A stretch of DNA of 64,000 nt from contig NZ_JALBGV010000006.1 in assembly GCF_023006505.1 (NCBI RefSeq), positions 62,001 to 126,000 on the forward strand, given 5' to 3'. Numbering within the stretch: position 1 is the stretch's first letter; each line of letters starts with the position of its first letter. This DNA comes from Neorhizobium sp. SHOUNA12A. GTDB taxonomy: Bacteria > Pseudomonadota > Alphaproteobacteria > Rhizobiales > Rhizobiaceae. The translations under genes and the position numbers were made by a program. Shown piece by piece: positions 1 to 64,000 of the stretch. The notes beneath the pieces were generated by a model. The model worked only from the letters and a program-made list of their open reading frames with translations, ran no database searches and had not been told where the DNA came from.

Positions 1-276
1 GGCGGCGAGCAGCAGCAGCACCGCGGCGACCAGCAGCTTGTCGGCGATCGGGTCGAGCATCCGGCCGATATTCGACGTCTGGTTCCAGATGCGGGCGAGG
101 TACCCGTCGAGATAATCGGTGATCGAGGCGACGGCAAACAGAACCAGCGCCGTCCAGCGCGCCACATCGGAGCTTTCAAGCTGTCCTTCGATGAAGAAGC
201 AGCCGACGATGATCGGCACGGCCACGATGCGCGCATAGGTTAGAAGATTGGGGATATTGTATGCGCGCGACGCCAT
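1..276 (-). CDS. pgsA: CDP-diacylglycerol--glycerol-3-phosphate 3-phosphatidyltransferase, 3' part cut by window edge
   Basis: Makes phosphatidylglycerol phosphate from CDP-diacylglycerol and glycerol-3-phosphate at the inner membrane, the committed step to phosphatidylglycerol and cardiolipin. Only the first 92 codons are in the window. The protein starts MASRAYNIPNLLTYARIVAV, and the CDP-alcohol phosphatidyltransferase signature DG-x2-AR-x8-G-x3-D-x3-D is complete: DGYLAR at about residues 58-63, then GRMLDPIAD. Two hydrophobic segments flank it. The start ATG at 276 is the only sensible one. The gene runs leftward out of the window and lies 97 bp downstream of uvrC on the same strand, so the two may be co-transcribed. 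Confidence 0.93.
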   Translation of the reverse strand, partial: MASRAYNIPNLLTYARIVAVPIIVGCFFIEGQLESSDVARWTALVLFAVASITDYLDGYLARIWNQTSNIGRMLDPIADKLLVAAVLLLLAA

Positions 277-373
277 GGGGAGCCTTCCGGATGTTTGCTC
301 CTAGTTGATGTGTTGAGGCCAAGGCGTCAACAGGGTTTCGCGGCTTTTTTGCAGCCGATGGCGTCATGCCGAT

Positions 374-2419
374 TTAGCCAGCCCGGTTCTCGTGGAAATG
401 GTTGTAGATCTGTTTGGCGACAGCCTCGGAAATGCCCTCGACCGCCATGAGGTCGGTCAGGCCCGCCCGCGACACCGCCTTCGCCGTGCCGAAGTGCTGC
501 AGAAGCTTGCGCTTGCGGCCGGGTCCGATCCCTGAAATCTCGTCGAGCGGGTTCTTGACCATCTCCTTCTTGCGCCTTGCCCGGTGCGAGCCGATCGCAA
601 AACGATGGGCCTCGTCGCGCATGCGCTGGATGAAGTAGAGGACCGGATCGCGCGGCGGCAGCGAGAAATCGGATCGGCCGTCGGCGAAGAACCGCTCGCG
701 GCCGGCGTCCCGGTCGACGCCCTTGGCGACGCCGATCGCGGTCACCACGTCGCGGATGCCGAGTTCGTCGAGAATGGCACGTACCGCGCTCATCTGCCCC
801 TGGCCGCCGTCGATGAGGATCACGTCCGGCCAGGCGGGGAAGGCGGCATCGGCCGCATCCTCGGCGCTGGCGCTGGCGCCGGCAACGGCGGTGCGGTCCG
901 GAATGCCCTCTTCCTTGAGGAGGCGCGAGAAGCGGCGGGTCATCACCTCGCGCATCATGCCGAAGTCGTCGCCGGGGGTGATATCGGTCGATTTGATGTT
1001 GAACTTGCGGTACTGGCTCTTCACGAATCCTTCCGGCCCCGCCACCACCATGCCGCCGACCGCATTGGTGCCCATGATATGCGAGTTGTCGTAGATCTCG
1101 ATGCGGCGCGGCACGGAGGACAGGCTGAAGGTCTCCGCGAGCCCCTGCAGCAGGCGGGCCTGCGACGAGGTTTCGGCAAGCCGGCGGCCATGCGCCTCGC
1201 GGGCATTGGCCAGCACGTGGTCGGTCAGGTCCTTCTTCTCGCCGCGCTGGGGCACGGAGATCGTCACCTTGTGGCCGGCCTTTTCAGAAAAAGCCTGGGC
1301 GAGCAGATCCTGTTCGTCGACGGTTTCCGAGAGCAGGATCTGCTTCGGCACCGGCTTGTCGTCATAGAACTGGGCGAGGAAGGCGTTGAGCACTTCCGGG
1401 CCGGAAAGCTGCGGGTCGGCCTTGGGGAAATAGGCGCGGTTGCCCCAGTTCTGGCCGGTCCTGAAGAAGAACACCTGGATGCAGGACATGCCGCCCTCGT
1501 TGTAGATGGCGAAGACATCCGCCTCCTCGACGCCGGCGGGGTTGATGCCCTGGTGACTCTGGACATGGCTGAGTGCCGCCAGCCGGTCGCGATAGATCGC
1601 GGCGCGCTCGAAATCGAGGTCCTCGGAGGCTTCCGCCATCTGGCGGGCGATTGCCGACTTGACGTTCTGGCTCTTGCCAGAAAGGAAATCCTTGGCTTCG
1701 CCGACCAGCGCCGCATAACCTTCGTCGCTGATCTCGCGGGTGCAGGGTCCCGAGCAGCGCTTGATCTGGAACAGCAGACAGGGGCGGGTGCGGGTCTCGA
1801 AGACGCTGTCGGTGCAGGTGCGCAGCAGGAAGGCGCGCTGCAGCGAGTTGATGGTGCGGCCGACAGCGGCAGCCGAAGCAAAGGGGCCGAAATAATCGCC
1901 TTTGCGCGCCCGCGCGCCGCGATGCTTGAAGATCGCCGGAGCCCGGTGGTCGCCGGTGATCATGATGTAAGGAAAGGATTTGTCGTCGCGCAGAAGAACG
2001 TTGAAGCGCGGCCGCAGGCGCTTGATGAGATTGGCCTCGAGCAGCAGCGCCTCGGTCTCCGTCCGCGTCGTGACGAATTCCATATGGGTGGTTTCGCGCA
2101 CCATCTTGGCGATGCGGTTGGAATGGACACGGCCCTGCGCATAATTGCCGACGCGCTTCTTGAGGCTGCGCGCCTTGCCGACGTAAAGTACGTCCTGCGC
2201 ATCGTTGAACATCCGGTAGACGCCCGGCGCGTTCGGCAGGTGTTTGACGAATTCGGCGATCAGGTCGGCGCCCTTCAGCCCGCTGTCGTTCTTCCAGCCT
2301 TCGTTCCAGTCGATCGACGCAGCGGGGCCCTGGGCCGGCTCGGTGACCAGCACATCGTCGTCGTCTTCTTCCGTCTCGTCGTAGAGAACGCCGCCGTCGG
2401 GCAGCTTCGTTCCGTTCAT
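374..2419 (-). CDS. uvrC: UvrABC excinuclease subunit C
   Basis: Nucleotide-excision repair nuclease that makes the incisions on both sides of a lesion marked by UvrAB, in the cytoplasm. The 681-residue protein has a GIY-YIG domain at about 58-140 (APGVYRMF, then [14 protein letters not shown]), a UVR helix pair near residue 255 ([15 protein letters not shown]), the RNase H-like half containing [19 protein letters not shown], and C-terminal helix-hairpin-helix motifs ([20 protein letters not shown]). An acidic N-terminal extension of about 45 residues (EEDDDD) is common in rhizobial UvrC. The start at 2419 has GGAGACTAGGA just upstream. A 613-codon open frame on the opposite strand is a shadow. 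Confidence 0.97.
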
Positions 2420-3089
2420 TCCTAGTCTCCGCCGGATGTCGGCATCCGGCCATCACCGATTCGAACCATGCGTCCATGACATGTGCCGACGACGGCAGCT
2501 TGTCAAAATATTGCGCTGAAGCGGCCCGATTCCCTGCGCAAAGGCCGCTGCCGGAGAAATAGTGTCTCGGGGCAGATATTGAAAGCGCTGGCAAAAATTC
2601 CGCCCATGCTCTTGACGAAGGCCGAAATGGCCGTTCCCGCGGTGGAATATTTAAGGCAGAAATCCGGCGGCGGGCGCCGGCCGTCCGCCTGCGGAGAGGC
2701 GAAATACGTCCGTGTTTCTGCTCAAGTTTTGATTTCTACAAGCGGCCGATCCGGTTTTGCTGCGAATACAAGTCGAACTTGGCGAGTGGCGCCCGCGCCG
2801 GTTCGCGCTGACAAGTGTATTGACTGAGTTGTGCTTTGGATTTAAGAAGTAATTTATAAATGTAAAAATATTTATATTTAAAGTAAGCGTTGCTTAAGGT
2901 TAATCAAACGTGTGTTGCGATACAGCAACATCAAATTTTGGCCTTCTGTGTGCCACAATCAATTCACATTTCGGCTCTTTCTATTCCTCAATTGCCCTCC
3001 ACATTCCGTTTCAGCGGGCAGGGAACAAATGTGTCGCCAACCATGTTGTCGCGGCGAATTCCCGGCGCAGCAGTAAAAGGAGAAAATGT
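2420..3089. other. 670-bp non-coding gap with AT-rich promoter-proximal segment
   Basis: No convincing gene lies here. The first 400 bp are GC-rich, and the open frames across them look like shadows without a plausible ribosome site. From about 2826 to 2960 the sequence becomes strongly AT-rich (runs such as TTTATAAATGTAAAAATATT), unlike the rest of the window. This segment lies 130-260 bp before the outer-membrane protein gene at 3090 and probably contains its promoter and UP-like or nucleoid-protein binding sequence. The remaining part up to 3089 would be a long 5' leader, which could be regulatory. Confidence 0.5.
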
Positions 3090-3725
3090 ATGCGTACTCT
3101 CATCGCAACTCTGATGGCCTCGGCAGTCAGCTTCATCGCCATCTCCGCGGCCAATGCCGCTGATGCCGTCGAACAAATTCCGCAGGCCCCGGTTGCAACC
3201 GAAGAGCCGGCCCCGGCTGCCAGCTGGCAGGGTTTCTATCTCGGTGGTTATGGTCAGTATGACTGGGGTCGCTTCGGTAGCGGCGACCGCGACGGCCAGT
3301 TCGGCGGCGGTGCTTATACGGGCTACAACTTCCAGAGCGGCTCGATCGTTTACGGTGTCGAAGCAGACGTCGGTTACAACGGCACGAAGAGCACCACGGA
3401 CGATGGCTTTGAAGGCAAGGCTGGCTGGAACGGCTCGGTTCGTGGCCGCGTCGGCTACGACCTCAACCCCTTCCTGATCTACGGTACGGCCGGTGTCGCT
3501 CTGCAGGACAACGAACTGCGTGACGCGACCTCGTCCGACAGCAAGACCGGCGTGGGTTACACGGTCGGTGCCGGTGCTGAAGCCTTCATCACCAACAACG
3601 TCACCGCTCGTGTCGAATACCGCTACACGGATTACGGTTCGGACAGCTACTCGCTCGATTCCGGTTCGGTCTCGAAGGGCTTCGACGACCACAGCGTCAA
3701 GGTCGGTATCGGCGTGAAGTTCTAA
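3090..3725 (+). CDS. Outer-membrane beta-barrel protein (Omp25/31-RopB type)
   Basis: A 211-residue exported protein. A signal peptide covers about residues 1-23 (MRTLIATLMASAVSFIAISA, then ANA-AD). The mature part is rich in Gly and aromatic residues, with alternating strand pattern (GFYLGGYGQYDWGRF, GAYTGYNF, VGIGVKF) and ends in phenylalanine, the usual signal for BAM-dependent insertion. This matches the small 8-stranded porin-like OMP_b-brl family common in rhizobia and Brucella. The start at 3090 is chosen because AAAAGGAGAAA lies immediately upstream and because it gives a clean signal peptide; the frame is open to 2910 but the extension is not signal-like. The gene is monocistronic, with a strong terminator downstream. 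Confidence 0.9.
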   Translation: MRTLIATLMASAVSFIAISAANAADAVEQIPQAPVATEEPAPAASWQGFYLGGYGQYDWGRFGSGDRDGQFGGGAYTGYNFQSGSIVYGVEADVGYNGTKSTTDDGFEGKAGWNGSVRGRVGYDLNPFLIYGTAGVALQDNELRDATSSDSKTGVGYTVGAGAEAFITNNVTARVEYRYTDYGSDSYSLDSGSVSKGFDDHSVKVGIGVKF

Positions 3726-3751
3726 GTTCAATAGCCTTAACAGGCTGGGGA

Positions 3752-3780
3752 AAGCCCGGGCTTCGGTCCGGGCTTTTTTT
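3752..3780 (+). terminator. Rho-independent terminator after the outer-membrane protein gene
   Basis: The stem AAGCCCGG/CCGGGCTT with a short GCTTCGGT-type loop is followed by a run of seven T. It sits 27 bp after the stop at 3725 and just before the convergent stop of the GST gene at 3785, so it may also limit read-through between the two. Confidence 0.85.
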
Positions 3781-3784
3781 GTTT

Positions 3785-4381
3785 TTAGGCTGCCGATTTC
3801 ATCGCGGTATAGGAAGCGAAGCGCTTGGTGAAGACGTCCGGCCAGGAGGCAAGTTCCGGCCGGCCCGCGGCCCATTGCCCGTTGAAGCGCAGATCGAGGT
3901 AACCGATCAACGCAGCCAGCGCGAAATGGCCGCCATGCAGTTTCTTGCCGGTTTTCGGCAGGTTATTCTCGAGGTGATCGAGCCCGCGCACGACCTTGGC
4001 CCACTGTTTGTCGATCCATGGCTGGTGGACCTTGTCCTCGTCGCGCGAGCGGCGCTCGTAGACGATTGCCAGAAGGCAATCCGTGATGCCGTCGCAGAGC
4101 GCTTCCAGCACTTCCGCCTCGGTGCGCTTTGCATCCTTCTTCGGATAGAGCTTGCCGCCCGACTGACGATCGAGCCAGTGCATGATCGCGACGCTGTCGT
4201 AGATCGGCGGCTCGCCATCACGGAGCAGGACAGGGATCTTGCCGAGCGGGTTGTTGCTCACCAGTTCTGGCGGAGCCGCGTTGGTGTCGGTCTTCACCTC
4301 GGTGATCCCGATGCCGAGATGGCGCGCCGCCATGCGCACCTTGGCGGAATAGGGCGAGGCCGGGGAATAAAGCAGCTTCAT
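3785..4381 (-). CDS. Glutathione S-transferase family protein
   Basis: A 198-residue cytoplasmic GST-fold protein. The N-terminal thioredoxin-like half starts MKLLYSPASPYSAKVRMAAR, with Ser/Tyr positions near the expected catalytic site, and continues to the NPLGKIPVLLRDG glutathione-binding cis-Pro motif (about 45-57) and the DSVAIMHWLD segment. The C-terminal half is helical, with the GHFALAALIGYLDLRF segment at about 150-165. The start at 4381 has AAGGAAAG upstream. The substrate cannot be told from sequence. It points toward the outer-membrane gene and lies downstream of the RNase T2 gene on the same strand with a 33-bp gap, so the two may be co-transcribed. Confidence 0.88.
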   Translation of the reverse strand: MKLLYSPASPYSAKVRMAARHLGIGITEVKTDTNAAPPELVSNNPLGKIPVLLRDGEPPIYDSVAIMHWLDRQSGGKLYPKKDAKRTEAEVLEALCDGITDCLLAIVYERRSRDEDKVHQPWIDKQWAKVVRGLDHLENNLPKTGKKLHGGHFALAALIGYLDLRFNGQWAAGRPELASWPDVFTKRFASYTAMKSAA

Positions 4382-4414
4382 GATCTTTCCTTCTCGACGA
4401 ACTTCAGCGCGCCG

Positions 4415-5080
4415 TCATTTCGCGGGCGGCAGGATGATCTGGCTGACCTTGCAGCTGTCGCGGTCGACCTCAGCGCAATCACGGAATTGCAGATCCTTGG
4501 TGAAACAGATGCGCACCTCTTCCAGCTGACGGCCCTCGCAGCTCGTCGAGATGCCGCGGTGGCTCATGCCCGGATTGGCGGCAACGAATTTCTCTTCGAT
4601 CTGGTCGGCCGACAGCGTCATGGCCGAGTCGCCGCGGGACAGATCGGCGGGCAGTTTGATCCGCGAAAAGGCCTCACGGACCTTTTCGAAATAATCAGCC
4701 TGGCTGAGCCCGGTGCAGCTTCCGTGCTTGCGCCACTGATGTCCGATCAGGCCCATCGACGGCATGATGTCGAAGAGCGGTTTGCCGAGCGACTGCGGCA
4801 CACGGCCCGGCTCCTTCGTCTCGCAGAAATCCGGATAGCCCTTTTCGTATTGCGGCCACAGCCCGTGGACGATGAAACGGAAATCCTTGTCCGTGCTGCA
4901 TTGCTGGTCGTTTTTGCCGCCGCTCTGCGAAGCGCAGAAGGTTGGCGACCAGGAAAGCGACAGGACGTAGAAATCGAACTGTCCCGCGTGATCCTGCCGA
5001 TTGTCCGATCGGCGCTCCTGGGCGGAGGCGGTGGATGCGAAAAGCGCGAGAAAAAGGAAAGCGATAAAACGGTTGGTCAT
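4415..5080 (-). CDS. Secreted ribonuclease T2 family protein
   Basis: Endoribonuclease that cleaves RNA through a 2',3'-cyclic phosphate, probably in the periplasm or outside the cell. The 221-residue protein has a signal peptide (MTNRFIAFLFLALFASTASA, cut before QERR) and both catalytic segments of the family: FIVHGLWPQY (CAS I) and GLIGHQWRKHGSCTG (CAS II), each with its histidine, plus Glu/Lys in the second. Several cysteines could pair as disulfides. The open frame extends to 5344, but the extension runs antisense into rlmJ and lacks a signal; the start at 5080 is preferred. The stop lies 33 bp before the GST start. Confidence 0.9.
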   Translation of the reverse strand: MTNRFIAFLFLALFASTASAQERRSDNRQDHAGQFDFYVLSLSWSPTFCASQSGGKNDQQCSTDKDFRFIVHGLWPQYEKGYPDFCETKEPGRVPQSLGKPLFDIMPSMGLIGHQWRKHGSCTGLSQADYFEKVREAFSRIKLPADLSRGDSAMTLSADQIEEKFVAANPGMSHRGISTSCEGRQLEEVRICFTKDLQFRDCAEVDRDSCKVSQIILPPAK

Positions 5081-5130
5081 CGGCCGGCCCCCTGCAATGC
5101 GCGGCACCATGGGCGGGAAGCCACGCCTGG

Positions 5131-6009
5131 TCAAGACTCCGAATCGAGGTCGTTGTCGACGGTCTCGCCGGTCAGCCAGAAGGCTCGCTGCGAGGCGAAC
5201 CGATCCTGCGCCAGGATGGTTTTCAACGTCGGCAGAAGCGTGTGCAACTCCTCCTTCAGCGTGAAGGGCGGGTTGACGATGATGAGGCCGGAGCCGGACA
5301 ACCCGGTCGTCTCGCGGTCGCTTTGAACGGTCAACTCGGCGCACAGCATTTTCGGGATGTCCAGCGCCTTCAGCTCATCGTGAAAGGCCCTGAGCGGCGC
5401 GCCCTTCTTGATCGGATACCAGAGGCAGAAGGTGCCGCCTTGAAAGCGGCGCCAGCCGGTCGACAGGCCTTTCACCAGGCGCCTGTATTCGCCTTCTTCC
5501 TCGAAAGGCGGATCGACGAGCACAATTCCGCGCTTTTCCTTCGGCGGCAGATGCGCGCCGAGCGCCAGCCAGCCGTCGAGTTCGGTGGCGCGTACCTGAA
5601 AATCGCCCTCGAACAGATTGTGCAGGCGATTGAAGTCTTCCGGATGCAGTTCCATTGCCGACAACCGGTCCTGAGGGCGGAACAGCATACGGGCAAGTTT
5701 CGGCGAGCCGGGATAAAGTTTGAGCGCGCCGGTCGGGTTCAATTCCCTGACCGCCGTCAGATAGGGATCCAGCAGGTCCGCGACCTTTGACGGCAGTTCC
5801 GCGTCCATCAGCCGGCCGATGCCGTCGCGCCATTCGCCGGTCTTCTGCGCCTCGTCCGAGGAAAGGTCGTAAAGCCCGATGCCGGCATGGGTATCCAGCA
5901 GGCGAAAAGCCTTGTCCTTGTTCTGCGCATAGCGGATCAACCGCGCCAAAACCGCGTGTTTGAGGACATCGGCAAAATTGCCCGCGTGATAGATGTGCCG
6001 GTAGTTCAT
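5131..6009 (-). CDS. rlmJ: 23S rRNA (adenine(2030)-N(6))-methyltransferase
   Basis: SAM-dependent enzyme that methylates A2030 of 23S rRNA. The 292-residue protein starts MNYRHIYHAGNFADVLKHAV, which is diagnostic of RlmJ/ComJ proteins. The SAM site is seen in LLDTHAGIGLYDL (about 38-50), and the catalytic (D/N)PPF motif is present as VLVDPPFEEEGEY at about 166-178. Length matches the family. It is transcribed leftward, divergently from the molybdoprotein gene at 6093, with an 83-bp gap that must hold both promoters. No unusual features are seen; RNase T2 follows 50 bp downstream. Confidence 0.95.
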   Translation of the reverse strand: MNYRHIYHAGNFADVLKHAVLARLIRYAQNKDKAFRLLDTHAGIGLYDLSSDEAQKTGEWRDGIGRLMDAELPSKVADLLDPYLTAVRELNPTGALKLYPGSPKLARMLFRPQDRLSAMELHPEDFNRLHNLFEGDFQVRATELDGWLALGAHLPPKEKRGIVLVDPPFEEEGEYRRLVKGLSTGWRRFQGGTFCLWYPIKKGAPLRAFHDELKALDIPKMLCAELTVQSDRETTGLSGSGLIIVNPPFTLKEELHTLLPTLKTILAQDRFASQRAFWLTGETVDNDLDSES

Positions 6010-6092
6010 CGTTGCTGGTGTCTCGCTTGAATTAAATTGATGCGCTGCAAATCACGCTTTTTGCGGACGTCAGCTTGCAATATAGAAAAGCC

Positions 6093-8246
6093 ATGAACGT
6101 TGCGACCCCGATTACCGCGAAAACCCCAATCGCCCCAGAAAAGTCCGGCCACAATTCCGTCGGACACACCGTTTGTCCGCACGACTGTCCGTCGGCCTGC
6201 GCACTGGACATAGATATCACCGCCGACGGCCGCATCGGCCGCGTGCGCGGGGCTGCCGACAACAGCTATACCGCCGGCGTCATCTGCGCCAAGGTCGCCC
6301 GCTATTCCGAGCGGCTCTACCATCCCGGCCGGCTGATGCACCCGAAGCGCCGCTTGGGCGCCAAGGGCGAGGGGAACTGGCAGGAGCTGTCCTGGGAGGC
6401 CGCACTCGACGAGATCGCTAACGCCTTCGTCAAGGCGGAGGCGAGATACGGATCGGAAGCGATCTGGCCCTATTTTTATGCCGGCACGATGGGCCAGGTG
6501 CAGCGCGATTCGATCGAGCGGCTGCGGCACGCGAAAAAATACTCAGGCTTCTTCGGCACGATCTGCACCAACATGGCCTGGACCGGTTACGTGATGGGAA
6601 CCGGCGCATTGCGCGGTCCGGATCCGCGCGAGATGGCAAAGTCCGATTGCGTGGTGATCTGGGGCACCAACGCCGTCTCCACGCAGGTCAACGTCATGAC
6701 CCACGCGGTGAAGGCGCGCAAGGAGCGCGGCGCCAAGATCGTCGTCATCGACATCTACGACAACCCGACGATGAAACAGGCCGATATGGCGCTGACCGTG
6801 CGCCCCGGCACCGATGCGGCGCTTGCCTGCGCCGTCATGCACGTCGCCTTCCGCGACGGATATGCCGACCGCGCCTACATGGCGCAATATGCCGACGACC
6901 CGGTCGGCCTCGAAGCGCATCTGAAGGCGAAGACGCCGGAATGGGCCTCCGCCATCACCGGCCTGTCGGTCGAAGAGATCGAGACCTTCGCCCGCCTCGT
7001 CGGCACCACCCAAAAGACCTTCTTCCGGCTGGGCTACGGTTTTGCCCGCCAGCGCAACGGCACCGTCGCCATGCATGCGGCGCTGTCGATCGCGACCGTG
7101 CTCGGCTGCTGGCAATACGAGGGCGGCGGCGCTTTTCACAACAACGGCGAGATTTTCCGGCTCAACAAGTCCGAGCTGATGGGCACGGCCTATGCCGATC
7201 CCGATATCCGCCAGCTCGACCAGTCGCAGATCGGCCGGGTGCTGACCGGCGATGCCGAGGCGCTGCGGCACGGCGGGCCGGTGACGGCCATGCTGATCCA
7301 GAACACCAATCCGATGAACGTCGCCCCAGAACAGCGCCTCGTCCGCCAGGGCTTCCTGCGCGACGACCTGTTCGTCGCGGTGCACGAGCAGTTCATGACC
7401 GATACGGCCGAAGTCGCCGATATCGTCCTGCCGGCAACGATGTTCGTCGAGCATGACGACCTCTACCGCGCCGGCGGGCAGCAGCATATCCTGCTCGGCC
7501 CGAAGCTGGTCGAGCCGCCGTCGACGGTGCGCACCAACCTCTTCGTCATCGAGGAACTGGCCAAGCGCCTCGGCGTCGATCATTTTCCTGGTTTCGGCCT
7601 CGACGAACGCCAGCATATCGACCGCATTCTGAAGGCCAGCCACTGGGGCGCCTACGAGGATCTGGCGCGGACCAAATGGATCGATGCGCAGCCGGATTTC
7701 GAAACCGCCCATTACATCAAGGGGTTTGGTTATCCGGACGGAAAATTCCGCTTCAGGCCGGACTGGGCGAACGGCCCGTCGCCGGACAAGCCGCCGAAAA
7801 ATGTCGGGCCGCTGGGACCGATCGGCGAACTGCCGGTCTTCCCCGACCAGGTCGATGTCATCGAAGTGGCGGACGAGGCGCATCCCTTCCGGCTGGCGAC
7901 TTCCCCGGCCCGCAGCTTCCTCAACTCCTCCTTCACCGAGACGAAAAGCTCGTACGAGCGGGAAGGGCGGCCGGAAGTGATGATCGAGCCGACCGATGCG
8001 GAGCGCCTCGGCATCGTCGACGGCGATATCGTCCGGCTCGGCAACACCCGCGGCGAAATCCGTCTGCATGCAAGGCTCGTGGCCGGCGCAAGGCCGGGCG
8101 TGCTGATCGCCGAGGGGCTTTGGCCGAACCGCAAGCATCTCGACGGCGAGGGTATCAACGTGCTGACCGGCGCCGACGCCGTGGCGCCCTATGGCGGCGC
8201 GGCCTTCCACGACAACAAGGTATGGCTTCGCAAGGACCCAGCATGA
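6093..8246 (+). CDS. Molybdopterin oxidoreductase with N-terminal 4Fe-4S site (bis-MGD family, substrate unknown)
   Basis: A 717-residue DMSO-reductase-superfamily protein. The [4Fe-4S] ligands are CPHDCPSAC near residue 30 and the following Cys in GVICAKVARYSER. Molybdopterin-binding blocks follow (WEAALDEIA, GTNAVSTQVN, IVVIDIYDNPT, VRPGTDAALA), then NPMNVAPEQ, and a C-terminal molydopterin dinucleotide-binding domain (LATSPARSFLNSSF to the end). The Cys in GTICTNMAW is a candidate Mo ligand, but this is inference. There is no Tat or Sec signal, so it is probably cytoplasmic. No electron-transfer subunit is adjacent. ATG 6093 is preferred over an upstream in-frame TTG at 6075. The stop overlaps the next start. 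Confidence 0.88.
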   Translation: MNVATPITAKTPIAPEKSGHNSVGHTVCPHDCPSACALDIDITADGRIGRVRGAADNSYTAGVICAKVARYSERLYHPGRLMHPKRRLGAKGEGNWQELSWEAALDEIANAFVKAEARYGSEAIWPYFYAGTMGQVQRDSIERLRHAKKYSGFFGTICTNMAWTGYVMGTGALRGPDPREMAKSDCVVIWGTNAVSTQVNVMTHAVKARKERGAKIVVIDIYDNPTMKQADMALTVRPGTDAALACAVMHVAFRDGYADRAYMAQYADDPVGLEAHLKAKTPEWASAITGLSVEEIETFARLVGTTQKTFFRLGYGFARQRNGTVAMHAALSIATVLGCWQYEGGGAFHNNGEIFRLNKSELMGTAYADPDIRQLDQSQIGRVLTGDAEALRHGGPVTAMLIQNTNPMNVAPEQRLVRQGFLRDDLFVAVHEQFMTDTAEVADIVLPATMFVEHDDLYRAGGQQHILLGPKLVEPPSTVRTNLFVIEELAKRLGVDHFPGFGLDERQHIDRILKASHWGAYEDLARTKWIDAQPDFETAHYIKGFGYPDGKFRFRPDWANGPSPDKPPKNVGPLGPIGELPVFPDQVDVIEVADEAHPFRLATSPARSFLNSSFTETKSSYEREGRPEVMIEPTDAERLGIVDGDIVRLGNTRGEIRLHARLVAGARPGVLIAEGLWPNRKHLDGEGINVLTGADAVAPYGGAAFHDNKVWLRKDPA

Positions 8247-8836
8247 CCGGGCGGATTGATCGGGTGAAGCTCGTCAGCGAGAAGACGTTGTCGGATGGCT
8301 GGACGCGGCTTTCGAGCTACGAACTCGACTACGCCGATCGCAGCGGCGAAACCCACCGCCTGCATCGCGAAATCTACCATAAGTCCGAGGCCGCCTGCAT
8401 CCTTCTCTACGATGCGAAGCGCGACATGGTCGTGCTGGTGAGGCAGTTCCGATTGCCCGCCTATCTGACCGGCAAGCCGGCATGGATGGTCGAAGTGCCG
8501 GCCGGGCTGCTCGACGAGGACCACCCGGAAGAGGCGATCCGGCGCGAAGCGATGGAGGAAACCGGCTACCGCCTGCGGGATGTGCGGTTTGTCTTCAAGG
8601 CATTCATGTCGCCCGGCGCAATCACCGAGCTCGTGCATTTCTTCCATGCGCCGATCGATCTTTCCGATCGCGTGAACGGTGGCGGCGGGCTTGCCGAGGA
8701 GCACGAGGATATCGAGGTTCTCGAACTGCCACTCGACGAGGCGTTTGCGATGATCGGCAATGGCGAAATCATCGATGCGAAGACGATCATGATGCTGCAA
8801 TGGGCGGTGATTAACCGGTCATCGTTCGCCGCCTGA
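8243..8836 (+). CDS. NUDIX hydrolase, NudK/ADP-ribose-GDP-mannose pyrophosphatase type
   Basis: Hydrolyses a nucleoside-diphosphate-linked compound, probably a nucleotide sugar such as GDP-mannose or ADP-ribose; the exact substrate is inference. The 197-residue protein has the Nudix box around residues 92-114 with the catalytic core REAMEETGYRL, preceded by WMVEVPAGLLDED, the pattern of the NudK branch. The N-terminal part (HREIYHKSEAACILLYD) fits the same branch. Its ATG at 8243 overlaps the TGA of the molybdoprotein gene (ATGA), so translation is likely coupled and the two products may act together. Transcription ends in a 175-bp gap before phnM. Confidence 0.88.
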   Translation: MTGRIDRVKLVSEKTLSDGWTRLSSYELDYADRSGETHRLHREIYHKSEAACILLYDAKRDMVVLVRQFRLPAYLTGKPAWMVEVPAGLLDEDHPEEAIRREAMEETGYRLRDVRFVFKAFMSPGAITELVHFFHAPIDLSDRVNGGGGLAEEHEDIEVLELPLDEAFAMIGNGEIIDAKTIMMLQWAVINRSSFAA

Positions 8837-8936
8837 TCTCCGGGCGGTGCCGCGGTAGAGGCTTGAAACGCCGATAAACCCGGTCGCCTGTTGTTTCAGT
8901 CGCCGCGTGATTGTGATTTGACCTTGAGCCGCCCGG

Positions 8937-8954
8937 ATTTCACATGAATGTCAC
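8937..8954 (+). promoter_or_regulatory. Candidate Pho box upstream of phnM
   Basis: ATTTCAC-ATGA-ATGTCAC has the 7-4-7 spacing of PhoB direct repeats (consensus CTGTCAT-N4-CTGTCAC). The second half matches 6 of 7 positions, the first about 4 of 7. It lies 57 bp before the phnM start, where a PhoB-activated promoter would be expected. Function is inferred. Confidence 0.45.
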
Positions 8955-9011
8955 GAATGGCGGCTAAGCGCTGCCTCTTGATAATCATCCTTATATGGTC
9001 AGGAGAAAGCC

Positions 9012-10181
9012 ATGTGGCTCGGCAATTTCACCCTCGTTCTGCCGAACGAGGTAGTGAATTCAGGTTCTGTGCGGATTGAAGATGGCGTGATCGCCGAAAT
9101 CCGCGCCGAACCGGTCGCGGGCGCCGTGATCGACGGTGGCGGGCGGCTGCTGATGCCGGGCTTCGTCGATCTGCATGGCGACATGATCGAGCGCGAGATC
9201 GCGCCGCGGCCGAACGCCCAGATGCCGATCGATTTCGGCATCCATGAACTGGATAAGAAGCTTGCCGCCGCCGGCGTCACCACGGCCTATGCGGCGGTTT
9301 CCTTCGCGACCGAAAGCGTCTACGGCCATGTCCGCTCGCTGGAGACGACCTCGGCCATCATCGAAGGCATCAACCGCCTGCGCGACAACCTGCTGATCGA
9401 CCACCGCGTTCACGCCCGTTATGAGATCACCAATGTCGGAGCCGCGCCGGCGCTCGAACGGCTGCTGAAAGCCGACGAGATCGACATGGTATCGCTCACC
9501 GACCATACGCCGGGCCAGGGTCAGTACAACAACATCGCCGCCTATATCGCCAGCATTTCCGAGCGCCGGGCGATTTCCGAGGAAATGGCCGCCGAGATCG
9601 TTCAGAAGCGCATTGCCATGCGCGAAGATCCGCAGATCGAGGTGAAGCTGAAGGAAATCGTTTCGCTCTCCTTGCAACACGGCCTGTCGCTTGCCTCCCA
9701 TGACGACGACAGCGTCGAGAAGGTGGCCGAGATGTTCGATCTCGGCGTGACGATCAGCGAATTCCCGGTAAGCTTGCCGGCCGCCGAGGAGGCGCGCCGA
9801 CGCGGGCTCTGGACGCTGATGGGCGCCCCGAACGCGCTGCGCGGCCAGTCGATGTCCGGCAATCTCAGCGCGCTCGACGCCGCCAAGGCCGGTCTGTTGA
9901 CGGTGATTGCCGCCGATTACCATCCGGCCGCCTTCGTGCCGGGCATCTTCAAGCTGGCGGAGGCATCGGCAGGCGGCCTGCCGGCAGCCGTCGCCATGGC
10001 GACCGGCAATGCTGCCCGTTCCGCCGGTCTGACGGATCGCGGCGAGATCGCGGTCGGCCAGCGCGCCGATCTGGTCGTGGTGGAAAAGGGCGACGTGCAC
10101 CGCATCCGCGCCACCTTCCGCGCCGGCCGCTTCGTCTATAGCGACGGCACGCTGCACCCGCTCCGGGCATTGGCGGCGTAA
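9012..10181 (+). CDS. phnM: Alpha-D-ribose 1-methylphosphonate 5-triphosphate diphosphatase
   Basis: Removes pyrophosphate from ribose-1-methylphosphonate 5-triphosphate in the C-P lyase pathway of phosphonate use. The 389-residue amidohydrolase-fold protein has the metal-binding DLHGDMIERE motif (about 54-63; HxD with the PhnM-type GD), GVTTAYAAVSF, SLTDHTPGQGQY (about 160-171), LASHDDDS (about 230-237) and the late Asp in VIAADYHPAAF. Length is typical. AGGAGAAAG precedes ATG 9012 by a few bases. It stands alone here; the rest of the phn operon is not in the window. A candidate Pho box lies upstream, consistent with phosphate-starvation control. Confidence 0.93.
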   Translation: MWLGNFTLVLPNEVVNSGSVRIEDGVIAEIRAEPVAGAVIDGGGRLLMPGFVDLHGDMIEREIAPRPNAQMPIDFGIHELDKKLAAAGVTTAYAAVSFATESVYGHVRSLETTSAIIEGINRLRDNLLIDHRVHARYEITNVGAAPALERLLKADEIDMVSLTDHTPGQGQYNNIAAYIASISERRAISEEMAAEIVQKRIAMREDPQIEVKLKEIVSLSLQHGLSLASHDDDSVEKVAEMFDLGVTISEFPVSLPAAEEARRRGLWTLMGAPNALRGQSMSGNLSALDAAKAGLLTVIAADYHPAAFVPGIFKLAEASAGGLPAAVAMATGNAARSAGLTDRGEIAVGQRADLVVVEKGDVHRIRATFRAGRFVYSDGTLHPLRALAA

Positions 10182-10191
10182 GGCTCGGATT

Positions 10192-10710
10192 CTATTCCTC
10201 CCAGGACTTCTGGTTCTTCGGCAACCTGCCTGTCGGGTCGATGACGTGGACGCGATGCGGCAGGTCGGCTCCCCAGTCCCACAGCACGAGATTGCTGACC
10301 GAGGTTGCGGCCCGGTGGGCGAAGGAGGGGACGAGGATGCCGGCATAAGTGCTGGAAAGATCGTCATAGATCACCCACGACTCCGGTCGCCTGCTTTCCG
10401 AGAGTGCGGACGCCCAGGCGGAGGCCATGACATCAAGCGATATGCCAAGCGCATTTTGCGAAACCTCGTCCGTAAGGTCGGCGATATCGTCGCAATCGAT
10501 ATCGTAGGAGCAGATCGTCAACGGATGGATCTTGTGTCCAAACCCTTGGCTTGCTTCGGTGATCGCACCTTCGATCGAAGTAGAGAGATAGAGTGCCGGT
10601 ATGCCTTTGGGATTGAAGCGGGCACCGCGAATGGCCGCGCCTTCGCCGGAGATCGGGCTGATCGCCCAGCGAGGATCATGGGCGCGATAGCAGACGCCCT
10701 GGAACCTCAA
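10192..10710 (-). CDS. RES domain toxin (NAD-degrading toxin-antitoxin toxin)
   Basis: RES toxins deplete NAD+ or ADP-ribosylate targets when freed from their antitoxin. The predicted 172-residue protein carries the family core: CYRAHDPRWAISPISGEGA, then IRGARFNPKGIPALYLS and AITEAS, which hold the conserved Arg, Glu and Ser region for which the family is named. The frame has no ATG near the expected N-terminus. The likely start is TTG at 10710, whose last bases overlap the antitoxin stop (TTGA), giving translational coupling; the open frame upstream to 10860 lies inside the antitoxin gene. The order is antitoxin first, as in known RES-Xre pairs. It ends 10 bp from the convergent phnM stop. 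Confidence 0.85.
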   Translation of the reverse strand: MRFQGVCYRAHDPRWAISPISGEGAAIRGARFNPKGIPALYLSTSIEGAITEASQGFGHKIHPLTICSYDIDCDDIADLTDEVSQNALGISLDVMASAWASALSESRRPESWVIYDDLSSTYAGILVPSFAHRAATSVSNLVLWDWGADLPHRVHVIDPTGRLPKNQKSWEE

Positions 10711-11069
10711 GCAAAGCCGCCGATCGCCAGGTGATCGAGGTAGTCGCGCAAGGCTGCCGCCTTGCCGCTCTTGACGATGCTCTCTGCTGTCCGGCCACCG
10801 AAGGCCGGAATGGGCTCGGCGCGATACCAGGCGAGGGCTTGCCGTTCGCTTCCTGCCCATTCGCTGACGCGGTGGATGATCTCCGCCATTTCACCGATCC
10901 GTGTGGTCGCTGCAGGAGACTGCGCTCGCTCCTTGCGCTGGAGCGTGTTGGCGGAAAGCCCGGCCGTCTCAGCCAGTTCGCGTTTCGAAATCCCAAGGCG
11001 GATAGAGACGGCTTCGGCTTCCATCGACGGCATCCCTAAATCGAGAATTCGCTGAGTTTTGCCAACCAT
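10707..11069 (-). CDS. Xre/MbcA/ParS-type antitoxin (DUF2384) paired with the RES toxin
   Basis: A 120-residue antitoxin. The N-terminal half has a helix-turn-helix (LGISKRELAETAGLSANTLQ, about 25-44). The C-terminal half is the toxin-binding domain with its hallmark AFGGRTAESIVKSGKAAALR followed by DYLDHLAIGGFA at the end. It should neutralise the RES protein and bind the promoter to autoregulate. ATG 11069 is preceded by GGAGA. A perfect 7-bp inverted repeat (11080-11100) sits just upstream and is a natural operator. The pair interrupts the core genes between phnM and purN, as expected of an acquired stability module. Confidence 0.92.
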   Translation of the reverse strand: MVGKTQRILDLGMPSMEAEAVSIRLGISKRELAETAGLSANTLQRKERAQSPAATTRIGEMAEIIHRVSEWAGSERQALAWYRAEPIPAFGGRTAESIVKSGKAAALRDYLDHLAIGGFA

Positions 11070-11079
11070 ATCCGGTCTC

Positions 11080-11100
11080 CTGTACGAAGATTACGTACAG
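11080..11100. promoter_or_regulatory. Inverted-repeat operator of the RES/Xre operon
   Basis: CTGTACG-AAGATTA-CGTACAG has perfect 7-bp arms around a 7-bp centre, 11 bp upstream of the antitoxin ATG. Its centre-to-centre spacing suits a dimeric Xre-type repressor. It probably overlaps the core promoter and mediates autorepression. Binding is inferred from position and symmetry. Confidence 0.7.
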
Positions 11101-11138
11101 AATGTAGGACGTTTGGCGCTCCATGTCGAGTCCCGGCT

Positions 11139-11822
11139 CTATCTGCCCGCCGAGAAGATCCGCTGATCCGCGATATCGGTCGTTGTGCCGGGGGAGGTGA
11201 TCGTCCGGCCACCCTCCATCCGCACCCTGCCTTCCGCGAGCAGTTTCAGCGCCAGCGGATAGAGCTTGTGCTCGACGGTCAGCACGCGGCCGGCCAAGGT
11301 CTCGGCGGTGTCGTTGGCAAGCAACGGGACGGCGCCCTGGGCGACGATCGGGCCTTCATCCATGCCTTCGGTGACGAAATGTACGGTGCAGCCGGCGATC
11401 TTCACGCCGGCCTGGATGGCGCGTTCATGGGTATGGAGGCCCGGGAAGAGCGGCAGAAGGGCAGGATGGATGTTGAGGATGCGGCCCTCGTAGCGGCTGA
11501 TGAATTCGGCGGAGAATAGCCGCATGTAGCCGGCGAGGCAGAGGATGTCTGGCCGGACCTCGTCGAGGGCCGCGAGGATCGCCGCCTCGTGTTCGGCCTT
11601 GCCGGCAAAACCCTTGCGTTCGAAGACGAAGGTTTTGATGCCGCGCGCCTGCGCCTTCTCGATGCCGCCCGCCGAGGGTTTGTCGGAGAAGACTGCGACG
11701 ATTTCGGCCGGGAAATCCGGTGCGGTGCAGGCATCGGCGAGCGCCAGCATGTTGGAGCCGCCACCGGATATGAACACGGCGACGCGCTTTCTGCGCGCCG
11801 TTTCTGCCGCCAGTGCGCTCAT
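11139..11822 (-). CDS. purN: Phosphoribosylglycinamide formyltransferase
   Basis: Transfers a formyl group from 10-formyl-tetrahydrofolate to GAR in purine synthesis. The 227-residue protein has the phosphate-binding [10 protein letters not shown] loop (about 19-28), the catalytic Asn-His in [14 protein letters not shown] (about 114-127), and the Asp of [13 protein letters not shown] (about 149-161). Length is slightly above the E. coli enzyme because of a short N-terminal and C-terminal extension. It follows purM with a 4-bp ATGA overlap (11819-11822), so the two are translationally coupled and co-regulated. Confidence 0.96.
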
Positions 11823-12892
11823 AGTCCGAGCGTGCCCTGGTAGATCACGCCGGGGCCGCCTTCGGCGCGCTCGACCATGCGGCCGAGCGGCACGACGATC
11901 TCGCCCTCACCGGTCAGGATATCGGCGACCGCCTGGGCGTTCTCGGGCGCGACCACGACGATCATGCCGACACCGCAGTTGAAGGTGCGCAGCATTTCCT
12001 TCGGTTCGACGCCGCCGGTTTTGGCGAGCCACGAGAAGACGGGCGGGACAGGGATGGAGTCGAGATCGATTTCGGCCGCCAGGTTTTTCGGCAGCACGCG
12101 CGGAATGTTTTCCGGAAAACCGCCGCCCGTAATGTGGGCGAGCGCCTTCAGGGCGCCGGTCTCGCGGATCGCCTTCAGCAGCGGCTTCACGTAGATGCGG
12201 GTCGGCGTCAAAAGCGCCTCACCCAGAGTCATGCCCTCACGGAAGGGGGCGGGTGCGTCCCAGGCGAGGCCCGAAAGCGTCACGATCTTGCGGACCAGCG
12301 AAAAGCCGTTCGAATGAACGCCGGAGGAGGTGAGGCCGAGGATGACGTCGCCGGAAGCGATATCGCCGACCGGCAGCAATTGGCCGCGCTCGGCGGCACC
12401 GACTGCAAAACCGGCGAGGTCGTAGTCGCCGTCGGAATACATGCCGGGCATTTCGGCGGTCTCGCCGCCGATCAGCGCGCAGCCCGCCTCGCGGCAGCCG
12501 GCGGCGATGCCGGAGACGATTGCCGCACCCTGGTCCGGGTCGAGCTTGCCGGTGGCGAAATAGTCGAGGAAGAGCAGCGGCTCGGCGCCCTGGACGACGA
12601 GATCGTTGACGCACATGGCGACAAGGTCGATCCCGACGGTGTCGTGGAAATTGGCGTCGATGGCGATCTTCAGCTTGGTGCCGACGCCGTCATTGGCGGC
12701 AACCAGGATCGGATCGGTGAAGCCCGCGGCCTTGAGGTCGAAGAGGCCGCCGAAGCCGCCGATCTCGCCGTCTGCGCCGGGCCGGCGGGTCGAGCGCACG
12801 GCCGGCTTGATCTTCTCGACCATGAGGTTGCCCGCGTCGATATCGACGCCGGCATCGCTATAGGTGAGACCGTTCTTGCCCGCCTCGCTCAT
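11819..12892 (-). CDS. purM: Phosphoribosylformylglycinamidine cyclo-ligase (AIR synthetase)
   Basis: ATP-dependent cyclisation of FGAM to AIR in purine synthesis. The 357-residue protein starts with the typical [14 protein letters not shown], followed by the Gly-rich [29 protein letters not shown]-type segment (here [14 protein letters not shown]), [11 protein letters not shown] (about 137-147) and [17 protein letters not shown] (about 183-199). GGAGATGAACG precedes ATG 12892. It is first in the purMN operon and divergent from the AI-2E permease gene with 179 bp between them. Confidence 0.97.
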
Positions 12893-13071
12893 CGTTCATC
12901 TCCAATGATCGTTGTAGCGGCCCGCAATTGCACGACATGGCGCCGGATGCAAGCGTTGGACGCGGTTTTGAAGGCTTTTCACAGGTCTTGCTGCACCGCT
13001 TCCAAACCCTTGACCTGCGTTACCGGCTTCCCTATCCCTTTTTTCGCCCGGGCAATTCAGAGGAAGCGGCG

Positions 13072-14304
13072 ATGGCATATCATATCAGCGGCGCGAGCCT
13101 GAAGCGCTACATCTTCTTCTGGGTCGGCGTTCTCGTCGTCTTCGTGGTGTTTCTGTGGTTCTTCCGTTCGATCCTGCTGCCTTTCGTAGCTGGCATGGCG
13201 CTCGCCTACTTCCTCGATCCGGTGGCCGACTGGCTGGAACGGCGGGGCCTGAGCCGGCTGATGGCGACGGTGGTGATCCTCGTCTGTTTCGTGCTGGTCT
13301 TCGCCCTGTCGCTGATGCTGGTGATCCCGATCATCATCAACCAGTTCACCGAGTTCGCCGCCGCCCTGCCGGGCTATATTTCCCAACTGCAGCAGATCAT
13401 ATCGAGCCCGGAAAGCTCGTTCCTGCCGCATTGGATCAGCGCCCAGATCGAGACGGTCAAGCAGAATTTCTCCGAAGTGCTGAGCCAGGGCGCCGGCTTC
13501 GTCGGTTCGCTGCTCACCCAGATCTGGAATTCCGGCAAGGCGATCATCGATGTCGTGTCGCTTTTGATCGTCACGCCCGTCGTCGCCTTCTATATCCTGC
13601 TCGACTGGGACCGCATGGTTGCCAAGGTCGATAGCTGGGTGCCGCGCGACCAGGTGGCGACGGTGCGCGAGATCGCCCGGGAAATGGATGAATCGGTCGC
13701 CGGTTTCATTCGCGGCCAGGGCTCGCTCTGCCTCATCCTCGGCATCTTCTATGCGGTCGGTTTGTCCGTTGTCGGCCTGAATTTCGGGCTTCTGATCGGC
13801 TTCGTCGCCGGCATGATCAGTTTCGTTCCTTATATAGGCTCGCTGATCGGCTTGGTGCTCTCTGTCGGCGTGGCGCTGGTGCAGTTCTGGCCGGATTATC
13901 CGTGGATCATGGCCGTTGCCGGCGTCTTCTTCGTCGGCCAGTTCATCGAGGGCAACATCCTGCAGCCGAAGCTGGTCGGAGAAAGCGTCGGCCTGCATCC
14001 GGTCTGGCTGATGTTCGCGCTGTTTGCCTTCGGCGCCATATTCGGCTTCGTCGGCCTGCTGATCGCGGTGCCCGCTGCGGCCGTTGTCGGCGTCCTTGTC
14101 CGTTTCGTGCTGTCGCGGTATCTTGACAGCGACATCTATTACGGCCGAGCGGCCGCTCTTCCCTGGGAAGAGGCCGAACCACCGCATGTGCTGGAACATG
14201 CCGAAAACGGCGCAGAGATAACCGCCCCGAATGATCCTCACGCGCCGGATAATTCTCAAGCGCCGGATGATCCTCAAGCGAATGACTCTCAGAAGAGCAT
14301 TTGA
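13072..14304 (+). CDS. AI-2E family (PerM-type) membrane permease
   Basis: A 410-residue inner-membrane protein with about eight hydrophobic segments: two near the N-terminus (YIFFWVGVLVVFVVFLWFF, LLPFVAGMALAYFLDP), one at about 65-90, then a soluble stretch and a cluster from about 155 onward including PVVAFYILLDWDRM, FVPYIGSLIGLVLSVGVAL and VFFVGQFIEGNILQPKLVG, which is the family signature. The substrate is unknown; the family name is historical. The start at 13072 has AGAGGAAG upstream and fits the family; the frame stays open to 12928. The C-terminal tail is an acidic Pro/Asp/Gln repeat. The stop is 7 bp before hdaA, so they probably form an operon. Confidence 0.9.
   Translation: MAYHISGASLKRYIFFWVGVLVVFVVFLWFFRSILLPFVAGMALAYFLDPVADWLERRGLSRLMATVVILVCFVLVFALSLMLVIPIIINQFTEFAAALPGYISQLQQIISSPESSFLPHWISAQIETVKQNFSEVLSQGAGFVGSLLTQIWNSGKAIIDVVSLLIVTPVVAFYILLDWDRMVAKVDSWVPRDQVATVREIAREMDESVAGFIRGQGSLCLILGIFYAVGLSVVGLNFGLLIGFVAGMISFVPYIGSLIGLVLSVGVALVQFWPDYPWIMAVAGVFFVGQFIEGNILQPKLVGESVGLHPVWLMFALFAFGAIFGFVGLLIAVPAAAVVGVLVRFVLSRYLDSDIYYGRAAALPWEEAEPPHVLEHAENGAEITAPNDPHAPDNSQAPDDPQANDSQKSI
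14230..14292 (+). repeat. Short degenerate tandem repeat in the permease C-terminus
   Basis: Two adjacent 18-bp units, CCGGATAATTCTCAAGCG and CCGGATGATCCTCAAGCG (16 of 18 identical), are flanked by partial units. They encode PDNSQA-PDDPQA within a Pro/Asp/Gln tail. The repeat length is a multiple of three, so copy changes would keep the frame. Confidence 0.7.
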
Positions 14305-14311
14305 AAGACCA

Positions 14312-15031
14312 ATGACCGAGACCAGCGAGCGCGAGCGGCGCAGACAAGAGCAGCTGCCGCTGCAATTCACTCATGATGCGGCGAGAACCCGGGACGACCT
14401 CCTGGTGTCCGAACGCCTGGCTGCGGCCGTGGCGATCGTCGACGAATGGCCGGCCTGGCCGTCGCCGGTCGTCGTGCTGGCCGGCCCGGTAGGTTCGGGA
14501 AAATCCCACCTGGCGCATATCTGGCGGGAAAAGGCGGGAGCCGCCGAGATCCATCCCGTCGCCGGCTCGAATGCCGCGGCGATTGCCGCAGCGGGTCCAG
14601 TCCTGTTCGAGGATGCCGAACGCCGCGGTTTCGACGAAACCGAACTCTTCCACGTCATCAACAGCGTGCGCGAGAACGGCCATAGCCTGCTGATGACCTC
14701 ACGCCTGTGGCCGGTCTCCTGGGGCGTTACCCTGCCGGACCTCAAATCCCGGCTGAAGGCGGCGACCGTCGTGGAAATCGGCGAGCCGGACGAGGACCTT
14801 TTGGCCCAGGTGATCGTCAAGCTGTTCGCCGACCGCCAGCTTTATATCGACGATAAACTGGTGGGCTACATCGTCAACCGCATGGAACGGTCGCTCGGTG
14901 CGGCGCAGACGATCGTCGAGCGGCTGGACCGCCTGGCGCTGGCGCGTGGTACCAGGATAACCCGTCCGCTGGCGGCGGAAGTGTTGAACGATTTTGGGAA
15001 TTCCGGGACCGCTGCCGGCGCTGACGATTGA
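14312..15031 (+). CDS. hdaA: DnaA-inactivating Hda homologue (HdaA)
   Basis: Promotes hydrolysis of DnaA-bound ATP after initiation when loaded on the sliding clamp, so it limits chromosome replication to once per cycle. The 239-residue protein has a clamp-binding motif QLPLQF at residues 14-19, a Walker A GPVGSGKSH (about 58-66), a Walker B-like LFEDAE (about 95-100), a sensor segment LLMTSRLWPVSWG and a lid region ERSLGAAQTIVERLDRLAL typical of the DnaA AAA+ fold. There is no C-terminal DNA-binding domain, which separates it from DnaA. The start at 14312 places the clamp motif near the N-terminus; the upstream open frame reads through the repeat of the preceding gene and is unlikely. Confidence 0.9.
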   Translation: MTETSERERRRQEQLPLQFTHDAARTRDDLLVSERLAAAVAIVDEWPAWPSPVVVLAGPVGSGKSHLAHIWREKAGAAEIHPVAGSNAAAIAAAGPVLFEDAERRGFDETELFHVINSVRENGHSLLMTSRLWPVSWGVTLPDLKSRLKAATVVEIGEPDEDLLAQVIVKLFADRQLYIDDKLVGYIVNRMERSLGAAQTIVERLDRLALARGTRITRPLAAEVLNDFGNSGTAAGADD

Positions 15032-15082
15032 CTGTGACAGTTCCCTCGTCAAACTGTATTCGGCCCCAAGGGGTAGCATGGG

Positions 15083-17284
<2,202 letters not shown>

Positions 17285-17289
17285 GCACT

Positions 17290-18810
17290 ATGGTACGATC
17301 AGAAGCCCAGGGGCGCCTCCCGGGAGTCGCTCCTGTCTCCGTTATCGACATCGGCTCTAACTCCGTCCGCGTCGTCATCTACGAAGGCTTATCCCGCGCC
17401 CCGACTGTTCTCTTCAACGAGAAGGTGCTGTGCGGCCTTGGCAAGGGGCTCGGTTCGAACGGGCGCATGGATGACGAGGGTGTCGAGCGCGCCCTGTCGT
17501 CGCTGAAGCGTTTTCGCGCGCTTTCCACCCAGGCTCGCGCCACCGAAGTCTATGTGCTGGCGACCGCTGCCGCTCGCGAGGCGTCGAACGGCCCGGATTT
17601 CATCCGCCAGGCAGAGGAGATTCTCGGCCAGCAGATCCAGCTTCTGTCCGGCGAGGAAGAGGCCCGTTATTCGGCACTCGGCGTCATCAGCGGCTTTCAC
17701 GATCCGGACGGCATTGCCGGCGACCTTGGCGGCGGCTCGCTTGAACTGATCGATATCAAGGGCAAGGAATTCGGCAAGGGCATCACCCTGCCGCTCGGGG
17801 GCCTGCGACTGTCGGAATCCTCCGGAAATTCGCTCTCCAAGGCGCGCGCCTTCGCCCGCAAGCAGGTCAATACGGCGCGGTTTTTGGAGAACGGCGCGGG
17901 CCGCACCTTTTATGCGGTCGGCGGCACCTGGCGCAACATCGCCAAGCTGCACATGGAGATGAGCAAATATCCGCTGCACATGATGCAGGGCTACGAGCTT
18001 ACGCTTGAGGAGATGCAGAAATTCCTCGACGAGGTGATCGCCGCCAAGGATAGCAAGGACCCGGCCTGGCAGGCGGTTTCGAAAAACCGCCGTTCGCTGC
18101 TGCCCTTCGGCGCAATCGCCATGCAGGAAGTGCTGGCCATCATGAAGCCGGCCAGGGTGAGCTTTTCCGCCCAGGGCGTTCGCGAAGGTTATCTGTTTTC
18201 GCGACTGCCGGACGAGGAGCGGGAAAGCGATCCGCTGCTGGTCGCCGCCGACCAACTGGCCATCCTGCGCGCCCGATCGCCCGAACACGCCCGCGAGCTC
18301 GCCGAATGGACCGGCCGCATGGTGCCGGCCTTCGGGATCGTCGAGACGGAAGAGGAAAGCCGTTATCGCCAGGCCGCCTGCCTGCTCGCCGATATCAGCT
18401 GGCGCGCCCATCCAGATTATCGCGGCCTGCAGGCGCTAAACCTGATCGCCCACTCCTCCTTCGTCGGCATCACCCATGCCGGCCGGGCCTATCTGGCGCT
18501 CGCAAACTACTACCGTTTCGAAGGCTTGCATGACGACGGTGCCACCGGCCCGCTGGCGACGATCGCGACGCCACGGCTGCTCGATCTTGCAAAGCTGCTC
18601 GGCGGTCTGCTCCGGGTCGTCTACCTCTTCTCGGCCTCGATGCCGGGTCTCGTCCACCACCTGACCTTCCGCCCGTCCTCGGAACCGGATCTCGACCTTG
18701 AATTCGTGGTGCCGTCCGCCTACCGCGATTTCGCCGGCGAGCGGCTGGACGGCCGCCTGCAGCAGCTGGCGAGGCTGACGGGCAAACGGCTGGCGTTCCG
18801 GTTCGAGTAG
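17290..18810 (+). CDS. ppx: Exopolyphosphatase (Ppx/GppA family)
   Basis: Removes terminal phosphate from polyphosphate (and possibly pppGpp). The 506-residue protein shows the ASKHA phosphate loops: SVIDIGSNSVRVVIYEG (about 17-33), then LATAAAREASNG (about 95-106), the catalytic Glu in LSGEEEARYSALGV (about 119-132) and GDLGGGSLELIDI (about 143-155). The C-terminal half is the HD-like helical domain. It follows ppk by 5 bp, a common pairing that lets the cell balance polyphosphate. A C/A-mismatched hairpin near 18841-18863 lies downstream but lacks a T-run. Confidence 0.95.
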   Translation: MVRSEAQGRLPGVAPVSVIDIGSNSVRVVIYEGLSRAPTVLFNEKVLCGLGKGLGSNGRMDDEGVERALSSLKRFRALSTQARATEVYVLATAAAREASNGPDFIRQAEEILGQQIQLLSGEEEARYSALGVISGFHDPDGIAGDLGGGSLELIDIKGKEFGKGITLPLGGLRLSESSGNSLSKARAFARKQVNTARFLENGAGRTFYAVGGTWRNIAKLHMEMSKYPLHMMQGYELTLEEMQKFLDEVIAAKDSKDPAWQAVSKNRRSLLPFGAIAMQEVLAIMKPARVSFSAQGVREGYLFSRLPDEERESDPLLVAADQLAILRARSPEHARELAEWTGRMVPAFGIVETEEESRYRQAACLLADISWRAHPDYRGLQALNLIAHSSFVGITHAGRAYLALANYYRFEGLHDDGATGPLATIATPRLLDLAKLLGGLLRVVYLFSASMPGLVHHLTFRPSSEPDLDLEFVVPSAYRDFAGERLDGRLQQLARLTGKRLAFRFE

Positions 18811-18969
18811 GCCGGGCAGGGGCGCGCGAAGCTGGGGCCAGGCACGGGATGCGATCCCATGCCGGCCGCCTTCGGCACCCTCATTCGACCTGAGAGCATA
18901 CTCCGATTGGACGACTTCCCTGGCGACGCCGTTGATTTATTTTACGGGCCGCCAAAAGGGAGGAGATGG

Positions 18970-19167
18970 ATGTCATACCTGCATATCTGGATCTGGGCGA
19001 CGCTCGCGTTCGTCGTTTGCGCGACGCTGATGACGCTGGGTTACTTCAACATCGAAGGAAAGCTGCTCGCCCCGCCGCCCTTCTATCTGGAAACCTGGGC
19101 GGGACTGATGGCCTTCGTGACGATATCTGCCGCATTCATCAAATGGCTGTTCAATTATCGCGGGTAG
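18970..19167 (+). CDS. Small membrane protein, unknown function
   Basis: A predicted 65-residue protein with two hydrophobic stretches (IWIWATLAFVVCATLMTLGY at about 6-25 and a weaker one from TWAGLMAFVTISAAFIKWLF). AGGAG lies 4 bases before ATG 18970. I do not recognise the family. It sits between ppx and the DJ-1/PfpI gene on the same strand. The amino-acid pattern (Lys/Arg only at the ends, clean hydrophobic spans) argues that it is real rather than a chance frame. Confidence 0.6.
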   Translation: MSYLHIWIWATLAFVVCATLMTLGYFNIEGKLLAPPPFYLETWAGLMAFVTISAAFIKWLFNYRG

Positions 19168-19263
19168 GGAGCCGGAGGCGATTTTTTCGGTTGCGTCCAC
19201 CAGCATTTTCATGTGCATGCTCGCGAAACCGATATTATTCGTCAACTGGCTGAGCAAGCTTGG

Positions 19264-19971
19264 ATGTCTGTGAGCGCACCCCCTCGTGAGATCGGCTTTG
19301 TCCTGTTTGCCGGGTTGAGGCAACTCGATTTGACGGGGCCTTGGGAAGTTCTGACGCGGCTGCCGAATACGCGTTGCCATCTGCTGGCCGAGGGACGCGC
19401 TCCCGTTCGAAGTGCGAGCGGACTGAGTATCGTCCCAAGCATGTTGCTTGAAGAATGCGGTCAACTCGACATCGTTGTTGTTCCGGGCGGGCCCGGTCAT
19501 CTCGATGCGATGCAGGACGAACGTCTTCTCTCGTTTCTACAGCGCCAGGAGCCCGGCTGTCAGTTCCTGATGGCCGCCTGCACCGGAACACTGGTGCTTG
19601 CCGCCGCTGGTCTGCTTCAGGGCTACGAGTGCACCACTCATTGGACGGCGCTACATCGGCTCTCAGCTTTCGGAGCAATTCCCGTAAATCGGCGGGTCGT
19701 GTTTGACCGGACGCGAGCCACTGGTGGCGGCGTGACGGGAGGTATCGATCTTGGCTTGGTCATGGCCGCCGAACTGGCAGGTGAAGATGTCGCGCGGAAA
19801 ATCCAGCTGATGATGGAATATGCGCCAGAACCTCCATTCGCCGGATCGCCCATCACCGCCGACCCCGCGACAGTGAAGGCGTTGGAAGCACCATCGGATA
19901 TCGCAGATCAGATAAGGGCCATCGATGCCGACGCGATATCCAGACTTCGGCGAGACGCTCGGCTCATCTAG
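19264..19971 (+). CDS. DJ-1/PfpI family protein, isonitrile hydratase-like
   Basis: A 235-residue class I glutamine-amidotransferase-fold protein. The nucleophile-elbow cysteine is in MAACTGTLVLAAAGLL, and VVVPGGPGHLDAMQDE marks the oxyanion/PGG segment. The combination with LDLTGPWEVL near the N-terminus and TTHWTALHRL after the nucleophile resembles isonitrile hydratase and GlxA-type N-domains; the actual substrate is unknown. An in-frame ATG at 19213 is possible, but 19264 gives the usual family N-terminus (PREIGFVLFAGLRQLDLTG). A LysR gene follows 119 bp later. Local base composition is less GC-rich than in neighbours, hinting at later acquisition. Confidence 0.82.
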   Translation: MSVSAPPREIGFVLFAGLRQLDLTGPWEVLTRLPNTRCHLLAEGRAPVRSASGLSIVPSMLLEECGQLDIVVVPGGPGHLDAMQDERLLSFLQRQEPGCQFLMAACTGTLVLAAAGLLQGYECTTHWTALHRLSAFGAIPVNRRVVFDRTRATGGGVTGGIDLGLVMAAELAGEDVARKIQLMMEYAPEPPFAGSPITADPATVKALEAPSDIADQIRAIDADAISRLRRDARLI

Positions 19972-20090
19972 CGATGAGTGGAAGAGCTGTGAACGCGCGC
20001 TGTGTTCGAAAAGGCCGGTTTTGCGCTTCGAACTAGGCACAGGCGAGATTATTCCCTATAGGGGCATAATGAGGATAGCTGTGCTGAAAA

Positions 20091-21011
20091 ATGGATAACG
20101 CGGGGCTGTCTCTTGACAGAATGCGCACCTTTGTTCGCGTCGCCGAGCGGGGCAACCTGTCGATGGTCGCGAGAGAACTCGGTGTCGGTCAATCGACCGT
20201 GACACGACACCTGAATGAGCTTGAGGACGCAGTCGGCGTCTCTCTGCTTAGCCGAACCACACGTCGCGTGATCCTTACGGACGAAGGTAGCCGTTATTAT
20301 ACGAATTGCCGTCAGATATTGCGCCTAGTCGAACAGGCTGCCGAAGAGGTGAGAAATGCCCGTCAGGCCTCGGCGGGTACAGTTCGGTTTTCCTGTACTG
20401 CGGCGCTCGGCGTGATGCACATCACCCGCCTCATCTTTGAATTCCAGGACATGCATCCGGACATCAGGATCGATCTCAACCTGACCGACGAGCGTATCGA
20501 CCTGGTTCGCGAAGGCGTTGACATTGCGCTCCGTCTTGGGCCTCTCACCGACAGCTCGATGAAGCTTCATGCGCTGGGAGAAAGCCATCGGCTGCTGGTG
20601 GGTGCTCCGAATTATTTGTCCGTTCGCGGACGGCCTGAGCACCCAGCCGATCTGTCACGGTTCGAAACGGTCGTGATGTCGAATGTTGCGGGGAGCGATC
20701 AGATCATTCTTTTCTCTCACGATGGCACAAGCCTGATGATACCAGTCGGTGGGAAATTGCGCGTCGATCACGGGCTTGCGGCGCGCCAAGCCTTTGCCGC
20801 CGGACGCGGCATTGGTCCTGCACATCTCTGGCTGGTCCACGATCTTCTGGACGACGGTCAGCTCGAGATCGTGCTTGGGGACTATCGTCCTCCACCCGTC
20901 CCGGTGAGCTTGCTGATCGTTCCAGAGCGGGCAGCCATTGCACGCGTCCGGCTTCTCGCCGACTTTCTTGTCGCCAAGGTTTCTGAATTACCGGGAATCC
21001 GGCCATCGTGA
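20091..21011 (+). CDS. LysR family transcriptional regulator
   Basis: A 306-residue DNA-binding regulator. The winged helix-turn-helix is at about residues 8-65 (LDRMRTFVRVAERGNLSMVA, then LGVGQSTVTRHLNELEDAVG and the LLSRTTRRVILTDEG wing). The effector domain follows, with GTVRFSCTAALGVMHITRLI and the VREGVDIALRLG block typical of the CrgA/YafC-like branch that often controls oxidoreductases. It is convergent with the NmrA-like gene, whose stop is 1 bp away (21011/21013), and downstream of the PfpI gene. The target is unknown; the NmrA-like gene or the PfpI gene are the obvious candidates. Confidence 0.9.
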   Translation: MDNAGLSLDRMRTFVRVAERGNLSMVARELGVGQSTVTRHLNELEDAVGVSLLSRTTRRVILTDEGSRYYTNCRQILRLVEQAAEEVRNARQASAGTVRFSCTAALGVMHITRLIFEFQDMHPDIRIDLNLTDERIDLVREGVDIALRLGPLTDSSMKLHALGESHRLLVGAPNYLSVRGRPEHPADLSRFETVVMSNVAGSDQIILFSHDGTSLMIPVGGKLRVDHGLAARQAFAAGRGIGPAHLWLVHDLLDDGQLEIVLGDYRPPPVPVSLLIVPERAAIARVRLLADFLVAKVSELPGIRPS

Positions 21012-21012
21012 A

Positions 21013-21966
21013 CTAGAGGCCGAAGGATCGCCTATGGCCACGCCACCCCGTCGTCCGCAGATACTGCTCCCAGTTGAGCGTGTCGGGGTTCAGACGACGG
21101 CTCCATTCGAGATCATGCTCTTTGCCGAAATAACCGTATTCGACAGCGTACTCGACCATCCCCAGAATCTCTCGCACGAGAAGTTCGTTAGCGGCAAACT
21201 CCGGAAAATATTGCAGAAGGCCATCCCTGGTGAACGCGTTTCGATACTCAGCTTTAAGGCCGGTCACGCGCTGAAAAGTTTCGATCATCTCGCGCGGAGA
21301 AATGATATCGCCAACGATCGGCAGAGTTTTCCCATTGTAACGCCCGGGATCTGAAAAAATGTCGAGGACAACCGGTCCTGTCGCCGTGAGCGGATCGACA
21401 AAAGGCGCTCGGAAATCCTCAGGAAGATAAACCGGCAAGAGCAGAGTATCCCCCTCCAAGCGCGGCACATAATATTCGAGAAGGTTCGTGTAAAAGAATG
21501 CCGGCATTATGAAGGAATGAGAGATCGGCAGGCCACGAATGTAGTCTGCAACGCACGCCTTATCGGTAAAGTGCGGGGCGTACTTCGTCCCGCCGGAGAT
21601 CTTGTCGACATTCTCAAGGGTGCTGAAAACAATATGTCCGACGCCTGCCTCAACTGCGGCATCCGCCAGTTCGCGGCCGAGAGGAGCCTCGGTTGCCTGC
21701 TGCGGGGCGATGGGTGGCGTCATCAGAAATGCGCCATCCGCGCCCTTGAATGCAGCAATGAGATCCTTCTTAAAGCCAGGTTCAAGAGGGACCGTCACGA
21801 TTTCGGCACCGAGTTTCTCCAGGCTTAAAGCCTCGGTTGAATCTTTTTTCCGGGTTAAAGCACGGACACGGAAACGCTCGCTACGAAGGAGTGCCGCGGC
21901 TACGCTTCGCCCCTGTTTGCTCGTTGCCCCGACAATCGCGATAAGTGGCTTCTCTTTTGTGGACAT
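21013..21966 (-). CDS. NmrA-like NAD(P)-binding protein
   Basis: A 317-residue atypical short-chain-dehydrogenase-fold protein. The Rossmann glycine motif is IAIVGATSKQGRSVAAALL (about 9-27), followed by RVRALTRKKDS and GADGAFLMTPPIAP (about 75-88), HIVFSTLENVDKISGGTKY and HFTDKACVADYIRGLPISHS. These are typical of NmrA/HSCARG proteins that sense or use NAD(P)H; no catalytic YxxxK is seen, so it may be a redox sensor or a non-classical reductase. It is convergent with the LysR gene. The base composition is similar to that of the preceding two genes. Confidence 0.85.
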   Translation of the reverse strand: MSTKEKPLIAIVGATSKQGRSVAAALLRSERFRVRALTRKKDSTEALSLEKLGAEIVTVPLEPGFKKDLIAAFKGADGAFLMTPPIAPQQATEAPLGRELADAAVEAGVGHIVFSTLENVDKISGGTKYAPHFTDKACVADYIRGLPISHSFIMPAFFYTNLLEYYVPRLEGDTLLLPVYLPEDFRAPFVDPLTATGPVVLDIFSDPGRYNGKTLPIVGDIISPREMIETFQRVTGLKAEYRNAFTRDGLLQYFPEFAANELLVREILGMVEYAVEYGYFGKEHDLEWSRRLNPDTLNWEQYLRTTGWRGHRRSFGL

Positions 21967-22190
21967 TTTTGAGTTTAAACCTTTCCAGTCACTGGCTGCC
22001 GGCTACGCAGGCAAGCTCACGTTGCGGCAAGAGCTGTCAGCCCATGCCGCCACCTCAATGACGGAGACCCTATCTCAACACGCTTTATTGCTGTAGATGT
22101 GCGAAATGCATAACATAATGCCATTTAATGGATGAATGGCCACCGGTGAATTGCCAGTGTAGGCCACCGCTCTACCCCTGTGTCCCAAAC

Positions 22191-22220
22191 AAAAAAAGCG
22201 CCCGGCTTTCGCCGGACGCT
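22191..22220 (-). terminator. Rho-independent terminator after the phytase-esterase-like gene
   Basis: Read on the minus strand, the stem AGCGTCCGGC-GAAA-GCCGGGCGCT (10 pairs with one G-T) is followed by six to seven T. It lies 25 bp past the stop at 22245. Confidence 0.9.
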
Positions 22221-22244
22221 CTTCGCTGTTGGGACGCCTGCTAA

Positions 22245-23603
22245 TTACTTAGCAGACAGGAATTCGCCGACTTCGAGCACGCTGAACTCGTTGTTGTCGG
22301 CCTTGTCGACGGCGCGGCCGGCGGAGAAGGGCAGGTTGTTGTCGTTGCCGATGATGATGTGGGTGGCGTCGATCACGTCGACGTTCTCGATCGTCACGAA
22401 CGGCATATCGTAGACGCCGGCGACACTGCCGGCCTTCTTCTTGTTGTCCGGGTCCTGGATGTTCATCAGGTCGATATAACCGATCTTGCGGACGGCCTTG
22501 CCGACATTGGCGTCGTTGAACTCGATCTTATAGACGCGCTTCAACTCGGCCGGAGCGTCGAAGCAATCCGGCTTCGGCTGCTTCGGATCGGCGCAGGCCT
22601 TGTCCTTGGTGCCGGCGCCGTTGTCGCGCTCGATCACGAGGGCCGTCGAGGCGTCGATCATGTTGAAATCGCCGATCGCGGCGCCCTTGTCGGCGAACGG
22701 ATACAGCCACGAACGGCCGGTCCACTTCTTGGAGGCGACGTCGAATTCGATGACGCGGATGGCGGTCTTGCCGTCAGCCTGCTCGACCTGGCCGTCGTCC
22801 TTGTAGAGCGGGCCTTCGAGGAGGCCGTAGAGCTTGGAGCCGTCCTTCGCCATGGCGAGGCCCTCGAAGCCCCCGGAACGCTTCAAGTTGAAGACCGGCA
22901 TCTTGGCGGCGGGGTTGCCCGGCAGCTGGATGAGCGGGTTGTCCGGCGAAAGCACCGGCTTGCCGTCGACGGTGGTAGCGATGACGTCGGTAAGACGGCC
23001 CTGAATATCGAATTTGAGCAGGTAGGGGCCGAATTCGTCGCCGAGCCAGAAGCCGTCGGTGACCGGCTGCACGGACTCGATGTCGAAATCCGCGCCGGTC
23101 AGGTAACGGGTTTCGCTGGCTTCGGTGACGATCGGAAACGGAGCGATCTTGTTCGGGTCGGAGAGGAAGACGTTCTTGACGACTTCAGCCTTGTTGGCGG
23201 CCCAGTCGAACTTCATCTGGTGCAGGAAGAGCATCGAGTCGGACGAGTTGAACTTCGAGCCGAAACCGTTGTCCGACAGCGTCCAGAAGGTGCCGTCAGC
23301 CATAGTCTTGATGCCGGAAAAGCCCTGGATTGGCTGGCCGTCGAGCGGCAGCTTGACTTCGGTGATGCGGGCGCCGTCCTTGCCCGGCAGGGTACCGAGG
23401 GCGTCGGTGCGCTTGCGGTCGGCGGTGGTGAACTTGCCGGAGGTCTTGAGGAACGCCGGCGCATCGGCCGGAGCCGGAACGACCGTGTTGGCGGGGAGGA
23501 TCGCCTGGCCGGTGAGCTTGGCCGGAAAAACCTTGTCGTCAGCAGAAGCGGAGCCACCGATCAGCGCTGCGAGCGCGACGGTGGTGAGCAGAAAGCGGGT
23601 CAT
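22245..23603 (-). CDS. Secreted esterase-like-activity-of-phytase family protein
   Basis: A 452-residue exported protein with a signal peptide (MTRFLLTTVALAALIGGSAS, cut near ADD). The mature part matches the phytase-esterase-like beta-propeller family: QGFSGIKTMADGTFWTLSDN near residue 95, then DIESVQPVTDGFWLGDEFGP, GGFEGLAMAKDGSKLYGLLE and FVTIENVDVIDATHIIIGND near the C-terminus. The repeated acidic loops suggest Ca2+ binding. A role in periplasmic phosphate-ester metabolism is possible but unproven. The start at 23603 is chosen for the signal peptide. A strong terminator follows. The divergent 5' neighbour side holds the AraC gene stop 128 bp away. Confidence 0.85.
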   Translation of the reverse strand: MTRFLLTTVALAALIGGSASADDKVFPAKLTGQAILPANTVVPAPADAPAFLKTSGKFTTADRKRTDALGTLPGKDGARITEVKLPLDGQPIQGFSGIKTMADGTFWTLSDNGFGSKFNSSDSMLFLHQMKFDWAANKAEVVKNVFLSDPNKIAPFPIVTEASETRYLTGADFDIESVQPVTDGFWLGDEFGPYLLKFDIQGRLTDVIATTVDGKPVLSPDNPLIQLPGNPAAKMPVFNLKRSGGFEGLAMAKDGSKLYGLLEGPLYKDDGQVEQADGKTAIRVIEFDVASKKWTGRSWLYPFADKGAAIGDFNMIDASTALVIERDNGAGTKDKACADPKQPKPDCFDAPAELKRVYKIEFNDANVGKAVRKIGYIDLMNIQDPDNKKKAGSVAGVYDMPFVTIENVDVIDATHIIIGNDNNLPFSAGRAVDKADNNEFSVLEVGEFLSAK

Positions 23604-23730
23604 GAATTCACCTGTTGGTTGGCGTGTCGAAGACGCCAACCGGTTAAGGTGGGCGCATGACGCCGAGGTGATGGAAGATTGAAGCTTCGATGAAGCTTTG
23701 ATGACTGAAATTTCACAAAAGCCGGCCGCC

Positions 23731-24675
23731 TCAGGCGCTCCTGCGAAGCGCCATCCAGCGGCCCGGCGTCATGCCGAACGCCTTCTTGAAATGACGGGTG
23801 AAATGCGCCTGATCGGCAAATCCCGTATCGGCCGCGACACCCGCCAGACTGCCGCCTTCCGACAGCATAATCTTTGCCCGATCGAGCCGGCGCATGACCA
23901 GATAGCGGTGCGGACTGGTGCCGAGAAGCTTCCGGAACTGCCTTGCGTTCGTGTAGCGATCGAAACCGCTGACTTCCTCCAGTTCCTCCGAAGAAACCGT
24001 CCGGTCGGCGTTCGCCTGCAGGTAATCGCGGCAGCGCAGAACCGCCTGCTGCGCACGCGGGGTGCCCGGCGCGCCACTCTTGCCGTCCGCATGGCGCCAG
24101 AGGCTTGTCGCCATGCGGGTGATCAGGTCGTCGAGCAGCAGGTCCTGCGGCTCGGCTTCGAGATCGTCCAGGGCTTCGACAAGACATTGCCGGAATTCCA
24201 CATCGGCTATGATGGGATCCGGCACGAAGGGCAGGCCGCGCGCACCGCCAGCCGCCTCGATCAGCCGTTCCGGCGGCAGGTAGAGCATGCGGTAGCGCAG
24301 TCCGGCGTCGGTGCCGGCCGCACCGTCATGCACCTCGTCTGGATGCAGCACGATGACATTGCCGGGCAGGCTGGCGCGGGCGGCGCCGCGATACTGGAAG
24401 GTCTGCACGCCGGAAAGTGTCATCCCGATCGCATAGGTGTCGTGGCGATGCGGCTCGAAACCGAGCCCATGGAAGCGGGCCTCGATCCGCTCGATGCCGC
24501 GCGAGGAGGGCGCCTGGACGATGCCGTCAGGAGCGCCGCTTGCGCTGCCGTCGGGCCCGCATCTTATGCTGCCGCCGGCTGCGGCTCCCGGGCTGCACGA
24601 ACGTTCAAGACCGGCCGCATCGGCTGCCAGTATCTCGTTGGTTCCCGCATAACCTTCGACGGAGTTGTTCTTCAT
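23731..24675 (-). CDS. AraC family transcriptional regulator
   Basis: A 314-residue regulator with an N-terminal cupin ligand domain (FEPHRHDTYAIGMTLSGVQT, then GNVIVLHPDEVHDG) and a C-terminal double helix-turn-helix: RCRDYLQANADRTVSSEELE, then SLAGVAADTGFADQAHFTRH and FKKAFGMTPGRWM. The N-terminal 60 residues before the cupin are low-complexity, and no in-frame ATG, GTG or good ribosome site lies closer, so the start at 24675 is uncertain. That ATG shares the palindrome CATG with the divergent DUF2000 start, so each gene's promoter would lie in the other's coding region. The likely target is that DUF2000 gene. Confidence 0.82.
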   Translation of the reverse strand: MKNNSVEGYAGTNEILAADAAGLERSCSPGAAAGGSIRCGPDGSASGAPDGIVQAPSSRGIERIEARFHGLGFEPHRHDTYAIGMTLSGVQTFQYRGAARASLPGNVIVLHPDEVHDGAAGTDAGLRYRMLYLPPERLIEAAGGARGLPFVPDPIIADVEFRQCLVEALDDLEAEPQDLLLDDLITRMATSLWRHADGKSGAPGTPRAQQAVLRCRDYLQANADRTVSSEELEEVSGFDRYTNARQFRKLLGTSPHRYLVMRRLDRAKIMLSEGGSLAGVAADTGFADQAHFTRHFKKAFGMTPGRWMALRRSA

Positions 24676-25081
24676 GTTCGATACCAAGATCGCGATCGTG
24701 CTTCGCGATGACCTTGCCCGCTGGCAGGAGCTTAATGTGACCGCGTTTCTGACAAGCGGCATCATCGCGCAAAATCCCGCGATCATCGGTGAAGCATATC
24801 GGGATGCGGCAGGTCATGTCTACAATCCGATGAGCATCCAGCCGATCGTTGTGCTGACCGCCGACCAGGAGACGCTGCGCACCATCCACCGGCGATCGCT
24901 GGAACGGGAGGTGACGACGTCGGCCTATGTCGAGGAGATGTTCTCGACCGGCCATGACGCGGCCAACCGCGCGGTGTTCGCGCAGTTTGCGCCGGAGGAT
25001 GCGAAACTGGTGGGCATTGCACTCCGGGCCGAGAAAAAGATCGTCGACAAGATCACCAAGGGCTCGAAAATGCATGCCTGA
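24674..25081 (+). CDS. DUF2000 family protein
   Basis: A 135-residue protein of the DUF2000 family (starts MFDTKIAIVLRDDLARWQEL, then NVTAFLTSGI and VYNPMSIQPIVVLTAD). The family fold resembles peptidyl-tRNA hydrolase II but its function is unknown. GGAG lies 9 bases upstream of the ATG at 24674. It is divergent from an AraC regulator with effectively no intergenic space, a layout that usually means the regulator controls it. Its 3' end overlaps the convergent small membrane-protein gene by 29 bp. Confidence 0.85.
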   Translation: MFDTKIAIVLRDDLARWQELNVTAFLTSGIIAQNPAIIGEAYRDAAGHVYNPMSIQPIVVLTADQETLRTIHRRSLEREVTTSAYVEEMFSTGHDAANRAVFAQFAPEDAKLVGIALRAEKKIVDKITKGSKMHA

Positions 25082-25373
25082 CGGCTAAGAACATGGTCTT
25101 CGGAATGACCCAGAGCGCGGCGATCGGCGTGGTCGAGGCCACCACATAGGCGGCGATGCTAAGGAGCAGGTAGTTGAGCCAGGCGATGTGCTTTGCCGTC
25201 ATCAGGCCCGGCAGGGCAACCAGCAGGTTGGCGGCGCAGATCACCCGGACGATCGGGCGGATCCAGAGCGGCGAGAAGGCTCCGAACCCCGACGCTTCCA
25301 TCAGGGCGATGAGAAGCAACGACAGGAAGACGGCAATCGCCACCAGCACGCGAGAGGATGGGAGAAGCCTCAT
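25053..25373 (-). CDS. Small integral membrane protein, unknown
   Basis: A 106-residue protein with three predicted membrane spans (about 8-27 VLVAIAVFLSLLLIALMEAS, about 44-62, and about 66-90). The positive charges (MRLLPSSR) sit at the N-terminus. No family was recognised, though the layout resembles DoxX-like/DUF4345-like small proteins. The ribosome site before ATG 25373 is weak. It overlaps the convergent DUF2000 gene by 29 bp at the 3' ends. Confidence 0.55.
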   Translation of the reverse strand: MRLLPSSRVLVAIAVFLSLLLIALMEASGFGAFSPLWIRPIVRVICAANLLVALPGLMTAKHIAWLNYLLLSIAAYVVASTTPIAALWVIPKTMFLAVRHAFSSPW

Positions 25374-25554
25374 CCGAAGCTCGCCAGCCAGTGTTTGCCC
25401 ACATAGTCGCCGGGGATATAGGGCAGGGCGCTTGTCACGAAATGCTGGGCGGTTGTTGGGTCAAGCGATTGGGGCATGGCTGGGCTTGCGTTGAAAAGCG
25501 TTTGATCAGGCGATATCATGGATAAACGAATTGTATCGAGCCGGAGGTGCTATG

Positions 25555-25731
25555 ATGCATGCCATCACCATATCCCTGTCCGACGAACTGATGCGATTGC
25601 TCAAAGCGCGCGCCGCAAAGAACGGACGAAGCGTCGAGGCTGAAGTGGAGAAAATCCTGACCGACGTTTTGCTGCCAGATTTGAAGGCTACGCAAACCCC
25701 AAGTAGCCAGCATAGATTTAACGCTGACTGA
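25555..25731 (+). CDS. Orphan ribbon-helix-helix (FitA-like) antitoxin
   Basis: A predicted 58-residue protein, MHAITISLSDELMRLLKARA followed by AAKNGRSVEAEVEKILTDVL. This is the short beta strand and two helices of FitA/CopG antitoxins that partner VapC/FitB PIN toxins. GGAGG is 7 bases before ATG 25555 (an ATG at 25552 is also possible). No PIN-domain gene follows: the stop at 25731 is only 27 bp from the convergent end of rnd. It is therefore an orphan, either a relic of a toxin-antitoxin pair or a repurposed regulator. Confidence 0.75.
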   Translation: MHAITISLSDELMRLLKARAAKNGRSVEAEVEKILTDVLLPDLKATQTPSSQHRFNAD

Positions 25732-25758
25732 TCGCCTCACGGTGACGCAGCGATGGAG

Positions 25759-26904
25759 TTAAAGCTCCACCGCCTCGACCTTCTTGTTGACGAAGCGCAG
25801 GGCCACGCCGCCGTTGATCAGTTTGAGCGCTGTTTCGCCGAAGAGATCGCGGCGCCAGCCGGAAAGGGCGCCGACATTGGCGGCCTCGCCCTCGGCGGCG
25901 ATCCTTTCGAGATCGTCGGTATTGGCGATGATCTTGGCGGCGACGCCCTGCTTGTCGGAGATCAGCTTCAGGAGAACCTTGAGCAGTTCGACCGCAGCGG
26001 CGGTGCCTTCCGGGACATGCACATGTTTCGGCGCATGCGGCATCTCGGTCTTCGGCAGGGCGAGCGCGGCGTTGACGGCTTCGATGATGGCGGCGCCGGA
26101 GGCGGAGCGCTCCCAGCCTTTGGGAATGGTGCGGAGCCGCGACATGGCTTCCACGTCCTTCGGCTGCTGCTGGGCGATCTCGTAGATCGCATCGTCCTTC
26201 AGCACGCGGGAACGCGGCACATTGCGGCTGCGCGCTTCGCGCTCGCGCCAGGCAGCGACAAATTTCAGAACGGCGAGTTCGGTCGGCTTGCGCAGGCGCG
26301 ACTTGAGGCGCGCCCAGGCGTCGTCCGGATGCAGGTCATAGGTGCCGGGAGATTCCAGCACGGCCATTTCCTCGGTCAACCACAGGGCGCGGCCTTCCCG
26401 TTCAAGCTGGGCTTTGAGGAAGAGGTAGACGTCGCGCAGGTGGGTGACGTCGGCCAGAGCATATTCGAGTTGCTTGTCGGACAGCGGCCGGCGGCTCCAG
26501 TCGGTGAAGCGCGACGACTTGTCGATATGGACGTCCTTGATGCGGCTGACGAGCTGGTCGTAGGAGACCGAATCCCCGAAGCCGCAGACCATGGCGGCGA
26601 CCTGGGTGTCGAAGATCGGATGCGGCACCAGATTGCCGAGATGGTAGACGATTTCGATATCCTGGCGGGCGGCGTGAAACACCTTGGTGACGGCGGGATT
26701 GGCCATCAGCTCGAAGAAGGGTTTCAGGTTCAAGCCCTTGGCGAGCGGATCGACAAGGACTTCGACAGTCGGGCTCGCCATCTGGATGAGGCACAGCTCG
26801 GGCCAGAAGGTCGTTTCCCTGAGGAACTCGGTGTCGATGGTGATGAAGTCCGATTGGGCCAGCTGGATGCAGGCTTCTTCGAGTGCGGCGGTCGTTTGGA
26901 TCAT
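25759..26904 (-). CDS. rnd: Ribonuclease D
   Basis: 3'-5' exoribonuclease that matures tRNA and other stable RNA ends. The 381-residue protein has the DEDDy exonuclease residues in ITIDTEFLRETTFWPELCLI (about 21-40, Asp and Glu), AARQDIEIVYHLG (about 79-91, Asp) and YALADVTHLRDVY (about 148-160, Tyr and Asp), then an HRDC domain (KPTELAVLKFVAAWREREAR) at about 210-280. The open frame continues upstream to 27423 into the MFS gene, but the family N-terminus is MIQTTAALEEAC at 26904. It is convergent with the orphan antitoxin and downstream of the MFS gene. Confidence 0.95.
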   Translation of the reverse strand: MIQTTAALEEACIQLAQSDFITIDTEFLRETTFWPELCLIQMASPTVEVLVDPLAKGLNLKPFFELMANPAVTKVFHAARQDIEIVYHLGNLVPHPIFDTQVAAMVCGFGDSVSYDQLVSRIKDVHIDKSSRFTDWSRRPLSDKQLEYALADVTHLRDVYLFLKAQLEREGRALWLTEEMAVLESPGTYDLHPDDAWARLKSRLRKPTELAVLKFVAAWREREARSRNVPRSRVLKDDAIYEIAQQQPKDVEAMSRLRTIPKGWERSASGAAIIEAVNAALALPKTEMPHAPKHVHVPEGTAAAVELLKVLLKLISDKQGVAAKIIANTDDLERIAAEGEAANVGALSGWRRDLFGETALKLINGGVALRFVNKKVEAVEL

Positions 26905-26981
26905 CGTTTCATTCACGTGAGGGTGATCAACCTTCCTTCTCCTTCCGGCCGCATATGTCAATACGGAACGGTGCTTAACCT

Positions 26982-28220
26982 TTACTGGCGCTCGTCTTTC
27001 TCGGGCGGGCCGGCAAGCCTGTTGAAATAGGCAGACGTCCGAAGCAGCGAGCGGAAACGCCAGGAACGCTCCGATGGCGGCACCGAGGCGCGCGCCCGCA
27101 TCCGCCTCAGCGTGAAGATCATGAAGCCGAGGAAAATGAACGAGGTGTAGGCGAAAAAGGCGCGGGGTCCGTAATATTGCAGCAGGATCGAGGCGAGCAG
27201 CGGCCCGATCGTCGCACCGACCGACCAATAAAACAGCAGGCCGGCCGAAACCAGCGCATGCTCTCCCGGTTTGGCGTAGTCGTTGCCATGCGCCGAGCAC
27301 AGCGAATAGAGCGGCATCGAAAAGGCGCCGAACAGGAAGACGCTGACGATATTGGCGGTCTCGCTGGTGCCCGCCCCGAAGGAGAGGTAGGCGCCGGTTA
27401 TGATCGAGCCGATCGTCGTCCACAGGATGACGCGGCGCCGGTCGAGCCGGTCGGAATAGATGCCGAGCGGATATTGCAGCACGACGCCACCGATGATGCC
27501 GGCGCTCATGAAGGTGGCGATCGAGGTGATGCTCATGCCGATCTCTGCTGCATAGATCGGCCCGATATTGCGGAAGGCCGCCATCGACAGGCCGACCGAG
27601 ATGACGCCCACCACCGCGAGCGGCGAAATCCGCCAGACGGCCTTGAGGTCGAAGGCGATTGCCTGCGGCGGCGCAGGGCTGGATTTGTCGGCGATCGAGA
27701 TTGGCACCAGCGACAGGATCAGCGCGATTGTGATGATGTTGAAGATGAACGGGCCTTCGATGCCGACGGTCGGGATGATGTATTGCGCCACCGTCACCGA
27801 GCCGAGATCGACGAAACGGTAGATGGAGAGCGTGCGGGCCCGGTTGGCGTTGGTGACCTTGGCGTTGATCCAGCTCTCGACCGTCGCAAACAGGCTGGCG
27901 ACCGCGATGCCGGTCACGAAGCGCATCGCGAACCAGAAGGTCGGGTCGACGATCATCGACATGCCGATCGACGCGGACGCCGTCACCGCGGCCATCGCCG
28001 AGAAGGTGCGGATATGGCCGATCTGGCGCAAGAGCCGCGTCACGTACATGCAGCCGAAGGCAAACCCGATGCTGTAGCCCGCGCCGATCATGCCGATCGT
28101 CGAGGGCGAAAAGCCCTCAGCCGAGCCGCGCAGCGCGATATAGGTGCCCTGCAACCCGTTGCCGCCGATCAAAATGCCTGCGGTGACGAGGAGGGGGATC
28201 AACGGACGGATATGGCTCAT
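26982..28220 (-). CDS. MFS transporter (YcaD-like)
   Basis: A 412-residue inner-membrane protein with 12 predicted spans. It starts MSHIRPLIPLLVTAGILIGG and shows the MFS loop with GMIGAGYSIGFAFGCMYVTR, then FWFAMRFVTGIAVASLFATV and, in the second half, GIYSDRLDRRRVILWTTIG (the conserved loop after the eighth span). The N-terminal half resembles the YcaD/YfkF branch of sugar- or drug-type exporters. The substrate is unknown. It precedes rnd by 77 bp on the same strand and is divergent from the VOC gene. Confidence 0.88.
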   Translation of the reverse strand: MSHIRPLIPLLVTAGILIGGNGLQGTYIALRGSAEGFSPSTIGMIGAGYSIGFAFGCMYVTRLLRQIGHIRTFSAMAAVTASASIGMSMIVDPTFWFAMRFVTGIAVASLFATVESWINAKVTNANRARTLSIYRFVDLGSVTVAQYIIPTVGIEGPFIFNIITIALILSLVPISIADKSSPAPPQAIAFDLKAVWRISPLAVVGVISVGLSMAAFRNIGPIYAAEIGMSITSIATFMSAGIIGGVVLQYPLGIYSDRLDRRRVILWTTIGSIITGAYLSFGAGTSETANIVSVFLFGAFSMPLYSLCSAHGNDYAKPGEHALVSAGLLFYWSVGATIGPLLASILLQYYGPRAFFAYTSFIFLGFMIFTLRRMRARASVPPSERSWRFRSLLRTSAYFNRLAGPPEKDERQ

Positions 28221-28448
28221 CGGGGGAGGGCTTTGCGCGGGAATCGGGAACGGTTTTGGGCGGTTCTACCCGTTCTATATCCCGAACGGCCGGTGGGGCA
28301 CAGCGATAAGCGACACCTACGAATTTTATAGAGGGCAGGCCGCAAAATGCGGTGCCTTCTGCAATTTCTCGTCGACGACTGTCGGAACGATGCCGCCTCA
28401 AACGTCAATTTCGTGCCACCGTTGTTCGTCTGACCTGAAAGGATGCCC

Positions 28449-28844
28449 ATGCTGCCCGATACGCTCGAAGTCATTACCCTTTTCGTCGACGATATCGACG
28501 AGGCGAGGACCTTCTATCGAAAGGTCTTTTCGCCGAGGATCGTCTATGAGGACGCGGTTTCCTCCGTTCTTGAATTTTCGAACCTGATGATCAATCTGCT
28601 GCAGGTGACGCAAGCGCCCGAGTTGGTCGAGCCGATGCCGGTTGCATCGCTCCGTACCGGCGCGAGCTTCCTCCTCACCATACGGGTAGACGATGCCGAC
28701 GAGGTCTGCGCAAGGCTGGGGGACCTTGGCGTCTCCCTGCTGAATGGGCCGACAGATCGGCCCTGGGGGCGCCGGACCGCCGCCTTTGCCGATCCTTCGG
28801 GGCATGTCTGGGAGGTCGCGCAGGTATTGAAGCCTGCCGACTAG
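28449..28844 (+). CDS. VOC/glyoxalase-fold protein
   Basis: A 131-residue single-domain vicinal-oxygen-chelate protein made of two beta-alpha-beta-beta-beta repeats: LPDTLEVITLFVDDIDEART with FYRKVF, and SFLLTIRVDDADEVCARLGD followed by RTAAFADPSGHVWEVAQ. The late Asp-Pro-Gly-His-Glu pattern is the usual C-terminal metal-site strand, but only part of the glyoxalase metal set is visible, so the reaction is unknown. An ATG at 28443 is in frame, but AAAGG is spaced properly for the one at 28449. Confidence 0.85.
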   Translation: MLPDTLEVITLFVDDIDEARTFYRKVFSPRIVYEDAVSSVLEFSNLMINLLQVTQAPELVEPMPVASLRTGASFLLTIRVDDADEVCARLGDLGVSLLNGPTDRPWGRRTAAFADPSGHVWEVAQVLKPAD

Positions 28845-28907
28845 CTCACCGGCTCTGGCCTTGCCGCTGTTGTTACCCTAATCCGAGGGAAACGGAGGCG
28901 CCAGAAC

Positions 28908-29438
28908 ATGAGTCCCATCCTCATCGTCATCTTTTTCGCGGCAGTGGCGGTTCGAATCGCGAGCGTCATCGTCTCGAAACGCCACGAGCGGATTTTGCGC
29001 GATGAGGGCGCCGTCGAGCATGGTGCGTTGAACACCCGGCTGCTGGCACTTGCCCACAGCCTGTTCTATCTCGCGGCATTCGGCGAAGGCTGGGTAAGGC
29101 ACGCCGAATTCGACGGCCTGTCCGCGATCGGCCTCGCGATCTTTGTTGCCGCCTTGGCGATGCTTGTCTGGATCGTCCGGCTGCTCGGCCCTGTCTGGAC
29201 GGTGAAGATCATGATCGCCAGGAACCATCCGGTCAGCCGGCACTGGCTTTTCCGTAACCTTCGGCATCCGAACTATTTTCTGAACATCCTGCCGGAACTC
29301 GTCGGTTACTCGCTGATCTTCCATGCCTGGCTCACGCTTATGACCGGGCTACCGGTCTATCTGGTGATCCTGATCGTCCGCATCGTCCAGGAGGAGAGGG
29401 CGATGCGCGGCCTGTTCGGAACCGCCTCGGCGTCCTGA
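28908..29438 (+). CDS. Isoprenylcysteine carboxyl methyltransferase (ICMT)-like membrane protein
   Basis: A 176-residue integral membrane protein with about five spans. The conserved SAM-binding block of the ICMT/DUF1295 family is RNHPVSRHWLFRNLRHPNYF (about 105-124) followed by LNILPELVG, and the C-terminal VRIVQEERAM (about 160-169) is also typical. The bacterial substrates are largely unknown. Its GGAGG ribosome site lies about 12 bases before the ATG at 28908. It follows the VOC gene by 63 bp on the same strand, and aspS comes next. Confidence 0.85.
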   Translation: MSPILIVIFFAAVAVRIASVIVSKRHERILRDEGAVEHGALNTRLLALAHSLFYLAAFGEGWVRHAEFDGLSAIGLAIFVAALAMLVWIVRLLGPVWTVKIMIARNHPVSRHWLFRNLRHPNYFLNILPELVGYSLIFHAWLTLMTGLPVYLVILIVRIVQEERAMRGLFGTASAS

Positions 29439-29607
29439 CCTGCCGCCCGGAATCCCGCCGATCCTTCACGACGTTTTGGGGCCAAGGTCGGTTCTACCTT
29501 GACAAAGCATGTCCATCATGCGCTTTTCCCGCCGATTTTCCATAAAGCCGGCAGGCCGTGCATCGCACGCCGAAAGACCGCAAAACCTACCAGTCCAGGA
29601 TACTGAA

Positions 29608-31398
29608 ATGCACCGTTACCGCAGCCATACCTGTGCCGCCCTCAAGAAGTCCGACGTCGGATCGACCGTCCGCCTGTCCGGCTGGGTGCATCGCGTGCGA
29701 GATCACGGCGGCGTGCTGTTCATCGACCTTCGCGACCATTACGGCATGACCCAGGTCGTCGCCGATCCGGACAGCCCCGCCTTCAAGACCGCCGAGATCG
29801 TCCGCGGCGAGTGGGTGATCCGCATCGACGGCCTCGTCAAGGCGCGCTCGGAAGACACCGTCAACAAGGGCATGGCGACCGGCGAGATCGAACTCTATGC
29901 CCAGGAGATCGAGGTGCTCTCCGCCGCCAAGGAACTGCCGCTGCCGGTGTTCGGCGAGCCGGACTATCCGGAAGACGTGCGCCTCAAGTACCGCTTCCTC
30001 GACCTGCGCCGCGAAACCCTGCACCGGAACATCGTCAAGCGCACCCAGATCATCTCCGACATGCGCCGCCGCATGGGCGAGATCGGTTTTGCCGAATATT
30101 CGACGCCGATCCTGACCGCATCCTCGCCGGAAGGCGCACGCGACTTCCTGGTGCCGAGCCGCATCCATGAGGGCAAGTTCTTCGCCCTGCCGCAGGCGCC
30201 GCAGCAATACAAGCAGCTGCTGATGGTCGCCGGTTTCGACCGTTATTTCCAGATCGCCCCCTGCTTCCGCGACGAAGACCCGCGCGCCGACCGCCTGCCG
30301 GGCGAATTCTATCAGCTCGACCTGGAAATGAGCTTCGTCACCCAGGAAGACGTCTGGGACACGATGGGTCCGGTGATGACCGGCGTGTTCGAGCAGTTCG
30401 CCGAAGGCAAGCCGGTCACCAAGGACTGGCCGCGCATTCCCTACGACGTGGCGATCCGCAAGTACGGCTCGGACAAGCCGGACCTGCGCAACCCGATCGA
30501 GATGCAGGCCGTCACCGAACATTTCGCCGGCTCCGGCTTCAAGGTGTTCGCCGGCATGATCGCTTCGAACCCGAAGGTCGAAGTCTGGGCGATCCCGGCC
30601 AAGACTGGCGGTTCCAGAGCCTTCTGCGACCGCATGAACGCCTGGGCGCAGTCGACCGGCCAGCCGGGCCTCGGCTACATCTTCTGGCGCAAGGAAGGCG
30701 ACAAGCTCGAAGGCGCCGGCCCGCTCGCCAAGAACATCGGCGAGGAGCGTACCGAAGCGATCCGCACCCAGCTCGGCCTCGATGACGGCGACGCCTGCTT
30801 CTTCGTCGCCGGCGACCCGGCCAAGTTCTACAAGTTCGCAGGCGAAGCCCGCACCCGCGCCGGCGAGGAACTGAACCTTGTCGACCGCGACCGTTTCGAC
30901 ATGTGCTGGATCGTCGATTTCCCGTTCTACGAATGGAGCGAGGAAGAAAAGAAGCTCGATTTCGCGCACAACCCCTTCTCCATGCCGCAGGGCGGCATCG
31001 AGGCGCTGGAAAACCAGGATCCGCTGACGATCAAGGCATTCCAGTATGACGCGGTGTGCAACGGTTTCGAAATCGCTTCGGGCTCGATCCGTAACCAGTC
31101 GCCCGAATTGATGGTCAAGGCCTTCGAAAAGGTCGGCCTCAGTCAGGCCGATGTCGAGGACCGGTTCGGCGGCATGTACCGCGCCTTCCAGTATGGCGCG
31201 CCTCCGCATGGTGGTGCCGCTTTCGGTATCGACCGTATCGTCATGCTGCTCGTCGGCGCCAAGAACCTGCGCGAAGTGACGCTGTTCCCGATGAACCAGC
31301 AGGCCCAGGACTTGCTTATGGGCGCCCCGTCGCCGGCGACGCCCCAGCAGCTGCGGGAACTGGCCATCCGCGTCGTGCCGACGCCGAAGAAGGACTGA
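29608..31398 (+). CDS. aspS: Aspartyl-tRNA synthetase
   Basis: Charges tRNA-Asp (and in many bacteria also tRNA-Asn) with aspartate. The 596-residue protein starts [20 protein letters not shown] and has the N-terminal OB domain with [20 protein letters not shown], class II motif 2 [19 protein letters not shown], the bacterial GAD insert near 300-400, and motif 3 [19 protein letters not shown] close to the C-terminus. An in-frame ATG at 29509 exists, but 29608 gives the usual N-terminus. A terminator follows the stop. In rhizobia this enzyme is usually of the non-discriminating type, but this cannot be decided here. Confidence 0.96.
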
Positions 31399-31412
31399 GT
31401 TCTTAAGAACAG

Positions 31413-31440
31413 AAGAGCCCGGCCGCGTGCCGGGCTCTTT
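31413..31440 (+). terminator. Rho-independent terminator after aspS
   Basis: AAGAGCCCGGC-CGCGT-GCCGGGCTCTT is an 11-bp perfect stem with a T-run, starting 15 bp after the aspS stop. It also faces the convergent serine hydrolase gene. Confidence 0.9.
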
Positions 31441-31465
31441 GATTCAATCTCTGAGGATGGCGAGC

Positions 31466-32620
31466 CTAAAGGTCGGCGGCGACGGCTTTTTTCAGGTCGA
31501 GCGTAAATTGGCCCGACATGCCTTCGAGCGTGGTATTGGTCAGCCCCACCAGCGTGATTTTCTTCGCAAGGTCCATGAACCAATGGTGGCCGTAGACGCC
31601 GCCCCATTGCAGCGAGCCGGGGGAAACAGGCAGTCCGGCCTTTGCCGGATCGAGCACGACCGCCCAGCCGAACCCGAACCCGAAACCCGGCCGCGTCGGC
31701 TCCAGCAGATCGCCGATCTGGTTGGTCGTCATCTGCCGAACCGTCTTTTCCGACAGCAGCGGCGCGCCGCCCTTGAGAATGGTTTCGAGCACGGTCAGCA
31801 CGTCTAAGGCGGTTCCGGCCATGCCGCCGCCGCCGGAATGGAACGAGGCGAGGTCGAAGATGCGGGCGGGGGCGAAGGTCACCGTGCCGTTGAGGACGGG
31901 CACCTTTTCCGTCTCTCCCATCCGCGTCGGTTCGGGCGAACCATCGACATAAGGGGCCGCCAGCCGGCTGCCGTCGGTGACGGTGAAACCGGTATCGGAG
32001 AGGCCGAGCGGTCGCATCACCAGCTCGTTGACGACTTCCCCGAGGCGCTTGCCGGCTTCCCTTTCGATGACGCCGCCGAGCACATCCATGGAGACCGAAT
32101 ATCGCCAGTCGGTGCCGGGCGCAAAGAGCAGCGGCACGGATGCGATACGGCGCAGGTTCTCGCCGAGCGAAAGGCCAGGCTGATCGACGCCGTCAGAGAC
32201 GCCGGCGCGGACGTAAGGTCCTTCTTCCAAGTGGAAACAATAGCTGAGGCCGGAGGTGTGGGTGAGGAGATGCCGGATCAGGATCGCCGGTTCGGACCCG
32301 TCTTCGAGCCGCGGCCGGAAATCCGGCAGCCATTTCGTCACCGGATCGTCGAGGCCGATGCGGCCCTGTTCGATCAGCCGCATGGCGGTGATGGTGACGA
32401 TCGGCTTGGTGATCGAGGCAAGCCGGAAGATCGTGTTCTCTTGGGTCATGAGGCCCGCTTCCCGGTCCGCCAATCCGGCGGCGCGGCGGTAGACGATCTC
32501 GCCGTCCCTGGCGATCATCACCACAGCACCGACGAGACGCCTGGAGGCGAGCGCGCTGTCGATCGCGGCCTCGATCGTGGGGAAGGGTATCTGGGCCGAT
32601 GGATGGATTGGCAAATTCAT
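31466..32620 (-). CDS. Serine hydrolase of the class C beta-lactamase / EstB family
   Basis: A 384-residue protein of the DD-peptidase/beta-lactamase fold. The nucleophile SxxK is RLASITKPIVTI (about 66-77), and the second motif is Tyr-Ser-x-Ser in WRYSVSMDVLGGV (about 185-197), followed by a Gly-rich region (GVYGHHWFMDLAK) in place of a classic KTG. There is no signal peptide, and the sequence resembles the cytoplasmic esterase EstB-like branch rather than a true beta-lactamase. The substrate is unknown. It converges with aspS and lies beside a DUF1236 gene transcribed away from it. Confidence 0.87.
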   Translation of the reverse strand: MNLPIHPSAQIPFPTIEAAIDSALASRRLVGAVVMIARDGEIVYRRAAGLADREAGLMTQENTIFRLASITKPIVTITAMRLIEQGRIGLDDPVTKWLPDFRPRLEDGSEPAILIRHLLTHTSGLSYCFHLEEGPYVRAGVSDGVDQPGLSLGENLRRIASVPLLFAPGTDWRYSVSMDVLGGVIEREAGKRLGEVVNELVMRPLGLSDTGFTVTDGSRLAAPYVDGSPEPTRMGETEKVPVLNGTVTFAPARIFDLASFHSGGGGMAGTALDVLTVLETILKGGAPLLSEKTVRQMTTNQIGDLLEPTRPGFGFGFGWAVVLDPAKAGLPVSPGSLQWGGVYGHHWFMDLAKKITLVGLTNTTLEGMSGQFTLDLKKAVAADL

Positions 32621-32957
32621 GGGACAAAACCTTCGCTAAAGACGCTTTTATCTAGGGTCGCCTCGGCGAGGGGGCGATCCGGTCGGCCACAAAAAACATT
32701 GGGCGACATGCTGCAGACGATCGCGGACGACGGAACTGTTCAGTTTCATATTCTCGATCAGCCGCCAGCCGGGAGCCGATCAAATGGACCTAGGCAGCAA
32801 GTCGGGCTGTCCCTGTCTCATCACCGCAATCTTGTCGCTTGCGCCCACCCGTGGCGTCAAGACGCCGCCCCCTGGCTTTCCCGAGCGTCGGGCGAATAGG
32901 GGAACCATATCCGTGCGCTTTTGTTGTTAGGGCAGGCAGAAGCATAGGAGTTACGAT
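32621..32957. other. 337-bp intergenic region between divergent serine hydrolase and DUF1236 genes
   Basis: I see no gene in this stretch; open frames across it are shadows of the neighbouring gene or end without a start. A GGAAC...TGTT pair at 32901-32925 resembles a general-stress (EcfG-type) promoter pointing toward the DUF1236 gene. The hydrolase promoter must also lie here. Confidence 0.5.
32901..32925 (+). promoter_or_regulatory. Candidate EcfG (general stress sigma) promoter
   Basis: GGAAC at 32901 and TGTT at 32922 are separated by 16 bases, against the rhizobial consensus GGAAC-N16-17-CGTT; one -10 base differs. It lies 33 bp before the DUF1236 start, the right place for a promoter. 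This is a weak prediction from spacing and match only. Confidence 0.35.
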
Positions 32958-33278
32958 ATGCACAAGACCCTATTGGCCGCGTCGGCGGTCCTGATCGCAC
33001 TCTCCGGTGCAGCTTACGCCCAGACGACGATCATCACCCAGGATCCGGTCACCACCAATTCGGCGGTCGTTCTGCCGGGCGAAGTTCGCACCTATGTCAT
33101 GGAGCAGAGCGTTCCGTCGGTTTCCTATCAGGGCGACATCACCGTCGGGACCGCCCTTCCGGATACCGTCGAGGTGCATCCGGTCGATGGCTACGACAAC
33201 TACGCCTATACGGTCGTCAATGACCGCCGCGTCATCGTCAATCCACAGACCAGGACCGTCATCCAGGTTCTGGAATAA
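32958..33278 (+). CDS. Secreted DUF1236 family protein
   Basis: A 106-residue exported protein with a signal peptide (MHKTLLAASAVLIALSGAAY, cut after AYA). The mature part matches DUF1236: PGEVRTYVMEQ, then LPDTVEVHPVDGYDNYAYTV and VNDRRVIVNPQTRTVIQVLE at the end. The family is common in rhizobia, usually periplasmic and of unknown function. AGGAG precedes the ATG at 32958. A strong terminator follows, so it is monocistronic, and a candidate stress promoter lies upstream. Confidence 0.88.
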   Translation: MHKTLLAASAVLIALSGAAYAQTTIITQDPVTTNSAVVLPGEVRTYVMEQSVPSVSYQGDITVGTALPDTVEVHPVDGYDNYAYTVVNDRRVIVNPQTRTVIQVLE

Positions 33279-33302
33279 TTTCATCCGACTCTTTTCGAGC
33301 AA

Positions 33303-33335
33303 CAAAAAACCCGGCGAGCGATCGCCGGGTTTTTT
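33303..33335. terminator. Bidirectional Rho-independent terminator
   Basis: AAAAAACCCGGCGA-GCGA-TCGCCGGGTTTTTT is a perfect 14-bp stem with A- and T-runs on both sides. It serves the DUF1236 gene on the plus strand and the convergent gene ending at 33356. Confidence 0.92.
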
Positions 33336-33355
33336 TGTTGGCGGACGCATGGTCC

Positions 33356-34546
33356 TCAGTCGTTGGCGGTGACCTTGACGCCGAGGACGTTCGGAAGCGT
33401 GTTCGGCGCGCCCATTGCGGCACCCATGATCATCGGGAAGGGGACGGCATCGGCCGGTTCCGCGGTGATCGTGAAGCTGCCGGGCTTGTCGAGATAGGTG
33501 TTGATCGCAGCGCTCACCATGTTCTGCAGTTCCGGCACGTTGTACTGCGCCAGCATCATCGGCGTCATGCCCTTCAGCATCTGCGCCATGGCTTCGCCTG
33601 TGGTGCCCTGGCTCTTGCCGGCGTAGTCGAGCGCCTTCTTGGTAATGCCGGCATCCTCGAAGCGGATTTCGGCGCTGTTGAAGGTGAGGCGCTGCATCAG
33701 GCCGAGCATCGCAAGGCCCGCGGCCTGCTGTGCTTCTTCCTTGTTCGGATTGGCTTCCATCGCCTTGGCCGTTTCGTTCGCGGACTTGATGAAGTCGAGC
33801 GTGTAGCCGGATACGCTGAAGGCGAGGTTGAGCTTGCCGACCTTGGCGAAATCGATCGCGTATTCGTCGATCTCCAGATTTCCGTCCGCCAGTGTCCAGC
33901 TTCCCGTCATGTTCACCTTGCCGTCGATCGAAGTGACGCCGAGCTGCTGCAGCGTGTCCTTCGCCTGGGCGTCGTCGACGAGGCTAAGGTCGCTCTTGAC
34001 CCCGTTGATCTGAAGGTCGAAGCCGACGGAGGAGCTGTCGTCGGCGACCTCGGTGGTGAGGTTCATCCCATCGACCGAAAAGGCCTGCTTGCCGTCGACG
34101 GCGGCGGTCATCTTGCCGATATGCGCTTCGTCATAGAGCATGATCGCATCAAGGCCGTCGCCGCTTGGATTGCCGGGGACGGTAAGGCCGCTGATCGCGA
34201 TGTCCGAGGCGGTGAAGACCGTCTTGTCCTGGCTGGTGTTGACGTTGTCGAAAGTGACCTTCTCGACGGTGTAGCCGCCATTATTCTCTTCGACGCCCTC
34301 GAACTTGACCGTGCCGAGCGGCAGGTTTTGCTTGCCGGCCTGGACCAGCAGCTTGGCGTTGGCGAGCGTCACGTTCGACCCGCTGACAGTGGCCTTTTCA
34401 GCCGAGAAGCCGGCGCCGCCCTGGATCGAGAGCGCGCCGTTGATCTTGGCGACGAGATCGTTGCCGTCGAGCGCGAATGCCGGGCCGGCGAAAATCGAAA
34501 GCGCTGCGCCGGCGAGCAGAAGCCGGGCCTTGGTGGAGTATTGCAT
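33356..34546 (-). CDS. Exported protein of unknown function
   Basis: A 396-residue protein with a signal peptide (MQYSTKARLLLAGAALSIFA, cut near GPAFA-LD). The mature part is rich in beta-forming segments with many Asp/Asn/Gly turns, for example NDLVAKINGALSIQGG and ISGLTVPGNPSGDGL, and a repeated theme of domain-internal GK-rich strands; no known domain was recognised with certainty. It could be a periplasmic lipid-transport or AsmA-like protein, but this is a guess. AGGAGG lies just before ATG 34546; an in-frame upstream ATG at 34714 lacks a signal. It is divergent from parC and shares a terminator with the DUF1236 gene. Confidence 0.75.
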   Translation of the reverse strand: MQYSTKARLLLAGAALSIFAGPAFALDGNDLVAKINGALSIQGGAGFSAEKATVSGSNVTLANAKLLVQAGKQNLPLGTVKFEGVEENNGGYTVEKVTFDNVNTSQDKTVFTASDIAISGLTVPGNPSGDGLDAIMLYDEAHIGKMTAAVDGKQAFSVDGMNLTTEVADDSSSVGFDLQINGVKSDLSLVDDAQAKDTLQQLGVTSIDGKVNMTGSWTLADGNLEIDEYAIDFAKVGKLNLAFSVSGYTLDFIKSANETAKAMEANPNKEEAQQAAGLAMLGLMQRLTFNSAEIRFEDAGITKKALDYAGKSQGTTGEAMAQMLKGMTPMMLAQYNVPELQNMVSAAINTYLDKPGSFTITAEPADAVPFPMIMGAAMGAPNTLPNVLGVKVTAND

Positions 34547-34804
34547 CGGAGTTCCTCCTGGCGGGCGATGGTCCGGCCCGCGTTCCATTAGGGTTTTGTC
34601 GATAGTTCGGTCTGCTTGTTCGCGGCACCTTATAGGCAAGCCGGGTAAAAGGTTTATGGCTTTGTTCCACATTCCTTTCGTCAAAATTGCGGCTGACGAT
34701 TCAGGGTAAATCAAACACTGATTTTAGTCCGGGAAAAGCCTTCATCCACAGGCTGTCGCCGGTACTTTCTTGCCGAGAATCGGGCTTTCCGCTAGTCAAG
34801 GCCC

Positions 34805-37087
34805 ATGGGAAAAAATCTGACACCACCCGGCGGCGACGGCGGCGACAACATCTTGCCTGTCGATCTGAAAGCGGCGCTCGAAGAGCGTTACCTCGCCTAT
34901 GCGCTTTCGACCATCATGCACCGCGCGCTGCCGGACGTGCGCGACGGCCTGAAACCCGTCCACCGCCGCATCGTCTATGCGATGAGCGAGATGGGCCTGC
35001 GCCCCAACGCCGCCTTCCGCAAGTGCGCCAAGATCGTCGGCGAGGTGATGGGTAATTTCCATCCGCACGGCGACCAGTCGATTTATGACGCATTGGCGCG
35101 CCTTGCGCAGGATTTCTCGCAGCGTTATCCGCTCGTCAACGGCCAGGGCAATTTCGGCAATATCGACGGCGATAGCCCCGCCGCGATGCGTTATACCGAG
35201 AGCAAGATGACGGCGGTCTCCGAACTGCTGCTCGAAGGCATCGACCAGGACGCGGTGGATTTCCGCGACACCTACGACGAATCGAATTCCGAACCGGTCG
35301 TATTGCCCGGCGCCTTCCCGAACCTGCTGGCCAACGGCACGTCCGGCATCGCGGTCGGCATGGCGACGTCGATCCCGCCGCACAATGTCCATGAGCTTTG
35401 CGACGCCGCGCTGCACCTGATCAAGAACCCGTCGGCGACCATCGAAGACCTGATGGCGGATCCGGCCGAGCCTGCCAAGGGCGGCATCGAAGGCCCGGAC
35501 CTGCCGACCGGCGGCATCATCATCGACAGCCGAGAGTCGATCGTCGAGGCCTACAAGACCGGTCGCGGCGGTTTCCGCGTCCGCGCCCGCTGGGTGATCG
35601 AGGATCTCGGCCGTGGCGGTTATCAGATCGTCGTCACCGAAATTCCGTTCCAGGTGCAGAAATCGCGCCTGATCGAAAAGATCGCCGAACTGCTGCTCGC
35701 CCGCAAGCTGCCGCTGCTGGAAGACGTGCGCGACGAATCGGCCGAAGACGTGCGCGTCGTGCTGGTGCCGAAGAGCCGCACCGTGGATGCGACCCTGCTG
35801 ATGGAATCGCTGTTCAAGCTGTCCGAACTGGAAACCCGCCTGCCGCTCAACATGAACGTGCTCTCCATGGGCCGTGTGCCCAAGGTGATGGCGCTCAACG
35901 AAGTGCTGCTGGAGTGGCTGGCGCATCGCCGCGACGTGCTGGTGCGCCGCTCGCGCTTCCGGCTGGCGGCGATCGACCGGCGCCTGGAAATCCTCGGCGG
36001 CCTGCTGATCGCCTACCTCAATATCGACGAGGTGATCCGCATCATTCGCGAGGAGGACGAACCGAAGCCTGTCATGATGGAGCGCTGGTCGCTCTCCGAC
36101 ATCCAGGTCGAGGCGATCCTCAACATGCGGCTGCGTGCCTTGCGCAAGCTCGAAGAATTCGAGATCCGCACCGAGCACGAAAACCTCACCAAGGAAAAGG
36201 CGGATATCGAATCGCTGCTCGCCTCCGAGGACAAGCAGTGGCGGGTCATCGAGCACGAGATCCAGGACGTCCGCAAGAATTTCGCCAAGGGCCGGGGCAA
36301 GCCCTATGCGCGCCTGACGACCTTCGCCGATGCGCCGGATGCCGATATCGACGCGATCAACCAGGCGATGATCGAGAAGGAACCGATCACCGTCGTGGTC
36401 TCGCAGAAAGGCTGGATCCGCGCGCTGAAGGGACATATCTCGGATACCTCGACGCTGACCTTCAAGGAAGGCGACGGGCCGAAGATCGCGTTTACCGCCC
36501 AGACGACCGACAAGCTGTTGCTCGTCACCACCGGCGGCAAGGTCTATACGCTCGGTGCCGACAAGCTGCCGGGCGGTCGCGGCCACGGCGAGCCGATCCG
36601 CATCATCGTCGACATGGAGAACGACCAGGACATCCTGACCGCCTTCGTCCATGATCCGCAGCGCAAGCTGATCGTCGCTTCCACCGCCGGCAACGGTTTT
36701 ATCGTCGCCGAGAGCGAGATGATCGCCAATACCCGCAAGGGCAAGCAGATCATGAACGTAGCCATGCCCGACGAGACCAAAGTGGTCGTGCATGTTTCGG
36801 GCGATCACGTGGCCGTCGTCGGCGAGAACCGCAAGCTGCTGGTCTTCCCGCTGACCCAGCTGCCGGAAATGACCCGTGGCAAGGGCGTGCGCCTGCAGCG
36901 CTACAAGGACGGCGGCATTTCCGACATCCGCTGCTTCACCATGGCCGACGGCCTTTCCTGGGAAGACAGCGCCGGCCGCTCGTTCACCCGCAACAAGGAC
37001 GAACTGCTGGAATGGATCGCCGACCGCGCCACCGCCGGCCGCGCCGTTCCGAAGGGCTTTCCGCGGAGCGGGAAGTTCGCCGGGTGA
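34805..37087 (+). CDS. parC: DNA topoisomerase IV subunit A
   Basis: DNA-cleaving subunit of topoisomerase IV, which decatenates daughter chromosomes. The 760-residue protein has the N-terminal [20 protein letters not shown] and [11 protein letters not shown] segments, the quinolone-determining region near [17 protein letters not shown] (about 81-97) and the catalytic Tyr in [16 protein letters not shown] (about 122-137). The C-terminal beta-pinwheel ([17 protein letters not shown], then [11 protein letters not shown]) is shorter than that of GyrA and lacks a complete GyrA-box, supporting ParC over GyrA. It ends one base before the convergent AbrB-like gene stop. Confidence 0.94.
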
Positions 37088-37345
37088 TCAGCTTTTGGCG
37101 AGTGCGCTGAGGGCTACGTGATACTTCCTCATCGCCATCTTGGCGGCGAGGAACTGACGCTGGAAATCCTCATCCGATATCGTCTTGGGATCGAAAAGCT
37201 CGATCCCAGTATCGTCGATATGAAGCTCCAATACTTGGCCTTCCTTCCAGCCAAGACGGTGAAGGATATCCTGGGGCAAGGCGATGCCGTGGTCTTCGCC
37301 GATCTTCTGAATAGTGATCTTCTGAACAGTGCTTTTCGCGTTCAT
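37088..37345 (-). CDS. Orphan AbrB/MazE-family protein
   Basis: An 85-residue protein with the swapped-hairpin AbrB domain: VQKITIQKIGEDHGIALPQD, ILHRLGWKEGQVLELHID and GIELFDPKTI. AbrB/MazE antitoxins normally sit beside a MazF/PIN toxin gene, but none is adjacent here: parC ends 1 bp away and the other neighbour is an EamA permease. It is therefore an orphan regulator or relic antitoxin. The open frame continues upstream to 37381, but ATG 37345 begins the domain cleanly. Confidence 0.8.
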   Translation of the reverse strand: MNAKSTVQKITIQKIGEDHGIALPQDILHRLGWKEGQVLELHIDDTGIELFDPKTISDEDFQRQFLAAKMAMRKYHVALSALAKS

Positions 37346-37402
37346 CGTCAGCCACCTATAGTAGTGTGGAGACGCTACCACATATAAGGGCGCTCGCGAA
37401 TA

Positions 37403-38308
37403 TCAAATCGCTTGCGAGGCTACCGCCCTGGCCCGCAACCTCTCCACCCGCCGCATCTGCCAGGCCGAATAACCGATTAGCGCCAGCACGAGGATCGAGC
37501 CGCCCAAGAGCGTGCGGGAGGATGGGATCTCGGAAAAGATCAGCCAGACCCAGATCGGTGCGAGGATGGTTTCGAGCAGGTAGAACATCCCGACTTCGGG
37601 GCCGGAGAGATATTTCGGGCCGGTTGCAAGACACCAGAAGGCGAGCGGCATCATGATCGCGCCGTCGAACATCACCCAGATGGGATCCGCCACTGAAAAG
37701 CCGCCCGTGCCGGCAAGCGAAGACGCGCCGACGAACGAGAGCCCGATCGTTGCCGGTATGATGGTCGCGACGAGCGGCACGAAGCCCATGTCGATGCGGG
37801 CCGCCCGGCTGAGCGTGATCGCCAGAGCCAGCAGGAACGAAGCGGTCGCCGCGAGGATGTCGCCAAAAATATGCCCGCCGGCAAGCCCGCCCGAGACGAT
37901 CAGGCCGACGCCGAAAAACATCACCAGCATGGTGACGAGTGTCGAAGGCGAGGGGCGCTCCTTGAGGACCAGCCAGCCGAGAACGGCGGCATACATGGGC
38001 GTGAAGGCGACGATGAAGACAACGTTGGCGGTCGCCGTGTTGAACACGGCGCCGAGGAAGGCGATCGTCGAAATACCGTAGCAGAAGCCGGCGGCAAGAC
38101 CCGCCTTTCCGGGGATCAGCACCGGACGGGTCGAGCCGAAGCGCCGGACGAGCAGCCACAGGATGATGGCGGCGGCGAAGGTCGCGGTGCTGCGCAGCAC
38201 GACAGTCGACCACATTTCGCCATGCCCGAGCCGCACCAGCGGCACGTCGAAGGAGAGCGCAAGGCCGCCGATTGCGGTGAGCACGAGGCCCTTTTTATGA
38301 TCGTTCAT
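37403..38308 (-). CDS. EamA/DMT family permease
   Basis: A 301-residue inner-membrane protein with ten predicted spans in two EamA repeats (LVLTAIGGLALSFDVPLVRL near the start, and a second repeat from GGFSVADPIWVMFDGAIMMP). The conserved pairs of short loops and the ALIGYSAW motif near the C-terminus fit drug/metabolite transporters. The substrate is unknown. It is transcribed leftward, next to bpt with only 9 bp between the bpt stop and its ATG, so the two are probably co-transcribed. Confidence 0.9.
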   Translation of the reverse strand: MNDHKKGLVLTAIGGLALSFDVPLVRLGHGEMWSTVVLRSTATFAAAIILWLLVRRFGSTRPVLIPGKAGLAAGFCYGISTIAFLGAVFNTATANVVFIVAFTPMYAAVLGWLVLKERPSPSTLVTMLVMFFGVGLIVSGGLAGGHIFGDILAATASFLLALAITLSRAARIDMGFVPLVATIIPATIGLSFVGASSLAGTGGFSVADPIWVMFDGAIMMPLAFWCLATGPKYLSGPEVGMFYLLETILAPIWVWLIFSEIPSSRTLLGGSILVLALIGYSAWQMRRVERLRARAVASQAI

Positions 38309-38317
38309 GGGATGATT

Positions 38318-39079
38318 TCAGATGTCCGTGGCGGGATCGAAGATTTCCCAGCCGCGCGGGGTCAGGTGTTCCTGGGGCTGGAACCGGGTCTTGTAGCCCA
38401 TCTTCGCCGAACCCTTGACCCAATAGCCGAGATAGACATGCGGCAGGCCGAGCGTCCTGGTGCGGGCGATATGGTCGAGGATCATGAACGTACCGAGCGA
38501 GCGCTTTTCATACTCGGGATTGAAGAAGGAATAGACCATCGACAGGCCGTCGCTCATCATGTCGGTAAGCGCGACGGCAAGCAATTCCCCCTTCGGCTCG
38601 ACGCTGATGCCGGAGCCCGGCTCGCGGCGCCGGTACTCGATGATGCGGGTGTTGACATGCGTGTCCTCGACCATGATCGCATAGTCGAGCGCCGACATGT
38701 CGGACATGCCGCCCCGCTGATGGCGGTCGTCGAGATAACGACGGAAGAGCGAGAACTGTTCGGTGGAGGGTTGCGCGGGGTAGACCGTCGCGATCACGTC
38801 GCGATTGGTGGCAAGGACCCGTTTCATCGAGCGCACGGGCTCGAACTCGTGAGCGAGGATGCGCACGGAAATGCACGCGCGGCATGATTCGCAGGCCGGC
38901 CGATAGGCGATGTTCTGCGAACGGCGGAAACCGCCCTGGGTCAGTAGGTCGTTCATCTCGGCGGCGCGAGCGCCTACCAGGTGAGTGAAGACCTTTCGCT
39001 CCATTTCACCCGGGAGATAGGGACAAACTGCCGGGGCCGTCAGGTAGAACTGCGGTGAGGGCGTTGCCTGGGTATTCAT
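38318..39079 (-). CDS. bpt: Aspartate/glutamate leucyltransferase
   Basis: Attaches Leu from Leu-tRNA to N-terminal Asp or Glu residues, feeding the bacterial N-end rule (ClpS/ClpAP) pathway. The 253-residue Bpt/ATE protein has the N-terminal [19 protein letters not shown], the Cys-rich [19 protein letters not shown] (about 58-76) and the C-terminal [20 protein letters not shown], then [18 protein letters not shown]. These mark the bacterial aspartate/glutamate leucyltransferase rather than eukaryotic ATE1. It precedes the EamA gene and is transcribed away from the RDD and hemB genes on the same strand. Confidence 0.95.
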
Positions 39080-39205
39080 TGCGTCGTGGCAGTCCGGTCT
39101 TTAGGGTCGTAATGTCATACCATGGCGCATAAAAGTAAAACGTCAACCATATGCTGCGGCAGGCGGCAGGCTAGTGCCATAAACTTTCGGCCAGTAGCGT
39201 AATCG

Positions 39206-39664
39206 TTACGACGTACGCACCACGACAGTGCCGAGCAGCAGGTCGTGCACGAGGCGCGAACGCTCGATGAACAGGCCCGCGAGCAGAATGAGCGGGGTCA
39301 GCACCGAATTGATGATCCAGAAGATCACGGTGTGGGCCATAGCGGTGAGGAAATCCATCCGCCGGCCGTCGAGCCGCACCATGGCGAGCCCCATGGCGCG
39401 CATGCCGGGCGAAGTTTGAGCCGAGCCGCCGAGCGTCATCCCGAAATAGAGAAGCGCGACGATCACGAACAACACCGGATAGAGCATGAAGCCGAGGCCG
39501 AGCGTGATGATGCCGAGGAAAAACACCACGACGGCAGCCGGAATGCACAGCAAGAGCACGATCACATAGTCGATGATGAAGGCGAACACCCGGCGAGAAA
39601 GAACGCCGCTATAGGCGCGCCAATCGTCCGGTGCGGCATAGGCCGGGTTCGGGTCGAGGCTCAT
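39206..39664 (-). CDS. RDD family membrane protein
   Basis: A 152-residue inner-membrane protein with three spans and the RDD signature: SRRVFAFIIDYVIVLLLCIP (first helix, with the Arg and Asp pair), then SAQTSPGMRAMGLAMVRLDG and the C-terminal ERSRLVHDLLLGTVVV. RDD proteins are of unknown function, and some act as exporters of small ions. The open frame extends to 39766, but ATG 39664 begins the typical short cytoplasmic leader (MSLDPNPAY). It follows hemB by 61 bp on the same strand. Confidence 0.88.
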   Translation of the reverse strand: MSLDPNPAYAAPDDWRAYSGVLSRRVFAFIIDYVIVLLLCIPAAVVVFFLGIITLGLGFMLYPVLFVIVALLYFGMTLGGSAQTSPGMRAMGLAMVRLDGRRMDFLTAMAHTVIFWIINSVLTPLILLAGLFIERSRLVHDLLLGTVVVRTS

Positions 39665-39725
39665 CGTTTCAACATCTCCTGTTTCTCCCCGATGATATGG
39701 GAAGAGACCGCCGCGGCAACAAGGC

Positions 39726-40739
39726 TTATCCGTTTTTCGCCAGCTTCCTGGCCACGTCCATCGCAAAATACGAAAGAATCCCGTCGCAGCCGGCGCGTTT
39801 GAAGCAGAGCAGCGTCTCCATCATGATCCGGTCGCCGTCGATCCAGCCGTTCATGGCCGCCGCCTTGATCTGCGTGTATTCGCCGGAGACCTGGTAGGCG
39901 AAGACGGGAAGGCCGAACGCTTCCTTGATGCGCCAGCAGATGTCGAGATAGGCGATGCCGGGCTTGACCATCAGCATATCGGCGCCTTCTTCGACGTCGA
40001 GGGCGGCGTCCCGCACCGCTTCGGTGCCGTTAGCCGGCGAGATGTAATAGCTGTTCTTGTCGCCCTTCAGGAGACCGCTGGTGTTGATCGCCTCGCGATA
40101 GGGGCCGTAGAAGCCGGACGAAAATTTCGTCGCGTAGGACATGATGCCGACATCCTGGTGGCCGCTCGCATCCAGCCCGCGGCGGATGGCGCCGATCCGG
40201 CCGTCCATCATTTCCGAAGGCGCGATGATGTCGGCGCCGGCATCCGCCTGCATGACGGCGGCGCGGACGATCTGGTCGACCGTCTCGTCGTTGACGATGA
40301 TGCCGTCCCGGAGAATACCGTCATGGCCGTGGCTGGTGAACGGATCGAGCGCCACGTCGGTGATGACGCCGATATTCGGCACGGCTTTCTTGAAAGCGGC
40401 GGTCGCCTGGTTGATCAGGTTGTTGGCGACCAGGCTGTTGGAGCCGGTCTCGTCGCGCAGTTCCATCTCGATATCGGGGAAAGTGGCGATCGCCGGAATA
40501 CCGAGATCGGCCGCTTCCTTCACCGCCTCGACCGCCTTGTCGACGCTCATGCGGTTTACGCCCGGCATGGCGGTGATTGGATCGACGATGCCGGTGCCGG
40601 GAACGATGAAGATCGGCCAGATCAGATCGTCGACCGTCAGCCGGTTCTCCTGCACCAGCCGACGCGTCCAGTCGGCCTTGCGGTTGCGCCGCATGCGGCG
40701 GTGGCCGGTGATCTCGTCGACCAGATGCGTCTTGTCCAT
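39726..40739 (-). CDS. hemB: Delta-aminolevulinate dehydratase (porphobilinogen synthase), zinc-ligand-free type
   Basis: Condenses two 5-aminolevulinate molecules to porphobilinogen in heme synthesis. The 337-residue protein has the active-site lysines in MSYATKFSSGFYGPYREA (about 203-220) and ADMLMVKPGIAYLDICW (about 252-268). The metal-binding stretch reads DVALDPFTSHGHDGIL, with Ala/Asp/Asp where zinc enzymes have three Cys; this identifies the Mg2+/metal-independent alphaproteobacterial type. ATG 40739 is preferred over the upstream open frame to 40790. It precedes the RDD gene. Confidence 0.96.
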   Translation of the reverse strand: MDKTHLVDEITGHRRMRRNRKADWTRRLVQENRLTVDDLIWPIFIVPGTGIVDPITAMPGVNRMSVDKAVEAVKEAADLGIPAIATFPDIEMELRDETGSNSLVANNLINQATAAFKKAVPNIGVITDVALDPFTSHGHDGILRDGIIVNDETVDQIVRAAVMQADAGADIIAPSEMMDGRIGAIRRGLDASGHQDVGIMSYATKFSSGFYGPYREAINTSGLLKGDKNSYYISPANGTEAVRDAALDVEEGADMLMVKPGIAYLDICWRIKEAFGLPVFAYQVSGEYTQIKAAAMNGWIDGDRIMMETLLCFKRAGCDGILSYFAMDVARKLAKNG

Positions 40740-40832
40740 GGCAAAGTCTCCAACTTCTCTTCCCGTGCGCGCGTCATTATCATGCAGCACGCCATTTGCG
40801 AATGGGAACGATCGCCGCAGTTGAGGCCCGGG

Positions 40833-41213
40833 CTAGATCCAGAGATCGTTTTGAGCCGTACGTTCGCCGCCCTCGTTGCCGGTGTTCAAAACGCCACGCG
40901 GCTCGATCACCATCATCTTCACCTCCTTTTCAGCGAACGGCTTGTGCTGCACCCCCTTCGGCACCACGAACATTTCGCCTGGACCGATGTGAACGCTGCC
41001 GTCGCGGAAGTCGATCCGCAAATGGCCTTCGATAACGATTAAGGCTTCATCCGTTTCCGGGTGATCGTGCCAAATGAAATCGCCTTCGATGCGGACGAGC
41101 TTGAACTGGTAGTCGTTCATTTCGGCGACGACGCGCTGCTGCCAGAGATCGGGTATCCGTGCCAGCTTCTCGGCGAAGTTTATCGGCTTATGTGAAAAGT
41201 TCCGCTCGGTCAT
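40833..41213 (-). CDS. Cupin-domain protein
   Basis: A 126-residue single cupin. The two cupin motifs are GDFIWHDHPETDEALIVIEG (His-x-His and Glu ligands) and PGEMFVVPKGVQHKPFAEKE (His ligand), enough for one divalent metal site. Such small cupins often bind metabolites; the function is unknown. AGGAGAAGAC precedes ATG 41213; the open frame to 41345 is a non-family extension. It is divergent from the DUF6163 gene with 116 bp between them. Confidence 0.85.
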   Translation of the reverse strand: MTERNFSHKPINFAEKLARIPDLWQQRVVAEMNDYQFKLVRIEGDFIWHDHPETDEALIVIEGHLRIDFRDGSVHIGPGEMFVVPKGVQHKPFAEKEVKMMVIEPRGVLNTGNEGGERTAQNDLWI

Positions 41214-41329
41214 GTCTTCTCCTTTGATTGGCGGAAAACCTATCAGGTCAGGGCGCAGGGCTCTTGAACGATCGTGCGGACGACGGGCTGGTACTGGCGG
41301 GCGGCGACCGTGGCGGCTAATGTAGTCCC

Positions 41330-41767
41330 ATGGAACCCGATTCACTCACGGTGCCGAAGCGCACGCTGACCGAAATTCTCTATGTCGCCTTCCTCAGGCT
41401 GATCGCGATCGCCTGTTTCTGGTTCGGCCTGCAATATTGGGCGATGCTCGTCGGTTATTCGCTGAAGGGCATGGCCCGCTTCGATCTGCTGACGCTTCCC
41501 TGGAAGGTGGCGGCGTCTTCGCTTGCCGTGCTGTTTCCAGTCGCCTCGCTTGGCCTCTGGCTCACCGTTTCCTGGGGGCCTGTGCTCTGGACGATCGCTG
41601 CAATCTCGCAGGTGTCGATGTATATCGTCTGGCCGGAGATTTTCGGACACAACCGTCTCGTGCCCCTCATGCACGGCCTCGTCGCAGCGCTCTATGTCGT
41701 ATTTCGGCTCTCACTATGGGTCGAGGCGCGCCGCAAGGCGGAGCGGGTAAGAATTGATTCACCTTGA
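41330..41767 (+). CDS. DUF6163 family membrane protein
   Basis: A 145-residue protein with four predicted spans (about 15-38, 50-68, 74-92 and 110-128) and Trp-rich loops, including IACFWFGLQYWAMLVGY and GPVLWTIAAISQ. It matches the rhizobial DUF6163 family commonly encoded just before ldtR. The shared position suggests a function in envelope stress together with LdtR and LdtP, but this is inferred from order only. Confidence 0.8.
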   Translation: MEPDSLTVPKRTLTEILYVAFLRLIAIACFWFGLQYWAMLVGYSLKGMARFDLLTLPWKVAASSLAVLFPVASLGLWLTVSWGPVLWTIAAISQVSMYIVWPEIFGHNRLVPLMHGLVAALYVVFRLSLWVEARRKAERVRIDSP

Positions 41768-41885
41768 AATTAAAGCTTTGACGGCCTGAATTGACCAGAA
41801 ATTCGCCGCTAAGTGATTGATTTATTTTAAATCTGAATGACAGCATCCTGGGCCGGCGAGGGCGGGCCGGAATTCGAACGAACGC

Positions 41886-41901
41886 GTTAAGCGCTTGTTA
41901 A
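41886..41901 (-). promoter_or_regulatory. Full CtrA-type binding site upstream of ldtR
   Basis: On the minus strand the sequence reads TTAA-CAAGCGC-TTAAC, an exact match to the CtrA consensus TTAA-N7-TTAAC. On the plus strand the same bases form a 7-4-7 direct repeat GTTAAGC-GCTT-GTTAAGC (41886-41903), one helical turn apart. It lies about 100 bp before the ldtR start. Binding is inferred from sequence. Confidence 0.6.
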
Positions 41902-41997
41902 GCCTATGTTTTAAGTCGAATTTTATGCGTATTGGATAGTGTCTGTCTCAAGGCGGGAAGAAACAAACACCGCCAAACAAAACAGGATGAGGCAGTC

Positions 41998-42516
41998 ATG
42001 ATGAACACGAAACTGAAGCCGCAGACGGCACCGGCAGTAGCAGATCCGCATGAAGACACCATTCGCGCCCTCTACATGGAATCGCTGCATCTGGTCGAGC
42101 GCCTCCACCGCCGCCTTCTCGATGTGATCAAGGACGAGTTCGACCGCCAGGGTCGTGACGACGTCAACGCCGTCCAGGCGCTCCTGCTTTTCAACATCGG
42201 CAATTCGGAACTGACAGCCGGCGAACTGCGCTCCCGCGGTTATTATCTCGGCTCGAACGTCTCCTATAACGTCAAGAAGCTGGTCGACCTCGGCTTCATC
42301 AACCACCAGCGCTCGCGCATCGACCGCCGCTCGGTCCGCATCAGCCTGACGCCGGAAGGCCAGGCGATCGCAGAAACCGTCGGCAAGCTCTACGAGCGCC
42401 ATATCGGCTCGATCGAAAAGGTCGGCGGCATCGGCGAGGGCGAATTCTCTCAGATGAACAAGCTACTCCAGCGCCTCGACCGCTTCTGGAACGACCAGAT
42501 CCTCTACCGCCTTTAA
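41998..42516 (+). CDS. ldtR: MarR-family transcriptional regulator LdtR
   Basis: A 172-residue winged-helix regulator. It has the LdtR-type N-terminal helix (IRALYMESLHLVERLHRRLL, about 23-42), the DNA-binding half with ELTAGELRSRGYYLGSNVSY and NVKKLVDLGFINHQRSRID, and the beta wing RRSVRISLTPEG. In Liberibacter and Ensifer, LdtR activates the L,D-transpeptidase gene ldtP and affects osmotic tolerance and motility. Here ldtP is on the same strand about 1.1 kb downstream, separated by small leftward genes. Two consecutive ATGs (41998, 42001) serve as start. A CtrA-type site lies upstream, and a long hairpin follows the stop. Confidence 0.88.
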   Translation: MMNTKLKPQTAPAVADPHEDTIRALYMESLHLVERLHRRLLDVIKDEFDRQGRDDVNAVQALLLFNIGNSELTAGELRSRGYYLGSNVSYNVKKLVDLGFINHQRSRIDRRSVRISLTPEGQAIAETVGKLYERHIGSIEKVGGIGEGEFSQMNKLLQRLDRFWNDQILYRL

Positions 42517-42571
42517 TCCACCGGGGGCTTGCGAAACACTCCATTACCTCCAGTCATGCGGTGCTACGCAA

Positions 42572-42609
42572 AAGCGTAACGGGGTGTCGGAAGACGCGCC
42601 GTTACGCTT
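42572..42609. terminator. Long bidirectional hairpin between ldtR and the convergent small gene
   Basis: AAGCGTAACGG/CCGTTACGCTT is a perfect 11-bp stem. It continues after a G/G mismatch into GTGTC/GACGC (one G-T pair) closed by a GGAA tetraloop (GNRA-type). A T-run follows on the minus strand. It lies 56 bp past the ldtR stop and 33 bp past the stop at 42642. Confidence 0.7.
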
Positions 42610-42641
42610 GTTTGCGTGCAAGCCGCTCAGCCGGATCGAGC

Positions 42642-42878
42642 CTATCGTTGGGCGAGCAGGGCGCGGCCGGCGTTTCGGATGGTGAGGGCGGAATCCGCCA
42701 TCTGGGCAATCAAGCCGGCAGTCATCGCTGAGGCGAGGGTCTCGGTATAGTCTTCGCCCTGGAGACCGTGCTTTTTGCAATAATTCTGGACGGCCCCGCG
42801 TGTGGAGGTCGGCGAGACGCCAAACTTGTTGTTCTGGAAAGCATTGACAATAATTTGGTATTTTTCGTCCAGGGTCAC
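42642..42878 (-). CDS. Small protein of unknown function
   Basis: A predicted 78-residue protein (MTLDEKYQIIVNAFQNNKFG, then SPTSTRGAVQNYCKKHGLQG). The GTG start at 42878 has GGAG at a spacing of 7. The even mix of residues and lack of Arg-rich frameshifted look suggest a real gene, probably helical and cytoplasmic. I do not recognise the family. Like its neighbour it points left between ldtR and ldtP, in a stretch with lower GC than the core genes around it, so it may be recently acquired. Confidence 0.6.
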   Translation of the reverse strand: MTLDEKYQIIVNAFQNNKFGVSPTSTRGAVQNYCKKHGLQGEDYTETLASAMTAGLIAQMADSALTIRNAGRALLAQR

Positions 42879-43000
42879 GGTAGCTCTCCAATGGGTGATG
42901 TTTGGGGTGCCTACCAGTATGGGAGCCGGGTTGATAGACGAATTCGGCTATGGGCGTCGGAAATACGTTCCGATAAGTCCGTTTGCGCCGGAATGCTCGC

Positions 43001-43222
43001 CTACATTGTAGCTGCTGCTGCCCGGCGAATCTCGGTCGTCATGCCCGCAAACATCGAGGAGAGGTCGAGCCAGCCGTCTGGTCTGCGGCCCGTCACCTTT
43101 TCCGGCCAGCCGCAGACGCCGTCCTGTTCGACATAACCGACGCATTGCGGGGCGGTCTCATCGCGAAAATGCAGGACGACCAGCTTTCCAGGCTCAAGGG
43201 CTTCGATCGGGTACCAGTTCAA
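43001..43222 (-). CDS. Small protein of unknown function (uncertain start)
   Basis: A predicted 73-residue protein (MNWYPIEALEPGKLVVLHFR, then GYVEQDGVCGWPEKV). No ATG is available; a TTG at 43222 is the best start, with GAGG about 10 bases upstream. The residues look protein-like (hydrophobic strand pattern, a CGWP turn), resembling short phage-type or SH3-like beta proteins, but no family is assigned. It may be a degraded longer gene, because the preceding leftward frame (43219-43479) ends on the overlapping ATTGA. Confidence 0.4.
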   Translation of the reverse strand: MNWYPIEALEPGKLVVLHFRDETAPQCVGYVEQDGVCGWPEKVTGRRPDGWLDLSSMFAGMTTEIRRAAAATM

Positions 43223-43640
43223 TTCTCGTATTCCTCACTTTGACGGTCGACTTTTAGCCAATCCGCTTGTCCCAGGCTTACGGCTTTTACGTTTCCAAAC
43301 GAGGGCTTGCTGTCCAGAATGCCGCGCCGGTTCCGTAAAAGAAGCAGGCCCCGGATCGACGATCCCGCAGCCCGTTCCGGGATCGCTTGCGTTCGCAGGG
43401 TGTGGCGCATATGCCGCCTGAAAAAATCACGTGCCAACACGGCTTTGTGACGCGCAAGTACCTGACACGAATTGGCCATATTGCTATGGGACCGGCTGGA
43501 TGCAACGGGCCGGCGGGAATTCGCGCTTTCACGACATTGCGATGACGACGAAGCCCCCTTGCGGCTGCGCTAACTTTTTGCGCGTTCTTAACCATATCCC
43601 TGTAGGCGTCTTTGATGCTGCTCGGGACCAGATGGGTACT

Positions 43641-44975
43641 ATGATGTCGAAGAAGATCGGATCTGAAGCTCTTTCCCGCCGTGCCTTGCTTCGCACGGCC
43701 GTCTCTGCTGGTGTTGCCGCACTTGCAGCGCCCGCATTCGCCCAGACGGCGATGGATGATCTGATCAATGCGCCTCGCCGCGGAACCTGGGACGACCAGT
43801 TCGACGCCAAGGCCGCATCCAGAACCGCCGTCAATGTCGTCTCCAACAATCCGGTGCTCGGCGCCGGCGGACCGGCGAACATCCAGCAGGCGATCGTAGA
43901 CTACCAGCAGATCGTTGCAAACGGCGGCTGGCCCGAGGTCAATCCCGGCCAGCAGCGCCTGCGTCTTGGCGTCGTCGATCCTTCGGTGCAGCAGTTGCGC
44001 CAGCGTTTGATGATATCGGGCGACCTGCCGCGCGAGGCGGGTATGTCTTCGTCGTTCGACAGCTATGTCGACGGCGCTGTGAAGCGTTTTCAGGCCCGCC
44101 ACGGACTGCCCGCCGATGGCGTGATGGGCGAGTTTACCGTCAAGGCGATGAACATATCGGCCGACGTGCGCATGCGCCAGCTGGGGACCAACCTGGTGCG
44201 CCTGCAGTCCATGTCCGGCGATCTCGGCTCCCGCTACGTCATGGTCAATATTCCGGCCGCCTACATCGAGGCGGTGGAGAACGACCGCGTGGCGCTGCGC
44301 ACCAATGCCGTCGTCGGGCGCATCGACCGTCCGACGCACGCCATCAACTCGAAGATCTACGAGGTCATCCTCAACCCCTATTGGACTGCGCCGCGCTCGA
44401 TCGTCGAGAAGGACATCGTGCCGCTGATGCGCAAGGATCCGACCTATCTCACCCGCAACAACATCCGCCTGATCGACGGCAAGGGTAACGAAGTGGCGCC
44501 GGAAACGGTCGACTGGTTCGCGCCAAAGGCGCCGAACCTGATGTTCCGGCAGGATCCCGGCAAGATCAACGCCATGGCCTCGACGAAGATCAACTTCCAC
44601 AACCCGAACAACGAATACATGCACGACACGCCCCAGCAGGGCCTGTTCAACAAGCTGATGCGCTTTGAGTCCTCCGGCTGCATGCGTGTTCAGAACGTCC
44701 GCGACCTCATCACCTGGTTGCTGCGCGACACAACCGGCTGGTCGCGCCAGGAGATCGAGCGGGTGATCTCGACGCGCCAGAACAACCCGATCAAGCTTGC
44801 CGTCGAAGTGCCGGTCTATATCGTCTACATCACCGCCTGGTCTGCAAAGGACCGTGTCGTGCAGTTCCGCGACGATATCTACGAGCGTGACGGCAACCAG
44901 GAACTGGCGCTGCAGACGACCACCGGCATAGAAAAGCCGGCCGGTGCTGCCGACGACGATCTGCTGCCGCAATAA
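43641..44975 (+). CDS. ldtP: L,D-transpeptidase with peptidoglycan-binding domain (LdtP)
   Basis: Periplasmic enzyme forming 3-3 cross-links or attaching proteins to peptidoglycan. The 444-residue protein has a twin-arginine signal (SRRALLRTAVSAGVAALAAP, then AFA-QT), a PG_binding_1 domain at about 110-170 (FQARHGLPADGVMGEFTVKA) and a YkuD domain from about 195, with the catalytic HDTPQQGLF and SSGCMRVQN motifs (Cys nucleophile at about 350). ATG 43641 (tandem with 43644) starts the signal; 43632 is also in frame. It is the presumed LdtR target. A terminator follows at 45002. Confidence 0.93.
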   Translation: MMSKKIGSEALSRRALLRTAVSAGVAALAAPAFAQTAMDDLINAPRRGTWDDQFDAKAASRTAVNVVSNNPVLGAGGPANIQQAIVDYQQIVANGGWPEVNPGQQRLRLGVVDPSVQQLRQRLMISGDLPREAGMSSSFDSYVDGAVKRFQARHGLPADGVMGEFTVKAMNISADVRMRQLGTNLVRLQSMSGDLGSRYVMVNIPAAYIEAVENDRVALRTNAVVGRIDRPTHAINSKIYEVILNPYWTAPRSIVEKDIVPLMRKDPTYLTRNNIRLIDGKGNEVAPETVDWFAPKAPNLMFRQDPGKINAMASTKINFHNPNNEYMHDTPQQGLFNKLMRFESSGCMRVQNVRDLITWLLRDTTGWSRQEIERVISTRQNNPIKLAVEVPVYIVYITAWSAKDRVVQFRDDIYERDGNQELALQTTTGIEKPAGAADDDLLPQ

Positions 44976-45001
44976 GATCTGCTTCTTTTTCCGTCCATGA
45001 G

Positions 45002-45031
45002 AAGCCGCATCCGCCAAGGGTGCGGCTTTTT
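45002..45031 (+). terminator. Rho-independent terminator after ldtP
   Basis: The stem AAGCCGCA/TGCGGCTT with an 11-base loop is followed by TTTTT. It lies 27 bp after the stop, separating ldtP from glyA. Confidence 0.8.
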
Positions 45032-45152
45032 CGTTTTCTAAGAGCATCTCCGCGTCTTCCGGCGAGCAAATGTCGTTCCCCGTATTGCTCTGCGCAAGGC
45101 GTAAGGCTAAGACGCGACATTGCAATGCCCACCCCTTTGAGGAGCCTCGCAC

Positions 45153-46442
45153 ATGTCGAACACCGACGTCTTCTTCTCCCGCCCGCTCGCAGAATCCGAT
45201 CCGGAAATCTTTGGCGCGATCGAGAAGGAACTGGGTCGCCAGCGCCACGAAATCGAGCTGATCGCTTCGGAGAACATCGTTTCCCGCGCTGTGCTTGAGG
45301 CGCAGGGTTCGATCATGACCAACAAGTATGCGGAAGGTTATCCGGGCAAGCGTTATTACGGCGGTTGCCAGTTCGTCGACATCGCCGAGGAACTCGCCAT
45401 TGAGCGCGCCAAAAAGCTGTTCGGCGTCAATTTCGTCAACGTCCAGCCGAATTCCGGCTCGCAGATGAACCAGGCCGTGTTCCTCGCGCTGCTGCAGCCC
45501 GGCGATACCTTCATGGGCCTCGACCTCAACTCGGGCGGCCACCTGACGCACGGTTCGCCGGTCAACATGTCCGGCAAGTGGTTCAACGTCGTCTCCTACG
45601 GCGTGCGCGAAGGCGACAACCTGCTCGACATGGACGAGGTGCAGCGCAAGGCCGAGGAAACCAAGCCGAAGCTGATCATCGCTGGCGGCACCGCCTATTC
45701 CCGCATCTGGGACTGGAAGCGTTTCCGCGAGATCGCCGATTCGGTCGGCGCCTATCTGATGGTCGACATGGCCCATATCGCCGGTCTGGTTGCCGGCGGC
45801 CAGCATCCGTCGCCGTTCCCGCACTGCCACGTCGCCACCACCACCACCCACAAGTCGCTGCGTGGGCCGCGCGGCGGCGTCATCCTGACCAATGACGAAG
45901 AACTGGCCAAGAAGTTCAATTCCGCCGTTTTCCCGGGCCTGCAGGGCGGTCCGCTGATGCACATCATTGCCGCCAAAGCCGTCGCCTTCGGCGAAGCGCT
46001 GCAGCCGGACTTCAAGGACTATGCTGCGCAGATCGTCAAGAACGCCAAGGCGCTGTCCGAAACGCTGATGGCCGGCGGCCTCGACATCGTCTCCGGCGGC
46101 ACCGACAATCACCTGATGCTCGTCGACCTGCGCAAGAAGAACGCCACCGGCAAGCGCGCCGAGGCGGCACTCGGCCGCGGCTACATCACCACCAACAAGA
46201 ACGGCATTCCCTTCGACCCGGAAAAGCCCTTCGTCACCTCCGGTATCCGTCTCGGGACGCCTGCCGGCACGACGCGCGGTTTCAAGGAAGCGGAATTCAA
46301 GGAGATCGGCAATCTCATCATCGAGGTTCTCGACGGCCTGAAGGTCGCCAATTCCGACGAAGGCAATGCCGGCGTCGAAGCCGCCGTGCGCGACAAGGTC
46401 GTGGCGCTCACCGGCCGCTTCCCCATGTATCCGTATATGTGA
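45153..46442 (+). CDS. glyA: Serine hydroxymethyltransferase
   Basis: PLP enzyme that interconverts serine and glycine and makes 5,10-methylene-tetrahydrofolate, feeding purine synthesis. The 429-residue protein has the N-terminal [40 protein letters not shown] (about 53-72) and the PLP-lysine motif [14 protein letters not shown] (about 228-241, Lys in HKS). Length is normal. The ATG at 45153 is preceded by GAGGAG. It heads the glyA-nrdR-ribD-ribE cluster, with nrdR 62 bp downstream. Confidence 0.97.
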
Positions 46443-46504
46443 TCCCAACTGGTACCAATGGGGGCCGCATCTCGCGGTCCCTCTTGCAAGCCTAAGGAGA
46501 GGCG

Positions 46505-46984
46505 ATGCGCTGCCCCTATTGCGGTTCGGAAGACACGCAGGTCAAGGATAGTCGTCCGGCCGAGGATTACACCTCTATCCGCCGGCGGCGTATCTGCCCG
46601 GATTGCGGCGGCCGCTTCACGACGTTCGAGCGTGTGCAGCTTCGCGAACTGATGGTCACCAAGAAGACCGGCCGCAAGGTGCCGTTCGACCGCAACAAGC
46701 TGGTGCGATCCTTCCAGATCGCGCTGCGCAAGCGGCCGGTCGACAACGACCGCATCGAGCGGGCGGTTTCCGGCATCGTGCGTCGACTCGAGAGCTCGGG
46801 CGAGAACGAGATTTCGTCGGAAGAGATCGGGCTGCAGGTGCTGGAAGCATTGAAAAGCCTCGATGACGTCGCCTTCGTGCGCTACGCCTCTGTCTATCGC
46901 GATTTCTCCCATGCGGAGGATTTCGAAAAGGTGATCCAGGAGATCAACGCCAAGATCGCCCGCGATCCCGGCATCGAGCCGTAG
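46505..46984 (+). CDS. nrdR: Ribonucleotide-reductase transcriptional repressor NrdR
   Basis: Zn-finger/ATP-cone protein that represses nrd operons when dATP is high. The 159-residue protein has the [11 protein letters not shown] and [13 protein letters not shown] zinc ribbon (Cys pairs at about 3/6 and 31/34) and the ATP-cone with [20 protein letters not shown], then [10 protein letters not shown] and [23 protein letters not shown] precedes the ATG. It sits between glyA and ribD, separated from ribD by 2 bp, as commonly found in alphaproteobacteria. Confidence 0.97.
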
Positions 46985-46986
46985 CC

Positions 46987-48291
46987 ATGACGAGCGCTGC
47001 CGAAGACCGGTGGTTCATGGCGTCGGCGCTGCGCCTGTCGCGCCTTCATACCGGTCAGACAGGCACCAATCCTTCGGTCGGCTGCGTGATCGTCAAGGAC
47101 GGCGAGGTGGTCGGCTCTGCCGTCACCGCACCAGGCGGGCGGCCGCATGCGGAAACCCAGGCGCTCGATATCGCCGGAGAGAAGGCGAGGGGAGCGACCG
47201 CCTATGTCACGCTCGAGCCCTGCTCGCATTACGGCCGCACGCCGCCCTGCGCCAATGCGCTTGTCGAGGCGGGCGTCGCCCGTGTCGTCATCTCGTTGAC
47301 CGATCCCGATCCGCGCGTTTCCGGCCGTGGGATCGCCATTCTGCGCGATGCCGGGATTGTCGTGGAAACCGGCCTGATGGAGGACGAGGGGCGCCGGGCG
47401 CTCGCCGCCTACCTCACCCGCCAGACGAAGGGCCGCCCGCATGTGACTCTGAAGCTTGCAGTTTCCGCCGACGGCATGCTCGGCCGCCGCGGCGAGGAAG
47501 TGTCGATCACCGGCCCCGAGGCGCGGGCGGAAGTACACCGCTTGCGGGCCGAGGCCGATGCGATTCTTGTCGGCATAGGCACGGTGCTGTCGGATGATCC
47601 GGAGCTGACGGTGCGTATTTCGGGGCTGGAGAAACGCTCTCCGGTGCGCATCGTGCTCGACCGGCGGCTCGAACTGCCGCTGGATTCCAAGCTGGTGAAG
47701 AGTGCGCGGGACGTGCCGGTGATTGTCGTGGCGGCGCCTTCTTCCTTGGAGACTGGGGCGACACCCCCCTCTGCCCTGCCGGGCATCTCCCCCTCAGGGG
47801 GGGAGATCGATCAGCGGCAGGCTCATCCGTCCCATTCAAGCTCCGATATCGGGGCGGCAGAGGAGCCGCCTGGAATTGCGCAGGGTGCAGGCTCCTTGCC
47901 GATCTCCCCCCTTGAGGGGGAGATGCCCGGCAGGGCAGAGGGGGGTGCTGCTCCGCGCTCCATCGCCAAAGGTGATCTGACCTCGAAGGCCGCGGCCCTC
48001 CAATCCGCCGGCGTCGAGATCATGGAGAGCACCGAACTCGACATCCTCCTGGCGATCCTTGCGGTTCGCGGCATGTCCTCGCTTCTGGTCGAGGGCGGCG
48101 CAACCATCGCAAAGACATTCCTCGAGGCAGATCTCGTCGACCGCATCCTTCTCTTCCAGGGCGCCGGCATTGTCGGCGAGGGCGGGCTTGAATCGCCGCT
48201 GACGCCATCCGATATGCCGGCAGGATTTAAGCTCGTGCGCGAGGAAAGCTTCGGGCCGGATCGCTGCTTCGAATACGAAAGAGGTTTCTGA
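46987..48291 (+). CDS. ribD: Bifunctional riboflavin deaminase/reductase RibD with in-frame repeat insertion
   Basis: Deaminates and then reduces the pyrimidine intermediate of riboflavin synthesis. The N-terminal deaminase (about 1-145) has HAETQALD and PCSHYGRTPPCANAL zinc ligands; the reductase starts near VTLKLAVSADGMLG. The 434-residue protein is longer than usual because of a 62-residue insertion at about 259-320, encoded by the palindromic element at 47762-47947. Without it the length is 372, the typical value, and the flanks rejoin smoothly (VIVVAAPSSLETGA to RSIAKGDLTSKAAAL). The insertion lies in the reductase before the LLVEGGATIAKTF motif. The stop overlaps ribE. Confidence 0.93.
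   Translation: MTSAAEDRWFMASALRLSRLHTGQTGTNPSVGCVIVKDGEVVGSAVTAPGGRPHAETQALDIAGEKARGATAYVTLEPCSHYGRTPPCANALVEAGVARVVISLTDPDPRVSGRGIAILRDAGIVVETGLMEDEGRRALAAYLTRQTKGRPHVTLKLAVSADGMLGRRGEEVSITGPEARAEVHRLRAEADAILVGIGTVLSDDPELTVRISGLEKRSPVRIVLDRRLELPLDSKLVKSARDVPVIVVAAPSSLETGATPPSALPGISPSGGEIDQRQAHPSHSSSDIGAAEEPPGIAQGAGSLPISPLEGEMPGRAEGGAAPRSIAKGDLTSKAAALQSAGVEIMESTELDILLAILAVRGMSSLLVEGGATIAKTFLEADLVDRILLFQGAGIVGEGGLESPLTPSDMPAGFKLVREESFGPDRCFEYERGF
47762..47947. repeat. 186-bp palindromic element inserted in frame within ribD
   Basis: Two 48-bp arms (47762-47809 and 47900-47947) are inverted repeats with one mismatch, around a 90-bp spacer. Each arm contains two nested hairpins, TGCCC-TGCC-GGGCA and ATCTCCCCC-TCAGG-GGGGGAGAT (left arm; the right arm is the mirror image). 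The total is 62 codons, so ribD stays open. The arm sequence resembles palindromic repeats dispersed in rhizobial genomes (RIME/BIME-like), but usually these lie between genes. No clear target duplication is visible. Confidence 0.9.
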
Positions 48292-48905
48292 TGTTCACCG
48301 GAATTGTCACCGATGTCGGCACGGTCGCGGCAACGACGCCCATGGACGAAGGCGTCAAGCTCAGGATCGCCACCAACTACGATCCGAAAACCATCGACAT
48401 GGGCGCCTCGATTTCCCATGGCGGCGTCTGCCTGACGGTGACAAACCTGCCGGACGAAGGCAGCAACGAGCGCTGGTTCGAGGTCGAGGCCTGGGAAGAG
48501 GCGCTGCGGCTGACGACGATCGCTGAATGGACCGAGGGCACGCGCGTCAATCTGGAGCGGGCGCTGAAGATCGGCGACGAACTCGGCGGCCATATCGTCT
48601 CCGGCCATGTGGACGGCAAGGCGGAAATTCTCGGCATCGAATATGAAGGTGAGGCGGTCCGCATCCGCCTTCGCGCACCCGAGGCGCTTGCCCGATTTGT
48701 GGCTCCGAAGGGCTCGGTCGCGCTGGACGGCACGTCGCTGACCGTCAACGCCGTCGAGGGCACCGATTTCGACGTTCTGCTGATCCGCCACACGCTCGCC
48801 GTCACCACCTGGGGTGATCGCAAGGCGGGCGATTTCGTCAATTTCGAAGTCGACACGATGGCGCGTTACGCAGCACGGCTCGCGGAATTCCCGGCGAAAA
48901 GCTGA
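48291..48905 (+). CDS. ribE: Riboflavin synthase alpha chain
   Basis: Dismutates two molecules of 6,7-dimethyl-8-ribityllumazine to riboflavin. The 204-residue protein has the diagnostic N-terminus MFTGIVTDVGTV and two internal lumazine-binding repeats, GASISHGGVCLTVTNLP (first) and PKGSVALDGTSLTVNAVEG (second), with GGHIVSGHVDGKAEI between. The ATG overlaps the last base of the ribD stop (TGATG), so ribD and ribE are translationally coupled. It is followed by a convergent GNAT gene and then ribH. Confidence 0.96.
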   Translation: MFTGIVTDVGTVAATTPMDEGVKLRIATNYDPKTIDMGASISHGGVCLTVTNLPDEGSNERWFEVEAWEEALRLTTIAEWTEGTRVNLERALKIGDELGGHIVSGHVDGKAEILGIEYEGEAVRIRLRAPEALARFVAPKGSVALDGTSLTVNAVEGTDFDVLLIRHTLAVTTWGDRKAGDFVNFEVDTMARYAARLAEFPAKS

Positions 48906-48919
48906 CGGCGCCTCGGCGA

Positions 48920-49441
48920 TCAGTTTTCGCGCGCCAGCACCACGATCGGGCCATGGTAGTCGGCGCGGGCGAACTCGCGGAAGCCAAGTTTCGCGGCGAC
49001 CTTCAGCGACGCGCCGTTTTCGGGGTTGATGATGCAGGTCATCCGGCGATCGGAAAAATGGGCCTCGCCCCAGGAGATCATCGCGCCCACCGCCTCGGTC
49101 GCGTAACCGCGGCCGTGGACGGAAGGGATGAGTGCCCAGCCGGTCTCGAGCGTCCCCTCGATCGAGGGCTGAAACTCGCGGCGCATGTCCTGGAAACCAG
49201 CTTCGCCGAGAAAACGCCCGGTTGCCTTTTCTTCGATCGCCAGGAAACCGAAACCCATCAGGTGCCACATGCCGTTGACACGCAGCATGCGGCTCCAGCT
49301 GGTTTCGCGGGACGAAGGGATGCCGGAAATATAGCGGACCACCTCCGGCTCGGCCCAGAATTCCGCATAGGTCTCGAATTCGTCCAGCCGGTGAGGACGC
49401 AGGATCAGCCGTTCGGTTTCGAGGGTCGGGATGGTGGTCAT
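48920..49441 (-). CDS. GNAT family N-acetyltransferase (RimJ/RimL-like)
   Basis: A 173-residue acetyltransferase of the Acetyltransf_3 type. It shows TLETERLILRPHRLDEFETY at the N-terminus, the acetyl-CoA pocket IPSVHGRGYATEAVGAMISWG (about 105-125), and the C-terminal NPENGASLKVAAKLGFREFA. The acceptor is unknown. The ATG at 49441 starts the family N-terminus; an in-frame ATG at 49468 is possible. It is convergent with ribE, whose stop is 14 bp away, and interrupts the otherwise co-directional ribD-ribE-ribH-nusB block. Confidence 0.88.
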   Translation of the reverse strand: MTTIPTLETERLILRPHRLDEFETYAEFWAEPEVVRYISGIPSSRETSWSRMLRVNGMWHLMGFGFLAIEEKATGRFLGEAGFQDMRREFQPSIEGTLETGWALIPSVHGRGYATEAVGAMISWGEAHFSDRRMTCIINPENGASLKVAAKLGFREFARADYHGPIVVLAREN

Positions 49442-49648
49442 GGCGGGCTCCATGGTGCGGGGTGGCACTGATCTTTATCGCGCCTCGCTCAGGTATTCCC
49501 GATTCGCATCGCTGCGTTCAGCGAAAATTGCTTGCCATTCCCCTCAGAGCGTGTTTTGACCGCCACCTGCCCGAGACCCATATGACTATCGGCCCGCTTT
49601 GAAGGCGATATCGATCTCATGCTGGGCCGATTTGAACAAAGGTGAATC

Positions 49649-50107
49649 ATGTCACGCGAAACCGCTCCACACCTCCTCGTCGTCGAGGCGCGTTTCTACG
49701 ACGATATGTCCGATGCGCTGCTCGACGGCGCGACCCATGCGCTGAAGGAGGCCGGGGCGACCTATGACGTGGTCACCGTTCCGGGTGCTCTCGAAATCCC
49801 GCCGGCGATCGCCATGGCGCTCGACGCGTCGGAAGAGGGTGGCACCGATTACGACGGTTTCGTCGCACTCGGCATGGTTATCCGCGGCGAGACCTACCAT
49901 TTCGACATCGTCTCGAACGAATCCTCCCGTGCGCTGATGGACCTCGCCGTGTCGGAATCGCTTGCGATCGGCAACGGCATCCTCACCGTCGAGAACGACG
50001 AACAGGCATGGGCACGTGCCCGCCGTTCGGACAAGGACAAGGGCGGCTTTGCCGCCCGTGCAGCGCTGACCATGATCGCGCTGCGTGACAAGCTGAACGG
50101 TGGTTGA
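49649..50107 (+). CDS. ribH: 6,7-dimethyl-8-ribityllumazine synthase
   Basis: Condenses the pyrimidine and dihydroxybutanone phosphate precursors to make the substrate of riboflavin synthase. The 152-residue protein has [18 protein letters not shown] near the N-terminus, [17 protein letters not shown] (about 42-58), [20 protein letters not shown] (about 71-90, with the catalytic His in YHFD) and [15 protein letters not shown]. It is the RibH1 type. It precedes nusB by 3 bp, the usual alphaproteobacterial pair; a ribosome-site stretch GTGAATC lies upstream. Confidence 0.96.
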
Positions 50108-50110
50108 TTG

Positions 50111-50590
50111 ATGGCCAAGGAAGGCGAACACCCGGTCAAGCCGGCAAACCAGCGTGGCGCCGCCCGCCTGGCGGCCGTGCAGGCGCTCTACCAGATGGAT
50201 GTCGGCGGGACCGGCGTGCTGGAGGTCGTGGCCGAATATGAGGCGCACCGCCTCGGCCAGGAACTCGACGGCGACACCTATCTGAAGGCCGACGCCTCCT
50301 GGTTCCGCTCGATCGTTGCCGGCGTCGTGCGCGATCAGGTGAAGATTGACCCCTTGATCCGCGCCTCGCTGCAGGAAGACTGGCCGCTGTCGCGGCTTGA
50401 TTCGACGCTGCGCGCCATCCTGCGTGCGGGTACGTTCGAGATACTCGAGCGCAAGGACGTGCCGGTGGCCGTCATCGTCACCGAATATGTCGAGATCGCT
50501 CACGCCTTCTTCGGCGAGGAAGAACCGCGCATCGTCAACGCTGTCCTTGACCGCATCGCCAAGCAGGTGCGTGGCGAAACCAAGAAATAA
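50111..50590 (+). CDS. nusB: Transcription antitermination factor NusB
   Basis: With NusE (S10) binds boxA RNA and aids rRNA transcription antitermination. The 159-residue protein has the all-helical NusB fold, with [20 protein letters not shown] (about 15-34), [19 protein letters not shown], and the C-terminal [19 protein letters not shown] followed by [15 protein letters not shown] and [12 protein letters not shown]-like [12 protein letters not shown]. It follows ribH by 3 bp and the following MFS gene begins 31 bp later. Confidence 0.95.
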
Positions 50591-50621
50591 CAAACTAAAA
50601 ACAACTCGGGATGGGACAGGC

Positions 50622-51845
50622 ATGGACGGTGCGGTGAACGGTCTTCAGACGCAGATGAGCACCGCCCGGCGCAGTGTCGCCCTGCTGGCCGGGGCCCAGG
50701 CGGTCCTCGGTTCGGCGCCACCTCTGGTCTTCGCGCTTGGCGGCCTCGTCGGGTACCAGTTGCTCGGCGACGACAAGTCGCTGGCGACCGCGCCGCTGAC
50801 CGGTTTCAATATCGGCATGGCGGCGGGCGCTATCGCGGTTGCCATCGCTTCGCGGTTCCTCGGCCGCAAGACGAGCTTCATGCTGGGCTCAGTCCTCGGA
50901 GCGCTCGGTGCCGCGACCGCGGCGATCGCGCTCTTCCATGCCAACTTCTGGCTCTTTGCGACCGGCCTGCTGATGATCGGTCTCTGCAACGGCTTCACCC
51001 AGAAGATCCGCTTTGCTGCAGCCGATGCTTCGCCTTCGTTCTACAAGCCGAAGGCGATCTCGTGGATTCTCGCGGCCGGCATCGTCTCGGCGGTTCTCGG
51101 ACCGCAGCTTGCGATCTGGACCAAGGACCTGCTGTCGCCGGTGCTGTTCGCCGGCGCCTTCGTGGCCGTCATTCCGCTCTATCTGATTGCGCTGGTGATG
51201 CTGTCGCCGCTGAAATTGCCGCAGTTGAGCGGCGGCCAGACTGCTTCGGTACCTGCACGCCCGCTCGGCGAGATCGTCGTCACCCAGCGGTTCCTGACCG
51301 GCATGATCTGCGGCATCTCCTCCTACGCGCTGATGACCTTCATGATGACCGGCGCGCCGCTTGCCATGGTGATCGGCTGCGGTTTCCCGTCGGAAATGGC
51401 CACCCTCGGCATCCAGTGGCATGTGCTCGCCATGTTCGCGCCGAGCTTTTTCACCGGCATGCTGATTTCCCGCTTCGGCGTCGAAAAGATCGTCGCCGCC
51501 GGGCTGGTGATCCTGATGGGGTGCGCCGTGATCGCCCATATGGGCATCGAGCTCTGGAACTTCTGGGGCGCGCTGGTGCTGCTCGGCATCGGCTGGAATT
51601 TCGCCTTCATCGGCTCGACCGCGATCGTCGCCTCCAGCTACCGCCCGCACGAGGCGGACAAGGTGCAGGGTTTTCACGATATCATCCTGTTCACCACCGT
51701 CGCGCTCTCCTCTTTCTCCTCGGGCAAGGTGTTCACCGCCTATGGCTGGTCCTTCATGAATCTGATCATCTGGCCGGTCACGATCGTCTGCCTCGGTCTG
51801 GTGTTGGCGCTGATGTTCAAACGCTCTTCCGTGAAATCCGCCTAG
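50622..51845 (+). CDS. MFS transporter
   Basis: A 407-residue membrane protein with about twelve spans. It shows an MFS-like first loop AIASRFLGRKTSFMLGSVLG (about 66-85), QKIRFAAADASPSFYKPKAI in the loop after span four, and a second-half loop FGVEKIVAAGLVILMGCAVI. The N-terminal hydrophilic stretch is short (MDGAVNGLQTQMSTARR). The family resembles small substrate exporters; the substrate is unknown. It lies between nusB and hppA on the same strand. The upstream open frame to 50397 covers the end of nusB and is not used. Confidence 0.86.
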   Translation: MDGAVNGLQTQMSTARRSVALLAGAQAVLGSAPPLVFALGGLVGYQLLGDDKSLATAPLTGFNIGMAAGAIAVAIASRFLGRKTSFMLGSVLGALGAATAAIALFHANFWLFATGLLMIGLCNGFTQKIRFAAADASPSFYKPKAISWILAAGIVSAVLGPQLAIWTKDLLSPVLFAGAFVAVIPLYLIALVMLSPLKLPQLSGGQTASVPARPLGEIVVTQRFLTGMICGISSYALMTFMMTGAPLAMVIGCGFPSEMATLGIQWHVLAMFAPSFFTGMLISRFGVEKIVAAGLVILMGCAVIAHMGIELWNFWGALVLLGIGWNFAFIGSTAIVASSYRPHEADKVQGFHDIILFTTVALSSFSSGKVFTAYGWSFMNLIIWPVTIVCLGLVLALMFKRSSVKSA

Positions 51846-52064
51846 AGTCTTGTCCCTTCGGGGCTTGACGCCAATTCATCTCCACCGCAATCTCCCGTCC
51901 GCGCAGGCGATCCCGGATTCCTTGGGAGGGGAGCGGTCGGCTGCGCGGGAATGCGCACTATGGAGTATTGCGGCGGACCTTGCTCATCCCGTGGATGTGC
52001 GCCGCTGCAGGGGTGCACGGCCGGAGGGTATGGACCACCCGGCGCTAAGGGAGAGGAAAAGCGA

Positions 52065-54206
52065 ATGACTGTAATTCTGGGTGTGATCGTGTGCGGGTTG
52101 CTATCGATCATTTATGCCGTCTGGGCGACGCGTTCCGTGCTTGCTGCCGATCAGGGCAGTATCCGCATGCAGGAGATCGCCGGATATATCCGTGAAGGCG
52201 CACAGGCCTATCTGATGCGTCAATACATGACCATTGCCATTGTCGGCGTCGTCGTGACGATCCTTGCCTGGGTTCTGTTGTCCGGCACCGCTGCGGTCGG
52301 CTTCGTCATCGGCGCCGTGCTTTCGGGCGCTGCCGGCTTCATCGGCATGCACGTCTCGGTCCGCGCTAACGTGCGCACGGCGCAAGCTTCTTCCCAAAGC
52401 CTTGCGGCCGGTCTCGACATCGCTTTCAAATCCGGCGCCATCACCGGCATGCTGGTAGCAGGCCTCGCTCTCCTCGGCGTCTCGATTTATTATTGGATTC
52501 TGACCGCCGGCCTCGGCCATCCGACCGGCTCGCGTGAAGTCATCGACGCGCTCGTCTCGCTCGGCTTCGGCGCTTCGCTGATCTCGATCTTCGCCCGTCT
52601 CGGCGGCGGTATCTTCACCAAGGGCGCCGACGTCGGCGGCGATCTCGTCGGCAAGGTGGAAGCCGGCATTCCGGAAGACGATCCACGCAATCCGGCGACG
52701 ATTGCCGATAACGTCGGCGACAACGTCGGCGACTGCGCCGGCATGGCCGCCGACCTCTTCGAAACCTATGCGGTCTCCGTCGTCGCCACCATGGTGCTTG
52801 CGGCAATCTTCTTCGCCGGAGCGCCGATCCTCGCAACCGTCATGGTCTACCCGCTGGCGATCTGCGGCGCCTGCATCATCACCTCGATCATCGGCACCTT
52901 CTTCGTCAAGCTCGGCTCCAACGGTTCGATCATGGGCGCGCTCTACAAGGGCCTCATCGTCACCGGTCTGCTGTCGATCGTCGGTCTCGCCATCGCCACT
53001 TCGATCACCATCGGCTGGGGCACGATCGGCACCGTCGCCGGCAAGCCGATCACCGGTACGAACCTCTTCATCTGCGGCCTTCTCGGTCTGGCCGTGACGG
53101 CGCTGATCGTCGTCATCACCGAATACTACACCGGCACCAACAAGCGCCCGGTGAACTCGATCGCCCAGGCCTCGGTGACCGGCCATGGCACCAACGTTAT
53201 CCAGGGCCTTGCGGTCTCGCTCGAATCGACCGCCCTTCCGGCGATCGTCATCGTCGGCGGCATCATCGCCACCTACCAGTTCGCCGGCCTGTTCGGCACC
53301 GGCATCGCCGTCACCACCATGCTCGGCCTGGCCGGCATGATCGTGGCGCTCGACGCTTTCGGTCCGGTCACCGACAATGCCGGCGGCATCGCCGAAATGG
53401 CGCACCTGCCGCCGGAAGTGCGCAAGTCGACGGACGCGCTCGATGCGGTGGGCAATACGACCAAGGCCGTCACCAAGGGTTATGCGATCGGTTCTGCCGG
53501 CCTCGGCGCGCTGGTGCTCTTCGCCGCCTATTCCAACGACCTGCAATATTTCGCCGCCAACCCCGCCCAATATCCATACTTCCAGGGCATCGGCGAAATC
53601 TCCTTCAGCCTCTCCAACCCTTATGTCGTTGCCGGCCTGATCTTCGGCGGCCTGATCCCCTACCTGTTCGGCGGCATCGCGATGACCGCCGTCGGCCGCG
53701 CCGCGGGCTCGATCGTCGAGGAAGTGCGCAAGCAGTTCCGCGAAAAGCCGGGCATCATGGCGGGGACTGAAAAGCCGGATTATGGCCGCGCCGTCGACAT
53801 CCTGACCCGGGCTGCGATTCGCGAGATGATCATTCCGTCTCTGTTGCCGGTTCTGGCGCCGATTGTCGTCTATTTCGGCGTTCTGCTGATCTCCGGCGGC
53901 GACAAGGCTTCTGCCTTTGCTGCCCTCGGGGCATCGCTGCTCGGCGTTATCGTCAACGGCCTGTTCGTGGCGATCTCCATGACCTCGGGCGGCGGCGCCT
54001 GGGACAATGCCAAGAAGAGCTTCGAGGACGGTTTCGTCGACAAGGACGGCGTTCGCCACATGAAGGGTTCGGAAGCTCATAAAGCATCCGTTACCGGCGA
54101 TACCGTCGGCGATCCCTACAAGGATACGGCGGGCCCGGCCGTCAACCCGGCGATCAAGATCACCAATATCGTGGCGCTTCTGCTTTTGGCAGTGCTTGCC
54201 GGCTGA
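52065..54206 (+). CDS. hppA: Membrane-bound proton-translocating pyrophosphatase, K+-independent type
   Basis: Pumps H+ outward using pyrophosphate hydrolysis, conserving energy in the cytoplasmic membrane. The 713-residue protein has about sixteen spans and the signature [20 protein letters not shown] followed by [20 protein letters not shown]. The residue that sets cation need reads Lys in [10 protein letters not shown] (K+-dependent enzymes have Ala), predicting a K+-insensitive pump. The ATG at 52065 is preceded by GGAG. The upstream leader is open in frame back to 51951 (Cys-rich) but is probably untranslated. A strong bidirectional terminator follows. Confidence 0.96.
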
Positions 54207-54225
54207 TCTCTGAACCAAGCCAGAC

Positions 54226-54261
54226 AAAAAGCCCGCGAGGAGTGATCCTCGCGGGCTTTTT
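54226..54261. terminator. Bidirectional terminator between hppA and omlA
   Basis: A perfect 16-bp stem, AAAAAGCCCGCGAGGA with its complement, encloses a GTGA loop, with A- and T-runs at the ends. It terminates hppA on the plus strand and the convergent omlA on the minus strand. Confidence 0.95.
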
Positions 54262-54287
54262 GGATTTTTGTATCCGTTTTCCGGTGC

Positions 54288-54770
54288 TTATTTGCCGAAG
54301 CCGGACAAGATGCTGCGCGCTGCCGCTCCACCAGCGCTGGAGCCGCCGGAAAGCAGCTGCTGCAGGAAGGTGAGGTCGCGGCCGCCGGTCGGTGTCGTGC
54401 GCGAAATCGTGTCGAACACCTTGCCATCCTGCATCGCATAGTTGGCGCGACGGGCGACGACGCCGTCCTTGTCGAAATAGATGGCGAGCACCGTCTGGTC
54501 GACGATCTTCGGCTTCATGAAGGCCGCCGCACGCTCGCGTTTCTGCGAGATGTAGTAGAACACCTCGGTATCGAAGGTGGCCGTCGTCGAGGGTGTGCCC
54601 ATCGTCAGCAGCACCTGCTCGCGGCTCGACCCGACCGGAATGAGTTCCAGCGATTTCTGGTCGACCACGTAGCCGTTATACATGGTGTCGCCGATATGCA
54701 TGGACGTGCAACCCGAGACGGTGATGGATGCGACGACCATTGCCATCGCGGTTTTACTCAAGAATGTCAT
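54288..54770 (-). CDS. Outer-membrane assembly lipoprotein BamE/OmlA family
   Basis: Accessory lipoprotein of the BAM complex. The predicted 160-residue precursor has a short signal ending in the lipobox VASITVSGC (lipidated Cys near residue 21), then the SmpA/OmlA domain (NGYVVDQKSLELIPVGSSRE, QVLLTMGTPSTTATFDTEVF, and RANYAMQDGKVFDTIS). The start at 54770 is chosen for signal length; ATG 54803, giving a longer basic N-terminus, is equally open. It is convergent with hppA and divergent from the CBP3-type gene. Confidence 0.86.
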   Translation of the reverse strand: MTFLSKTAMAMVVASITVSGCTSMHIGDTMYNGYVVDQKSLELIPVGSSREQVLLTMGTPSTTATFDTEVFYYISQKRERAAAFMKPKIVDQTVLAIYFDKDGVVARRANYAMQDGKVFDTISRTTPTGGRDLTFLQQLLSGGSSAGGAAARSILSGFGK

Positions 54771-55027
54771 CTCGTATCCGAAAACCCGCTTGTTCAACGG
54801 CATCCCCCAAACTCAACCTGCCCCTGCTGACCCTACCATTGTGGCTATTCAGGGACATAAGACCGATCCCGACCTGGATGTTAAGGCCGCGAAGATCCCA
54901 CCCCGTTCGCTGATCCGGCGGAACGGCATTGCAATTCGTGCATGCTTCGGTAAACCAGCTTTCGTTTCCATGCAACATGGCCGGCGGCAGGCTGGCCCAT
55001 TCCTGGAGGCAAATAACGGGAATTCAG

Positions 55028-55579
55028 ATGATCTTCGGCCTTTTCAAGAAGAAAAACCAAAACCACGCGATTGTTGACCGCCAATACTCGACCTTGACGT
55101 CGATGGCGCGTGTACCGTTCTTTTATAGCGATCTGGACGTACCGGACACGGTCATGGGCCGTTTCGAGATGCTCTCGATCGTGATGATCCTGTTCTTCCG
55201 GCGCACCGCGAAGTCCGATTCGAGCGGGCAGGAGCTGGCCCAGGAGATCGTCGACGCTTTTTTCCAGGATATCGACCACTCCATCCGCGAGCTCGGCATC
55301 GGCGACCAGAGCGTGCCGAAGCGCATGAAAAAGCTGGCCGGGATGTTTTATGGCCGGGTGGAGACCTATGCCGCCGCTCTTGAAGGCAAGGACAGCGGGG
55401 CGCTTGCCTCGGCCCTCAGCCGGAATATCTATCCCAAGACGGAGGATGCGCCTGGGATGCGAGGGCTGGCGGACTGGATGATCGTTGTGGAGAGGGCGCT
55501 TGCCGGCATTTCCGAAGATGAGATTTCCCGCGGGCACGCGGTTTTGCCCCTGCCGGGCCCGCTGCCGCGAGAAGAGTGA
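55028..55579 (+). CDS. Ubiquinol-cytochrome c chaperone (CBP3 family)
   Basis: Helps assemble cytochrome bc1; homologues of mitochondrial CBP3/UQCC1. The 183-residue protein has a helical core with RQYSTLTSMARVPFFYSDLD and VPDTVMGRFEMLSIVMILFF, then QELAQEIVDAFFQDIDHSIR and LGIGDQSVPKRMKKLAGMFY, all typical of the family. The end carries a Pro-rich tail (VLPLPGPLPREE) not usual for the family. ATG 55028 is chosen; the open frame to 54929 is antisense to omlA's leader. DUF177 follows 6 bp later. Confidence 0.87.
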   Translation: MIFGLFKKKNQNHAIVDRQYSTLTSMARVPFFYSDLDVPDTVMGRFEMLSIVMILFFRRTAKSDSSGQELAQEIVDAFFQDIDHSIRELGIGDQSVPKRMKKLAGMFYGRVETYAAALEGKDSGALASALSRNIYPKTEDAPGMRGLADWMIVVERALAGISEDEISRGHAVLPLPGPLPREE

Positions 55580-55585
55580 GGTTTG

Positions 55586-56152
55586 ATGAAGAACGACCAT
55601 GGCGCAGGCGAAAAGCCTCCCTTTTCCTATCCCGTCAAAGTCGGGAATATTTCCGCCAATGCGGTGACCGTGAAGCTCGAAGCGGATGCGCGCGAGCTCG
55701 TGGGTCTCGCAAAGCTGTGGCAGGTCGTTTCGGTCGGTTCGTTGAAGGCCGAACTGCAGATCGCCCGCTGGAAGAAGGACGGGGTGCGTCTCAAGGGACG
55801 CGTCCAGGCCGATATCGTCCAGTCCTCGGTCGTCACGCTCGAGCCGGTGGCATCGAAGATAGACGAGCCGTTCGAGCAGATCTTCGTGCCTGAAGGGTCG
55901 AAGCTCGCGCGGGTCGTGACCAGCGATACGGCGGAGATGGTGATCGATCCCGATGGTCCCGATCTTCCCGAAATGTTTGTCGGCGACACGATCGATGTCG
56001 GCGAAGTGGTGGCCGAATTCGCAGCACTTGCGATCGATCCTTATCCCCGCGAACCCGGCGTCGAGTTCGCCGATCACCTGGAAGGCGATCCGGATGAAAA
56101 GTCCGGACGCCCCAATCCCTTTGCCGTCCTTAAGGACTGGAAAAAGGATTGA
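55586..56152 (+). CDS. DUF177 (YceD) family protein
   Basis: A 188-residue protein of the YceD/DUF177 family, implicated in 23S rRNA accumulation. It has the FSYPVKVGNISANAVTVKLE start and the C-terminal beta segment VVTLEPVASKIDEPFEQIFV with the acidic PDGPDLPEMFVGDTIDVGEV and LAIDPYPREPGVEF stretches. The zinc-type Cys cluster known in some YceD proteins is absent. It follows the CBP3 gene by 6 bp and precedes plsX. Confidence 0.88.
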   Translation: MKNDHGAGEKPPFSYPVKVGNISANAVTVKLEADARELVGLAKLWQVVSVGSLKAELQIARWKKDGVRLKGRVQADIVQSSVVTLEPVASKIDEPFEQIFVPEGSKLARVVTSDTAEMVIDPDGPDLPEMFVGDTIDVGEVVAEFAALAIDPYPREPGVEFADHLEGDPDEKSGRPNPFAVLKDWKKD

Positions 56153-56305
56153 GGACGGGTTGTAAGCGACAGCAAAAACTATATTTTGGCCACGAATTCG
56201 CCGACACGGCCCCGCATGAGGAGCGAAGGGCCGTTGGAGACGTGAGAACTGGCGCATGGTCCCCGATTGGGGCGTGCGTTCGGCGAAGATAAGGATCAGG
56301 GACGC

Positions 56306-57352
56306 GTGATCAGAATTTCTATCGATGCCATGGGCGGCGATTTTGGTCCCGAGGTCGTCATTGCCGGTGCCGCCAAGGCACTGGAACGCCACCCGGATGT
56401 GACCTTCCTCATCTATGGGCTGAAGGTCCAATGCGAGCCGGTCTTGGCGAAATATCCAAAACTGCGGGATAAATCCGTCTTCCACGAATGCGAACTGGCC
56501 GTCAGCATGGAGGAGAAGCCGAGCGCGGCCTTGCGCCGCGGCCGTTATGTCTCGACAATGTGGCGGTCGATCGAGGCGGTAAAGCTCGGCGAAGCGGAAG
56601 TCGTGGTCTCGGCCGGCAATACCGGTGCCCTGATGGCGATGGCGAAGTTCTGTCTGCGCACCATGGCCAATATCGAACGCCCGGCGATCGCCGGCATATG
56701 GCCGACCCTCAAGGGCGAGAGCATCGTCCTCGATATCGGCGCGACGATCGGTGCCGACGCTCAGCAACTTTTCGATTTTGCGATCATGGGCGGGGCCATG
56801 GCACGCTCCCTCTTCGAAGTGGACCGACCGACCGTCGGGCTTCTGAACGTCGGCGTCGAAGAGGTGAAGGGCCAGGAAGAGGTCAAGGAGGCCGGGCGGC
56901 TGATCCGCGAGGCCAACCTGCCGACGATCGCCTATCACGGTTTCGTCGAAGGTGACGACATCGGCAAGGGCACCGTCGATGTGGTGGTGACCGAAGGTTT
57001 TACCGGCAATATCGCGCTGAAGGCGGCGGAGGGCACGGCCCGGCAGATCGCCACGCTTCTGCGCGAATCGATGTCGCGCACGCTGCTGGCCAGGATCGGC
57101 TATCTTCTCGCCAAGCCCGCCTTCGACAGGCTGCGCGAGAAGATGGATCCGAACAAGGTCAATGGCGGCGTGTTCCTCGGCTTGAACGGCATCGTCATCA
57201 AGAGCCATGGCAGTGCCAATGCCGACGGTTTTGCTGCCGCGATCGATGTCGGCTATGACATGGCACGCAACGATCTCAACGCGAAGATCCGGCAGGATCT
57301 TGCAATTTACCATGCCCGCCGCCAGCCCCCGGCTGGCCCCGAAGCGGCATGA
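56306..57352 (+). CDS. plsX: Phosphate acyltransferase PlsX
   Basis: Converts acyl-ACP to acyl-phosphate for phospholipid synthesis. With GTG 56306 as start the protein has 348 residues and begins with the family N-terminus [20 protein letters not shown]. Other blocks are [16 protein letters not shown] (about 94-109), [20 protein letters not shown] (about 122-141) and [20 protein letters not shown]. An in-frame ATG at 56267 would add residues not typical of the family. It overlaps or abuts fabH, with 20 bp to the preferred fabH start. Confidence 0.95.
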
Positions 57353-57372
57353 CGACAGGATGTGAGTTAAGA

Positions 57373-58344
57373 ATGATCCGTTCAGTGGTTCGCGGTTATG
57401 GGGCAGCGCTCCCGAAGCGGGTAGTGACCAATCGCGAGTTGGAAGACATCGTCGAGACCTCCGACGAATGGATCGTGCAGCGCACGGGCATTCGTCAGCG
57501 TTATCTCGCCGGCGAGGGCGAGACGACCGCCTCTCTCGGCGAGCAGGCGGCGCGTGCGGCGCTCGAAAACGCCGGTTTGACGCCGGATGACATCGATCTC
57601 GTGCTGGTCGCGACCTCGACGCCCGACAACACCTTTCCGGCGACCGCCGTCAATATCCAGAATCGGCTGGGCATGACCCACGGCTACGCCTTCGATCTGC
57701 AGGCGGTCTGCACCGGCTTCGTCTACGCGATGGCGACCGCCGATCTGCATATCCGCGGTGGAATGGCAAAGCGTGTGCTGGTGATCGGCGCCGAGACCTT
57801 TTCCCGCATCCTCGACTGGAAGGATCGTACCACCTGCGTGCTTTTCGGCGATGGCGCCGGTGCGCTGGTGCTGGAGGCGGCGGAAGGCGAGGGGACCATT
57901 GCCGACCGAGGCGTGCTCACCGCTCATCTGCGCTCCGACGGCTCGCATAAGGACAAGCTCTATGTCGATGGCGGCCCGTCCTCGACGGGCACGGTCGGAC
58001 ATCTGCGCATGGAAGGCCGCGAGGTCTTCAAGCATGCGGTCGGCATGATCACCGACGTGATCGACAGCGCGTTCGCCGCGACCGGCACGACGGCAGACGA
58101 TCTCGACTGGCTGGTGCCGCACCAGGCCAACCGCCGCATCATCGACGGCTCGGCGAAGAAACTCGGTATTCCTTTGGAAAAGGTCGTCGTGACCGTCGAT
58201 CTGCATGGTAATACCTCGGCTGCATCGATTCCTTTGGCACTTTCGGTTGCCGCCTCCGACGGGCGCATCAAGAAGGGCGATCTGGTGATGCTCGAAGCCA
58301 TGGGCGGCGGTTTTACGTGGGGCGCATTGCTGGTCCGCTGGTAG
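57373..58344 (+). CDS. fabH: Beta-ketoacyl-ACP synthase III
   Basis: Starts fatty-acid synthesis by condensing acetyl-CoA with malonyl-ACP. The 323-residue protein has the Cys nucleophile in [14 protein letters not shown] (about 107-120), His in [12 protein letters not shown] (about 246-257) and Asn in [16 protein letters not shown] (about 276-291), the full Cys-His-Asn triad. An ATG at 57349 overlaps the plsX stop (ATGA), but ATG 57373 begins the usual rhizobial N-terminus ([10 protein letters not shown]). It precedes ihfA by about 120 bp. Confidence 0.96.
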
Positions 58345-58465
58345 GGCTGCAATGATTGGCCGAAACGTAAATAAGCGATTGAGCACAGGTGCTTGACCCT
58401 CGCGCTCAAGCAAAATACTCTCTATCGGCTTTGATAAGATCAATTTCGAAAATTGGGCGGGGATC

Positions 58466-58804
58466 ATGGCCGGCAAGACAGTAACACGCGCGGATCTGGC
58501 GGAATCGGTTTTCCGCAAGGTCGGACTTTCGCGGACGGAATCGGCCGAGCTCGTCGAGACGGTCATAGACGAAATCTGTAACGCGATCGTGCGGGGCGAG
58601 GTGGTCAAGCTTTCCTCCTTCGCGACCTTCCAGGTGCGTTCCAAGAACGAGCGGATCGGCCGCAATCCGAAGACCGGCGAGGAAGTGCCGATTTCTCCGC
58701 GTCGGGTGATGACGTTCAAGGCCTCCAATGTACTGAAGAGCCGTATCCTCAAGGCGCACACGGCGCGCAAGGCGAAACTGAAGCCGGCAAGCCCTGTCGC
58801 CTGA
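58466..58804 (+). CDS. ihfA: Integration host factor subunit alpha
   Basis: DNA-bending protein that pairs with IHF-beta. The 112-residue protein has the HU/IHF fold with [20 protein letters not shown], then [20 protein letters not shown] (about 50-69, the DNA arm) and [20 protein letters not shown]. The C-terminal tail is Lys/Arg rich and slightly longer than in E. coli. It lies between fabH and a MerR gene, the typical rhizobial order, and is transcribed from its own upstream region. Confidence 0.96.
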
Positions 58805-58958
58805 ACCCCGGCGCCCTTTCCGCAATCCTGTGAACATGCTTGAATCTCCCGGCTTAAGCCGTTGAGATATGTCCGATTCGGCGCATAATCCGCGCATGAA
58901 TTGGAGGCTATGAGTCTGCCCTTGGGGCATGGGCAGCCTGCCGTTTGGAGTGTGACCT

Positions 58959-59492
58959 TTGGAGAAGAGCCCGGACGCCTTTCGTACGATCAGCGAGGTC
59001 GCCGACGACCTCGACCTGCCGCAGCACGTGCTGCGCTTCTGGGAAACGCGTTTCCCGCAGATCCGGCCGATGAAGCGCGGCGGCGGGCGGCGTTATTATC
59101 GTCCCGAGGACGTCGATCTCCTGAAGGGCATCCGTCACCTGCTCTACGATCACGGTTACACCATAAAAGGCGTGCAGAAGCTTCTGAAGATGAACGGCAA
59201 CAAGTTCGTCTCGGCGATCGCGTCTGGCGATCTCGCCACGATGGAAGCGATCATGGCGGCAAACAGCGAAAAGCAGGTCGAGCCGAAGATCAGCACGGCC
59301 GAAGAGGATCAGATCGTCGGCCGCCCCAAGGTGAAGCCGAGCGGCCGCTTTTTCGGCTTCGGCGGCACCCACGAGGACGACGTGGAAGTCTCGATCGGCA
59401 AGTCCAGCATTGGCAAGGAAGACCGCGCCCTGTTGCAGGAGGCACTGTTCGACCTTCTGGAATGCAAACGCCTCCTGGATCAGGTTCGCTAA
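58959..59492 (+). CDS. MerR family transcriptional regulator
   Basis: A 177-residue regulator with a MerR winged helix ([20 protein letters not shown], then [20 protein letters not shown] and [20 protein letters not shown]). The C-terminal part is short and helical with no metal-binding Cys, so the effector is unknown. The start is TTG at 58959, supported by GGAG at 58947-58950 with an 8-base spacing; no ATG is near the family N-terminus. It is the usual neighbour of ihfA in rhizobia. Confidence 0.9.
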
Positions 59493-59591
59493 TTCAACTC
59501 GCGGCAAAGTTAAGAAAAATTTACCATTCACCTCTGGTTCAGGAGAAATGAAGGATCATTTCTTCACAAGGAGAATCAGAGGAGGTGAATT

Positions 59592-60059
59592 ATGAAGAAA
59601 AAGCTCGCCGTCGCCGTTTTATCCCTGATTACGGCCTTTAGCGGTGTCGTTCCGGCCCAGGCTTTCCCGTCGATCGCCGCCCCGAGGATCGAAGCGTCCC
59701 AGGATATCCAGCAGGTACAGTACTGGCGCGATCGTGACGGCTGGGAAGGCCGCCGCTATTACCGCGACCGCTACGATGGCGACCGCTATTACCGCCGCCA
59801 TCGCCGTGGCCCGGATGCCGGTGCGATCATCGGAGGGCTTGCCCTTGGCGCGATCATCGGCGGCGCGCTGGCCCAGCCGCGTTATGCACCGAGATACGCT
59901 CCGCGTTACTACCGACCGCGCTACTACGCCCCCCGGCGTTATGTCGGTGGCAATGCACATGTAAACTGGTGCTATGCCCGCTACCGGTCCTACAGGGCCT
60001 ACGATAACACGTTCCAGCCCTATTACGGCCCGCGTCAGCAGTGCTATTCGCCCTACTGA
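59592..60059 (+). CDS. Secreted BA14K family protein
   Basis: A 155-residue exported protein with a signal peptide ([20 protein letters not shown], cut after AQA). The mature part has Tyr/Arg-rich repeats ([18 protein letters not shown]), a hydrophobic segment [19 protein letters not shown], and the C-terminal BA14K block [20 protein letters not shown] with two Cys. The family includes Brucella lectin-like antigens, and the function is otherwise unknown. GGAGGTG precedes ATG 59592. A near-consensus CtrA-like sequence is about 80 bp upstream. Confidence 0.88.
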
Positions 60060-60185
60060 CATCCGTTGAACCGGATAACAACGTCAGCCTGCCCTGCCAA
60101 TCCGGTGGGGCGGGTAAATCACGTGGGGAAGTCCCGGTTCTCGGAAAAGGTTTTTGATCTGACTGAGATTTCAAGGGGATTTAAT

Positions 60186-60262
<77 letters not shown>

Positions 60263-60597
60263 ACCTGCTCAATGAGCATGTTTTCCCTAGTCGCTCCGCT
60301 TTGCCGGCGCAAGCTCAAAATCCTTCGATCGGAAGAAAAAGAGGGTGGTCGGCATAAGAACGCGCCGGTGAACATAAAAGCCGCGTCCGAACTCGGGCAT
60401 CGCGAAAGCCTTCGTCGTGGGCAGCGGCACGGGCATCACCGAGGCTGCAGCCGCGGTTAACCGCTCGGAAGACCAACTATAAGGGGATTGCAGAGATTTC
60501 TGCGGAAGATAATCTTAGATATAAAACGAAGTTGCGCATGCTGGAAACTTCGGCATGAAGGCGGGCTAAAAGATTAGCTGCGGTATCTATGTAATGC
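60263..60597. other. 335-bp degenerate region upstream of tRNA-Pro
   Basis: No intact gene is seen. A short open stretch at 60378-60482 ends KAFVVGSGTGITEAAAAVNR followed by SEDQL and a stop. A second frame beginning at a GTG near 60370 reads VNIKAASELG and would join it by a frameshift, suggesting a decayed small gene. AT-rich bases follow to about 60597. The tRNA promoter should lie at the left end of this region. Confidence 0.4.
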
Positions 60598-60786
60598 TTA
60601 GCGAAAACGCGGCGCCCGGCTTGCATTCATCAAGAGTTCTTGCTGAGACGCAAAAGGTCCGAGAAGTTTCAGAAGGCGGATTTCTTCGTCTTGATCGATA
60701 CGATAGCGCTTTGCGAACTCCGCAACGCTCCAGACTTTCTTCAAGCCTTTACTATCGATATCGTCGAGATTCATATGCGTCGACAT
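60598..60786 (-). CDS. Small protein of unknown function
   Basis: A predicted 62-residue protein (MSTHMNLDDIDSKGLKKVWS, then VAEFAKRYRIDQDEEIRLLK). The middle segment VAEFAKRYRIDQDEEIR resembles a short helix-turn-helix (Excisionase/DUF-type) and could bind DNA. AAAAGGGGATACTT is a good ribosome site before ATG 60786. I do not recognise the family. It is the first of three small leftward genes before the polysaccharide genes. Confidence 0.6.
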   Translation of the reverse strand: MSTHMNLDDIDSKGLKKVWSVAEFAKRYRIDQDEEIRLLKLLGPFASQQELLMNASRAPRFR

Positions 60787-60890
60787 AAGTATCCCCTTTT
60801 CTTGCTTGTTCGAACCTAAACTCGCGTGGCAAATTTTGTTCCGGACAACTCTGAGCTTCTATCGTTAATAATGTATCCTCTAACGAACCC

Positions 60891-61040
60891 TCACTTTTCT
60901 TGGACTTTAATACCATTCTGGCCGATGCTGAGCTCGACGCCTCTGGGCTTGGTTTCTTCGCGATAGACGTAAAAACCGAGGCCGACGACGGCGACAAGCA
61001 AGGCGCCGATAATGAGATAAAGGTTATTGATGCGTGTCAT
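60891..61040 (-). CDS. Very small membrane protein
   Basis: A predicted 49-residue protein with one membrane span (INNLYLIIGALLVAVVGLGF at about 4-23) followed by a charged tail ending GVELSIGQNGIKVQEK. AGGGGG lies 5 bases before ATG 61040. Similar one-span small proteins with a GVEI-IGxNGIKIQ tail occur widely in rhizobia; function unknown. A longer frame upstream lacks protein-like content. Confidence 0.65.
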   Translation of the reverse strand: MTRINNLYLIIGALLVAVVGLGFYVYREETKPRGVELSIGQNGIKVQEK

Positions 61041-61113
61041 GCGTACCCCCTGCACGTTGTCTGGCGGCGGGGAAACGCGTGAGATCTCAAAGAGTTCCCG
61101 CGCTGCAGCGATT

Positions 61114-61407
61114 TCAGTCGTCGTTTGCGGCGTTGAGGTTCTGGGGGCGGATTCCCTCGTCGTGAAACTGCTGGCGCAGCCTGAGCCCCGGCCCGGCGCC
61201 CGCATCGTCCTCACCCGCGCCGAGGAAAAGCACGCCCTTCGACTCGAAGATTGAACGCAACCGATCGGTGACGCCGGCGTTTGCGAAGACTTGCGAGGCC
61301 TCGGCTTCTTCGATCGCAGATTTGGAAAGCCCTGACGCGGCGGCCAACTCCTCCACCGTCATTCCTGTCATCGCGCGTGCGGCGCGGAGTTGAGAAACCG
61401 TCAGCAT
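61114..61407 (-). CDS. XRE-type helix-turn-helix protein
   Basis: A predicted 97-residue regulator with a helix-turn-helix (QLRAARAMTGMTVEELAAAS, then GLSKSAIEEAEA) at about 6-37, followed by RLRSIFESKGVLFLGAGEDD and GAGPGLRLRQQ. The late GVLFLGAGE...PGLRLR pattern is typical of small rhizobial XRE repressors of unknown target. ATG 61407 is chosen; the frame stays open to 61584. It is just downstream of the O-antigen ligase-like gene (stop at 61439) on the same strand. Confidence 0.75.
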   Translation of the reverse strand: MLTVSQLRAARAMTGMTVEELAAASGLSKSAIEEAEASQVFANAGVTDRLRSIFESKGVLFLGAGEDDAGAGPGLRLRQQFHDEGIRPQNLNAANDD

Positions 61408-61438
61408 GATAGGGAATCTGGAGCGCTGGGCGCCGAAG

Positions 61439-62710
61439 TCAAGCGGCGTTGTCGGCCGCAGAGCAGGATCGTCGCTGCGATCGGATGAAACGATGTTCCA
61501 GCGCCACGCAGCCCCAGACGATGCCGAGCAGGAGGTAGAAATGCCGCCAGTGGTCGGTGTCGATGACGTTGCCGATGATCGCATGGCCCAATATCATCAC
61601 CCAGGCGATCATCAGATAGGCCTGCCACGGGCGTTCGCGCAGCATGTAGCGGAAGCCAAACCACAGCGTCGACCAGATCATGATCTGATAGGTGATCGCG
61701 CCGAGCCAGCCATAGGTGGTGAGTGTCTTCAGCCAGATATTGTGCTCGTCCTCGCCGAAGATCTTGCCAAAGGCCATCGGCCCCAGCCCGAGCGGCCGTT
61801 CCATGGCCATCAGGAAGCCGATCTTGTGGCGCTCGAAACGGCCAAGGCGGGCGCCGTCATAGTCCTGCACCAGCTTGGCGCGGTTCGTGAACAGGTCGGA
61901 AACCTGCGGGAACTGCAGCGCGATCGCCAGGGCGAGGACGAGGAATATCGCAGCACCTCCGGCGATCGCCAGGATCTTGAACCGGAAGGCGGTCGTGCGC
62001 TCCTTGAGGAGCATGACGATCACCAGAGCGACGCCGGCAAATATCAGAAGGCCCCAGGCGGCGCGCGAGAAGGACAGGAAGATGCCGAGCGCCAGGATGA
62101 GGATGCCGGCGATCAGCAGCGGCGCTTTTATCAGCGGTCCGGTCAGCAACCGGTAGAGGAGGTAGAGGAGGGGGGCGACGAGATAGGGGCCGAAGACATT
62201 CGGGTCCTGGAAGGCACCCATGGCGCGATTATAGCGGGTGAACACATGCGAGCCCGGAAAGGCGTTGAAATAGCCGAGAACGCCGAGCAGCGAGGTGATG
62301 ATTGCAGCGATGACCCAGGCCTTGAAGATCAGGTTCAGGCGCCGGTGGTCGTTCTCGATGATCGCCGCATAAAAGACCGAACTCAGCGCCAGGAAGGTGG
62401 AGACGGCGAAATACATCGGCGCCTCGCTCATGTCCTTCATGACGAACATGGAGAACAGGCCGCTCATGTTGAACGTCAGCATCATCACCAGAAGCGGTCC
62501 GACGGTACGCGATATCTTCAGGCCGAGCAGGAACCAGATGCCGATCTGGATTACCATGATCAGTTCGTAAGGCGCAGGTTCGGAAATGACGAAGCCGGAA
62601 AGGAAGACGCCAAAAGCGATCAGGCCGGAACCGGCCAGCTTTACGGCCGCCAGCCGGCTGTCGAAACCCACCGGGTGGCCGCCTGCGCGGTTATAGTCGA
62701 GCGTGCTCAA
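61439..62710 (-). CDS. O-antigen ligase / polymerase family membrane protein
   Basis: A 423-residue inner-membrane protein with about ten to twelve spans. The Wzy_C/O-antigen ligase block is RYNRAMGAFQDPNVFGPYLV (about 160-179), with a large periplasmic loop after span nine containing RFERHKIGFLMAMERPLGLG and the conserved FGKIFGEDEHNIWLKTLTTYG (given here in two parts: FGKIFGEDEHNIW and LKTLTTYG). It should polymerise or transfer a surface polysaccharide. It begins 4 bp inside the sugar-transferase gene (ATGA at 62707-62710), so the two are translationally coupled. Confidence 0.9.
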   Translation of the reverse strand: MSTLDYNRAGGHPVGFDSRLAAVKLAGSGLIAFGVFLSGFVISEPAPYELIMVIQIGIWFLLGLKISRTVGPLLVMMLTFNMSGLFSMFVMKDMSEAPMYFAVSTFLALSSVFYAAIIENDHRRLNLIFKAWVIAAIITSLLGVLGYFNAFPGSHVFTRYNRAMGAFQDPNVFGPYLVAPLLYLLYRLLTGPLIKAPLLIAGILILALGIFLSFSRAAWGLLIFAGVALVIVMLLKERTTAFRFKILAIAGGAAIFLVLALAIALQFPQVSDLFTNRAKLVQDYDGARLGRFERHKIGFLMAMERPLGLGPMAFGKIFGEDEHNIWLKTLTTYGWLGAITYQIMIWSTLWFGFRYMLRERPWQAYLMIAWVMILGHAIIGNVIDTDHWRHFYLLLGIVWGCVALEHRFIRSQRRSCSAADNAA

Positions 62711-64000
62711 TAGGCATTGTCCGTGTTGAGCAGCCGGATCGGCGTCAGGAACAGGATCTTGAGGTCGAAGAGCAGCGACCAGTTCTCTATATAATCGAGG
62801 TCGTAGGCCGTGCGGGCACGGATCTTCTCGTCGCTGTCGAGCTCGCCACGCAAGCCGTTGATCTGCGCCCAGCCGGTGACGCCCGGCTTGACGCGGTGGC
62901 GGGCGAAATAGCTCTCGACTACGTCGACATATTTGCGCGTGCCCGTCTGGGCGAGCACCGCATGTGGGCGCGGTCCGACGAGCGAAAGCTGGCCGCGCAG
63001 CACGTTGAACAGCTGCGGCAGTTCATCGATCGAGGATTTGCGCAGGAAGCGACCGACCGGGGTGACGCGCGGGTCGCCCTTGGTGACCGCCTTGATTGCG
63101 GTCTGGTCGCCGAGGTCGGTGTACATTGAACGGAACTTCAGGACGTCGATGATCTCGTTGTTGAAGCCGTGGCGCTTCTGGCGGAACAGGATCGGCCCCT
63201 TTGAGGTCGCCTTCACGGCGATTGCCGCAGCCAGCATGATCGGCCAGGTGAGAAGGAGGCCGACAACCGAAAAGACGATGTCGAAGACGCGCTTGGCGAC
63301 CGAGTCCCAGTCGCGGATCGGCTTGTCGAAAATGTCGAACATCGGTACCGCGCCCACATGCGAATAGGAGCGGGGGCGGAAACGCAGGCGATTGGCATGG
63401 GCGGCAAGGCGGATATCGACCGGCAATACCCAGAGCTTGCGCAGCAGCTGCAGGATGCGGGCCTCGGCCGTTGCAGGCAGCGCGATGATCAGCATGTCGA
63501 TGCGGGCAAGGCGGGCGAATTCGATAAGCTCGGCGAAGGTCCCGAGCTTCGGATAGCCGGCGACGACGGTCGGCGAGCGTTCGCTGTTGCGATCGTCGAA
63601 AATGCCGCAGATGCGGATGTCGTTGTCGGGCTGCTGTTCGAGCTGGCGGACAAGCTGCTTGGCCGGTTCACCGCCGCCGACGATGATGGCGCGACGCTCC
63701 ATCACGCCATTGCGCCCCCAGTGACGGATGGCAAAGGCGGTGAGCTGCCGTTCGAGGAAGAGGAACGCGGCGCTGGTGACGAACCAGGCGATAAAGCCGG
63801 AAAGCGGATAGGGCTCGTGTTCGACGAGGAAAAGGGTGGACGCCGTCAGCAGAAAACCGATCGTCCAGCAGACGAAAACACGTTTGGCGGCGCGCGAGGC
63901 GCCACGCAGCGAGGGGATCTGATAGGTATCGGCCACCTGCAGAAGCAGGACCGTGAGTGTCGAGCCCCAGGCGACGAGGGCGAAGCGGGCGAAAAAGCCG
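62707..64000 (-). CDS. Polyprenyl-phosphate sugar phosphotransferase (PssA/ExoY-like), cut by window edge
   Basis: Transfers the first sugar-phosphate from UDP-sugar to undecaprenyl phosphate, starting a surface polysaccharide. The 431 residues visible include N-terminal membrane spans, a CoA-binding-like segment (RRAIIVGGGEPAKQLVRQLE), and the catalytic bacterial-sugar-transferase domain: a hairpin span at about 250-270, KRHGFNNEIIDVLKFRSMYT, DELPQLFNVLRGQLSLVGPR and PGVTGWAQINGLRGE. The frame is open to the right edge, so the N-terminus lies outside. It resembles WcaJ/UppE-type undecaprenyl-phosphate glucose phosphotransferases. It is coupled to the polymerase. Confidence 0.92.
   Translation of the reverse strand, partial: GFFARFALVAWGSTLTVLLLQVADTYQIPSLRGASRAAKRVFVCWTIGFLLTASTLFLVEHEPYPLSGFIAWFVTSAAFLFLERQLTAFAIRHWGRNGVMERRAIIVGGGEPAKQLVRQLEQQPDNDIRICGIFDDRNSERSPTVVAGYPKLGTFAELIEFARLARIDMLIIALPATAEARILQLLRKLWVLPVDIRLAAHANRLRFRPRSYSHVGAVPMFDIFDKPIRDWDSVAKRVFDIVFSVVGLLLTWPIMLAAAIAVKATSKGPILFRQKRHGFNNEIIDVLKFRSMYTDLGDQTAIKAVTKGDPRVTPVGRFLRKSSIDELPQLFNVLRGQLSLVGPRPHAVLAQTGTRKYVDVVESYFARHRVKPGVTGWAQINGLRGELDSDEKIRARTAYDLDYIENWSLLFDLKILFLTPIRLLNTDNAY

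Follow-up and report, generated by a model that had tools for sequence, protein, structure and literature searches.

An exact CtrA consensus match upstream of ldtR in Neorhizobium is the upstream half of an older four-box promoter array

The question raised by the ldtR locus of Neorhizobium sp. SHOUNA12A is whether an exact match to the binding consensus of CtrA, the alphaproteobacterial cell-cycle regulator, places this MarR-family regulator gene under cell-cycle control, as the initial annotation had proposed, or whether the match belongs to something else. L,D-cross-linking is important in Rhizobiales, both to polar growth and to osmotic tolerance. The window that we analyzed is the whole 64,000-nucleotide stretch of contig NZ_JALBGV010000006.1 from position 62,001 to 126,000, and the features discussed below are listed in Table 1.

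The exact match and the array that contains it

A pattern scan finds TTAA-N7-TTAAC on the minus strand with zero mismatches, exactly as had been claimed, at positions 41886 to 41901 (the end at 41903 given in the initial annotation takes in two extra flanking bases beyond the 16-bp match). The match is the only one in the window, where dinucleotide shuffles predict 0.01 (1 of 100 shuffles has one). It lies 97 bp from the ldtR ATG at 41998 and 100 bp from a second ATG at 42001, within the 230-bp intergenic region 41768 to 41997 and upstream of the candidate -10 element, in agreement with the earlier placement about 100 bp before the gene. The product of this gene is LdtR, with an NCBIfam NF047395 score of 291 bits (cut-off 250). 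The only GANTC between positions 41700 and 42000 is at 41756, within the upstream gene.

Table 1. Features of the ldtR-ldtP region (positions within the window)
Feature	Position	Strand	Remarks
Reported site TTAACAAGCGCTTAAC (boxes A and B plus a flanking base)	41886-41901	-	Exact pattern match
Box A, TTAA	41887-41890	+	GTAA in 64/75 other Rhizobiaceae loci
Box B, TTAA	41898-41901	+	11 bp past A
Box C, TTAA then G	41911-41914	+	13 bp past B; used as anchor, so its conservation count is biased
Box D, TTTA	41922-41925	+	11 bp past C; spans about -28 to -25 relative to the estimated start; served in part as anchor
Candidate -10 element, TAGTGT	41937-41942	+	TA-N3-T in relatives; used as anchor
5' leader hairpin	41952-41974	+	Covarying arms, GGCGG (41952-41956) and CCGCC (41970-41974)
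Shine-Dalgarno GAGG of ldtR	41989-41992	+	
ldtR, MarR-family regulator	41998-42516	+	NF047395, MarR_2, HTH_27
TTAACCAT, CtrA half-site word	43588-43595	+	Starts 56 bp upstream of the ldtP ATG
ldtP, L,D-transpeptidase (YkuD) with PG_binding_1 peptidoglycan-binding domain	43644-44975	+	Start assigned from the signal-peptide-like MSKK beginning that relatives share

In the whole genome there are 25 strand matches to TTAA-N7-TTAAC, representing 18 distinct sites at 16 loci, and the backward control gives 23, which indicates that the pattern itself is not overrepresented in this genome. The 7-4-7 repeat form that had been offered as evidence against random AT sequence is there (TTAACAA-GCGC-TTAACGC). 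The shuffle estimate is the wrong test for this site, since an older array already constrains both boxes A and B.

The site is the upstream half of a conserved four-box array in the ldtR promoter. Relative to box C, the boxes start at -24 (A), -13 (B), 0 (C), and +11 (D), above a -10-like TA-N3-T. The pairs A-B and C-D form two similar TTAA-N7-TT.. units whose starts are 24 bp apart, and the identity between the two units over 17 bases is maximal at precisely this shift (7.48 in 105 Rhizobiaceae and 8.06 in 51 other loci, versus 6.59 and 6.75 of 17 at the next best of the shifts from 17 to 35). The downstream boxes differ from the TTAAC form, reading TTAAG (C) and TTTA, TTAG, or TTCA (D). Transcription would start near position 41950, which puts boxes A and B at about -63 to -49, and, as the sequence shows, the C-D unit takes the place of a -35 element above the TA-N3-T -10 box. 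Read in this way, the layout of the array is that of two tandem dimer sites, the second of which would overlap -35.

The perfect array is present in this genome at ldtR only, with one other place at one mismatch; the pattern with one mismatch, at 2 places versus 4 backward-control hits, is no rarer than the control. Similarly, the 17-bp C-D core is found with fewer than 3 mismatches at ldtR only and with 3 mismatches at four other places, and its backward control has nine hits in the genome.

Conservation of the array and of the strict site

We compared the upstream regions of ldtR from a genus set (the 30 loci nearest by score among 57 genomes, the window's own genome included), a named-genome set (the best 80 of 554 relatives), and an order set (29 further loci and 40 stretches hand-picked from the order list). 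The 179 upstream regions reduce to 169 distinct ones. Box C, part of box D, and the TA-N3-T of the -10 element served as anchors for 156 of these; the remaining 13 could not be anchored. Conservation of C, D, and the -10 element is therefore partly built in by the anchoring, in which boxes A and B played no part. The group called other Rhizobiaceae here (75 loci) also contains more distant members of the same genus, a few anchored rows (L134, L135, and L195) look shifted, and the loci are mutually related, so that the counts below are not independent events.

With at most one mismatch to TTAA, box A is present in 21/30 loci of the genus set, 73/75 of the other Rhizobiaceae, and 36/51 from other families, and box B is present in 30/30, 75/75, and 47/51, respectively. 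The best alternative upstream offset gives 1, 10, and 11. When no anchor is used, the strict four-box pattern is found in 16/30, 63/81, and 15/64 distinct ldtR upstream regions of the same three groups. The strict TTAA-N7-TTAA pair is distributed differently. Its conservation in close relatives was the check proposed for the site by the initial annotation, and the pair is found in 16/30 loci of the genus set, 0/75 of the other Rhizobiaceae, and 4/51 from other families, falling to 15/30, 0/75, and 0/51 when the flanking C is included; beyond part of the genus it is not conserved. A strict site anywhere within 300 bp of ldtR is present in 4/64 upstream regions from other families, where shuffles predict 0.2. 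A single base change turns GTAA, which most of the other Rhizobiaceae loci have at box A, into the exact CtrA consensus. These comparisons indicate that the position of the array is old and that the exact CtrA consensus is restricted to part of the genus. A consensus match in a single genome can thus mislead where the site belongs to an older element.

Candidate readers of the array

Our leading, though tentative, reading is that the four-box array is an ldtR-specific, activator-dependent promoter/operator and that LdtR itself is its most likely reader, ranking modestly ahead of CtrA and other response regulators. LdtR dimers on the A-B and C-D units would recruit RNA polymerase, and where box A is TTAA, in part of Neorhizobium, the exact CtrA consensus results and CtrA may bind additionally. 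The association of the array with LdtR's own gene supports this reading. According to the available part of PMC3999280, gel shifts with S. meliloti LdtR show binding to the ldtR promoter region and LdtR is an activator, and binding of LdtR to both the ldtR and the ldtP promoters is described in excerpts of PMC3999280 and PMC5481520. The LdtR operators of Liberibacter asiaticus given in these excerpts have AT-rich ends, as does the array, and the B-C segment of the window, TTAAGCCTATGTTTTAA, resembles by eye the footprint end CCTTGTATTTTAA of that species.

A matrix built from the four Liberibacter LdtR sites ranks the B-C segment 8th of 127966 window positions, yet this match is equalled by 87 of 1000 composition-shuffled versions of the array and by 82 of 500 column-permuted matrices, so that the array has no significant matrix match. 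Over the whole 230-bp region, the best match to the matrix is at 41820 and is reached by 9 of 300 shuffles. Three further results count against LdtR as the reader. Neither the array nor the C-D core is found in any of 108 distinct ldtP upstream regions (170 bp each), and ldtP is a known LdtR target; a paralogue of ldtR has the palindrome TACTTCAATTTTTGAAGTA instead of the array; and the 11-bp direct-repeat geometry fits an OmpR-type regulator at least equally well.

The CtrA reading, in which phosphorylated CtrA would bind A-B, and perhaps C-D as well, and so tie ldtR transcription to the cell cycle as the initial annotation proposed, is partly supported but on balance appears unlikely. Its consensus, its 11-bp spacing, and its promoter position stand, and in these respects, exact match included, the site resembles the full CtrA site TTAA-N7-TTAA(C); it differs from such a site in being only half of a four-box array and in the rarity of its strict form outside part of the genus (4/51 in other families), and the expected strict conservation does not stand. 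The C-D unit lies about where one would place a CtrA box overlapping -35, and the A-B geometry is loosely kept throughout the order. On the other side, C and D depart from TTAAC, the strict site is present in 0/75 and 4/51 loci outside the genus set, and the perfect array is found at a single gene of the genome.

Other loci provide controls. Besides ldtR, 15 have the exact pattern, and from each of 10 of these one protein was scanned. Two of the 16 loci precede CtrA-type targets, with the exact site 346 bp before the rcdA reading frame (PF07323) in one case and 164 bp before a flagellin in the other, which favors CtrA and suggests that the CtrA consensus may have predictive value in this genome. 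In the available text of PMC4433202, CtrA is bound at rcdA, flaA, and ccrM in S. meliloti, with rcdA expression unchanged on CtrA depletion. At rcdA, TTAA-N7-TTAA is at a fixed place in 30/30 genus loci, and order-wide a strict site lies within 400 bp of the domain start in 9/30 loci (30 listed of 92 genomes with a match), where shuffles give 0.12; the corresponding order-wide value for ldtR is 4/64 upstream regions from other families. rcdA also loses strict sites at the order level, but less than ldtR does, which weighs against CtrA at ldtR. ccrM points the other way: although it is bound by CtrA, it has a strict site in 0/30 genus loci, so a strict match is not required and the lack of one does not exclude CtrA. 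Another exact site of this genome is about 1 kb before sciP, and among sciP upstream regions a strict site lies about 1 kb away in 13/30, where it perhaps belongs to another gene.

In PMC4433202, the ChIP-seq study of CtrA in S. meliloti, the main text mentions cell-envelope genes without naming them, and the terms ldtR, SMc01768, SMc01769, MarR, transpeptidase, and peptidoglycan are absent from it; the absence of ldtR counts against CtrA. In L. crescens under osmotic stress, ctrA is down and ldtR is up without significance (PMC8832773, available portion), a pattern that does not favor CtrA as an activator of ldtR in that species. The accessible passages of two Liberibacter papers treating both LdtR and CtrA draw no link between CtrA and ldtR, and those of PMC2877005 and PMC9022086 contain nothing on ldtR. 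CtrA binding at A-B is nonetheless possible in the Neorhizobium clade.

The array also has the form expected for another OmpR/PhoB-family envelope regulator, such as ChvI, binding two direct-repeat units. Operators of this family are generally tandem half-sites about 11 bp apart, with a second unit overlapping -35. The array shares this layout (A-B 11 bp, C-D 11 bp, units 24 bp apart, and C-D near -35), with the proviso that the self-complementarity of TTAA makes direct and inverted readings of the boxes hard to separate. For ChvI in particular, the available part of PMC10659215 reports that JspA, via ExoS-ChvI, inhibits ldtR expression in S. meliloti; this effect is negative, however, and may be indirect, and we consider binding by ChvI or a similar regulator quite unlikely. 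The Brucella BvrR/ChvI motif, of 14 bp, is given as a figure in the portion of its source that is available. The tandem direct-repeat arrangement with -35 overlap is stated for CenR in PMC9275681. CenR itself is improbable as the reader, its printed motifs being TGA-N8-TGA and AgTCAC/GTgAct repeats and the segment 41860 to 41945 containing no TGA, TCA, GTCAC, or GTGAC.

A final explanation takes the array for a core-promoter or DNA-bending element without a dedicated regulator. Its AT-rich, phased TTAA runs are directly above the -10 element, and C and D are nearly invariant in Rhizobiaceae, in part through the anchoring. We regard this explanation as very unlikely, given that A and B lie beyond the core promoter and that the array is not perfectly reused at other genes.

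The ldtR leader and the region upstream of ldtP

Between the -10 element and the ATG, ldtR leaders contain an inverted repeat. We analyzed 82 leaders, which are 88 representatives of the 156 anchored regions minus 6 without a recognizable Shine-Dalgarno-ATG. A perfect stem of at least 5 pairs is present in 63/82 (100 mononucleotide shuffles: mean 4.3, maximum 11), and 58 of these 63 begin 9 to 13 bases into the leader. Counting arm pairs of at least 4, 28 are distinct, and GGCGG/CCGCC is common to 37 leaders. These counts were made without the leader alignment, which covers 56 of the 82 leaders and misaligns the arms of distant rows. Across the order the arms change together while staying complementary in many relatives, which indicates a real structure, most simply an mRNA hairpin near the 5' end. 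The ldtR mRNA would then start just before the hairpin, whose role is probably in mRNA stability. An Rfam search with the hairpin gave zero matches, and a literature search for an LdtR untranslated region in Rhizobium found nothing.

We also looked at pairing between the 5' bases of the leader and the Shine-Dalgarno region. It is weak (rank ≤0.05 at 14/40 and 8/42 loci, with 9 and 0 of 300 partner swaps doing equally well), and we do not claim it, both because of this weakness and because most of that strand is probably upstream of the start site.

At ldtP, the CtrA half-site word TTAACCAT occurs once in the window, where 0.35 occurrences are expected and 32 of 100 shuffles contain one. It lies at -52 to -57 in 23/26 distinct ldtP upstream regions of the genus (of the remainder, two have it near -160 and one is without it) and at -54 to -59 in 18/67 from other Rhizobiaceae and in 0/15 others. 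A TAG or TAA usually follows 7 or 8 bases downstream; TTAACCAT-N7-TAG is found once in the genome, and its backward control has one hit. If CtrA acts on the ldtR/ldtP pair, the TTAACCAT before ldtP would be a better candidate for its site than the one before ldtR.

The available part of PMC11527210 describes CtrA motifs predicted in silico upstream of L,D-transpeptidase genes in Agrobacterium and uses TTAACCAT as the half-site word, with a legend in which both the spacing (N not 7) and TTAACCAT are called atypical. Those motifs precede the L,D-transpeptidase genes themselves and not ldtR, in contrast to the site with which we began. Since that work had already proposed CtrA motifs before such genes, the idea of a connection between CtrA and L,D-transpeptidases is not new.

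Taken together, these elements could constitute an ldtR-specific control in Rhizobiales, made up of a tandem TTAA operator read by a CtrA/OmpR-type response regulator, an mRNA with a 5' hairpin, and, in Neorhizobium and some relatives, the CtrA half-site before ldtP; as a complete scheme this is rather unlikely. If it is true, cell-cycle or envelope-stress signals would adjust cell-wall cross-linking at two levels, that of the regulator and that of the enzyme. The four-box array, the leader hairpin, and the TTAACCAT word upstream of ldtP are short, testable targets.

Several minor features of the region and its relatives were also observed. An inverted repeat at 42572 to 42614 (AAGCGTAACGG and CCGTTACGCTT, followed by GTTTG) is a likely ldtR terminator. 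The gap between ldtR and ldtP (42520 to 43640) measures about 1.1 kb in this genome and in 7 other of the 26 distinct genus loci and 0.3 to 1.0 kb in the remainder, and it is at most 0.66 kb in 56/67 loci of other Rhizobiaceae. In the MarR paralogue of LdtR (39 to 41% identical, loci L292 to L301), TACTTCAATTTTTGAAGTA lies shortly before the likely start and is exact in 8/10 loci; the other 2 differ from it by one or two changes at the center. The locus tag BAB1_0589 denotes a lipoprotein and Atu2133 an L,D-transpeptidase. Finally, upstream of an N-acyl amino acid synthase gene (FeeM, PF21926), one stretch (L144, positions 1932 to 2084) has three exact TTAA-N7-TTAAC matches in the space of 158 bp.
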